DNA of 38,092 bases, from the IMG/VR virus record IMGVR_UViG_3300048591_000279, positions 1 through 38,092 of that record; one strand, 5' to 3'. The notes below the pieces were generated by a model. That model was not told the origin of the DNA. It worked only from the letters and a program-made list of their open reading frames with translations, and made no database searches. The translations under genes were made by a program, and so were the position numbers. The stretch is from a virus. Of this stretch, positions 1 through 38,092 are shown in pieces (positions within the stretch are counted from its first letter, which is position 1; each line of letters begins with the position of its first letter).

Positions 1-111
1 TCGGTTTCCACCCTCAGAAAAGTGAGCGTGTCCAAATCGTATTTTGTTGCGATCTGGCTAACCGTGTCCCCATAATGCAGTATATTGGCTGAATCTCCGG
101 CGTAGATTGGA
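1..111 (-). repeat. 111-bp tandem repeat unit (left copy)
   Basis: The unit starting at base 1 recurs at 112 in diverged form and, in near-identical form, at 37858 and 37969. The period of 111 bp equals 37 codons, so the repeat is translated in frame within the tail fibre. Confidence 0.95.
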
Positions 112-410
112 TCGGTTTCCACCCTCAGAAAAGTGAGCGTGTCCAGATCATATTTAGTTGCCAGCAAATCAACCGTATCCCCTAAATACAGCACCCCATC
201 GGCATTGGTTAACACCCGCCGCACCGTCCCCGTCGAATCCTTGTAATACAGATTTGCGAGCATATCCCAGAATTTCAGCCCGGTTGACGGCTTACTGATT
301 GTAACCCCGTCTTTATGGTTGACATGAATTTCATTTACTGTAATGTTTTGCTGACCAATGGCGCAGGCGGTTAGTCCGGCCATGATGAAGAGTAATGCTA
401 TTTTTCTCAT
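1..410 (-). CDS. Tail fibre protein, N-terminal part (gene crosses the window ends)
   Basis: The gene starts at the ATG at 410-408, overlapping the preceding stop as ATGA, and stays open to base 1. The same frame continues from the right-hand window end down to 35844. Residues 1-16 form an export signal with a lipobox-like LTAC (Cys16); a signal peptidase I cut after AIGQ is an alternative. A short unique region follows, then the first copies of a 37-residue repeat (DTLTFLRVETDPIYAGDSAN... to ...IATKYDL). If the two ends simply abut after 38079, the protein would be 881 residues, but the repeat number is uncertain. Tail-fibre role is inferred from position after the tail-tip genes and from the C-terminal half. 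An export signal on a virion fibre is odd. Confidence 0.8.
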   Translation of the reverse strand, partial: MRKIALLFIMAGLTACAIGQQNITVNEIHVNHKDGVTISKPSTGLKFWDMLANLYYKDSTGTVRRVLTNADGVLYLGDTVDLLATKYDLDTLTFLRVETDPIYAGDSANILHYGDTVSQIATKYDLDTLTFLRVET

Positions 411-1549
411 GCTGAATTTCTTAATAGTTGAACGTAAATTTTCCCTACCGCCCCGGTTCCGGCGATCTCCACATAAACGGTAGTATCCGTTTCAAAAGCG
501 GCCTGATCATGTATACCGGCGGTGGTATTGACTGCGGATAGCGGTACTGTCATTGCATCCAGAACGTCCGTACCGTGAAGCGTGTAACCCATGTCGACCG
601 TATATTCCCCGGCTGATCCGACCCCGTGACCCGCCACAACCGTATGGATCATATATCCTGCAGGAGCGATAAATGTCCATGTACTGACAATCGCGTTATT
701 GTTGCGTGTGATTATTCCGTCCATTGTGGGTAATTGTATTGATTTATCATCGGTTGTAAAGCCTAATATCTGGCTGTGCTGAAGCGTCCATGTTAAAGCT
801 CGTTGGTTTAATCCAGTGGTGGATACCTCCGGTAGCCCATCTGTTGTATAAGCCAGTTCGTTAACCAAAAAAGTATAGCATTTCCCGGCAATGGCGATCT
901 TATCACTCAGATATTCCGGGATGGCAGCCGTAGCCAGTTTTCGGGTTTTAAATAGCGAGCTTTCAATCAGCACTTTGGATGAAATATTGGTGAATACCTC
1001 ATCCTCCCCGGAAAAGCCTACATCCTTTAGAATGGCCTCTACGTACAAAAAGAACTCGATCCCAGTAGTATAGTCAATTTGAACGTTTGGCAGCTTACTC
1101 TCATTATCCTTATTGGTGTACTGGATGCAGACCATGTCCCCTGCATTGATCTCCTCCATTATGTCAATCGGCTCCTGATACTCGCTTTCCCAAACGTCCG
1201 TGCCCTGAGTGACGCGTATCCGTATCCGCTTGCCCGTGTACCCGGAAAAGTCCACGTCAAACTCAAAGTAATTCCGCTCAGCCAAAACCGAAGTAGCGGC
1301 ATAGGTAGCAACCAAGTCCGGCGCGATAGTACCGGCCAGCGATGGATCAAATACCTCTACGGTCGGCAAGGTGTCATCATCGGATACACATTGCACGGTC
1401 ACAACGTCGGCATTATCCCACTTTTGGCAGTAGGTCTGAATACCAAACGATCCATACCGCTCATTAAACGATAGGGTATTTTCGGCATTTGGAAGGAGCC
1501 CGTCTGTTTTGACAAAATGAATTGAATTGGCCCGGCTTATGGTTAGCAT
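407..1549 (-). CDS. Tail tip or baseplate-associated protein
   Basis: A 380-residue protein between the 714-residue tail-tip protein and the long fibre. Its ATG (1549-1547) overlaps the upstream stop by 7 nt and its stop overlaps the fibre start (ATGA), so translation is probably coupled. It looks all-beta, rich in V/I/T/Y, with no signal peptide or membrane segment. No catalytic motif was recognised. The last ~120 residues (from about 260) are Gly/Thr-rich and resemble C-terminal carbohydrate-facing or virion-surface domains. The assignment rests on position in the tail operon; the family was not recognised. Confidence 0.7.
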   Translation of the reverse strand: MLTISRANSIHFVKTDGLLPNAENTLSFNERYGSFGIQTYCQKWDNADVVTVQCVSDDDTLPTVEVFDPSLAGTIAPDLVATYAATSVLAERNYFEFDVDFSGYTGKRIRIRVTQGTDVWESEYQEPIDIMEEINAGDMVCIQYTNKDNESKLPNVQIDYTTGIEFFLYVEAILKDVGFSGEDEVFTNISSKVLIESSLFKTRKLATAAIPEYLSDKIAIAGKCYTFLVNELAYTTDGLPEVSTTGLNQRALTWTLQHSQILGFTTDDKSIQLPTMDGIITRNNNAIVSTWTFIAPAGYMIHTVVAGHGVGSAGEYTVDMGYTLHGTDVLDAMTVPLSAVNTTAGIHDQAAFETDTTVYVEIAGTGAVGKIYVQLLRNSA

Positions 1550-3687
1550 TTTCGGATGAGTTTAATGATTGCTTTATTTTGTGCGAACTTGTATTTAATA
1601 TCCATGATCCAACCGGCCAGCGTGTCGGATAACGTAACGTATCCGAGCGGATTGGCTGCAATGGCGACAAAGTCCGGCTCATAAAACGGTACTTCGATTG
1701 ACAATAGTTCCGGATACCACAACGGAGCCGTTAAGTCCTCTGCGGTTATGTCATCGTTTTCGGCAATGGTATAGCCTTCGCCGGTCGTCTCGAGCGTGTT
1801 ATTCTTTTCGGATAATTGATAGGCGATAATTGACCCCGGATTGTAGTTCAATCCGGCCCGGATTATTTGTCCCTGCCTTACCAGATTGCGCACGGGCGTA
1901 TAAAGTAGGTTAAGACTGCCCGACTGGAATAGTGACGTGTTGCCGACAATAGTAATATTTTCATCCGTTTCAGCATCCCAATCACTACCGGCCTGAGTCT
2001 TAAGGATAAAAACGTCTGAATCGCCCGCCACGTCCTCGCCCCCGGTTGTACTGATTGGTTTGGATAGTAGCTTCATCATTCCGCGCGTGTCGCCCCGGAC
2101 AGGCGAAAGGTTATCGAAGCTGTTATCATTTGGTACGGGTGTCGTCCGCTCATTTGTGGTGTTGTATTCTCCCCGGCCGGATACGTCCTCATAATCGAAC
2201 TTGCTGTATCCTGATTTTAGACTGGCAAACATCGCCTCACTGTATTGCTCCCGTTCGATTTCAACTTCATTCACCCGCGCGGACAGGTCGAGTATTTCGG
2301 TATCCTGATAAAAATAGGCCAGTTCCTCAATGCGGAAAATAAACCCGGTCGCGATTGTCCCGGTAAATGTCCCGCCTACACAATACAGGGCTTTTACGGC
2401 TTTAAACAGGTCTATAAATTTTGCCGGAAACTGAGCCGATGCGAGCGGTTGGCCCCGAAAACAGATACCGGGTAATAGGCTGGCGAACCGGAGTTGATCC
2501 TCCGATGCGTAGGTGTCGTCATCGGTATTATACACCACATCGGTACGGCCAAAAAACTCAGAGTAAAGCGGGAATTGCTTATCCAGAATGATCTGTAAAT
2601 TCCGGTTCAGTGCCTCGTAAATCGGCATACCCTCGACCGATCCGGCTGGTATAGTTTCAACGGTTTCAGTAAGGATCAGATCCGATCCCAAAAAGTCAAC
2701 ATTAACAGCAGACCCGCCCGCCCCGTCAACTAATGCAACTCCGATCAGGATAATGGATTTGTCAACTGGCAAGGTATAGGTTTCGTCAATGGTTACGGTT
2801 TTGGCCCCCGTTTCACCTTCGGTATATGACTGCGCGTCAAGTGTCGCGGATAATGTGTTGTCAATGTTCAACACCAGTAGGCTTATTGTAATTCGCGATG
2901 TTCCGCCGACTATTGAGTTAATGTCAATGTTCACGGTTCCGGTTATCCGGATTGTCCGTTCTGTGTCATTCTCAACAAATAATCCCCTTGTCCTGTCATA
3001 ACTTTCTGATTCGTAATACACTACCGATCTGGCTTCTGTAAAATCCGACCCGCCGTTGAGTGTTGCCGGGATATATGCGTATCCGGCACCAGATGTTGAC
3101 CGGGTAAGATTTTCGGCAAAGGTGTCATGCCAGACCGCCGTCTTATTGATTGTAATTTCCGGTGTGGTGATGGTTTTTTTCAGGCTGGTATAATCGGTAA
3201 TCGAAAACCCGGACAGTCCTTTCAGATTGTTAAGATTAATGGGAGTGTTCAACCGTTGCCTGAATTTACTGATCGTGTCGTCCGGTAGCGCGTTGATTTG
3301 CACTCCGTTTGTTGACTTCGATAGTTTAACCAGCCTATAGGTGTTAAAGTCCAGTTTATAAGTTGAAGGCATGGACACGTATTCCCGCGTTTCATAGTCC
3401 AGATAATAAATCGCAAGGTTACACGATGCGAATACACCACGGGCGGCGTAAAGTGTTTTCAACAGGTCGGCACCCTCCCGGATAAAAGTGAGCGTGTCCA
3501 CAACGGCGGTAATATACACCCCGTGCGTAAGGTCGTCCCGCTTGATCATCAATTCGATCTCCTGCCATTCGAGCGGCGCATGAACAAGCTCCAAAGTGCC
3601 GTTATCGGAATACAGGACAAACGACAGTACAAACCGGTATTTACTTGGTGTCGTTGTTCCTTCGCGTGTCCAGTCTATTGCTCTCAT
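1543..3687 (-). CDS. Tail tip / distal tail protein (tail-associated structural protein)
   Basis: A 714-residue protein encoded directly after the tape measure, which is where siphophages place distal-tail and tail-tip proteins. Start and upstream stop overlap as ATGA at 3684-3687. The N-terminal ~130 residues are beta-rich (MRAIDWTREGTTTPSKYRF...), compatible with a ring-forming distal-tail fold. The middle contains sandwich-like repeats and the C-terminus ends in a basic KYKFAQNKAIIKLIRKC. No peptidase or lysozyme signature was seen. Role as baseplate or tail hub is inferred from gene order and length. Confidence 0.75.
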   Translation of the reverse strand: MRAIDWTREGTTTPSKYRFVLSFVLYSDNGTLELVHAPLEWQEIELMIKRDDLTHGVYITAVVDTLTFIREGADLLKTLYAARGVFASCNLAIYYLDYETREYVSMPSTYKLDFNTYRLVKLSKSTNGVQINALPDDTISKFRQRLNTPINLNNLKGLSGFSITDYTSLKKTITTPEITINKTAVWHDTFAENLTRSTSGAGYAYIPATLNGGSDFTEARSVVYYESESYDRTRGLFVENDTERTIRITGTVNIDINSIVGGTSRITISLLVLNIDNTLSATLDAQSYTEGETGAKTVTIDETYTLPVDKSIILIGVALVDGAGGSAVNVDFLGSDLILTETVETIPAGSVEGMPIYEALNRNLQIILDKQFPLYSEFFGRTDVVYNTDDDTYASEDQLRFASLLPGICFRGQPLASAQFPAKFIDLFKAVKALYCVGGTFTGTIATGFIFRIEELAYFYQDTEILDLSARVNEVEIEREQYSEAMFASLKSGYSKFDYEDVSGRGEYNTTNERTTPVPNDNSFDNLSPVRGDTRGMMKLLSKPISTTGGEDVAGDSDVFILKTQAGSDWDAETDENITIVGNTSLFQSGSLNLLYTPVRNLVRQGQIIRAGLNYNPGSIIAYQLSEKNNTLETTGEGYTIAENDDITAEDLTAPLWYPELLSIEVPFYEPDFVAIAANPLGYVTLSDTLAGWIMDIKYKFAQNKAIIKLIRKC

Positions 3688-6293
3688 CCGACCATCCTTT
3701 CCAGATATTTACGTTTGTACCCGTTTTGTTTGTAGCCAACCGCCCGGCCGTTTTCGTGTATGTATTGCCGTTGGCGTGACAGCGCACCCGCCACCATTGC
3801 AAAGCCGCGCTCCTGTGACTGGATGACAGCCGACATATCGAAGTCCGGTGCAAATGATCCACCCCCGGCCATCATGCGGTTAATACGGTTAACTTCTGGA
3901 TTGGAGTAGACCCGCATTCCGCGAGCGTTCCTAAACACCGTCGGGCGGTTTACCTGCATCATTTCGCCTGTTTTCTTTTCGATCCATTCCGGCCCCGCCT
4001 CCCCGGCAATAAACTGAGCCGGTGTATCATATTTCCCTTTCGTTCCTTTGGCAAAGGTCGGGAGCGGTTTGCTCAATACAACCCCGGCCTGAATGATCCC
4101 GACCGCTGCGGCCAGTGCAATCAGTAGCGGATTGGGTGCTGCCTTCGATATGGCTACTGCGGTGTTTATGGCAATATTAAACAGCGCGGCGTTACGGTCG
4201 TTTTTGGCCTGTTTTAGCTTCTCTGCTGAAACCAGTTTATCGTATTTCGCGTTAATCTTTGCCTGAGCGTCCTTGTCCTCTCCGGCGGCCTGTATCGCCT
4301 TATCCCGCTTCAGTTCAATGTCGGCAATCTCTTTTTCGATGTGGCTATTATTGATCTCAAATATCGCGTTACCCAATTCAGATGTAAGGTCAAAAGCGGC
4401 CTGTTGGATTTCTTTACGTAATTCTGCAGCCTCTTTGTCTTTTTGTAATTGCTCTTTTTTGGCCTCTTCTACCGATTTGATATTCTCTTTTTCGGCTTCG
4501 GTATTTTGTTTGTCGTTATCCGTTCGACGTTGTGCGACTAAATCGGATAGCTTCAGGCTTATCGCGGCGGCCCGTGCCTCATATTCCGCTTTTTGGCTGG
4601 TGGTTAATAGGCTGTTTTTCGCGGCCTCCTGTATAGTTCTGAGCTGCTCTTGCAGGATCAACTCCTCATACTTTTGGGTAATCCGTAACTTTTCAGCTTC
4701 GTAATCCTCAAAGTCCATCGCCCCGCGTGCATACCAGTCATTCAGTCTGGCCAACTCCGTATCCCGGCCTGCGTCAATAGTGGCAATCGCGGCGGCGGCG
4801 GCATCTATACGCGCCTTTGCGTCCTCGTCTGCCATCTCTTTGATCGCGTCGGCTTCGAGTTTTGCGTTTTCTTGCATGGCCTTTCGCTGTGCATCAACTC
4901 GCTGTTTATAGGCGGCGGCGGACTCGCGTCCTGCTGTTTCCTCTGCGGATGTGATTGTTTTCCTCATTCGCAGGGTTTCCATCGCGGCATCTTTGCGGAG
5001 GCGGCTCTCCTCGTTAATCTGGATAAAAAGTTTTGATAACCCTTCGTCATTCAATTTGTTGGCAAAGTCAGCCAGTTTCTGATCGTTTGCGGCCAGCTTG
5101 TTGCGCTCCTCATAAGACAATAAGGTAAAGGCTTTCAACTCTTCAGCTGATTTGCCATACTTAACAGCCAAATCTGATAACGTGGCGTCTGTTGTTCGCC
5201 GTGACCAGTCAATTTCTTTTGAATAAAGGTCTTCGGTTAACGTTATAGCCTCCCGAAGTAGCCGCGCTTTTTCTTTTTCGTTTGTCGTTTCGGCGGCTTC
5301 GGTCCTTAGTTGTGCGATCTTTTCCCGTACCGCGTCAACATTATAAGCAAGTTTTTCCGATCCTACCTGATCTAATGCGTCATATAAATTACGGCCAGAC
5401 GAAGCAGCCTCCTTCATCCGTTTACCCATGTCTCCAAAACCGTCCCTTAGGTGCTGCGCGGCCTGTCCAAATTTACCAGATAGTAAGTCAGCCAATGCAA
5501 GCGCAACCGATTGGGCAGCCTGTTTAAGTACAGACATAACGCCAGATAACGCTTTCATGGTTCGGCCAATAGCGTCCGTTCCCTCCTCTGTTGACTTAAA
5601 CGCCTTAATCAATCCGGCCAGCGCGGCGGTTATTCCTGCAATCACCAACGCAACCGGGTTTAATAATAGTGCCTTCATCGCGGCCCCCAGTCTACTAACG
5701 GATGAAGATGCGGCCCCAAGCGGCCCCGGTAATCCCTCCAATGCCGAACGGTAGTTCCCGATATTCATCCGCTGCTTTGTGGCAGCATCTGAATTTTCCC
5801 GGATCACCTTTGTGTTTTTGTCAATCTGCTCATTGATCTCCTTTAACCGCTTTGTGCCCTCGACTGTTTCCAGGTCCAGTTTTTTCCGCTCCGCTGTGAG
5901 TGCCTTTGTTGAGGCTTCGGCTTTTTCGATGGTGCCGGTTAGCTTCTTTTCGGCCTGCACCATTTCCAGTACTCCACGCTGTTGATCCTTTAGTGCCTGA
6001 TTATTTCGGAGCGTGGCAGCGTATTTCTCCTTGTCAAAGTCAGCCAATGCCTTTTCCGATGCGGCCAGTTTTTTCGATGCGGCATCAAGCTCCTCGGCTG
6101 TTTTCTTTACTTCTTTCTCAATCGTTACCAACCGCTCTTGTGTGGCGACGTTTTCTTTCATCGTTTTAGTTCCGGTGGTGATCCCTTCGATCATTCGCCG
6201 GTACACAACATCGAGCTGTGTAATCGCTTTGTCGGCGGCCAGTATGCTATCAATAGACTCCTTTGGTACCAGTATATCAATTTTATCAGCCAT
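3684..6293 (-). CDS. Tail tape measure protein
   Basis: The longest intact gene (869 residues). Residues ~1-200 are charged coiled coil rich in K/E/A. A hydrophobic segment follows near 211-235 (LLLNPVALVIAGITAALAGL), then long Ala/Lys/Glu helices (~300-690) and a second hydrophobic stretch at ~700-745. The C-terminus is basic. This is the standard tape-measure architecture; these proteins set tail length and can enter the host envelope during DNA ejection. It overlaps the upstream gene by 8 nt and the downstream gene by 4 nt. A length of 869 residues would predict a tail of roughly 130 nm by the usual 1.5 angstrom per residue rule (inference). Confidence 0.93.
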   Translation of the reverse strand: MADKIDILVPKESIDSILAADKAITQLDVVYRRMIEGITTGTKTMKENVATQERLVTIEKEVKKTAEELDAASKKLAASEKALADFDKEKYAATLRNNQALKDQQRGVLEMVQAEKKLTGTIEKAEASTKALTAERKKLDLETVEGTKRLKEINEQIDKNTKVIRENSDAATKQRMNIGNYRSALEGLPGPLGAASSSVSRLGAAMKALLLNPVALVIAGITAALAGLIKAFKSTEEGTDAIGRTMKALSGVMSVLKQAAQSVALALADLLSGKFGQAAQHLRDGFGDMGKRMKEAASSGRNLYDALDQVGSEKLAYNVDAVREKIAQLRTEAAETTNEKEKARLLREAITLTEDLYSKEIDWSRRTTDATLSDLAVKYGKSAEELKAFTLLSYEERNKLAANDQKLADFANKLNDEGLSKLFIQINEESRLRKDAAMETLRMRKTITSAEETAGRESAAAYKQRVDAQRKAMQENAKLEADAIKEMADEDAKARIDAAAAAIATIDAGRDTELARLNDWYARGAMDFEDYEAEKLRITQKYEELILQEQLRTIQEAAKNSLLTTSQKAEYEARAAAISLKLSDLVAQRRTDNDKQNTEAEKENIKSVEEAKKEQLQKDKEAAELRKEIQQAAFDLTSELGNAIFEINNSHIEKEIADIELKRDKAIQAAGEDKDAQAKINAKYDKLVSAEKLKQAKNDRNAALFNIAINTAVAISKAAPNPLLIALAAAVGIIQAGVVLSKPLPTFAKGTKGKYDTPAQFIAGEAGPEWIEKKTGEMMQVNRPTVFRNARGMRVYSNPEVNRINRMMAGGGSFAPDFDMSAVIQSQERGFAMVAGALSRQRQYIHENGRAVGYKQNGYKRKYLERMVG

Positions 6294-6927
6294 TTTCTTT
6301 GAGTTTTAAGCGGTTAGCGATCTCCTCAGCCTGTCGTTTCATCTCGAAAAACGTTACCATGCGCGTATCCTCATCAAGCGGAAAGTTTAGCACGGAAAAT
6401 ACACCCATAACGATTTGTAAAAAGGTCAGTTTGTCCGTGTCCTGTCCGGCTTCAGGCAACACGAATGCCTCGTTATATTTATCCGTCCACCGGTCAATCA
6501 GTTCCTTTAGGTTAATCATATCCGATTCCCAATGATCCGGGTCAAAATCTATTCCGGCATATTGCCTGATCTGATCCATGTACCCGATCAGTCCGGTATA
6601 GTCAGCCCCTTTGTTGCCTTTGCCGATAACCTGCTTCCATCCTTCTACCGTTACCTTGTTTATCAAAAGATTGTAAACAGCCTGATACAGTGCAACCATT
6701 AACTGTATCCTCATAACCGATTTCAGGCGGTGGTATTCTTTCTGCATTTTGGCCGTCTCATCCGTTTCCGATCCCAGCCCGGCGGCGATCTGTTCAACCA
6801 GCGCGGATAGTTGCTTACGGTATAGCCTGTGCAGTGGTATCCGGTATCGCATCAAGTAAACAGGGTTTCCGGTCTGCTCAAACAGTGAGTAGTCGCGGAT
6901 CGTTATGTGGTGGATTGACTTAACCAT
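6286..6927 (-). CDS. Probable tail assembly chaperone-position protein
   Basis: A 213-residue, mainly helical soluble protein directly upstream of the tape measure gene, the position usually held by tail assembly chaperones. Charged helices (RIPLHRLYRKQLSALVEQIA; FFEMKRQAEEIANRLKLKE) fit a chaperone-like helical bundle. It overlaps the neighbours on both sides by 8 nt. No slippery-site frameshift arrangement was identified, so the chaperone call is positional only. Confidence 0.55.
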   Translation of the reverse strand: MVKSIHHITIRDYSLFEQTGNPVYLMRYRIPLHRLYRKQLSALVEQIAAGLGSETDETAKMQKEYHRLKSVMRIQLMVALYQAVYNLLINKVTVEGWKQVIGKGNKGADYTGLIGYMDQIRQYAGIDFDPDHWESDMINLKELIDRWTDKYNEAFVLPEAGQDTDKLTFLQIVMGVFSVLNFPLDEDTRMVTFFEMKRQAEEIANRLKLKENG

Positions 6928-7348
6928 TTTTCAAAACAAACTTATTGAACCTCCGAGCGATGGATGATAACGCTAATCGTTGAGCCTGTGGCTGGTAGTA
7001 TGGCGCAATCCCAAAAATCTTTGGTCCGTATTTGTCCACTAATTTAGTGGTTTTTTCGTCAGCAGAGGACAAAAAAAACTCCTCTCCATCGGTTATAAAA
7101 AACATATCCGCTTGGAAGGCTCCGGTCAGCTTCAGATCAGGGTAGTTGCGCCCTTTATCTTTGGCATACTTTGCGGATCGGTACGGTGGTTCAATCCTCC
7201 CGCCGTCTGACAACATAGAAACATTCATCTGCTCCTGATTCATCCGGGTATAGGCCTCTCGGTTCTCGTCCAGTGATTCTGCTATTACCGCTCCCAGATT
7301 GGCCGTGAACTCATTCATCCGCTTTCGTATGTCGCTGATCATTGCCAT
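6920..7348 (-). CDS. Tail/neck protein resembling minor tail completion proteins
   Basis: 142 residues. The segment PDLKLTGAFQADMFF followed by a Gly-Pro loop and a C-terminal helix (LALSSIARRFNKFVLKNG) is reminiscent of HK97 gp10-like / virion-morphogenesis proteins, which share an L.LTG.. strand pattern. Met1 and Met3 are both possible starts. It sits just after an intrinsic terminator-like hairpin and begins the tail-assembly, tape-measure and tip gene group. The family call is a pattern impression. Confidence 0.5.
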   Translation of the reverse strand: MAMISDIRKRMNEFTANLGAVIAESLDENREAYTRMNQEQMNVSMLSDGGRIEPPYRSAKYAKDKGRNYPDLKLTGAFQADMFFITDGEEFFLSSADEKTTKLVDKYGPKIFGIAPYYQPQAQRLALSSIARRFNKFVLKNG

Positions 7349-7354
7349 AGGTAT

Positions 7355-7380
7355 AAAAAAAGGGGAGCCGGAGCCCCCCC
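7355..7380 (-). terminator. Mid-operon intrinsic terminator or attenuator
   Basis: On the minus strand a G-run pairs with CUCCCC around a short GC-rich loop (about 6 bp including one G.U), followed immediately by seven U residues (A-run at 7355-7361 on plus). It lies in the 37-nt gap after the 60-residue ORF. Partial termination here would lower expression of downstream tail genes relative to the abundant capsid and tail-tube proteins. Confidence 0.75.
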
Positions 7381-7385
7381 TATTC

Positions 7386-7568
7386 TTACTTCTCCGTTTT
7401 GGTGGTTACTTTTTCGGGGTCTTTCGGCTTAATCGGTATCATTCCCCCGATGCTTTTGTATCTCTCCTCAACCGATACGGTGTCGTTTGGTAGTGTCCGG
7501 GCGTGCCAGACTTTGAACTGCTCAAACGTTAACCGCGCCATGCGAGGTGATATAGTTACGTTACCCAT
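7386..7568 (-). CDS. Small hypothetical protein downstream of the tail tube gene
   Basis: 60 residues. The start codon overlaps the upstream stop in a TAATG arrangement, which supports coupling to the major tail protein. Basic and hydrophilic, with a Lys/Thr-rich tail (PKDPEKVTTKTEK); no domain was recognised. It could be a short tail-assembly partner. Confidence 0.6.
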   Translation of the reverse strand: MGNVTISPRMARLTFEQFKVWHARTLPNDTVSVEERYKSIGGMIPIKPKDPEKVTTKTEK

Positions 7569-8464
7569 TAGGTGGCAGTTACTTTAACAACCTCGCTCAT
7601 GTAGGTAATAAAGGTGCTGGCAATCTTAGCGACCTGAATCTTTGCCCATTCGCCCGCCTCGAGTGCGTTACCTGTTCCGCCGGTATCCTCTTGGATGGTC
7701 AACGTGTATACGCCCTGTCCTACCTCCGTCAGTACGGTACTTCCGACCGTTGCGGTTCCGCTGGATTCAAGCACGGTCACATCAGCCACAACCAACCCGG
7801 TTAATGGCTGGGTAGTTCCGCGTTTGTAGACGGTGATGGATACCTGTCCGGTAGAGGCAGACAATGCGCCTACTTTTAGATCAAGCCCGACGGGTACGTA
7901 ATCAATAAGATCATACAAGGTATAATCCGGAGCAACCAATACCATTTCCTCAAACTCTTTGGCATCCCGGAAAAACAGGTACAGCGGGTAACTGTTCTGG
8001 GCCCCATCGGCCAACGGAAGATCGGCGCGGGTTTCCAGTTTGGCCCGGAAGCCTTTGATCGAGCCGTCTGATTTCCGGGTGCCAACCTGAGTGCCATCGG
8101 CAAGGAAGAGTACAACGTCAAACTTTGTCCCGGCCAGATCATGGATAGCCTTGTAATCGGACGGGCCGCAATCCAGATAGCCAACCATCGAAGGTGCCGG
8201 CTTATTGGTCACGTCCTTAATGCCGAGGTTCGAGGTGTCAACCTGCGGATCATCTGTAGTCTTTTCATAAACCTTCAAAGGGAATATGATCGTGTTCCGG
8301 TTGGCGGCGGTGGAAGTACTAATCCCGGCCTTCCACGTTGCCTCTGCGATAAAGGTCGCATCGGTAAACGTGGTGCCTTTCAGAGTGATCCCAACCCCGG
8401 CAACCTTTGCGAGCAGTTTTTGGCAATTGCCTAAACCGCTGAAGTACGGTGTTTCACAACTCAT
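7568..8464 (-). CDS. Major tail (tube) protein with C-terminal Ig-like domain
   Basis: 298 residues, all-beta. Residues 1-~195 look like a tail-tube core. Residues ~195-298 form a separate Ig-like module (alternating V/T strands; VYTLTIQEDTGGTG and a final strand ending VVKVTAT), as often found displayed on siphophage tails. The gene lies between the connector genes and the tape-measure group, as expected. The tube is built from hexameric rings of this protein through which DNA passes. Confidence 0.8.
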   Translation of the reverse strand: MSCETPYFSGLGNCQKLLAKVAGVGITLKGTTFTDATFIAEATWKAGISTSTAANRNTIIFPLKVYEKTTDDPQVDTSNLGIKDVTNKPAPSMVGYLDCGPSDYKAIHDLAGTKFDVVLFLADGTQVGTRKSDGSIKGFRAKLETRADLPLADGAQNSYPLYLFFRDAKEFEEMVLVAPDYTLYDLIDYVPVGLDLKVGALSASTGQVSITVYKRGTTQPLTGLVVADVTVLESSGTATVGSTVLTEVGQGVYTLTIQEDTGGTGNALEAGEWAKIQVAKIASTFITYMSEVVKVTAT

Positions 8465-8476
8465 AATATTTCGTTT

Positions 8477-8974
8477 TTAACATTTTTCAACTATGTGCAG
8501 TTTTAAATTCTCAATTTCGATAGCGTCAATAGTATCGTTAAATAAATTGCTTTCCGTCCCATCGGCTGCCTGTTTACCCCAATACATCCGATCCGTTTTG
8601 TCGTACACAAATTCAAGTTGATCGATGTACGGCGAACGTTTCAGGTATTTGAAAAACAGGTCCCATAACGGGTACAGGACTTTATCGAAGGTTTCAATCT
8701 GCCTTTCGCTGGCCATCCATTCAGGTCGCGTATCGGTGATAATGGCAAGGTTCAAACTCACGTCCCGGCCAGACAGCGTAACCTCTTCCTTAAAGTCCTG
8801 AAATAACGCGATAAGCGGGTATTTCTCGAACTTAAGGTTAACATTGGCCGACTTTTGCGATAGGATATTGATGATCTCCATCCTGTGCCCGTGTTCGTAA
8901 TAGCACGGCAATTCACTGGACATGCACGTTACCACGTCCCGGATAATGTCGACTATTGGGCGGTACTTGCTCAT
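8477..8974 (-). CDS. Probable tail terminator / head-tail joining protein
   Basis: 165 residues, alpha/beta, located between the connector adaptor and the tail tube protein, where tail terminator proteins are usually encoded. It contains an N-terminal helix (YRPIVDIIRDVVTCMSSELP), then strands and a motif with paired aromatic residues (LYPLWDLFFKYLKRSPYIDQ). The start overlaps the upstream stop as ATGA. The assignment is from gene order and size. Confidence 0.6.
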   Translation of the reverse strand: MSKYRPIVDIIRDVVTCMSSELPCYYEHGHRMEIINILSQKSANVNLKFEKYPLIALFQDFKEEVTLSGRDVSLNLAIITDTRPEWMASERQIETFDKVLYPLWDLFFKYLKRSPYIDQLEFVYDKTDRMYWGKQAADGTESNLFNDTIDAIEIENLKLHIVEKC

Positions 8975-9510
8975 ATATCAAATGCATTCATTGATCCAAT
9001 CTCGGTAAAAATCCATTCCGGGTAATCCGATTTATTCGCCATCAGGTAGTTATATGCCGATGGTTGTAATTCAGATTGTCCAGAGTACCCGTACAGTTCC
9101 CGCATCCGTCCCCATGCGTCCATGATCTTAACGTGAAGGTCTGCATTAAACGAGTTTTCATGCCTTAGTTTCACTTCACCGGATGCGCCGGGTAACGTAG
9201 CTTTGCAACGTTGGTACTGATAATAGACGTAATAAGCGACGAGGCTTACTTTGTCCGTATTTATTAGGCCGTTCCATTTCACCTTTTGATCCCGTCCGTT
9301 ATAAGATACCGTGTAATCTTTGCCGTTTATCAGGTCGTACAGTCGCCCGGATGCCTCCGTACTGGCTGCAACAAGGGTATACAATTCGTATCCTAACAGT
9401 GATTTCAGGATTTCCGGCTCGAACCGATCAATAAAGTTTGACAGGTCAGAGTTTGAGTTAACCGGGAGGTTGATCTCAAAGTTGAAATATGTACGGTCGA
9501 TCAGTGCCAT
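8971..9510 (-). CDS. Head-tail connector adaptor protein
   Basis: 179 residues, mostly helical. An N-terminal helical region (SNFIDRFEPEILKSLLGYEL) is followed by a central helix rich in tyrosine (SLVAYYVYYQYQRCKATLP). This is typical of the gp6-like adaptors that dock below the portal. Its position, two genes before the tail tube, agrees. The start overlaps the stop of the upstream 52-residue gene (TAATG). Confidence 0.6.
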   Translation of the reverse strand: MALIDRTYFNFEINLPVNSNSDLSNFIDRFEPEILKSLLGYELYTLVAASTEASGRLYDLINGKDYTVSYNGRDQKVKWNGLINTDKVSLVAYYVYYQYQRCKATLPGASGEVKLRHENSFNADLHVKIMDAWGRMRELYGYSGQSELQPSAYNYLMANKSDYPEWIFTEIGSMNAFDI

Positions 9511-9668
9511 TATTTGCTTCGTGGTTTACGTGGTTTTTTGACAGGCGCGGCGGTATCCGGTGCAGCAGCATAACCCTTGCGGATGAGTACCATTGCTACA
9601 CCGTCTGGGACTGGCCGGGTTTCCCCGGCCTTAAATCCCGCAAACGATCTATTAAACGTTACCAACAT
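9510..9668 (-). CDS. 52-residue capsid-region protein
   Basis: Small gene starting at the ATG at 9668-9666 and ending in a TAATG overlap with the next gene. The product begins MLVTFNRSFAGFKAGETRPV, continues with VALVIRKG-like residues (VAMVLIRKGYAAA) and ends in a basic tail (VKKPRKPRSK). Many phages have a short protein of this type (G..v.v....A..li..G.A) after the capsid gene. Coupling on the 3' side and full codon coverage support it as real. Confidence 0.75.
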   Translation of the reverse strand: MLVTFNRSFAGFKAGETRPVPDGVAMVLIRKGYAAAPDTAAPVKKPRKPRSK

Positions 9669-9680
9669 TTGCTATCGGTT

Positions 9681-10130
9681 TTAATTAGTCTTTTTCCAAA
9701 GGTGTAATTTGGTCCAGTCAATCGTAGTAACGTCACCGGAAGCATTTACAACCTCTAATTTTAGATGATTATAATAGCGGGTAGTGTCACCAAGCGGCAT
9801 AAGTATAGTCGTGTCGGCAGTGGTTGCCTTCCATGTGACCGTATTTCCCAGTTTTACCCATGTAGCGGGCAGAAACTTTGAGCCATACAGTTTAACGGTT
9901 GTGGCGTGCGCGCCCCCGGAAACGCTATCGAGATTCACCTGAAAGTCAATTGCAACGGGGTTTTCCTTGTTCAAATTCCACTGCATCCAAACGGTGGCAG
10001 CAGAGCCGACGGTGATATTGGTGTTATACTCCTTGTAGGTGTCGTTACCCAAAGAAAGGGTAGCGGACTGGCCAAAAGTGAAGCCGATCATCCCGATCAG
10101 CAACACGAAAAACAAGATTGCTTTTTTCAT
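9681..10130 (-). CDS. Exported beta-sandwich protein next to the capsid gene
   Basis: 149 residues. Residues 1-20 are a clear signal peptide (KK, then a hydrophobic core, then GFTFGQ with cleavage probably after the Gln or Gly). The mature part is Thr/Val/Trp-rich beta structure with no cysteines. It starts 3 nt after the major capsid stop, so it is cotranscribed with structural genes, yet it is predicted to leave the cytoplasm. Possible roles are a decoration protein, a receptor-masking or superinfection-exclusion factor, or an outer-membrane decoy. None is proven by sequence. Confidence 0.8.
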   Translation of the reverse strand: MKKAILFFVLLIGMIGFTFGQSATLSLGNDTYKEYNTNITVGSAATVWMQWNLNKENPVAIDFQVNLDSVSGGAHATTVKLYGSKFLPATWVKLGNTVTWKATTADTTILMPLGDTTRYYNHLKLEVVNASGDVTTIDWTKLHLWKKTN

Positions 10131-10133
10131 TGA

Positions 10134-11381
10134 TTAACCGTTTACAGGTTTGGTAATTGCGGCCAATGCGGCATTAATGTCGGTCACCTTCAGGAAGGCG
10201 GTCTTATTCAGTTCCTTCACCAGTAAGGCCATCCGCTGGTAGGCGCGGATAGTGATTGCGCCAGAGGTAAACTGTTTGTCGATGTACCCCATTTCAATAG
10301 TCAGGGACTCGCTATCGTAGATGGTTCCCCAGTTGGAATCACCAACCAGCATAGTACCCTTGTCTACCTGTGCGGATTCGATAACCCGTAGGCCGTCAAT
10401 CACTTTACCGTCTGCCGTTACGAACGGAGGCATGAGGTAAGAAGCAAAGTCGTTTTTTGCCCCTTTGGCGGCAATGGAATTGGCTTTGTTCATCAGCACA
10501 AAGTTGGGAGTAAATTTCCCGCCTTTGCCGTTGCTAATCTGCTCTGCAAGGATCATGGCCAAATCAAAGATATTGGCTGATTGCGGCAACCATACACCAT
10601 CCGTAGCAGCATAGGCTGCATGGTCAAACGTGGGAGCGTAAACACTGATCCCGTCCGATTGCGGAGCTGTACCGGTACCTTTCCATAGGTAATTATCAAC
10701 CTTCAGGCGGATATTCGTGGTAAGGAAATTCCGCAGCTCCTCGGCCATAAAGCCGACAAACTTCAACGATTCCTTCGATGCCGGGATACTGTCACCAATC
10801 TCCTCAAGCGGCAAAGTGCGCTCAATCCAAGTCAGTGCGGATTCCGCAAAGGCCCCATTCTCCAAACGTCCGGCGGCGTTACGGGTTGGCGATGCAACCT
10901 GTTCCTGATACCGGATGACATTGTTCATCTCCGGCGGCACGTTCACGTGACTGAACAGCGCACTCAAAACGGTTTCCATCGTGGCTTCCTGTTCCACGCC
11001 CGGCAATCTCAGCGCGGTGGTGTTACCACTCACGTCAGTGGTCAGTGCAATGGTCTTCCGGTCAATGTCAAACGAAAGTGAGCCAGATCCGTTTTTCACG
11101 ATCCGCTGCAGCTCGTCATTTTTCTCGGCCAAAGTTTCCTTCAGCGTTTTCAACTTACGGTCTCCACCGTTAATAAACTTCTGCATCTCGAGGCCCTGGG
11201 TCTCAATGGCAGTTGTGAGCGATGCAATGGTGTCAGCCTTTAATCCGGCCTCCTCCAGTTTTGCCGATAGTTCATCGGTCTTTAAGACCCCTTTCAGAGC
11301 CTCGCTTATTTCGAGCTTTATCATCGGCGTTAATTGGCCTTTGATCTGATCGAATAAGGCTTTTAATTCTTCTGGATTCAT
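10134..11381 (-). CDS. Major capsid protein (HK97 fold) with N-terminal scaffold domain
   Basis: 415 residues. Residues 1-~105 are a charged helical/coiled-coil delta (scaffold) domain. The rest has features of the HK97 fold: a long spine-helix region (IPASKESLKFVGFMAEELRN), an A-domain loop region (YLMPPFVTADGKVIDGLRVI) and a P-domain end (ITIRAYQRMALLVKELNKTAFLKV). The gene follows the protease and portal as expected; the protease presumably removes the delta domain after assembly. Confidence 0.92.
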   Translation of the reverse strand: MNPEELKALFDQIKGQLTPMIKLEISEALKGVLKTDELSAKLEEAGLKADTIASLTTAIETQGLEMQKFINGGDRKLKTLKETLAEKNDELQRIVKNGSGSLSFDIDRKTIALTTDVSGNTTALRLPGVEQEATMETVLSALFSHVNVPPEMNNVIRYQEQVASPTRNAAGRLENGAFAESALTWIERTLPLEEIGDSIPASKESLKFVGFMAEELRNFLTTNIRLKVDNYLWKGTGTAPQSDGISVYAPTFDHAAYAATDGVWLPQSANIFDLAMILAEQISNGKGGKFTPNFVLMNKANSIAAKGAKNDFASYLMPPFVTADGKVIDGLRVIESAQVDKGTMLVGDSNWGTIYDSESLTIEMGYIDKQFTSGAITIRAYQRMALLVKELNKTAFLKVTDINAALAAITKPVNG

Positions 11382-11384
11382 TTT

Positions 11385-12227
11385 TCAGATAAAATTAGTT
11401 AATAAAATTGCTCTTTTAATCTCGTCAGAAGTGAGCACGCCCGGCTTCTGGATTGTATCGCTTTTACCAGTGTCATCATCTGACGGCTGGTTTTCGATCG
11501 AAAGAGTAGGGGATAGTTCGTTAGCACCCCACAGCACGGCTGAATTTTCATACAGCTTAATTTCCTGTACCCACCAGAAATAGCCCATCTCATCGGCCTG
11601 TTCGCCGTTAATCAAATCCTTTCGGTGCTGTTCCCAGTTAGCAAATTCGGCCTTGTAATCTTTGTCATTTATGGCCAAAAGCAACTTAACGTATTGCAGC
11701 CCAATGGAGTGCTGTTTGACACGGCCTGCTTTGTAAAGGCTGTAAATCCGTTCGTCATCCTCTTTGCTCACATCGGATTCCATGACGATAACCCACGTCT
11801 GGCCATCCTTGTCGATACCGAGTTTGCGAATGTCCATCTTTTCGTAATAAACATCCACCACGTTCCCGATCTGATCCTTTATCGAACGGCCATGATCGGC
11901 CAGATGATAGATCAATCCTTTACTCTTTGGACCGCGCTCGCTGATTGACTTCTTTGCGCTGTCCGGCGACAAGACATCCTGCTGGCTATCCATCCACAGC
12001 GCAGCATTGGCAGCAATCTTTACCCGGATAACGCCGCCATCACCGGAGTCGGCCTTCGTGATAGGCTCTGACTTAACCGAATCCCCATCCTTTACCAGCG
12101 AGGTCGGATAGGCAAAGGCATCCGATTTGATCGGCATGGCGCACTTTTGAGCAATCAGATCCGATTTGTTCTGAACCAGAAAATCAAACAGTGCCTTACC
12201 TTGTATGTTGGCCGGTATGCGTATCAT
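11385..12227 (-). CDS. Prohead maturation protease (U35-type serine protease)
   Basis: 280 residues. It shows the HK97-type prohead protease pattern: a catalytic His candidate in YHLADHGRS (His108/His112), the nucleophile in KQHSIGLQY (Ser174, after His173) and the conserved downstream strand LYENSAVLWGANELSPT. It is placed between portal and capsid. The start ATG overlaps the stop of a 25-residue mini-gene as ATGA. It would cleave scaffold domains inside the procapsid. Confidence 0.85.
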   Translation of the reverse strand: MIRIPANIQGKALFDFLVQNKSDLIAQKCAMPIKSDAFAYPTSLVKDGDSVKSEPITKADSGDGGVIRVKIAANAALWMDSQQDVLSPDSAKKSISERGPKSKGLIYHLADHGRSIKDQIGNVVDVYYEKMDIRKLGIDKDGQTWVIVMESDVSKEDDERIYSLYKAGRVKQHSIGLQYVKLLLAINDKDYKAEFANWEQHRKDLINGEQADEMGYFWWVQEIKLYENSAVLWGANELSPTLSIENQPSDDDTGKSDTIQKPGVLTSDEIKRAILLTNFI

Positions 12228-12301
12228 TTGCGTATGATTTTGTTAGCCTTGATCTGCTTATCCTTTTCGGCCTTTATGGCCTTTATTTCTTGTGGTGTCA
12301 T
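12224..12301 (-). CDS. 25-residue Lys-rich mini-gene between portal and protease
   Basis: ATG at 12301-12299 overlaps the portal stop as ATGA, and its own TGA overlaps the protease ATG as ATGA, so it is fitted by 4-nt overlaps at both ends. The product is MTPQEIKAIKAEKDKQIKAN followed by KIIRK, a single basic amphipathic helix. It may be a real peptide or only a translational coupler carrying ribosomes from portal to protease. Confidence 0.65.
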   Translation of the reverse strand: MTPQEIKAIKAEKDKQIKANKIIRK

Positions 12302-13551
12302 ATCCCGAATTTTTGTAGTTCAGCCTTATATTGGTCAACCGTAATTGCACCGGCCATCAATGCCTTATCCAGCGCGGCGGTAAGTTGCATTAATGCCCCG
12401 GCGCGCTCTTTTTGATTCTCCTGGAATACCGGCAAATGGTCATATGTCATGTGAATAGTCCATGATTTGTCGGCGGTATTGAGTTTCCGATTTAACCCAT
12501 CAACCCATTCCTGAGCCTCCGGGATTATAGTGTTCTGGTACAATTGCCTTTCAGCCCTCAGCTTGTTGTCAAAGGTCACACCCTGGGCGATCATGTCATA
12601 AGGCACCCCGAAGCCCAGACAAAGGATTTCGGTATCGGCTTTACATTCTTCCAATAGCTTCAGCTTGTCGGCATCAATGGCCATCTGTTTCCAGTCCAGT
12701 GATAGCGATGTGATGATGATCTGGTATTGCGCTTTGGTCAACCCATAGCGGCGGTATTCATCCTGTAAATCTTTTTTATCCTCTTTCCGTAGTGGCAACG
12801 TTGAACCGATCCCATCCGTTGCCCGGTTGGTCAGAATACCAAGTGCCCCACGGTTTTCGATCAACACGTTACGCGCTTCATACGCTGCCCGGATATTTTT
12901 TACCGGACCCTGAAGGCTGGCCAGCGTTGGCATCCCCCAGTAATAGGATCGTTGGAATCCGTCAACCTTTGTCTCCTGCTGTGATATGGTTGAACAGTTC
13001 GACACGTTGGCCCGGTTCATGTGAAGTATGGCATCCTGATCAAACTCACGCTGCTGGTTATTCCAAATGTATGAATAGCGTGCATCGGAAGCGGTCTTAA
13101 GGAATGGCGGGATGGTGAGATTTTCTTTTATCCGGACGATCTCCGGGTTAATGGTAAACATCCCTTTCAGGCTCGACGGCATCCCTACCGGGTAAAGGAA
13201 GTTAAGAACCTCGTTACCGTATATCTCCCTGAAAAATTTGGTCTGCTGAAGGAACTCTTTTTGCGACTGAAGGTAGTTTGGGTTTCGCAGCACTTTCACT
13301 ATCGGCTCGTTATTGCTTACCTCTTTGCCGGTTGCATCCGACAGTATTTTCAGGCGCCCGTTGGCAAATGCGTTAACTTTCAGGCTTATGATCCCGTTAA
13401 CCTCCGGCAGCATGAAGTCATTCAGGAACTTGGTGCCGTCCCAGTTGAGCGATGACAGGCCAATACCGTAGAAAAATTGATCTCCGAATTTATCCGGAGT
13501 ATCAGTGGGCGTGAGTGATTTACTTGCAGACTTACGGCTAAAAATACCCAT
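12298..13551 (-). CDS. Portal protein (HK97 family)
   Basis: 417 residues from the ATG at 13551-13549 (MGIFSRKSASKSLTP); the frame extends 18 nt further up to a TTG, which I consider too weak. It has the typical portal core: LMPEVNGIISLKVNAFANG, SLKGMFTINPEIV, the conserved region FQRSYYWGMPTLASLQGPVK, and CLGFGVPYDMIAQGVTFDN. It forms the dodecameric gate at the capsid vertex. This is the first gene of the late block, preceded by a roughly 570-nt non-coding regulatory region. Confidence 0.92.
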   Translation of the reverse strand: MGIFSRKSASKSLTPTDTPDKFGDQFFYGIGLSSLNWDGTKFLNDFMLPEVNGIISLKVNAFANGRLKILSDATGKEVSNNEPIVKVLRNPNYLQSQKEFLQQTKFFREIYGNEVLNFLYPVGMPSSLKGMFTINPEIVRIKENLTIPPFLKTASDARYSYIWNNQQREFDQDAILHMNRANVSNCSTISQQETKVDGFQRSYYWGMPTLASLQGPVKNIRAAYEARNVLIENRGALGILTNRATDGIGSTLPLRKEDKKDLQDEYRRYGLTKAQYQIIITSLSLDWKQMAIDADKLKLLEECKADTEILCLGFGVPYDMIAQGVTFDNKLRAERQLYQNTIIPEAQEWVDGLNRKLNTADKSWTIHMTYDHLPVFQENQKERAGALMQLTAALDKALMAGAITVDQYKAELQKFGI

Positions 13552-13748
13552 GAGAACTATTTTCGTCAAAGTTACGGCATTGTTTTGATAGTCGCGTTAT
13601 TTTCAGGCAATTATTTTTAAGCGGTCCATATAAGAATAGCGGCGCAAATGTTAAAAGCCTGATTACCAAATATATCACAGCAATATTTTTTCCGTTGTAT
13701 TTTCAATCGGTTGGCATTCAACGCATTACCAGATTTTGTCACACGAAT

Positions 13749-13836
13749 CACAATGCAACAGTACTATTTATATACTTTACAATTATATATTACTATTTTG
13801 TATTATTCTTGATAATTAACTGTTGGAGTGTTGTAA
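13749..13836 (-). promoter_or_regulatory. Late-operon copy of a duplicated ~85-bp regulatory element
   Basis: Starts CACAATGCAACAGTA and ends AATTAACTGTTG...TGTTGT. The same end sequences with almost the same spacing (65 versus 66 nt between the conserved ends) occur at 29518-29603. On the minus strand a TTG followed 16 nt later by TACTGTTG gives a one-mismatch Bacteroidota-type promoter reading towards the portal gene. The rest of 13552-14007 is AT-rich and holds no gene I could support. Confidence 0.6.
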
Positions 13837-13912
13837 TTAAGGATCAATATGTTACAAGGGTTTTTAAAAAAGTTGTTGAAATTGCTGTGTGACAACCGTA
13901 AAAATGCGGCGA

Positions 13913-13979
13913 AAAAACATGACTTTTGTCACCTATACAGAAACTTGCATATGTTAAAAACATGACTTTTATCATGTTT
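13913..13979. promoter_or_regulatory. Paired operator-like direct repeats with a palindrome
   Basis: AAAAACATGACTTTT occurs at 13913-13927 and 13956-13970, exactly 43 bp apart (about four helical turns); each is followed by RTCA. The second copy is part of an 8-bp-arm palindrome, AAACATGA/TCATGTTT (13958-13965 and 13972-13979). It lies upstream of the late promoter element, so it may bind a regulator of late transcription. Confidence 0.5.
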
Positions 13980-14007
13980 CTGTTTTTTGGATAGTGGCGC
14001 GGCGGGT

Positions 14008-14041
14008 AAAAAAAAGACCCCCAACCGGGAGGCAGGGGGTC
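14008..14041 (-). terminator. Intrinsic terminator of the early/packaging transcript
   Basis: On the minus strand, GACCCCC and GGGGGTC (14016-14022 and 14035-14041) form a 7-bp stem around a 12-nt loop, followed by eight U residues (A-run 14008-14015). It lies after TerL and its 38-residue neighbour and isolates them from the late operon. Confidence 0.9.
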
Positions 14042-14125
14042 AATCCAAACAATAACAAGCTAAAAACCTAAACAGTACAGAACTTATGAGTTTCAAATAT
14101 AGGCATTCCCCGGATGAAAACCAAA

Positions 14126-14242
14126 TCAAATGTCAGGTCCCGGCCCCGGCGGTTCGTCATCCTGCCAATAGCGGGCAACAATAAGCACCCCGATAACGAA
14201 AACGATCATCAGACCGCTCAAAACGATTGTAAATGTTGACAT
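14126..14242 (-). CDS. 38-residue single-pass membrane protein after TerL
   Basis: Begins 2 nt after the TerL stop (ATG at 14242-14240). Residues 4-25 are a hydrophobic segment (FTIVLSGLMIVFVIGVLIVA), followed by a short acidic, proline-rich tail (DDEPPGPGPDI). One membrane span with a cytoplasmic or periplasmic Pro tail is predicted. It is the last gene before the terminator. Function unknown; a small holin-like or anti-holin role is possible but unsupported. Confidence 0.7.
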   Translation of the reverse strand: MSTFTIVLSGLMIVFVIGVLIVARYWQDDEPPGPGPDI

Positions 14243-14244
14243 GG

Positions 14245-15405
14245 TTATTGGTCTCCTGTTCTAAGTTCTGACATACAGCCATACCGCGCCGCATCCCAAA
14301 AATGATTAAATTTGTCGACAGGCTCGTTAATGAGTATGCCATTAACCTCCATCCAAACGTAATTTTCAGCCTCTTTGCGGGCTTCAGGCGAACGGACAAC
14401 ATGGATGTTGTACCGCTTCATTAGATCAATGCCGTATTTTATCGCACCCGGAAACTTATGCACACCAAACACATTGATCCCATCCCTGCGAAAATCTGAG
14501 ATCATGGCCGGATCCGCTGAATCGGCCCAGCAATGCTGATCCTCCCCGACAATAGCCTGGTATATTGGTTTTAGTTTGGCGTAATCCGGTACGGGCTGGT
14601 AATACTCACATGATAGATATAGGTTACGCCCGTCTACTCCGATCCGGTCAATGGCCGTAGGATCGTTTGTATAGCCAAAATCCATCCCAAAAAAGACACG
14701 TTCGATATTGTCAGGAAAGCGGTCGATCCAAGTGATATTCGGGAAGATAACGCCTTGTCGAGCTGACCGGATACCCAAACCGTACACCTCCCACATATAT
14801 TTGTCAACCGTCCCGTTTGCCCGATTGCGCGGCGTGTCCTCATAAGACAGGATCTTTGACCGCTCGGCCTGTGATATAAACGGGTTATCGAGGTATGTAG
14901 TCTTTAGAAAGTCCACGTCATCCCGACCGGTGATGTTGTCGTATATCCAGTGATCGGTAAATTTCGGGTTGTAATCCATCCACCAGAACCGACGGCAGCG
15001 CATCTCCATCTGATCAAATACGGCTTTGTTAACATCAATAGCCTCATTAATCCATAGAAAATCCGATCCAACACCGTGTTTATTGCTGGCCTTATCCGCT
15101 CCGATTAGGTTAACCTTAGACCCCATTAGCCAAAACGATGACACTTCCTTCACTCCATCAAATGGCGACGGTATGCCAAACATCGGGAGGCGGCGATTAA
15201 AGTCTTCGTAAAGCGTTGTTTTGAATGAATTGTACGTCTCTTTTACAATGTTAACCGTTGATGGGCTGCCCGGAAGCGAACATAACCAGATAACAAAGTC
15301 AACCGAACTCCAGGTTTTGCCAGATCGCGAACTCCCTTCAAGAACAGCTCCGCGTTTGCCGGAATTATAACTATCGCTTAGCCGTTGTAAATTAGGATTT
15401 ACCAT
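14245..15405 (-). CDS. terL: Terminase large subunit
   Basis: 386 residues. The ATPase has a Walker A, GSSRSGKT (24-31), and a Walker B-like segment with a catalytic-type Glu in FLWINEA (E121). The nuclease shows FGMDFGYTNDP (D242), CWADSADP (D295/D298) and HFWDAARY (D371), the acidic cluster of RNase H-fold terminases. It packages DNA into the procapsid through the portal. It overlaps TerS by 14 nt. Unusually, it is cotranscribed with the replication block and separated from the portal by a terminator. Confidence 0.93.
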   Translation of the reverse strand: MVNPNLQRLSDSYNSGKRGAVLEGSSRSGKTWSSVDFVIWLCSLPGSPSTVNIVKETYNSFKTTLYEDFNRRLPMFGIPSPFDGVKEVSSFWLMGSKVNLIGADKASNKHGVGSDFLWINEAIDVNKAVFDQMEMRCRRFWWMDYNPKFTDHWIYDNITGRDDVDFLKTTYLDNPFISQAERSKILSYEDTPRNRANGTVDKYMWEVYGLGIRSARQGVIFPNITWIDRFPDNIERVFFGMDFGYTNDPTAIDRIGVDGRNLYLSCEYYQPVPDYAKLKPIYQAIVGEDQHCWADSADPAMISDFRRDGINVFGVHKFPGAIKYGIDLMKRYNIHVVRSPEARKEAENYVWMEVNGILINEPVDKFNHFWDAARYGCMSELRTGDQ

Positions 15406-15685
15406 TCAGGCTTTCCGGGAATAGATCGTGAACCGTACGCTTGATCTCTTCGGTTGTTTCAAGTGATACGCTGGATGAAGCCATTTGAGGCGTTACGAAT
15501 TTCAGTAGGTCAATAAGAAATTTCATCTTATCCTTAGCATCAAGCTCGTTCCATGCCGCGGCAACCTCTGGTAATCGTTCGTTTATGAAGTTGGCTATCC
15601 ATTCTTTATGGATAACGGTAGTCTTATTTAGTGTACCCTTCGGCTTGCCTGCTGGGTTATTCGTATTTCCCTTACCTGGACCCAT
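15392..15685 (-). CDS. terS: Terminase small subunit
   Basis: 97 residues directly upstream of and overlapping TerL. The N-terminus NNPAGKPKGTLNKTT is the Gly/Pro/Lys motif often seen at the start of small DNA-binding terminase subunits of Bacteroidota phages (DUF5681-like), followed by helices (EWIANFINERLPEVAAAWNE). It would recognise phage DNA and recruit TerL. Confidence 0.8.
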   Translation of the reverse strand: MGPGKGNTNNPAGKPKGTLNKTTVIHKEWIANFINERLPEVAAAWNELDAKDKMKFLIDLLKFVTPQMASSSVSLETTEEIKRTVHDLFPESLNGKS

Positions 15686-15728
15686 GTGCTTTGAAAAACT
15701 TTGATAAATTCAAAGCAAAGTTACAACA

Positions 15729-15971
15729 TTATTTGATCTCAACAATCAAAACCTGCTTAAATCCGATCGCCTTAACGTCGGATACCCGGCTCTGGTACTT
15801 GAGATTTACGAAGTGTCCGGCATCGAATAACCGGAGCGTATCGCCGTTGATCTGGTAGTCACGGCAGAGGATTGTCCCATGATCGGCAAGGTTAACACAG
15901 TAACGCATCTGTATTTTCGGGCAGGTGCAACAGCCGGAAAGTACCAGCAGGAGAAAGAGTAGTTTTTTCAT
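15729..15971 (-). CDS. Small lipoprotein
   Basis: 80 residues. N-terminus MKKLLFLLLVLSGCC: the lipobox VLSGC places the lipidated Cys at 14. The mature ~66 residues contain three more cysteines and beta-like strands. It lies between TerS and the cassette array, so it could be expressed early. Candidates are a superinfection-exclusion lipoprotein or an outer spanin; the location far from the endolysin argues against the latter. Confidence 0.75.
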   Translation of the reverse strand: MKKLLFLLLVLSGCCTCPKIQMRYCVNLADHGTILCRDYQINGDTLRLFDAGHFVNLKYQSRVSDVKAIGFKQVLIVEIK

Positions 15972-15994
15972 TGCGTGTTATTTGAGTTTGTCAG

Positions 15995-16044
15995 GATAGT
16001 CGCATTGCGTATAGCCAACTTGCGTATAGCGGTTCGTTAGCAGC
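15995..16044 (-). repeat. Downstream edge (scar) of cassette array 1
   Basis: Includes the 3' core GCTGCTAAC (minus) of the last cassette, then about 45 bp that closely matches 21041-21085 (shared CGCTATACGCAAGTTG and ...TGCG.CTATC). No second hairpin arm is present, unlike the internal junctions. The two copies mark the same kind of edge in both arrays. Confidence 0.75.
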
Positions 16045-16047
16045 TAT

Positions 16048-16260
16048 TTAAGAATAATCATCAATAGCCATTAACACATCATCAAGTTTTATATAGTAAT
16101 TATCACCGTGATAATGACCTTTTAACCTATCAACTTTACTTGATATAAATGCCTTCGCACGGTCTTTTATTTTATCAGCAACTTCATCAAAATTCTGTTG
16201 TTCTTCAATTGAGTGGAATGATGCTGTGCAACTATTCCGCCCGCAAATTTCACATGCCAT
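16048..16260 (-). CDS. Cassette III: small CxxC protein
   Basis: 70 residues. The N-terminus MACEICGRNSCTASFH carries CxxC plus a third Cys and a His, a likely metal site. The remainder is charged helix (KIKDRAKAFISSKVDRLKGH). Start is 20 nt after the 5' core and the stop is 3 nt before the 3' core, so the gene fills its cassette. Function unknown. Confidence 0.7.
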   Translation of the reverse strand: MACEICGRNSCTASFHSIEEQQNFDEVADKIKDRAKAFISSKVDRLKGHYHGDNYYIKLDDVLMAIDDYS

Positions 16261-16279
16261 AATTTTAGTATTAAAAACG

Positions 16280-16415
16280 GCTGCTAACCCTGTATATAAT
16301 TAATGCGGGTTGTGTGCCAAATTTGTGCAGTTGTGCCTTTAATTTACTTATTAGCGTGGGATAGGCTACTGCTTTCTAATCCCGCACTAATCATATACAG
16401 ATAACGTTATGCAAC
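16280..16415 (-). repeat. attC-like junction hairpin between cassettes II and III
   Basis: Arms of 20 bp at 16290-16309 and 16381-16400 pair with 18/20 matches; the two differences become G.U on the minus strand. The loop is 71 nt. It is flanked by the core sites GCTGCTAAC (16280-16288) and GTTATGCAAC (16406-16415). Its loop is related to those of the 16550 and 21996 sites. Confidence 0.8.
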
Positions 16416-16418
16416 ATT

Positions 16419-16556
16419 CTAAAAAAGACTTCGATAATCTCTTATCCAAGCACGTTTCTTACACTTTTTGCATTCAATCACTCTTATTTGCGTGTCGCAA
16501 TCCCATTCTTTGTGTTCGCAAGTCATCTGCTTAAACCAAACATAAAAACGTTGCAT
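16419..16556 (-). CDS. Cassette II: small zinc-finger protein
   Basis: 45 residues from the ATG in the 5' core (MQRFYVWFKQMTCEHKEWDC...). The frame extends up to another ATG at 16598, but that lies in the loop of the upstream junction; a third choice is Met at 16526. CEH ... C ... CKKC forms a plausible zinc-binding knuckle, and the protein is basic at its end. The stop is just before the 3' core. Function unknown; small zinc proteins are common cassette cargo. Confidence 0.6.
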   Translation of the reverse strand: MQRFYVWFKQMTCEHKEWDCDTQIRVIECKKCKKRAWIRDYRSLF

Positions 16557-16684
16557 AACACGCAATATAATGGATTGCCGTTTTTGTGAATTATTCATGT
16601 TTCCTACTTTTTATTAAGTTATTACTATTCGATAGGTTTGTTCTTTTAAGTCGGCAACCCATCATATTGCCTGGCGTTATGCTC
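16550..16684 (-). repeat. attC-like junction hairpin between cassettes I and II
   Basis: Arms of 19 bp at 16562-16580 and 16652-16670 match at 17/19; both differences are A.C on plus and G.U on minus. Loop 71 nt, containing AATAGTAATAACTTA, which is also found in the 21996 site loop. Flanking cores are GTTGCATAAC (16550-16559) and GTTATGCTC (16676-16684). Confidence 0.8.
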
Positions 16685-16862
16685 CATTGCTACGTGACCG
16701 CTTCAATTTGACATTTGTGGAAGTTTTTTGTTCTTTTTCTCGCCCACGCACAAGTAAAATTAAATGGTCTTGAATAAAGTTTTTCAAATCCTTGTCAGCA
16801 TCAATAGCCATCTTCTTTAAATCTTTGACTATTTCTTCAGGTATGTCAATTAGTTTTTTCAT
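16677..16862 (-). CDS. Cassette I: ribbon-helix-helix-like protein
   Basis: 61 residues. MKKLIDIPEEIVKDLKKMAI then DADKDLKNFIQDHLILLV has the short strand plus two-helix layout of Arc/CopG-type DNA-binding proteins or antitoxins, followed by a basic tail (KLKRSRSNGA). No toxin partner is obvious; the upstream overlapping gene is a zinc ribbon. The stop lies within the 3' core site. Confidence 0.65.
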   Translation of the reverse strand: MKKLIDIPEEIVKDLKKMAIDADKDLKNFIQDHLILLVRGREKEQKTSTNVKLKRSRSNGA

Positions 16863-17013
16863 CTGTGTATTTTGTCCAAACCTTGCAAAAGGTACATTTT
16901 AAATATGCTGTTATATCTACTTTTTTATACAGTGCCTTTTTTCTACCACAAGCAGGGCAGATTATATAATTTAAAGGTCCAGCACCCCAACCACTTCCTT
17001 TAGTCCTTGCCAT
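16846..17013 (-). CDS. Cassette I: 55-residue zinc ribbon protein
   Basis: Starts at the ATG at 17013-17011 (MARTKGSGWGAGPLNY). CPAC (19-22) and CTFC (40-43) form a classic two-knuckle zinc ribbon. It overlaps the RHH-like gene by 17 nt in another frame. It follows a good promoter inside the cassette. Such ribbons bind nucleic acid or protein; the role here is unknown. Confidence 0.75.
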   Translation of the reverse strand: MARTKGSGWGAGPLNYIICPACGRKKALYKKVDITAYLKCTFCKVWTKYTDEKTN

Positions 17014-17043
17014 TGAATTTATTTATTTGTTTTAAATTCTCTA

Positions 17044-17075
17044 CAAATATATATAGTATATACGAGATACACAAG
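17044..17075 (-). promoter_or_regulatory. Bacteroidota-type promoter inside cassette I
   Basis: Minus strand: CTTG (17075-17072), 20 nt, then TATATTTG (17051-17044), an exact TAnnTTTG -7 box. Transcription would begin about 25 nt before the zinc ribbon ATG. The cassette therefore carries its own promoter. Confidence 0.65.
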
Positions 17076-17162
17076 AAAAAAGTAAAATATTTTTTGCCAT
17101 CCCACAAAAAAGAACAAAAAACATTGCTCCGATTGAAGTTTAGTGCTAAAAATCCGCAACGA

Positions 17163-17266
17163 GAGCATAACAGCACCTATACAAAATAAAAGTGGCTGTG
17201 AGCATCCTGCAAATATTGAAATTTAGTGGTAGCCACTTTTACTTCGTATAGCCGCAAAACGTTATT
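17163..17266 (-). repeat. attC-like junction hairpin upstream of cassette I
   Basis: Arms of 21 bp at 17177-17197 and 17231-17251 match at 19/21, with both differences wobble-compatible on the minus strand; 33-nt loop. Flanks are GAGCATAAC (17163-17171) and AACGTTATT at the stop of the preceding phage gene. The part GCTATACGAAGT resembles the downstream scars (GCTATACGCAAGT). Confidence 0.8.
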
Positions 17267-17429
17267 TTTTCATTGATTTTACAAACATATCAAAACTTTC
17301 GCCCTGCACCGCCGCTACCATTGCGGCCCGGATCAGTTCGATCACAAGCGGATCATTCAGCAACTTCCGGCGGCGGGTCTGGATCGGCACGCGGAAGGTC
17401 AGCCACGGCGGGTAAAATTTGCGGGTCAT
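17262..17429 (-). CDS. Small basic hypothetical protein
   Basis: 55 residues starting MTRKFYPPWLTFRVPIQTRR at the ATG (17429-17427), which overlaps the upstream stop as ATGA. A longer frame to 17468 is less likely. Basic, with a C-terminal helix (ELIRAAMVAAVQGESFDMFV). No family recognised. It is the last backbone gene before cassette array 1. Confidence 0.6.
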   Translation of the reverse strand: MTRKFYPPWLTFRVPIQTRRRKLLNDPLVIELIRAAMVAAVQGESFDMFVKSMKK

Positions 17430-17719
17430 TTCGGGGCCTCCGGTTTGAGTAGTTCGGATTTTAGCCAATCATAAAGTTCCCGCCTATTCTTTAGCATAAC
17501 CATATCGAGAAAATACTGTCGATCCGGCCACCTCCGTTCCACTTCCTCGGCGAAGGACTTATTAATGTCTGGTTCGGGCTGGAATGGCAATTCCTCAAAA
17601 CTACCGTTTCCACAGATACCGCTTGTCCGATAATCATTTGGTGCTTTACAGAAAGTAGGTATAAGACAATTATTTGTCCTAATAATCGCACCACATCTTG
17701 TGCATTTGTAGTGTTTCAT
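17426..17719 (-). CDS. Zinc-ribbon hypothetical protein
   Basis: 97 residues. CTRC (6-9) followed by further Cys pairs (NNCLIPTFC; GICGNG) suggests a zinc-binding N-terminal half. The C-terminal half is a charged helix (EEVERRWPDRQYFLDMVML). ATGA/near-overlap on both sides places it in a run of coupled small early genes. Function unknown. Confidence 0.65.
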   Translation of the reverse strand: MKHYKCTRCGAIIRTNNCLIPTFCKAPNDYRTSGICGNGSFEELPFQPEPDINKSFAEEVERRWPDRQYFLDMVMLKNRRELYDWLKSELLKPEAPK

Positions 17720-18072
17720 GGTTTTTCGGTTTTAGGCGGATCTGGTAATCTCATCCAATGCGTGGGCTCAATATCATGGTGGCAGCGGAAGTTATCACCG
17801 TCATACCATCCAATATCTACATTAACGCCGTCGGTCACAAGTAGGTCATCAACGCCTTCGCCTATCGTTCGCTCTCCTACCTGTATCCATCCATCCCTGT
17901 CCGGCTGTTGTGGCATCGGTTCGGGTTCATCCGCCTCCGGTATGGATCGGTAGGCTTCGGATTGGATGAAATATTCCCAGGCCTCATTATAGGTGACATT
18001 GGCGAAGTCAAACCTTTTAATGCAACCTGCAAAAAAAATCGCAATCCGTTTTTCACGCTCTTGTGTTGTCAT
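17716..18072 (-). CDS. DUF551-domain protein
   Basis: 118 residues. The C-terminal half reads GWIQVGERTIGEGVDDLLVT... GWYDGDNF... PTHWMRLPDPP, which matches the pattern of the phage-common DUF551 domain (W-I-x-V at its start and THWMPLPEPP at its end). The N-terminal half is helical. The domain's molecular role is unknown. Confidence 0.75.
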   Translation of the reverse strand: MTTQEREKRIAIFFAGCIKRFDFANVTYNEAWEYFIQSEAYRSIPEADEPEPMPQQPDRDGWIQVGERTIGEGVDDLLVTDGVNVDIGWYDGDNFRCHHDIEPTHWMRLPDPPKTEKP

Positions 18073-18266
18073 CGTTTGTCTTTTATAAGGTTATTGTCGT
18101 CACTCATGTAATCAATCATCATTTTCAACCCGCCCGCCTTTTTTGTGGCTAATTCAAATATTTCCTTGTCAAATGCTTTTTCAGCATAATAAGCAATCAA
18201 TACATAGTTTTCAAACATTGCTTTTTTCTCCGCAAGTAGTTCCATTTGCAACTCCATTAGGCTCAT
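18069..18266 (-). CDS. Small helical hypothetical protein
   Basis: 65 residues starting MSLMELQMELLAEKKAMF at 18266, which overlaps the upstream stop as ATGA; a longer frame to 18290 is rejected for that reason. Almost entirely helical, probably coiled coil. No family recognised. Confidence 0.65.
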   Translation of the reverse strand: MSLMELQMELLAEKKAMFENYVLIAYYAEKAFDKEIFELATKKAGGLKMMIDYMSDDNNLIKDKR

Positions 18267-18397
18267 CGTTTGTCCTCCACCCGTACCCATGCCAGCACCA
18301 TGTATCCGGGTCTTAATTGCTGTAACTCGGTTCGTGTCGCCCGGACGGTCTGCTGTGGCTGTCCGGGATATTGCAGGATAAAATCAAATCGTTCCAT
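18263..18397 (-). CDS. 44-residue hypothetical protein
   Basis: MERFDFILQYPGQPQQTVRA continuing to VRVEDKR. It overlaps the radical SAM gene end by 14 nt and the next start by ATGA. The coupling at both ends supports it despite its size. No motif recognised. Confidence 0.6.
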   Translation of the reverse strand: MERFDFILQYPGQPQQTVRATRTELQQLRPGYMVLAWVRVEDKR

Positions 18398-19187
18398 GTG
18401 GTGCCTCCTGAAAAATGTTGTAATCCCGGCCAATACTGGTAGATATTTCGATTATTGGTAACAGCTTCCGGATAGAATCTTTCCAGTAGATTTTGAAACC
18501 ATTGGCGTGTGCCAGCTTCGTAACGTTCACGAAAAAGTCGCGTAATTCTCCCGTGTAGGTGATCCGCTTACCGGACATCAATCCAATCTTATACAGGTCA
18601 CAAAACCCTGCCGTCTGCCCAATCATCCGGTAACTGGAATCAAAGTCCACAATCGGCTCAATGCTGGCCCATGTTTTGAACCCGGCATCATGAAGTTTTC
18701 GCATGGCTTCGATCCGTTCATCGTTCGTGCTGGCTCCTGGTTCCAGTTCATCATGGCCGGTGAGGGTGAAGCCAATGGCGACCTTTTGTTCATATCCTTT
18801 GGGTATTCCAAACATCAGTTTCAGTGCGCCATCTGCTATTTTGGTTAACACCTTAACCGGAATTCCGTGAGTATGGCACGATGATATTGCCGTCCACGTC
18901 ATACCGTATGTCTCGGGCAGAAGAGGATCTGTTGTGAACGAAAAGAAAACGCCATGCTTCTGAAGTTCTGGCTTATTTAAGTATATCTCGTGCGAAAATA
19001 TATTTAACGCATGACCTGTGTTTTTGAAACACTTTTTGAGCGTTGGCTTATCTCCGCCCATTACCCCGGCCAGAATGCCCTTTTTGCAATAGCAATAGGT
19101 ACACCTGTTGGAACACCCAACATAGAAGTTACACGCCCATTTTGCGTATTCAGCCGCTTTCCCTGTCGGTTGATAAATTGCTTTCAT
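18384..19187 (-). CDS. Radical SAM protein, spore photoproduct lyase-like
   Basis: 267 residues. CSNRCTYC gives Cys25, Cys29 and Cys32 (CxxxCxxC), the [4Fe-4S] cluster motif of radical SAM enzymes. Motifs along the barrel include FFSFTTDPLLPETYG, VAIGFTLTG and WASIEPIVD, typical of the SPL/Rv2578c-like group common in phages. It may act on DNA lesions or phage DNA modification; the substrate cannot be read from sequence. It starts ATGA-coupled to an upstream membrane peptide. Confidence 0.85.
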   Translation of the reverse strand: MKAIYQPTGKAAEYAKWACNFYVGCSNRCTYCYCKKGILAGVMGGDKPTLKKCFKNTGHALNIFSHEIYLNKPELQKHGVFFSFTTDPLLPETYGMTWTAISSCHTHGIPVKVLTKIADGALKLMFGIPKGYEQKVAIGFTLTGHDELEPGASTNDERIEAMRKLHDAGFKTWASIEPIVDFDSSYRMIGQTAGFCDLYKIGLMSGKRITYTGELRDFFVNVTKLAHANGFKIYWKDSIRKLLPIIEISTSIGRDYNIFQEAPHGTI

Positions 19188-19333
19188 GCTTTAGCCTCCG
19201 GTAAAAGTCCAAAGTGATTCATAACGAGTAGGAATAGGATGACAGCAGCGAGTACCGCCAACCCGATAAAACTGATCCGGTAAGAGCCTTCGATCTGATC
19301 GGTGCGCTTACCTTGATTTTCGTTTGTTCTCAT
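19184..19333 (-). CDS. 49-residue single-pass membrane protein
   Basis: MRTNENQGKRTDQIEGSYRI leads into one hydrophobic segment (FIGLAVLAAVILFLLVMNHF). It is joined by ATGA overlaps to the genes on both sides. N-terminus charged, C-terminus short. Function unknown; it forms a pair with the next membrane peptide. Confidence 0.65.
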   Translation of the reverse strand: MRTNENQGKRTDQIEGSYRISFIGLAVLAAVILFLLVMNHFGLLPEAKA

Positions 19334-19461
19334 GGCATCGGGTAATTATTGATTAGATCATATCCGGTTTTTATCGCCACATAGAGTAAAATAATCACCA
19401 AACAGGCGTAAAGTAGTTTTTCGCTTGTCGGCATCCGGCTGTCGTTTGTTGCGGTTGTCAT
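19330..19461 (-). CDS. 43-residue single-pass membrane protein
   Basis: MTTATNDSRMPTSEKLLYAC then VIILLYVAI, one short transmembrane segment. ATGA overlaps with the HTH-like gene and with the 49-residue membrane gene. Two small membrane proteins in a row could form a complex; no homologue recognised. Confidence 0.65.
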   Translation of the reverse strand: MTTATNDSRMPTSEKLLYACLVIILLYVAIKTGYDLINNYPMP

Positions 19462-19673
19462 GGCTCAATAAGTTTGTCGATTTCGTTCACTCCGAACAGT
19501 TCTGCCAACGCCTTAACTTGGTCAAGCGCGGCTTTCCGGTAGTTGTTTTTTTCAAAGGTTTTCATCGCCACGTAGCGGCTGTGATCGGTACTATCCGGCC
19601 ACATTGCACGGGCTACATCATCGGTCGTTGCGCCCGATTCTGCCATTAACTGCTTGATTCTAAATTTACTCAT
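19458..19673 (-). CDS. Probable HTH (Cro/CI-like) regulator
   Basis: 71 residues. The order RIKQLMAESGATTDDVARAM, then an asparagine-rich turn and ALDQVKALAELFGVNEIDKL, is the five-helix pattern of small XRE-family regulators, though shorter at the end. It has no partner repressor in the window, so it may be a Cro-like controller of the early and late promoters. Confidence 0.55.
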   Translation of the reverse strand: MSKFRIKQLMAESGATTDDVARAMWPDSTDHSRYVAMKTFEKNNYRKAALDQVKALAELFGVNEIDKLIEP

Positions 19674-19675
19674 TG

Positions 19676-19900
19676 CTAATAAATTATTACTTCGTTCATA
19701 CTAACTACAATACAGCGCAATCCAAGCGCATCGGACAATTTGAATAACTGTTCAAAGTCCAACCAAAGATCCTCAGTTGATGTAATTGCCAAATCGTTTT
19801 CATCATCAAGTGTTGCGGTCAATCTTTGACCCATGATCCGATCCTCAGCGATCAGTCTTTTTAATACCGAAAGCCTCCATTCCTTCTGTTCAGTTGTCAT
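19676..19900 (-). CDS. Hypothetical acidic protein
   Basis: 74 residues from MTTEQKEWRLSVLKRLIAED at 19900; the longer frame to 19948 overlaps the previous gene and is not needed. Helical N-terminal half, acidic middle (LDDENDLAITSTEDLWLDFE). No family recognised. Confidence 0.55.
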   Translation of the reverse strand: MTTEQKEWRLSVLKRLIAEDRIMGQRLTATLDDENDLAITSTEDLWLDFEQLFKLSDALGLRCIVVSMNEVIIY

Positions 19901-20171
19901 TGTAGTTGCTTTTAATGTAGTTAATAATGTCTGCGTCCATCCATTCATTCTGCTCCGCTAAATCACGCACCTCTTCAGCCAGATACGGCTTAATCCGTTT
20001 TCTGGGTACTTTTACTTGAGGCTCGTCGTCATCGCATAATATGATGGTGGAGCCGTCTGAAAAGGTAAATCGGTACTGCGGTGATTCCGGTTCACAGTCA
20101 TCCCAGCCTTCGCCGGTTATGTACGGGTCACGCTCGATCCCGTAGCACATTGAATTAGGGTAGTTTTCCAT
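19890..20171 (-). CDS. Hypothetical protein
   Basis: 93 residues from MENYPNSMCYGIERDPYITG at 20171. A longer frame to 20264 exists, but it would run into the preceding 58-residue gene; the start at 20171 also follows a typical leader with AAACAACAGTAAA. An acidic strand region (FSDGSTIILCDDDEPQV) is followed by a helical end. No family recognised. Confidence 0.6.
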   Translation of the reverse strand: MENYPNSMCYGIERDPYITGEGWDDCEPESPQYRFTFSDGSTIILCDDDEPQVKVPRKRIKPYLAEEVRDLAEQNEWMDADIINYIKSNYNDN

Positions 20172-20224
20172 TTTACTGTTGTTTAATCCCCGTATGGCCG
20201 ATAGGACAGCCGTTAAAATTGTTA

Positions 20225-20401
20225 CTATTCGCCCGGTTGAAGTTCTACTGCCCAAATGTGACAATCTTTCCAGTCCGGTGAGTTGCGGCGTTTGACTGCT
20301 GCAATAGCGGATTTTTCGGTTTTACCGTCTGCCATATCAAAATACCTTGTGTACTGATTGGCTGCAATGTAGGCGCGGAATTTTTTTGCTGTTGTTTTCA
20401 T
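20225..20401 (-). CDS. 58-residue basic hypothetical protein
   Basis: ATG at 20401-20399; product MKTTAKKFRAYIAANQYTRY ... CHIWAVELQPGE. Basic N-terminal half (KTEKSAIAAVKRRN). It follows the 70-residue gene by 12 nt. Unrecognised; the conserved-looking W/H end suggests a folded domain. Confidence 0.6.
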   Translation of the reverse strand: MKTTAKKFRAYIAANQYTRYFDMADGKTEKSAIAAVKRRNSPDWKDCHIWAVELQPGE

Positions 20402-20413
20402 GGTTTTGGCGTA

Positions 20414-20626
20414 TTAGCGATTTATGTACTCAATTACTTTATCAGTTGTCTTCTGGCAGTCAATAGTCATTTCACGGCCATTATCCTTTGCTGTCCAGCT
20501 TATACCACCATTATAGATCATGTGTTGGTTTTTATTACTGTCTAATCCAAATACAAAGCCGTAATCTTTTCCGGATACAAGATCGGTAGCCTGCTTGTCT
20601 TGGTTCATCATTGCTGTTAAGTTCAT
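20414..20626 (-). CDS. 70-residue hypothetical protein, first gene behind promoter P1
   Basis: MNLTAMMNQDKQATDLVSGK ... ISWTAKDNGREMTIDCQKTT. Preceded by a leader AACAAACAACAGTTAAAAAC and a good promoter (20659-20687). It therefore begins a new transcription unit within the early block. No family recognised. Confidence 0.6.
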   Translation of the reverse strand: MNLTAMMNQDKQATDLVSGKDYGFVFGLDSNKNQHMIYNGGISWTAKDNGREMTIDCQKTTDKVIEYINR

Positions 20627-20640
20627 CTTGTTTTGTTTTT

Positions 20641-20687
20641 AACTGTTGTTTGTTGTACCAAAGTTAAACAAATAATTTAATATCCAA
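20641..20687 (-). promoter_or_regulatory. Promoter P1 with operator-like leader
   Basis: Minus strand: TTG (20687-20685), 18 nt, TAACTTTG (20666-20659), a full TAnnTTTG match. Downstream lies CAACAAACAACAGTTAA. About 45 bp are nearly identical to 29402-29448. The -33 box overlaps the stop of the upstream nuclease gene. Confidence 0.7.
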
Positions 20688-21024
20688 CTATGTTTTCAAT
20701 TATTTTTTGAAAAAAATCTATTGACCTCACCTCAAAACATTTCCCTCCCTGATTCTCAACCGTTTGGATAAACGATAACTGAGCCGGGCTAAGGTGATCC
20801 GCGCCAATCTTGAAGTCAAAAAAGTACAGCACGCCCCGGTAAAAAAACTCATAATCGAGCACCCCGGCAACTAACCCCATGTGTTTGAGTTTTGCCATCT
20901 TGATCCGCGCGTCACCGGTTTCCGTTGTCAGGTTATTGATATTCGCATGGAACAGCATCCGAAGTTCCGGGTACGTGTTCCACATCCAGAGATGACAGGC
21001 GGATTGGAGTTGGTTGTGGGTCAT
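20677..21024 (-). CDS. VRR-NUC domain nuclease
   Basis: 115 residues. GLVAGVLDYEFFYRGVLYFF ... DFKIGADHLSPAQLSFI matches the VRR-NUC core (G.pD / E/D-x-K / hLs..Q), a PD-(D/E)XK-type nuclease domain often stand-alone in phages. It may resolve replication or recombination intermediates. The D-x-K variant replaces the common E-x-K. It follows cassette array 2. Confidence 0.75.
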   Translation of the reverse strand: MTHNQLQSACHLWMWNTYPELRMLFHANINNLTTETGDARIKMAKLKHMGLVAGVLDYEFFYRGVLYFFDFKIGADHLSPAQLSFIQTVENQGGKCFEVRSIDFFQKIIENIVGY

Positions 21025-21040
21025 GGGGTAAATTTAGAGT

Positions 21041-21091
21041 GATAGGCGCAATGCGTCTATACAACTTGCGTATAGCGGCTCGTTACAGGCA
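21041..21091 (-). repeat. Downstream edge (scar) of cassette array 2
   Basis: Contains the 3' core GTTACAGGCA (plus, 21082-21091) and 21041-21085, about 85% identical to 15995-16039, including CAACTTGCGTATAGCGG. CTATAC...GTATAG gives a small 6-bp-arm palindrome. It probably marks the phage-side attachment sequence shared by both arrays. Confidence 0.75.
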
Positions 21092-21094
21092 ATA

Positions 21095-22066
21095 CTACCA
21101 CACTGCATATTTCAGAATGTGTGCGATAATATCAACTGTCCAACCATCGCCAATACAATCATACGCTTCATCGTAATTTAATATCGAAGTATAGCCAATT
21201 GGTAATGTTTGTAATTTTTCGAGTTCATTTTGTGAAAGATAGCGATAAACACCATCTTTCAATAAGTAGTTTTCGTTCCATTTTTTATGTCCATTTGCTG
21301 TTAAGCATCCGCTTTTGGGATATGGATTTACTCTTGTGTATCCTTTCTCAATGCTTTTTTTGCCACTTTCATTTGTAAGCCAATCAATTCTGCTTTTATC
21401 GGCAGTTTGTCCATCAAATTCAAAAACATCTCTTGTTGTTATTCCTTTGTCAATTGGTTGTTTTATTCCTGGAATATTTGTCCAATAATATCTCGGTCTA
21501 TTTTGTGCAGAAACCAACCTGCTATTTATGGAAATTGGCATTACACCTAATGTTTCCGTAATTATTTTAGTTGCTTCTTTATTTCCATGTGTGTTTTCAA
21601 AAAGGAAATAAACGTCTGGGTTTTCAATTTGTATTTCTCTCAAAACTCTAACAGCGTCATAAAATAATTTACTTTCATCATGTTCTAATCCTTCTTGGTT
21701 TTTATTTAATCTTGAAATACCCTTACAAGGCGAACCAGCTAAAAATAAATGAATGTCGTCTTCAATAAATCTTACGTGAGAAGACGCTAAATCAACTTCA
21801 ATCCCAATTTTAGTATAATGCACATTTCTAACATCACCCAATTGTATTGTTTTTGGGTAGTTGTTATTTGTGCATTTTATTGCATGTGGTTTTATTTCAC
21901 AAGCAAAGTATTTATTTACCTTATGTCCAGCTCTTTCTAATGCTATTTGCCCACAACTAATGCCATCAAAAAAAGATAACACATTAATACCGTACTGCCT
22001 GTAACACGGTATAAAACCAATAGCGGTTTCGGTGGTGTTCGGAGCGTTTGTTGTATCTATATTCAT
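21095..22066 (-). CDS. Cassette V: DNA (cytosine-5) methyltransferase
   Basis: 323 residues. Motif I VLSFFDGISCGQ (29-40), motif IV GSPCKGIS (Cys114 nucleophile), motif VI ENTH (157-160; ENT in place of the usual ENV) and motif VIII QNRPRYYW (from 188). It transfers a methyl group to cytosine C5, probably shielding phage DNA from host restriction. The frame begins at 22066, but this ATG lies in the loop of the upstream junction hairpin. The family core starts at Val29, so GTG at 21982 may be the original start and residues 1-28 a fusion created by insertion. Confidence 0.9.
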   Translation of the reverse strand: MNIDTTNAPNTTETAIGFIPCYRQYGINVLSFFDGISCGQIALERAGHKVNKYFACEIKPHAIKCTNNNYPKTIQLGDVRNVHYTKIGIEVDLASSHVRFIEDDIHLFLAGSPCKGISRLNKNQEGLEHDESKLFYDAVRVLREIQIENPDVYFLFENTHGNKEATKIITETLGVMPISINSRLVSAQNRPRYYWTNIPGIKQPIDKGITTRDVFEFDGQTADKSRIDWLTNESGKKSIEKGYTRVNPYPKSGCLTANGHKKWNENYLLKDGVYRYLSQNELEKLQTLPIGYTSILNYDEAYDCIGDGWTVDIIAHILKYAVW

Positions 22067-22137
22067 TCTGCTAATTTGATAAGTTATTACTATTTATTCC
22101 GCTACTGGTCTTATACCCAGCCGTTACCGCCAATTAA
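21996..22137 (-). repeat. attC-like junction hairpin between cassettes IV and V
   Basis: Arms of 19 bp at 22008-22026 and 22099-22117 match at 17/19, both differences G.U on minus; 72-nt loop with AATAGTAATAACTTA. Cores are TGCCTGTAAC (21996-22005) and GTTACCGCCAATTAA (22123-22137). It overlaps the annotated start of the methyltransferase. Confidence 0.8.
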
Positions 22138-22349
22138 AAGCGGACATTACCACCTGACACAATTTCAATATCCCTTTTCATCCAGTAAGCACGTTGAACA
22201 TATTCAGGATAATCATTCCATTTCTCGCTTTCATCTCCTTCTATTTCTTCAATTATACGAAGTTCCTCAAAGGGATATTCGGAATGTTGTGGATAAACTG
22301 CCATCAAGGTGTTTATCATAAAATTTAAAGTTGCTTGTTCTTTTGTCAT
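22134..22349 (-). CDS. Cassette IV: small acidic hypothetical protein
   Basis: 71 residues from MTKEQATLNFMINTLMAVYP at 22349, 12 nt after the 5' core; the longer frame to 22391 would run into the hairpin arm. Acidic centre (EELRIIEEIEGDESEKWND). The stop is inside the 3' core. No family recognised. Confidence 0.7.
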   Translation of the reverse strand: MTKEQATLNFMINTLMAVYPQHSEYPFEELRIIEEIEGDESEKWNDYPEYVQRAYWMKRDIEIVSGGNVRF

Positions 22350-22360
22350 TTTGAATAAAA

Positions 22361-22461
22361 TTAACTGGCGGTAACAAGGGCTAAAACGCAACCCTAATCA
22401 ACGACAGTGGTTAAACATTAAATTTTACAAAGGGCTGCGTTTAGCCCCGATGCGTTAAAAC
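22361..22461 (-). repeat. attC-like junction hairpin between primase gene and cassette IV
   Basis: Arms of 18 and 17 nt at 22378-22395 and 22431-22447 pair with one bulge and one wobble; 35-nt loop related to that of the 17163 site (AAATTT..AAT..TTT). The primase stop TAA lies in the outer core TTTTAACG. Confidence 0.8.
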
Positions 22462-24668
22462 ATCTCCTCCTCTCCCGGCAAATTCCAGATTTTCCGTTTG
22501 GCAAAATATACCCTGCAATTACGCCCGTTGATGACACGCTGACCGCTCTCGAATCCAAGCTCCGACATGATACGCCCGATCTTCTGGCTACTGGTGGATA
22601 GTCGCAGCTTATTGCCCGTCACGTCGGCGATCAATGTCATAATGTCAACGTTCGTCATATACTGATCCCGCGTTGTGGCTTTTTCGATGTTCTGCAGAAT
22701 GACCGTCCGTTCGGCTTCCTGTACCTGATAATCCTTGTTTGTCCGGTCCCGCCATGCTGCTTCCCGTGGTGTCAGTTCCGCGCAATATTCGGCATCGTTG
22801 TACAATGCCCACACCTGCGACCAAATATCCTGCACATTGATTTTTTGTGAGTACGAACGGTCAAAATTTTCGATCTTGAAAACAATCCAGCGGGTATTCC
22901 GGTCATCCGTCAAAAACTCATCCCGATTGGTTGACCCGAAAAACGTACACCGCCGGGGCAGACTGATCTTTTGTGCCTCATACGGTACACGTTCATTTAC
23001 TCCTTGTTTGCTGATTGTGGCCTTCAGCTTGCCTACATCCATTTTATTCAGCGTGTCCAGCTCTTCGAGGTTGTAAATGAAGTTTTCCGACAGCCGGAAC
23101 TGTGAATCTTTGTCATCGCGTAGAAACTCCTCACTGTAATACTTGGTCCCGAACGGGTTCAAAAACCGGATGAAATAAGACTTCCCGATCTCTTGATTTT
23201 CAGACTGCAACACAAATACGAACCGATTGTAATACTCAGGCTCCAGCGCACAGCGGACGGCTCGAACCAAATGTTTTTTTAACATCACGGCCAGCCATTC
23301 CGGATCATCGCAAACAACGTGATCGGCCAATTCCAACACGTAATCCACCCCATCCCACGGCGGCAATGCGTTGAAATACGCCACAAAAGGGTCAAAGTCC
23401 GGCACAAAATCAGAGCGGAGCAGTGATTTCAGTTTGTCGAACGTAAATTTGATCCGGTTCTTTTGAAACTCCCGGTAAATTGTGTTTTCGTTCAGCCGGT
23501 CCCATTCGTTCAACCCCGTGCGCTTCATTTCTGACTTTTGGCTGACTACGTTACGGCGGAACTCCCAATTTTTGCGAAGGTATATTTCCGCCTTTTCAAT
23601 GTCCGTTTTTTTCTCAAAGTTGAACTCATCTTGATTCTGCTCGTATATCCGGTCCACCTCCCGCCTGACATCCTGTTCTGGTATGTCCAAATCTTTCGAT
23701 ATGGCAAAGTAATTTGGCTGTCGTTCCCCGGCCCGGATCAGCCGCATGGTTTCAGCAAACAGCTCTTTGCTTACCTTGTTTTCCCGGCCAAAACCGCGCT
23801 GTCGAAGTTCCCGCGCGGCGGCCTCAAAGTCCCCATTGTGCGCCAAAAGTGCGAAAATCTGGAACGGCTTATAACTTTTCTGGTCCTCGAATATCCCTGC
23901 ATTCGATGAAAAGACATAGAACAGCGGCACGCCCCCGGCGGTACATTTTCCCCACGTTGCGGATATGCCCCGATCCTTTCCCGGACGCCGCCAATGCCTC
24001 CCGTCGGTTGACTGCCAGCCTGCACGCTGCAGAAGTACCGGCACCTCATCCCGCCCGTCGGCTGATTCATCGTACATCGTACCCGGCCGGTCGTTATCCC
24101 GGCCAAAGGTGTCCTTCTGGTAAACCGTCCGCGCTACCTCGTTAAACGTACGCCCGGCACTGATCAAATCATCACGCCATTCAGCCGATATAATTGGCAC
24201 AGCGTCAAGTGATCCGGCAATAACCTTGTATTTAGGCGACGGTGCAATCAGCGCATAACCGCCCTCCCCGCGCGTTTCAATTATGGTATCCGTTTTCCCC
24301 TGTTTGTCCAGTTTTTGAGCCAGTTTCAAATTGTTGGCGATCTTTTCGCATCGGTATATTATATGGTATCCGCCTGAAGGTGTGGATTGGATCACAAGGC
24401 CATCGGTTTTGACCAATTTCTTAAAGCGTTTCAGCGTCTCCGAGGCGTCTCCCTGGTGATTGTCAAAGTCAATTATTTCCACGTTACCGGACACCCGGCC
24501 AGCGATTAACGCGATCCCGGTTACGTCCTGAAACGTGAAGTACGCCTGATCCGGTTTCATCGGTTCGCTCTGGAAAGGCTTCCAAGTGATTGTCGGAGCC
24601 TTCGTCTCTGGCTTCACTGGGATAACAGATAACCCCGCGGATAGGTAGGATAGGGCGGTATCAATCAT
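22455..24668 (-). CDS. Bifunctional PrimPol primase and VirE-type helicase
   Basis: 737 residues. The N-terminal PrimPol domain has acidic metal ligands in IIDFDNH (D67, D69) and TPSGGYHIIYR (Ser/His motif near 100). The C-terminal half is a VirE-type superfamily 3-like ATPase with Walker A near 488-496 (SENQEIGKSYF), Walker B NLEELD and a sensor region FFGSTNRDEFL. It primes and unwinds DNA for phage replication. Its 3' end was modified by insertion of cassette array 2 right at the stop codon. Confidence 0.9.
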   Translation of the reverse strand: MIDTALSYLSAGLSVIPVKPETKAPTITWKPFQSEPMKPDQAYFTFQDVTGIALIAGRVSGNVEIIDFDNHQGDASETLKRFKKLVKTDGLVIQSTPSGGYHIIYRCEKIANNLKLAQKLDKQGKTDTIIETRGEGGYALIAPSPKYKVIAGSLDAVPIISAEWRDDLISAGRTFNEVARTVYQKDTFGRDNDRPGTMYDESADGRDEVPVLLQRAGWQSTDGRHWRRPGKDRGISATWGKCTAGGVPLFYVFSSNAGIFEDQKSYKPFQIFALLAHNGDFEAAARELRQRGFGRENKVSKELFAETMRLIRAGERQPNYFAISKDLDIPEQDVRREVDRIYEQNQDEFNFEKKTDIEKAEIYLRKNWEFRRNVVSQKSEMKRTGLNEWDRLNENTIYREFQKNRIKFTFDKLKSLLRSDFVPDFDPFVAYFNALPPWDGVDYVLELADHVVCDDPEWLAVMLKKHLVRAVRCALEPEYYNRFVFVLQSENQEIGKSYFIRFLNPFGTKYYSEEFLRDDKDSQFRLSENFIYNLEELDTLNKMDVGKLKATISKQGVNERVPYEAQKISLPRRCTFFGSTNRDEFLTDDRNTRWIVFKIENFDRSYSQKINVQDIWSQVWALYNDAEYCAELTPREAAWRDRTNKDYQVQEAERTVILQNIEKATTRDQYMTNVDIMTLIADVTGNKLRLSTSSQKIGRIMSELGFESGQRVINGRNCRVYFAKRKIWNLPGEEEMF

Positions 24669-24738
24669 AATTTTTTGGTTTTTAGTTGGTTAAAGATAAT
24701 AAAAATGTGTGAAAAATGGTGGGTTAGTGTGTTGGTTT

Positions 24739-25563
24739 TTAAAAAAGAATCGGGTAATTCTTGCTTATCTCGGTTTTGGAATACCCGATTTCCTTGATTT
24801 CTGCTTTTGCTTTCTGGTTCTCTTCAATCCATTTTGTTGCCTTCCTATGAAAGTCTTTTTTAATCTCGAACCCGTAAGCTTTGCGCTCCTTGTTTTCGGC
24901 TGCGATCAATGTAGAGCCGCTACCAGCAACCGGATCAATTACCACGTCACCCGGATCGGTAAAGATTTCAATAAGCGTTTCCAAAAGCTCAACGGGCTTT
25001 TGAGTTGGATGGATCTTTTCGTATTTCGATTCACGCGGCCAATCCATGCAATTAAAAATCATTTTGCCCTTGTTGTTAAACTTTGGCAGTCGATCCCGGA
25101 ACAGGATTAACCCATATTCGCAGTTACCCACAACCTTCATATTTGCCTTCAATACCTGAGCCGAAAAGTTCTTACGGAAAACCAGATTGATATAGTTGTT
25201 CAATCCGTACCGCTTTGCCAATTCGATATAATACATTTGCTGGTCAAAAGCGCAAAATAGGATCATGCATGGAGCGTCACCCTTTGCCCGTTTTTCACCG
25301 TCCTGTTTTGCCGGTTTCTTTTCAGTCTTCAGCATTGTTGAGCAAAAGTGCATAAATTCAGCGGGGCGAAAATCTTTATCCGTATCAAAAAACTGCTTTC
25401 CAGCCAGTTCGCTCTCACCGTTCGAATTGTCACCGTCAACGTACCATGCCGGGTTTGACGCATAGGCATTATTTCCAAGGTTGTATGGTACGTCTGCAAT
25501 TATCAGTTGAGCCTTCGGTATCTGATAAACTTTGTAGTTCTGAAAATGGTCGTGAATCAACAT
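24739..25563 (-). CDS. N6-adenine (or N4-cytosine) DNA methyltransferase, beta class
   Basis: 274 residues. Motif IV near the N-terminus reads DVPY (D24-Y27), a variant of DPPY; the SAM-binding motif is close to the C-terminus (VIDPVAGSGSTLIAAE), preceded by HPTQKPVELLETLIE. This motif order is the beta class. It probably protects phage DNA from restriction or modifies the host genome. V for P at the second catalytic position is unusual. The leader contains AACAAGCAGTAACA. Confidence 0.88.
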   Translation of the reverse strand: MLIHDHFQNYKVYQIPKAQLIIADVPYNLGNNAYASNPAWYVDGDNSNGESELAGKQFFDTDKDFRPAEFMHFCSTMLKTEKKPAKQDGEKRAKGDAPCMILFCAFDQQMYYIELAKRYGLNNYINLVFRKNFSAQVLKANMKVVGNCEYGLILFRDRLPKFNNKGKMIFNCMDWPRESKYEKIHPTQKPVELLETLIEIFTDPGDVVIDPVAGSGSTLIAAENKERKAYGFEIKKDFHRKATKWIEENQKAKAEIKEIGYSKTEISKNYPILF

Positions 25564-25585
25564 TGTTACTGCTTGTTTTTGGTTT

Positions 25586-25951
25586 TTACACTTTTACCCT
25601 GTATTTATTTTTCTGTTCCCAGCACTGGTTAATGATCCGGTTGACCCTGCGGCCATAGAAACCGTCTGTCATCAGGGTGTTGACAACTTTTTTTACCCCG
25701 TAAATGGCTGTGGCATGTGTACGATTTCCGCAGAACTGACCAACCAGCCGGAGCGGGTAATTCAAGAATGTTTTCATGCAGTACATCAAAATGTGCCGAG
25801 CCATTGCCCGCTCAGTAAACCGGCTCTCCTCGGTTACCCAATCCCGATCCGCGAGTTTAAATTCCGATGAGATCAGTTCGATGATCCAATCCTCATTAAA
25901 CTCCTCTATTCCGGGCATTGAGTATGGACTAAATCCGTTATTTTCTTTCAT
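25586..25951 (-). CDS. Stand-alone DnaA domain IV-like DNA-binding protein
   Basis: 121 residues from MKENNGFSPYSMPGIEEF at 25951; the frame above is a continuation into the helicase gene, which it overlaps by 14 nt. ARHILMYCMKTFLNYPLRLV then GQFCGNRTHATAIYGVKKV follows the DnaA C-terminal HTH pattern (signature DHTTV.HA..KI, here RTHATAIYGVKKV). It lacks the AAA+ domain, so it may mark the phage origin or mimic DnaA box binding. Confidence 0.8.
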   Translation of the reverse strand: MKENNGFSPYSMPGIEEFNEDWIIELISSEFKLADRDWVTEESRFTERAMARHILMYCMKTFLNYPLRLVGQFCGNRTHATAIYGVKKVVNTLMTDGFYGRRVNRIINQCWEQKNKYRVKV

Positions 25952-27335
25952 AATACCCAATTTGTCGTTTAACCCACTGATGATGATAGCCTTTCCGCCG
26001 GGCATAATCCCGGAGCGCGGCCTCACCGTTCTCGAAAAATATTGTTCGCCAAATCCAAGCCTGTTTATAGCCTTTGATCTTTGCAATCAATTCCAATTCC
26101 TCTACCGTCCGGCCCTTTGTGGCAGTCCGGTAGTCAAGTTCCTTTAGTTCAACTTCGAGCACCTCTTTTTTCGATAGCGGAAACACATAGCCGCAGTACC
26201 GGCATTCGCGCGAAGTGGTCATCAGTAGTGCCCCGCACTTTGGGCAGGTTTTTACCCCGGCCACGCCATCACTCTTGCCTGATTGGTGATTCAAAGACCA
26301 CGCGCGTTCCTGTCGGTAATGTCCCAGCCGGGTAGCATTTTCGCCAAAATCGAGCAAATAGAAAAACTCTTTGCCCGGACTTATCCGGCTGCCGCGCCCA
26401 ACCATCTGCAGGAATAGGTTGGCCGATGTGGTGGAACGGTTGACTATAATGGTTTCAATCGGCTTATGATTGAATCCGGTTGTGAGTATGCCGCAATTAA
26501 CGAGCACCCCACGCGATTGTTTCCATCGCTCGATCACACCCCGGCGGTCGCCCGGCTCAGAACTTACCAGGTATTCAGCCTCGATGCCAGCCTCCCGGAA
26601 TGCCTGAGCCGTCTTAATTGTGTGCTCAATATTGACGCAAAAAACCAGCGTCAACGTCCCCGGACAGATCCGCTTCCAGTTATCCACTACTCCGGCGTAA
26701 AGGCTGGCCGTATTGTAGCGGTCGAACATTTCACCCGTTGAAAATTCACCGGCTGAATCACGGCCAACACCCGCCATGTCCACCGGAACGCCAAAATACC
26801 GATCCCGGACCAGGTACCCGGAATTGATTAACTCCTGCACGTCCGGCCCCTGGATCAATGCCTCATAATTGTCCGATAATTGGGTCATCTTACCCTTGCG
26901 TAGCGGCGTGGCTGTGAATCCCAAAACAAACTTATCTGTCGGAAAGATATGATCCATGTCCTGCTGGTGTGCTTCGTCAATTACGATCAATCCAAACCCG
27001 TCAAACCAATCTTTCCAAGCGGGTTTCCGGATCCGGTTTTTCAGGGTCCCTGTCATGGCCACAACAATCCGATTTGCCGGAGGTTTTTTTGTCCCGGCCA
27101 CAACCAAACCCGGATCAATGCCAAATGCCTCCAATGTGCCGCCGGTTTCCGTCAAGAGTTCAATCCGGTGTGTAATGATAAGCACCTTGTGTTTTGAGTG
27201 TTGGGCGATCCAAGAAAAAATTACGGTCTTGCCCGAACCTGTTGGACTGCAAACGATTAGCGATTTCCGGCCAGCCCTCCAAGCCGACCGGATTTCACTG
27301 ATTATTTGCTGTTGGTATGGGTAGAGGGTGATCAT
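25938..27335 (-). CDS. SF2 DEAD/DEAH helicase with C-terminal zinc ribbon
   Basis: 465 residues from MITLYPYQQQII at 27335, 1 nt after the upstream stop (frame runs on to 27365). Walker A SPTGSGKT (30-37), DEAH in IVIDEAHQQD, TATP motif, motif VI QMVGRGSR. A CPKCG...CRYCG ribbon follows. It resembles RadD/phage DEAD helicases and acts with the recombination genes upstream. Confidence 0.88.
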   Translation of the reverse strand: MITLYPYQQQIISEIRSAWRAGRKSLIVCSPTGSGKTVIFSWIAQHSKHKVLIITHRIELLTETGGTLEAFGIDPGLVVAGTKKPPANRIVVAMTGTLKNRIRKPAWKDWFDGFGLIVIDEAHQQDMDHIFPTDKFVLGFTATPLRKGKMTQLSDNYEALIQGPDVQELINSGYLVRDRYFGVPVDMAGVGRDSAGEFSTGEMFDRYNTASLYAGVVDNWKRICPGTLTLVFCVNIEHTIKTAQAFREAGIEAEYLVSSEPGDRRGVIERWKQSRGVLVNCGILTTGFNHKPIETIIVNRSTTSANLFLQMVGRGSRISPGKEFFYLLDFGENATRLGHYRQERAWSLNHQSGKSDGVAGVKTCPKCGALLMTTSRECRYCGYVFPLSKKEVLEVELKELDYRTATKGRTVEELELIAKIKGYKQAWIWRTIFFENGEAALRDYARRKGYHHQWVKRQIGYYERK

Positions 27336-27336
27336 T

Positions 27337-27705
27337 TCAGAACGGCAAATCTTCGGTTTCTTCACTCGTGAACACCTCCTGTACTGGAGCCTGAGCCGTG
27401 GCGGTTACCCCGCTTTTTCCCCAATATTTCGCACCACCGACGATCGGAATAGCCTTGCGCTGCTCCTCGGTCATCGCATCCCGGACGGACTTATCCAATT
27501 CCAGTTTTACGAAGTGCGTATCCTCGTATTTCGGCTCTTTCAGCTCCACGGCCGTAAGTTTCAGGTAGCGGCCTTTTTCTCCAACGTACACATAGTTGGC
27601 ATCGTAAGGGATAAAAATACCAGTCACAGGCCCCGATTTACCTTGTACGGTCATCTCCTTACTGATCAGTTTCAGGAGGTCGATTTTGATTGTCATGTTT
27701 GCCAT
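27337..27705 (-). CDS. SSB-like single-strand DNA binding protein
   Basis: 122 residues. The C-terminus EETEDLPF is the acidic tip typical of Bacteroidota SSB, which recruits partner proteins. The N-terminal part (KIDLLKLISKEMTVQGKSG) is beta-rich and may be a diverged OB fold. It lies between the exonuclease and helicase genes, as expected for replication/recombination factors. Confidence 0.75.
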   Translation of the reverse strand: MANMTIKIDLLKLISKEMTVQGKSGPVTGIFIPYDANYVYVGEKGRYLKLTAVELKEPKYEDTHFVKLELDKSVRDAMTEEQRKAIPIVGGAKYWGKSGVTATAQAPVQEVFTSEETEDLPF

Positions 27706-27716
27706 CGTCTTATAAA

Positions 27717-28433
27717 TTAAAGTGATTTAAGTAAATTCCAATCCCTCACCAGTTTTGTAGCCTCGACAATCCGGGCTTCCACGGACACAATGTCGGCCAG
27801 ATAATCGGCACGATTCAACCGTACAACGTGCATTTTTAGAGGGTCATCGTCATCCATTCGCGGATCAAACGACACGAAGTCGATCCATTCGCAGCCGGAA
27901 AGGAACTGAGCGATCATCTGGTAAAAATAATCGTCACCTTTTTCGATCCGTTCAATCATGCAGTATTTCAAATGATTCACTGGGTTTTCCGGGCATTTGA
28001 TCTCGGTGATCCCGACCGATCCGGTTACAGCATCCGGGCTGATACCGAATCCGGGTATCGGCTCCAAAAAAATGATCTCATCACCTTCACAGGAATAGAC
28101 CGCATCCGGATTGAAGTGATCACGGTAATAGCAGAATGCCGGGTACTCGTTTTCCAACCCCCAGCGCATGGCGAAGGTACTTACCGAATCCCGTTGAACA
28201 CCGGTCCGCTGTTCGTAAAAAATAGCCAACAGCTCGGTAATGGCGGTTTTTCCCCATTCCGTACCCTTGCCTTTTGTCATCAGGTTCGGCACTATCGAAG
28301 CGGTGATTTTTCCACACCGCCGGGCCATCCACCGTGCCCGCTTTTCGATCTCGTTAATTTCGATTTGATCGGCTTCGCTCACCACGTTGGCGCGGGCTTC
28401 GATCTCCTGTTCAATCCGTTCAAATTCGTTCAT
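27717..28433 (-). CDS. YqaJ / lambda Exo-family recombination exonuclease
   Basis: 238 residues. E94 (RWGLENEY), D134 (GISPDAV), E145 and K147 (ITEIKCP) and Q172 (YYQMIAQF region) give the PD-(D/E)XK active site. It degrades 5' ends to expose 3' tails, pairing with the Rad52-like annealing protein encoded directly upstream (ATGA overlap). Confidence 0.88.
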   Translation of the reverse strand: MNEFERIEQEIEARANVVSEADQIEINEIEKRARWMARRCGKITASIVPNLMTKGKGTEWGKTAITELLAIFYEQRTGVQRDSVSTFAMRWGLENEYPAFCYYRDHFNPDAVYSCEGDEIIFLEPIPGFGISPDAVTGSVGITEIKCPENPVNHLKYCMIERIEKGDDYFYQMIAQFLSGCEWIDFVSFDPRMDDDDPLKMHVVRLNRADYLADIVSVEARIVEATKLVRDWNLLKSL

Positions 28434-28978
28434 ACTAATGATTTTAAAATGGTTAACGCATCCAGAAATCTTTGATCTTTTTGGAGCTGGGTGTTCCGCT
28501 TCCAGAGCTGCATAATAAGACCCATGCTTTCACTTATGCCGTTGATATAGGCGGTCAACTGATCGCCGGTATAAAGTACCGTTCCTTTGTCAGTAACGGC
28601 AAATTTGCCCGATGAATCGGCATTCAACACCCGTGTACCCATCGAGTACAAATCCCTCCCAATTCCCCACACCACAGCGGCCCGTTTGAACGCATCTGAT
28701 GCTTTCCCTTTGATCGCCTCTACTTTGGTATCCGTTCCCACGTCCGATTTGAATACCCAATCTCCATCTATCAGGATACCGATTGTGGCGGTGCCGGTTT
28801 CCTGCTGGTAATTGTTCTGCCAATTGGCAGGGGTCAGCACCTCGTCAAGGCGTTCGTGGACTGAACGGGCATCAATGTAAGGCACACAAATTGCCTTGCC
28901 ATTTTTAACGGATTGTACCCTCCATCTGGGAGAGATTGGTGCCTGAAGATCGGCCCAATTGATTTCGTCTGCTTTCAT
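28430..28978 (-). CDS. Rad52/22-type single-strand annealing protein
   Basis: 182 residues. YIDARSVHERLDEVLTPANW, GILIDGDWVFKSDVGTDT and KGKASDAFKRAAVVWGIGR form the Rad52_Rad22 pattern. It anneals complementary ssDNA and likely mediates phage recombination with the exonuclease. It is linked by ATGA to the genes on both sides. Confidence 0.88.
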   Translation of the reverse strand: MKADEINWADLQAPISPRWRVQSVKNGKAICVPYIDARSVHERLDEVLTPANWQNNYQQETGTATIGILIDGDWVFKSDVGTDTKVEAIKGKASDAFKRAAVVWGIGRDLYSMGTRVLNADSSGKFAVTDKGTVLYTGDQLTAYINGISESMGLIMQLWKRNTQLQKDQRFLDALTILKSLV

Positions 28979-29271
28979 TGGTATTTCTTTATTTCTTGTT
29001 TAAGTGTTTCGATCTCGTTTCTCAAATTGTATTCAATGTCCTCAAGTCTACTCACATCCGATTCAAGGTCTTTTATTACGTCCTTATACGCCTTATGGCA
29101 ATGCGGACACGTAACGGTTAATGATTCGCTTCTTTTATCGTAATCGCTGCTCGAACAAATGCCGGCTCCGCATTCGCCGCAGTAGACGCTAAAGTCAACA
29201 CTTGTGCTTTCATCAAATTCAGTGTCGCATTCAGGACACGTGCAATTAACTTTGTGATCTATTGTTGGCAT
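28975..29271 (-). CDS. Zinc-ribbon coiled-coil protein
   Basis: 98 residues. CTCPEC, CGECGAGIC and CPHCH provide metal-binding cysteines (two ribbon-like sites); residues ~62-98 are a coiled coil (RLEDIEYNLRNEIETLKQEI). Second gene behind promoters at 29.4-29.6 kb. Could regulate or scaffold the recombination complex. Confidence 0.7.
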   Translation of the reverse strand: MPTIDHKVNCTCPECDTEFDESTSVDFSVYCGECGAGICSSSDYDKRSESLTVTCPHCHKAYKDVIKDLESDVSRLEDIEYNLRNEIETLKQEIKKYQ

Positions 29272-29292
29272 TGTTGTTTTACTGTTGTTTAG

Positions 29293-29388
29293 TCAATGTA
29301 TGCTTCCAAATACACCATTAAAGTTTCTGCGCAGAAACTCTTCTCTTTCCTTAGCCTCTTTTTGCTTTTTAGTGAGTTTTGTTTTCAT
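29293..29388 (-). CDS. 31-residue basic peptide, first ORF behind promoter P2
   Basis: MKTKLTKKQKEAKEREEFLR then RNFNGVFGSIH. A helix of alternating basic and acidic residues. The ATG (29388-29386) follows a typical AACAACAG leader. It could be a leader peptide or a real small protein. Confidence 0.5.
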   Translation of the reverse strand: MKTKLTKKQKEAKEREEFLRRNFNGVFGSIH

Positions 29389-29401
29389 GACTGTTGTTTT
29401 T

Positions 29402-29448
29402 AGCTGTTGTTTGTTGATGTAAAGTTAAACAATATTTTTAATATACAA
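29402..29448 (-). promoter_or_regulatory. Promoter P2, near-copy of P1
   Basis: Minus strand: TTG (29448-29446), 18 nt, TAACTTTA (29427-29420), one mismatch to TAnnTTTG. The downstream leader has CAACAAACAACAGCTAA. About 45 bp align with 20641-20687. It directs the recombination/replication block. Confidence 0.65.
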
Positions 29449-29492
29449 CACTTATTGAAGTTTTTTTTACAATTATTTTTTCGCCTGCCGTA

Positions 29493-29515
29493 TTATTTAG
29501 AATGATTCTAAATAA
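29493..29515. promoter_or_regulatory. 23-bp palindrome, probable operator
   Basis: TTATTTAGAAT and ATTCTAAATAA are perfect 11-bp arms around a single base. It lies between the P-B element and P2, about 45 bp upstream of the P2 -33 box. A dimeric repressor site is likely. Confidence 0.65.
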
Positions 29516-29517
29516 CA

Positions 29518-29603
29518 CACAATACAACAGTATATTTATAACATTTAAACAAAATAGAATAATATATTTATATATATGTTTGGAATTAACTGTTGTGTTG
29601 TGT
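29518..29603 (-). promoter_or_regulatory. Early-operon copy of the duplicated ~85-bp element
   Basis: Starts CACAATACAACAGTATATTT and ends AATTAACTGTTGTGTTGT, matching 13749-13836. Minus strand TTTG, 17 nt, TACTGTTG is a one-mismatch promoter pointing to the early genes. Its ends CAACAGT and ACTGTTG are complementary. Confidence 0.6.
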
Positions 29604-29632
29604 TACCGGCCATGTCCGGGCTTTATGGAATG

Positions 29633-29667
29633 AAAAAACCCGGACAACTTTTCAGCGATCCGGGTTT
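29633..29667 (-). terminator. Intrinsic terminator of the late/lysis operon
   Basis: A 9-bp stem AAACCCGGA/TCCGGGTTT (29636-29644, 29659-29667) with a 14-nt loop, followed on the minus strand by a U tract (A-run 29633-29638). It lies downstream of the endolysin. Confidence 0.85.
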
Positions 29668-29918
29668 ATGTTTGCCAGTTTACGGCGTCTTTTTTTTGGT
29701 TATGCCACGTTCTTAACGGGCTGTAACCTTTGTGAAAAAATGTTGTCCTTTCAGACTTTTGCATTCTCCAAAATGCTTTACTGTAGCAATCAATGAACGC
29801 AGTAACAAATATAAACAATTATTTTAAATAATCAATACATAGTTAAAAAAATAAGTAAGGGGCAACCCGTTATCCCGGATCACCCCTCCACTCATCAATC
29901 CTATGAAAACAACCTACG
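29668..29918. other. Non-coding stretch between endolysin and terminator
   Basis: AT-rich, with no supported gene. It contains an AGGGG...CCCCT imperfect stem near 29858-29887 next to the endolysin stop, too weak to call. Confidence 0.5.
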
Positions 29919-30338
29919 TCATATCCTTGCTAACTGGTAATGCATCGGGTCGGGCCTATCCCAATACCCACCCCAATCCCATCCGGCATCTATCCAGCAT
30001 TGTACGAACTCCGGCGACATATCCCCGACCGTACCCATCGCATTTGTTTTGGCGTTCATATCGACTGCAATACCCCAACTATGGAGTGAGTAGTTCGTAC
30101 CGCCCCGCATTGGTCGGATATTGAAGCACCCGTCCCATGTTCGTAGTTCGTCCACCAACCCGCGATTAATCAGGTTAACGAATGCCGTTTGAAGCGGGAT
30201 CACAGCGTCACGATTACAGTAAATTTTGCGCGGTATCTTACCCACACGCAAATACACCGGAACGTCCCAAACGGTCAGATAATCGGCTCCGTTGGTTGGG
30301 TGGCCGTACTTCTGAAGGCATTGGTTACTTGTTACCAT
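29919..30338 (-). CDS. Endolysin, peptidase M15 (VanY/DD-carboxypeptidase-like)
   Basis: 139 residues from MVTSNQCLQKYGHPTN at 30338, overlapping the upstream gene by 14 nt. Zinc ligands H86 (SLHSWG), D93 (VDMN) and H133 (PMHYQ) fit the M15 family. It hydrolyses peptidoglycan peptide cross-links during lysis. It is the last gene before the terminator. Confidence 0.88.
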   Translation of the reverse strand: MVTSNQCLQKYGHPTNGADYLTVWDVPVYLRVGKIPRKIYCNRDAVIPLQTAFVNLINRGLVDELRTWDGCFNIRPMRGGTNYSLHSWGIAVDMNAKTNAMGTVGDMSPEFVQCWIDAGWDWGGYWDRPDPMHYQLARI

Positions 30339-30690
30339 CCGTGCCGATCTTAGCCAGCAACCCAGCCACAACCGTAAAGATCCCGGCAAAAATCATCGCC
30401 TCGGTTGGATCGTCCAGCCCCGGGATATCAACAAGGCTATCCACCAGTTCGGATGCTTTCAGCGCTGCAGACTGATAGTCCTGGTCCTCCAGGATTTCAA
30501 CCAACATTTCAGCGATCTGCGTTTTGTACGGCTCCGGTATCTTTTCGGCAACGTTGTTGTCAATGGCGGTAATAACGATCTTAAACGCCACGCCGTCAAC
30601 CGCCTCTAATACCCCGTTCAGCTTAACCAGTTCGTCAAGTTTTTCGGCTAACTTCGATTCGAGTGCCGATGATAAAATTCCCTTTTCCAT
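30325..30690 (-). CDS. Membrane-associated lysis-region protein
   Basis: 121 residues from MEKGILSSALESKLAEKLDE at 30690. Mostly amphipathic helix; one hydrophobic segment at the C-terminus (AMIFAGIFTVVAGLLAKIG). Lies between the holin-like gene and the endolysin, so it may be an accessory holin or anti-holin. Family not recognised. Confidence 0.6.
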   Translation of the reverse strand: MEKGILSSALESKLAEKLDELVKLNGVLEAVDGVAFKIVITAIDNNVAEKIPEPYKTQIAEMLVEILEDQDYQSAALKASELVDSLVDIPGLDDPTEAMIFAGIFTVVAGLLAKIGTDGNK

Positions 30691-30718
30691 TTTGTATAAT
30701 ATTAATTGGTGAGTAAAA

Positions 30719-30928
30719 TCATTCCTCATGCGTCAGTTTGGTCAGAAACTTTATTGCCGCACCGATCAGGTTCACAATCGGCAGGGCGATCAGTTTGAAT
30801 CCGTCTGGCAAAGGTAGTGCCGTAATTGCGCCGGATACGGCCGCCGACAATGCCAATGCTGCATCCCCTATATCCCGCCATTTTTTAGGCGTGGGCTTGT
30901 TCCAGTTTGATCGTTTAACGGTTGTCAT
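30719..30928 (-). CDS. Holin-like protein
   Basis: 69 residues; basic N-terminus (KPTPKKWRDIGDA) and two hydrophobic segments (ALALSAAVSGAITALPL; LIALPIVNLIGAAIKFL), a layout common for Bacteroidota phage holins. It would form pores letting the endolysin reach the wall. ATGA overlap with the upstream gene. Confidence 0.75.
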   Translation of the reverse strand: MTTVKRSNWNKPTPKKWRDIGDAALALSAAVSGAITALPLPDGFKLIALPIVNLIGAAIKFLTKLTHEE

Positions 30929-31215
30929 TTCGTACCTCCACGTTTTATGACATATTTCATATAATTCGATTCAAATACCAACTCGTCTGGATAAGCCTTT
31001 CGTAACGTTTGGTTTACTTCGCCAAAATCCCGGCTCATTTCGATCACTTCCTCATGCACCTCGCTAATCTTTTCAGCGTTGTTTTTCAGTGCGAAGGAAT
31101 GCCAACCGAATATCAATACAATAAGCACAACAAACCCAGCCATGTAGAGTTGTAGTGTTTTGGCAACCATTGAATTTATCGTTTCGGCAATCGTTTGTTT
31201 TTCTTCTTCGCTCAT
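30925..31215 (-). CDS. Single-pass membrane protein with coiled coil
   Basis: 96 residues: N-terminal helix, transmembrane segment (LYMAGFVVLIVLIFGWHSF), then a periplasm-facing or cytoplasmic helix with charged residues (EEVIEMSRDFGEVNQTL). Could be an inner-membrane spanin or lysis regulator. ATGA overlaps on both sides. Confidence 0.6.
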   Translation of the reverse strand: MSEEEKQTIAETINSMVAKTLQLYMAGFVVLIVLIFGWHSFALKNNAEKISEVHEEVIEMSRDFGEVNQTLRKAYPDELVFESNYMKYVIKRGGTK

Positions 31216-31760
31216 GGCAGGATTTTTAATTGGTAAGTAATTAATTGAGTTGCATGACAGTTGCGCCCTTCGTCATCGGCTCCACCGTACCAACCGCCGC
31301 TAATCGTGTTGGCGGTGATCTGATCCGGATAGGATTTAACGATTGAATCATTTAGAAGCCATTTAACGCCGTTACGCGCGTCAATGGTAAGGTAGTACCA
31401 TTCATCCGGTTTAACGGCCTGTATTACGCCCATACGACCCGATTTAGACGGTGCTTCGCCGTTAAGCCACAGATAGTATCCGATTTCGAGCCGTTCTTTG
31501 TAGTGCCTCCAAACAATAGCGGCGCCGTCCTGATGGGGATTGAGTGCGCCCAAATAGATCAACTTCGACCAGTCGCCATCGCATTCCGGTCGCATTTGTG
31601 GATACAGGCAAGTTGAATCGAATTTTACCGCTATGTTCAGTACAGGGGTGTTTGTTGAACATTTGAAGTACGGCATAGGTGTACTTTTGTCAGGCTGTAC
31701 TGTGACTTTTTCGCAGGACAGGCAGGCTATAACCAGACAGATGGCGGTTAGTGATCTCAT
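31212..31760 (-). CDS. LamG/concanavalin-like lipoprotein
   Basis: 182 residues from MRSLTAICLVIACLSCEKVT at 31760 (ATGA with upstream). The lipobox offers Cys13 or Cys16. The rest is a beta-sandwich (jelly-roll) with aromatic loops (DGAAIVWRHYKERLEIGYYL; DEWYYLTIDARNGVKWLLND), typical of LamG-like carbohydrate or protein binding domains. Encoded between fibre and lysis genes, yet exported. It might block receptors on the lysing or infected cell. Confidence 0.75.
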   Translation of the reverse strand: MRSLTAICLVIACLSCEKVTVQPDKSTPMPYFKCSTNTPVLNIAVKFDSTCLYPQMRPECDGDWSKLIYLGALNPHQDGAAIVWRHYKERLEIGYYLWLNGEAPSKSGRMGVIQAVKPDEWYYLTIDARNGVKWLLNDSIVKSYPDQITANTISGGWYGGADDEGRNCHATQLITYQLKILP

Positions 31761-33799
31761 CCGATATTGATTATTTGCGGCCATTTGCAGTAACTTTTGA
31801 ATAACCAACCCGTATTGCCTCCCCCGTCAACCCCGCCCCGTGAATAGAAGCGGTTGGCCGTAGCGTTGCAGGATTTAACGTCAAGAAAGTGCGTTTGGTG
31901 ATAGCCTGTTCCGGAGTAAACCAAGTTGAACGGCGTGGCAGTTGTGCTGTCAAGTGAAGCGTGGTTTGCGGCGGTTCCTTCGCTGATCAGTTTGCCTGTT
32001 ACCGTTTGCGTTGAACTTTGTGTTGCCTGTACTTTTCGTCCTGCTACTATATCCAAATCTTTGTATGTGTTATTGCTAGATATGATGAAGCTGCCGGTGT
32101 GTGCGCCGGAAAAGCGGACGATGTTGTAGGTTTTGCCACCGCCTAAAAATGTTATGCTTGCCGATCCTGATATAGGATTAAACAAAATAGTTGATCCTTC
32201 TGCAATGTTTGTTGCGACATTTACCCATGTATTTCCTGTCGTTCTAGTAAGTTCAATAATTCCGTTGCCCCAATACACAATATTATCCGTATATCCGAAA
32301 TTGCCTGATCCACCCTGCATGGATAAGCACATCAGATTATAGTCGTTTAAGTCAAATGATCCTCTTTGTGGTTCAAAATGGAATGTGCATACGATATTAG
32401 ATTGGGCGGTATATGTGCCATTTTTTGCAATAATTATAATATAATATGTTGTTTTGCCGTAAGTATTAACATTATAATCACCCCTCCCAGCCAACGTCAA
32501 TCCGAAATTCCCACTCGGCGTGATATTATCCCCCAAAACATAATGCCCATAACAACTGATATTATTCCCCAGCGCCCACGTCATCGCCTGCGTCTGCGCA
32601 CTCATATCAATCGATCCGATTCTCGGACAGTCCATCGTCAGTGTGCCTGTGCCGGTATTCGCATCAATAACCGCGCTGTCTTGTGGCAATGGTACTCGGG
32701 ATTGTGTTGCCCCGCCTGAAGTTGTGCGCCATTTGGTTGCATCGGATACGTTGCCCACCCCGACCCGATACGCCGTTACCGCAGCCGGGAAGGTTATGCC
32801 GGAATTGCCGCCACAGTTGCCAATGTCGGTCTGGGCGGAAAAGTCACGGTTGGCCGTACCCGCTAAGGTAATGTCCCGAAAGTCGCAGTTGGTGATGTTG
32901 GTCGTGCCGTTACAGGTGATGGTGCGGGCGGTGCCGATGGTGTTGGATTGGACAAGGACGCGGTAATTTGTGGCGTTGGCTCCGGTGATGGTGAGGGTGT
33001 TGGTGACGGTGATATCCCCAACCATATACATATTTGCATTAATACTATTTCCGCTCGTTCGCGTTAAATTACGACAAGTAAAATATCCAACACCACCTCC
33101 CATAGCACCAACCGTAGTAATATCTAAATCATAAAATGTTTTTCCTGCGCCCCTACACCAATCTGCACCGCTTATTATTTTAGACGTTCCGGCATCAACC
33201 GTTAACCCCGCATCCGAATTGCCAAACTGTAATCCATTGATTAATGTTATTATGCTTGATCCAAGTGTAATTCCCCTTGTTCCGGTAGTTGGATTTATTA
33301 TACTTGAAGCAGTAATATTTTTACTGTTAGAATTAAAAGTACCATTTACAAGATAAATAACAGAAGGTGTTACCATATCATCCCCATTCGTCACCGTAAT
33401 CCCCACCCCGTCAATGTATAACCTGTTCCAAGTGTGGTAAGTATTCCCATTGGTTGTGATCGTCCCCGTGCCTTTGTAGTAAAAATAGGACGTTCCGGTA
33501 AAGTTGTACCGTGAATTGGTAGCGTGTTCAGTCAGGTTGCCGTAAATCGAAAAGGTGTAGACCGATCCGGTGATGGTGCAAATATTATCCAATCCGCTCG
33601 AATCCAAAGAGGCACAAGCGGAATTAGCGTCTAAGGTCAGTACCAACGAGCCGGACAAAGACGCGGCATCCATTATCACCGCATCGGATGAAGTCGGGGC
33701 GGTTTCTCCCGTTGACCCGCCACTACTTGCCGACCAAATCGAGGTGTCGCTCCAATTCTTTGTGCCTCCAGACCCCGCAACCAGATACCGATTAGCCAT
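31757..33799 (-). CDS. Fibre/appendage protein with Gly/Thr-rich beta-helix repeats
   Basis: 680 residues. The start MANRYLVAGSGGTKNWSDTS is typical of phage appendage proteins, followed by long runs of Thr/Asn/Gly/Ile strands suggesting a parallel beta-helix. No signal peptide. It overlaps the upstream gene by 8 nt. A tail-fibre or tailspike role fits. No catalytic motif seen. Confidence 0.75.
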   Translation of the reverse strand: MANRYLVAGSGGTKNWSDTSIWSASSGGSTGETAPTSSDAVIMDAASLSGSLVLTLDANSACASLDSSGLDNICTITGSVYTFSIYGNLTEHATNSRYNFTGTSYFYYKGTGTITTNGNTYHTWNRLYIDGVGITVTNGDDMVTPSVIYLVNGTFNSNSKNITASSIINPTTGTRGITLGSSIITLINGLQFGNSDAGLTVDAGTSKIISGADWCRGAGKTFYDLDITTVGAMGGGVGYFTCRNLTRTSGNSINANMYMVGDITVTNTLTITGANATNYRVLVQSNTIGTARTITCNGTTNITNCDFRDITLAGTANRDFSAQTDIGNCGGNSGITFPAAVTAYRVGVGNVSDATKWRTTSGGATQSRVPLPQDSAVIDANTGTGTLTMDCPRIGSIDMSAQTQAMTWALGNNISCYGHYVLGDNITPSGNFGLTLAGRGDYNVNTYGKTTYYIIIIAKNGTYTAQSNIVCTFHFEPQRGSFDLNDYNLMCLSMQGGSGNFGYTDNIVYWGNGIIELTRTTGNTWVNVATNIAEGSTILFNPISGSASITFLGGGKTYNIVRFSGAHTGSFIISSNNTYKDLDIVAGRKVQATQSSTQTVTGKLISEGTAANHASLDSTTATPFNLVYSGTGYHQTHFLDVKSCNATANRFYSRGGVDGGGNTGWLFKSYCKWPQIINIG

Positions 33800-34145
33800 T
33801 TGTCACCTCCTCACAAAAGCACGGCACGCCCAACCCGCCGGAATAGACCACATAATACTTCACCTCCGCATCGGATAGTTCCGCGCTGACCCGATCCGGG
33901 TACTTTTCGCGGTACTCGGTTGCGCGGTTTTTCAGCAAGTCCATTATATCGCTCATCCCGTTTGTGCGAAATTCGCGCCAAGTCAGCACACCCGTCGCGG
34001 TCAAAATGACCCCGTTAATGTCTTTTAGCGTGTGGTTTTCATCCGGCGCGTATTCCGCATCACAAAGTTTGACCGATAGCGATGTAGTGTCCTTGAACTT
34101 ACCCGCGTCATAGGCGGTCAGAAAGGCTGTGTATCGGGTTGTCAT
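33792..34145 (-). CDS. Hypothetical tail-region protein
   Basis: 117 residues, alpha/beta; four Cys including CFCEE at the end. ATGA start overlap. It might be a fibre chaperone or connector; unrecognised. Confidence 0.55.
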   Translation of the reverse strand: MTTRYTAFLTAYDAGKFKDTTSLSVKLCDAEYAPDENHTLKDINGVILTATGVLTWREFRTNGMSDIMDLLKNRATEYREKYPDRVSAELSDAEVKYYVVYSGGLGVPCFCEEVTNG

Positions 34146-35485
34146 GACGGAAATGTGGTTGAGAATAGTAATACGACCTTTGCGCCCTTTGCCCCCGTTC
34201 CGGCTACATCACAGTCAATATAAACCTGATCGCCAGACGCGACCTGACTATTTGCGGTGATAATCTCCGCGCCTGCTGTTGCGGTCAGGCTGGTCAACTC
34301 GGTCGCGTCAATGGTCAACTTTGTGCTTAACAGATCGGTTGAGTTTTTGCGGATCTGGAATGTTGGCAGACCCGAACTCGAAGCGGTGGAAACGGCGGCG
34401 TAACAGGCTACAATATAATAGTTGTTTAGTGACGGCGGTATCATCATTTCAGCCTGACCGTCACCCGTTGCCAACGTTGTCGCCCCGTCAATCAATACCA
34501 GTTGCACCTCTTTTTGATGTGTGTGGCTCGTGATCTCTCCGGTCAGTATCTCCTCAATGTCGGACTGGGCGGCTGCGGATGAATTTCCTTCTGTGTCGAT
34601 GACAACTATACCCTCAATCGTATCAAGTCTGATGTCTTGAACGTATACCGTTATAAATTTTGTTGGATCGTAAGTTGTATCCGATATATGTTCTTTTTTA
34701 CAAATTAGGTATAACAGATATTTAGGTATTGATGCAGTAACCTTATCACCAATATCATAAACAGTTTCATCCTGCCATGCGACAAATTCAGACGGGTCAT
34801 ACGCGGGCATATAGTCAATGGCGGGAACAGCGGCGGTAACCCCACCTTCACCGTCACAGAGCGGGATGCCGGTAACGCTATCGAGCCGCAAATCGTCAAT
34901 AATATCATTAACTAATATCCATTTATCGGAATCGTCAGCGTCCGGCCCAGTGGTCGATGTGTGCGCCTCTTTGCAGATATAGTTGGAATAGACCAGCCTA
35001 TTGGTTATCAGTTCGGAAATAACGTACACAGTATCACCAACAAAATACCCTATGCCAGTTTCCCATTCATCGAAGTCGTCTATATTGTAGGCCGGCATAT
35101 AGTCAATGGCCCCGACTGCCTTTACTAACTTGCCCGATTCGGTCTTTATCAGGCCGTCATCAAGCGATGAATCGGTGTCTGTGCTTACCTCGTTCGGCCC
35201 CGGATCGCCTTGTTCGCCCTTAAGATCAGGCCCCGCAACCCCATCGACATAGATCACCGTACCGACAAAGGTGATAACAGGAGTGCTGCCATCCTCCCCG
35301 TCTGATATCTCAAAGGTGGTGGTTGTGCCGTTGGTATAGGTAATAGTATATGTTTTGACTAACCCGACCGTGCTGGTTAGTTCAATAGATGCAATGCCGT
35401 TGCCGGTCGGCCCCGTGGCCAATGTCTCCTTCGACCCAAAAGTAACGATACCAAGTATCTCGATGTCTTTTACTTCGATGATCAT
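34142..35485 (-). CDS. Fibre protein with collagen-like segment and repeated beta modules
   Basis: 447 residues. Residues ~88-96 contain DLKGEQGDPGPN, a short collagen-like Gly-X-Y run. Two related modules follow (DYMPAYNIDDFDEWETGIGY and DYMPAYDPSEFVAWQDETVY), likely carbohydrate-binding type modules, then a C-terminal beta domain. It is a fibre or receptor-binding protein. Confidence 0.7.
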   Translation of the reverse strand: MIIEVKDIEILGIVTFGSKETLATGPTGNGIASIELTSTVGLVKTYTITYTNGTTTTFEISDGEDGSTPVITFVGTVIYVDGVAGPDLKGEQGDPGPNEVSTDTDSSLDDGLIKTESGKLVKAVGAIDYMPAYNIDDFDEWETGIGYFVGDTVYVISELITNRLVYSNYICKEAHTSTTGPDADDSDKWILVNDIIDDLRLDSVTGIPLCDGEGGVTAAVPAIDYMPAYDPSEFVAWQDETVYDIGDKVTASIPKYLLYLICKKEHISDTTYDPTKFITVYVQDIRLDTIEGIVVIDTEGNSSAAAQSDIEEILTGEITSHTHQKEVQLVLIDGATTLATGDGQAEMMIPPSLNNYYIVACYAAVSTASSSGLPTFQIRKNSTDLLSTKLTIDATELTSLTATAGAEIITANSQVASGDQVYIDCDVAGTGAKGAKVVLLFSTTFPS

Positions 35486-35817
35486 GGCTTAGATATTTGG
35501 CGGTTAATTGCCCAAGTGCCGTTTATCAGCGTGTTAACAAGCGTTGTGCTGGTGTATGCCTCTACCTCGTACTCATATACGCCCGCCTTACCGCTTGTAT
35601 CCAATACCGCAAAGGTTACGTTTATGTCATTCCCGGATACTTCAGCACCGTTTGATGCGTATTTATTAACAATCAGGCGGCCCGATTTTTCGCGAATCTG
35701 GAAGCGGCCTGATTTCCCAGTCATGGAATAATACGCGGGTATGCGGAATGTGATTGTTCCGGTATCTCCTTCCCACATTTCGAGGTCAATTCGTGCTGGT
35801 TTGGTTAAATCTGCCAT
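35482..35817 (-). CDS. Small baseplate-like protein
   Basis: 111 residues: MADLTKPARIDLEMWEGDTG... resembles the N-terminal domain of upper baseplate proteins (BppU-like). Strand-rich and without membrane segments. Stop/start ATGA with the fibre gene. Confidence 0.6.
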   Translation of the reverse strand: MADLTKPARIDLEMWEGDTGTITFRIPAYYSMTGKSGRFQIREKSGRLIVNKYASNGAEVSGNDINVTFAVLDTSGKAGVYEYEVEAYTSTTLVNTLINGTWAINRQISKP

Positions 35818-35843
35818 GATATTTTTTTCAAAGTTACGAAATA

Positions 35844-38092
35844 TTACAATGTTATGATTCGGTAAACAATGTATAAATCAATAGACCCGCCGCCGGCTGT
35901 TATGTCGGCCTGTGGTTTTAACAGTATAGGTTGATTATCCTTTGCTACTTCTGTGCCCAATGTAGCAGTAGCAAAAGTAGGCGCTATTATGGTTGAACCT
36001 GTATTGACTGCGTATTCTGTTATTACGATTTGGCCGTTAAGTGATTGATCTGCCACACCCCTTGCAAATAGATTTATTCCGGTGGCCGTAAAGGCTGATG
36101 ATGAATAGTTTACTCTTACAAAAGTTAGTGCACAGTCAACCACTACCGCCTTACCTGACCCTGGTGCTGCTATTACGGTCAATGGAACCTCATAGGCGTT
36201 TTTTATTGAATCGTTTGAATATGATTTTTTTACCGAGTAAATCGGCTCTATCGCGACCCCATTAACCTGAAATCCAGTTGTGGCGTTAACTGTTGGTACG
36301 GTTAACTTATGAGCAGATGCGTTATATTGATAATAAGTTGCATCGTATTTTATTCCCTGAGGACTGGCTGTTGCGGCGATGAATACCGGAAAACATTGCG
36401 AATCACCGGTTTCCGATGCGGTAGCCACGGTAGTACCAATCTGTGCAGTTCCGGTTGTGTTTTGGTTCAGCGTAGGGAAATCACCGGCTGATGCTATACT
36501 TAATACTCCGGTTGTGGTAGTGTTTTTCAGTATCCCTGTTCCAAGTGCGCCTAATGCCTGTTCGTTTGTTAGCGTGGCATTGGCTGTTTGGGTTATGTAT
36601 GTCGCATCAACTGGAGCGCCGGCGGTAAGTGATTCAAACTTATCCCTAACGGCATCCTCTCCGGCCGGACGGTTTGAGTCTTTCCAAGTTGTCGCATTAT
36701 ACGCCCGCTTCGGTTGCTGAATTGAATCATAGACGTTTAGCCTATGTTCGATGTTTACAATATTTAGTTCGGTTGTTAATTCAACGGAATTGCCAAATTT
36801 CAAACGAACTGACCCATCCGATGGATTGTATAAAATCCCCTGCTTGCTAAAGTCGGAATTACCAAGTACCCAGTATCCGGCATTGGTTCCGGATGAAACA
36901 TACCCCATTTTGGTGTAATAGGCATTTCCGAATCCCAAAAATTCATCCCGCTGTATCCGTAAATCGGTTTTCAATGCCGCACTATCTCCGGTATTGTAGT
37001 ATAGAAACGATGTTGCCCCGGCAAAGGCAGTACCGTTTTTGTATTGCAGTTGGTTATCTGATCCGCCCGGCGCCCCGGTTGAAAGCGATTCGATCTTGTC
37101 TCGAAACGCGTCCTCCGATACAGCCCGCTTTGAATTTTTAAAAGTAGTTGCATTGTACGCCCTAAGTGCAACCAAAACAGAGTCATCTGAATTAATTACC
37201 CCGCCAAAATAATGATCGGTTATATTCAAGTCGCCATAAGTTGCCGTATTCGACCCATGCCCGACAGCACTATTTCCAATGACAATCTCATTCTGCTGGT
37301 TTTCCAATAGGCTCACTGTATTGTGACCAATGTATAGCCCACCGTTTGGCGAAGTGAGTGGATTGGTCCCGACAAAGTATTTCCCAGCTGAATTACCTAT
37401 CATGATGTTCGAGGTGCCGTCATTATTGGACTGCCCGGCAAACCCACCTATCATTATATTGGAAAATCCAGATTTTGTGCTATTCCCAGCCATACGCCCC
37501 ACAAATGTATTAACGTCCCCAGACGTTATCGAATCGCCAGCCCCGATCCCAAACGTGGTATTCTGACTGCCCTGATAAATATCGGTCGGTGAAGTGACTT
37601 GTTGTCCACCACTTCCAGCGAATAGGTTCTTTCCAAATGATCCGGTTGTTTTATTTGTTGACAGCAAAGCGGTATCGGCTCCGGAGGTGTAAAATGGCGA
37701 ATTGCCAATGCTGTGTATCCCGTTAAAAATAGGTATCCTGTTAACTGTTCCGGTTATGGTTGGCCGCGATAAAGTGTCCAGATCGTATTTAGTGGCCAGC
37801 GTGGCCAGCGTATCAGTAAAATGCAACAGCGTAGCGGAGTCAGCTGCATAGATTGGATCGGTTTCCACCCTCAGAAAAGTGAGCGTGTCCAAATCGTATT
37901 TTGTTGCGATCTGGCTAACCGTGTCCCCATAATGCAGTATATTGGCTGAATCTCCGGCGTAGATTGGATCGGTTTCCACCCTCAAAAAAGTGAGCGTGTC
38001 CAAATCGTATTTTGTTGCGATCTGGCTAACCGTGTCCCCATAATGCAGTATATTGGCTGAATCTCCGGCGTAGATTGGATCGGTTTAGATCG
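35844..38092 (-). CDS. Tail fibre protein, C-terminal part (gene crosses the window ends)
   Basis: Open to the right window end and continuing at base 410 down to 1. Two complete copies (37858-38079) and one diverged copy of the 37-residue repeat come first. Next are YadA-head-like repeats (SNIMIGGFAGQS, SNIMIGNSAGK, NTFVGRMAGNS), three related NATTFKNSKRAVSEDAFRDK-type modules, and a beta-rich C-terminal domain. It probably makes a trimeric fibre that binds the host surface. No S74-type chaperone domain seen. Confidence 0.85.
37858..38079 (-). repeat. Two 111-bp repeat units at the right end
   Basis: Units at 37858-37968 and 37969-38079. The first matches 1-111; the second has a single G-to-A difference (CTCAAAAAAG for CTCAGAAAAG). 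A third unit begins at 38080 and is cut short. Confidence 0.95.
38087..38092. other. Possible adapter remnant
   Basis: The repeat match stops after CGGTTT at 38086 and the window ends AGATCG, the first six bases of the standard Illumina adapter (AGATCGGAAGAGC). Confidence 0.6.

Follow-up and report, generated by a model that had tools for sequence, protein, structure and literature searches.

A predicted exported jelly-roll protein encoded directly behind the major capsid gene in diverse phages

The viral sequence analyzed here (IMG/VR record IMGVR_UViG_3300048591_000279, positions 1 to 38,092, hereafter the window) encodes, directly behind its major capsid gene, a 149-aa jelly-roll protein (positions 9681 to 10130, minus strand, ATG at 10130), whose predicted export is well supported by a Q-rule signal peptidase site, by conservation, and by purifying selection. 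We lean toward the reading that this gene encodes an exported capsid-surface protein, of the decoration or cement type, whose encounter with the particle takes place outside the cytoplasm. We do so because of the capsid linkage, the conserved signal, and the purifying selection; because signal-peptide proteins are marked as virion components by MS/MS in phages phi10:1, phi19:1, and phi39:1; because Pan5 gp07 is annotated as a cement protein and the model of relative L115 matches cement protein folds; and because two signal-less relatives (L092 and L144) share the slot, while another (L004) fuses the domain to fiber-like repeats.

The N-terminus of the product, MKKAILFFVLLIGMIGFTFG^QSATLS, reads as a type I signal peptide with Gln at +1: residues 1 to 20 (DNA 10071 to 10130) form the predicted signal, and the mature domain begins at Gln21 (DNA 9681 to 10070). 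Signal peptides were predicted with a rule-based scan of our own making rather than with SignalP; applied to 978 antisense ORFs to gauge its chance rate, the scan made this same call in two. By the same scan, the positive n-region, hydrophobic core, and small −3/−1 residues of the Q-rule SPase I class are all present, as is the glutamine, which recurs family-wide. The signal peptide is preserved throughout the family, including in relatives whose overall identity falls to 22 to 30%. Across 11 pairs, pN/pS in the mature domain lies at ~0.02 to 0.3, mostly near 0.1, indicative of purifying selection; in several pairs, the signal sequence is free to vary, with hydrophobicity and Gln preserved. 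The sequence-only reading had placed an export signal on the gene 3 nt past the capsid stop, and the low chance rate and retention in relatives confirm it; chance or a miscalled start as the source of the signal is ruled out by the false-positive rate, conservation, and selection.

The whole late block of the window, including the exported gene, lies on the minus strand. Its head genes run in the order portal (12298 to 13569; PF04860, E = 1e-24), probable prohead protease (11385 to 12227; assigned by position and synteny, with a weak PF04586 match at E = 0.038 that misses the cut-off), HK97-fold major capsid protein (10134 to 11381; PF05065, E = 2e-18; phrog_10), exported gene, a small 52-aa ORF (MLVTFNRSFAGFKAG..., 9510 to 9668), and the next head-cassette gene (179 aa, 8971 to 9510; syntenic with phi19:1 gp090, a structural protein detected by MS/MS). 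Only 3 nt (TCA) separate the end of the capsid ORF at 10134 from the ATG of the exported gene, and adjacency to the major capsid gene, a feature of decoration proteins, is found family-wide. Flavobacterium Lillamyvirus and Cellulophaga phi19:1 show the identical order minus the exported gene, so it represents an addition to the capsid cassette. The 52-aa ORF corresponds by position to the small post-capsid gene of the Flavobacterium and Cellulophaga phages that lack the exported gene; that such small ORFs are the exported gene minus its signal is ruled out, as the window has both side by side. The nearest isolate relatives of the window capsid protein infect Flavobacterium and Tenacibaculum, with weaker ones infecting Cellulophaga and Salinibacter, and members of the exported family are present in Pedobacter and Chitinophagaceae genomes.

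As a direct query, the window protein returned nothing convincing from Pfam, PHROGs, PDB sequences, or annotated phages, and its relatives were reached via viral contigs first and then via a family profile; no entry in Pfam, NCBIfam, or PHROGs covers the family. An identical protein occurs on two viral contigs. More distantly, L004 contains a relative that is 27% identical to the window protein; the L010 relative is 37% identical to that of L004, and both lie directly behind the capsid gene. L004 has two family genes in tandem in this position; these and the L010 gene all encode signal peptides. The first L004 copy fuses the exported domain to fiber-like repeats in a 619-aa protein (L004:4140-5999) that could be a head fiber. 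Among 60 contigs picked by capsid similarity alone, a signal-peptide gene lies ≤1.8 kb behind the capsid gene in six, with Gln at +1 in all six; comparison of the window group with those relatives gave an hhalign probability of 97% (E = 5e-11), the signal peptide being part of both profiles.

A profile of the jelly-roll domain recovered 60 loci, 56 viral and 4 genomic (including a Pedobacter zeae prophage, L147, and a Chitinophagaceae MAG). Of the 60, 52 begin with a signal peptide whose cleavage site bears Gln, called by the scan in 50 and by eye in L131 and L132, and in another five (L103, L109, L124, L125, and L140) the Q-rule signal is internal, the ORF being fused in frame with a small capsid-cassette ORF. 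Signal peptides are absent from two relatives that occupy this slot: L092, with 44% identity to the query L060, and L144 (L144:5911-6273, record G020, capsid-adjacent). The phage of the latter encodes a 1452-aa fiber-sized protein with a Q-rule signal. L143, probably not a true relative, was left out. Clustering at 60% identity groups the 66 compared sequences into 34 clusters, of which a few consist of non-signal members, and these conservation counts take in related phages.

Linkage to the capsid gene is near universal: in nearly all 60 loci, the exported gene lies directly behind it or one small ORF away. An HK97-type capsid gene is found 2 to 345 nt upstream on the same strand in 49 of the 60, and the loci outside these mostly have an unassigned capsid-sized gene upstream or abut a contig edge. 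Such a capsid-sized gene is 11 to 87 nt upstream in L117, L126, L144, L147, and L149; the capsid gene is 0.5 to 1.2 kb off in L131, L134, and L148, and the capsid match is on the opposite strand in L133. This linkage led us to reject a host-derived moron as the source of the gene. Among the 10 relatives with whole or nearly whole genomes, the capsid-linked gene and large tail-end genes are the main carriers of Q-rule signals. A sample of 395 genomes from the Pedobacter phylum yielded matches in five (one being the seed), of which L177 and L178 carry Q-rule signals and the weaker matches L179 and L180 do not. One family member, L146 (SSFP01000025.1), lies on a contig binned as Polynucleobacter; judging from its Q-rule signal, this contig may be a Bacteroidota phage sequence binned in error, and among 299 genomes of the bin's phylum, the seed was the only match.

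Several loci have unusual architectures. Fusions of the small capsid-cassette ORF with the exported domain occur at L103:5683-6342, L109:5680-6354, L124:5728-6378, and L140:5797-6435; the L109 fusion has no good internal start, so its product may be a single polypeptide across the membrane. Separately, proteins that are, or occupy the position of, the capsid protein in L109 (4116-5603), L124 (4246-5691), and L177 (reverse complement 302-1387) have, close to the N-terminus, a strongly hydrophobic stretch resembling a membrane segment, as though prohead assembly took place at the membrane.

AlphaFold models of the window protein (pLDDT 73) and of relative L115 (pLDDT 87.5) are both jelly-rolls. 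L115 matches the cement proteins of Bordetella phage BPP-1 (3j4u; VIA Z 8.5, 105 aligned, rmsd 2.9) and Helicobacter phage KHP40 (7dou; Z 8.0, 100 aligned, rmsd 3.0), both of which fall outside the top 50 for the window's own, pLDDT 73 model. These cement proteins are small jelly-rolls similar in size to the exported protein, but no sequence similarity to the family was found and the fold match is unspecific; we know of no export signal in either. The best solved match of both models is XepA, the exported protein of PBSX (6i56; Z 9.3 and 10.6), and further VIA matches include GOLD domains and carbohydrate-binding modules. As these score equal to or higher than the cement proteins, Z values of 8 to 10 are no proof of shared function, and the modeled jelly-roll, a widespread fold, fits a decoration protein without being specific to one. 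XepA is, like the window protein, an exported phage protein, but it is described in the available part of its report (PMC6834076) as a two-domain pentamer from the lytic cassette of a Bacillus prophage, a gene context unlike that of the window.

The sequence-only reading held export to be hard to reconcile with capsid assembly in the cytoplasm, an objection to which the Cellulophaga phages offer a likely answer: GenBank marks in them ten tail-end proteins with signal peptides as virion-detected by MS/MS (phi10:1 gp091 to gp094, phi19:1 gp101 to gp104, and phi39:1 gp25 and gp26). Gln occupies +1 in nine of the ten, as judged by eye for gp101, gp104, and phi39:1 gp25, which the scan had assigned otherwise; the phi10:1 and phi19:1 adhesins are near-identical, such that the ten cases are not independent. 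The 37 other MS/MS-marked proteins of four Cellulophaga phages, including portal, capsid, and tail-tube proteins and the phi46:1 fiber, have no signal peptide. These adhesins and pectate lyases share a phage-encoded signal peptide with the window protein and themselves carry a virion mark, but they are tail-end rather than capsid proteins, which counts against the capsid-surface reading, and they are not known to be homologous to the capsid-linked family. The MS/MS mark could, in principle, also reflect a co-purified exported protein.

In the Pseudanabaena phage Pan5, gp07 (UXO94049), deposited as "cement protein," is a homologue encoded directly behind the capsid gene and, like the window protein, has a Q-rule signal; it matches relative L060 (tblastn, 7e-5), that is, through relatives and not from the window protein directly. 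The available portion of the Pan5 paper describes annotation by BLASTp, HHpred, and AlphaFold/DALI, along with mass spectrometry, and contains no mention of a signal peptide on gp07 (PMC9837993). A PDB search with the Pan5 capsid protein for a solved capsid structure returned one weak capsid-protein match only. Pan5 has several Q-rule signals (L089:5945-6346; L182, ON968456 20917-22086 and 44013-44495), including those on the cement protein and a heparin lyase, which is unexpected for a cyanophage.

Phage genes with Q-rule signals have themselves been reported. In the accessible text on Porphyromonas gingivalis phages (PMC10367356), genes annotated without function bear such signals and are suggested to modify the outer membrane, and capsid-protein signal peptides are thought to be cleaved off by the prohead protease. 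Like the window gene, these encode a type I signal with Gln at +1 suited to host secretion; for five of them, that text gives no function, capsid linkage, or virion link, whereas the window gene sits in a capsid cassette and belongs to a wide family. Across the phylum, the share of Gln at +1 is ~71%, and pyroglutamate at Q-rule termini stabilizes exported proteins (PMC10653852), which could plausibly benefit a component on the virion exterior. These two papers were the only relevant ones in the literature searched on signal peptides in Bacteroidota virion proteins, and no report of capsid linkage or a virion role for phage Q-rule genes was found there; the novelty would lie in the combination of a decoration protein with a host export signal.

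Under the capsid-surface reading, a single late message would probably serve the translation of both the major capsid protein and the exported protein, and the latter would be exported by the host Sec system and cut by signal peptidase I before Gln21. Host glutaminyl cyclase would probably then convert the new N-terminus to pyroglutamate, shielding it from aminopeptidases, and the jelly-roll domain would wait in the periplasm until, at lysis, particles assembled in the cytoplasm pass through and it binds the outside of finished heads. The tail-end fibers and lyases of these phages, including the window fiber, appear to take the same route. Both the presence of the family in the virion and its meeting with the head at lysis are what we infer. 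Late attachment would not be unusual in its own right, given that other phages have decoration proteins and fibers able to attach to completed particles. Export ahead of attachment would be unusual, and no decoration protein is known to us to join heads once exported.

That the family accompanies the capsid gene in phages that otherwise differ greatly is expected of a capsid partner but not required of a cell-surface decoy, and this linkage bears on two alternatives in which the protein never joins the virion. One, raised by the sequence-only reading, has the protein remain on or around the infected cell, covering receptors or acting as a decoy and limiting superinfection or the loss of progeny on debris, with the post-capsid position serving only high-level production. 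Its Q-rule export signal, the resemblance of jelly-rolls to carbohydrate-binding modules, and the export signal on a fiber that should bind the receptor all suit such a blocker; besides the near-absolute linkage, signal-less relatives in the same slot and the MS/MS-marked adhesins with signal peptides speak against it, as does the absence of similarity to known exclusion proteins. A check of the 9681-10130 protein for Cor/Llp-type exclusion found no lipobox and no match to Cor or Llp, and the lipoprotein at 15729 to 15971 reached only E = 0.18 against Cor. We therefore consider a decoy or blocker possible but unlikely, and less supported than an exported capsid-surface protein. We also think it improbable that the protein is an exported effector with no part in the virion, for instance one that acts as an adhesin or binds polysaccharide and so changes the cell surface or its surroundings, the capsid linkage then reflecting late high expression or transfer as a shared cassette. 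The suggested outer-membrane role of the P. gingivalis phage genes, in the text available (PMC10367356), would favor it; yet a loose coupling through expression would permit other late sites, whereas the gene is nearly always post-capsid, and in four lineages it is fused with the small capsid-cassette ORF.

A third alternative keeps the protein on the capsid and dispenses with export: it would stay in the cytoplasm as a conventional decoration protein, its hydrophobic N-terminus being, for example, hidden within the capsid or cleaved off by the phage protease. Position and fold suit it, L092 and L144 do without a signal, and removal by the prohead protease is what the available text proposes for the capsid-protein signals of P. 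gingivalis phages (PMC10367356). A signal peptidase site with Gln at +1 has nevertheless been conserved across the 34 clusters (apart from the few non-signal ones), and the signal changes freely in several pairs in which only hydrophobicity and Gln stay, making this alternative, in our estimation, quite improbable.

Beyond this one family, occurrence of the capsid-linked export arrangement in dozens of diverse phages suggests that some outer-shell parts leave the host cytoplasm before the particle is complete. Tailed-phage particles are, in the textbook view, assembled entirely in the cytoplasm; the conserved capsid-linked signal and the virion-marked signal-peptide proteins point to a second assembly compartment. 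On the wider proposition we are almost evenly divided, leaning slightly against: that many Bacteroidota phages finish their virions outside the cytoplasm, with the jelly-roll protein and tail-end adhesins and lyases following the host pathway of Sec, signal peptidase I, and glutaminyl cyclase, being kept in the periplasm with pyroglutamate termini, and joining the cytoplasm-assembled particle at lysis. If true, virion proteins should bear pyroglutamate N-termini, host secretion and glutaminyl cyclase would become factors in phage production, and the Q-rule signal would offer a simple mark for surface and receptor-binding proteins in unannotated gut and aquatic Bacteroidota phages.

Three further export signals in the window, all on the minus strand, had been grouped with that of the capsid-linked gene as four exported proteins in one phage. 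All four signals exist, but they are of two kinds, two Q-rule and two lipoprotein, so that one common purpose for all four is unlikely. The N-terminal part of the tail-end fiber (1 to 410) does start with an export signal, MRKIALLFIMAGLTACAIG^QQN; the scan called it a lipoprotein (TAC) and its Gln site, AIG^Q, comes from inspection by eye, making its class less certain. Lipoboxes, an export class apart from the Q-rule set, are present as proposed in the 80-aa protein at 15729 to 15971 (MKKLLFLLLVLSG^C, lipobox LSG^C) and in the 182-aa protein adjoining the lysis genes at 31212 to 31760 (MRSLTAICLVIACLS^C, lipobox CLS^C), although the LamG likeness claimed for the latter finds no support from Pfam or PHROGs.

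The window edge cuts the fiber gene within near-identical repeats of ~37 residues, and its probable C-terminal part (35844 to 38092, minus strand), with the same repeats, runs off the other end; the genome is probably circular or permuted, the record having been cut in the fiber repeat. Simple joining of the ends leaves the fiber out of frame and a search of the window ends found no end repeat, which makes it probable that both ends fall within collapsed repeats. Elsewhere in the window, a 267-aa protein (18384 to 19187) with the cysteine cluster CSNRCTYCYC resembles a radical SAM enzyme.
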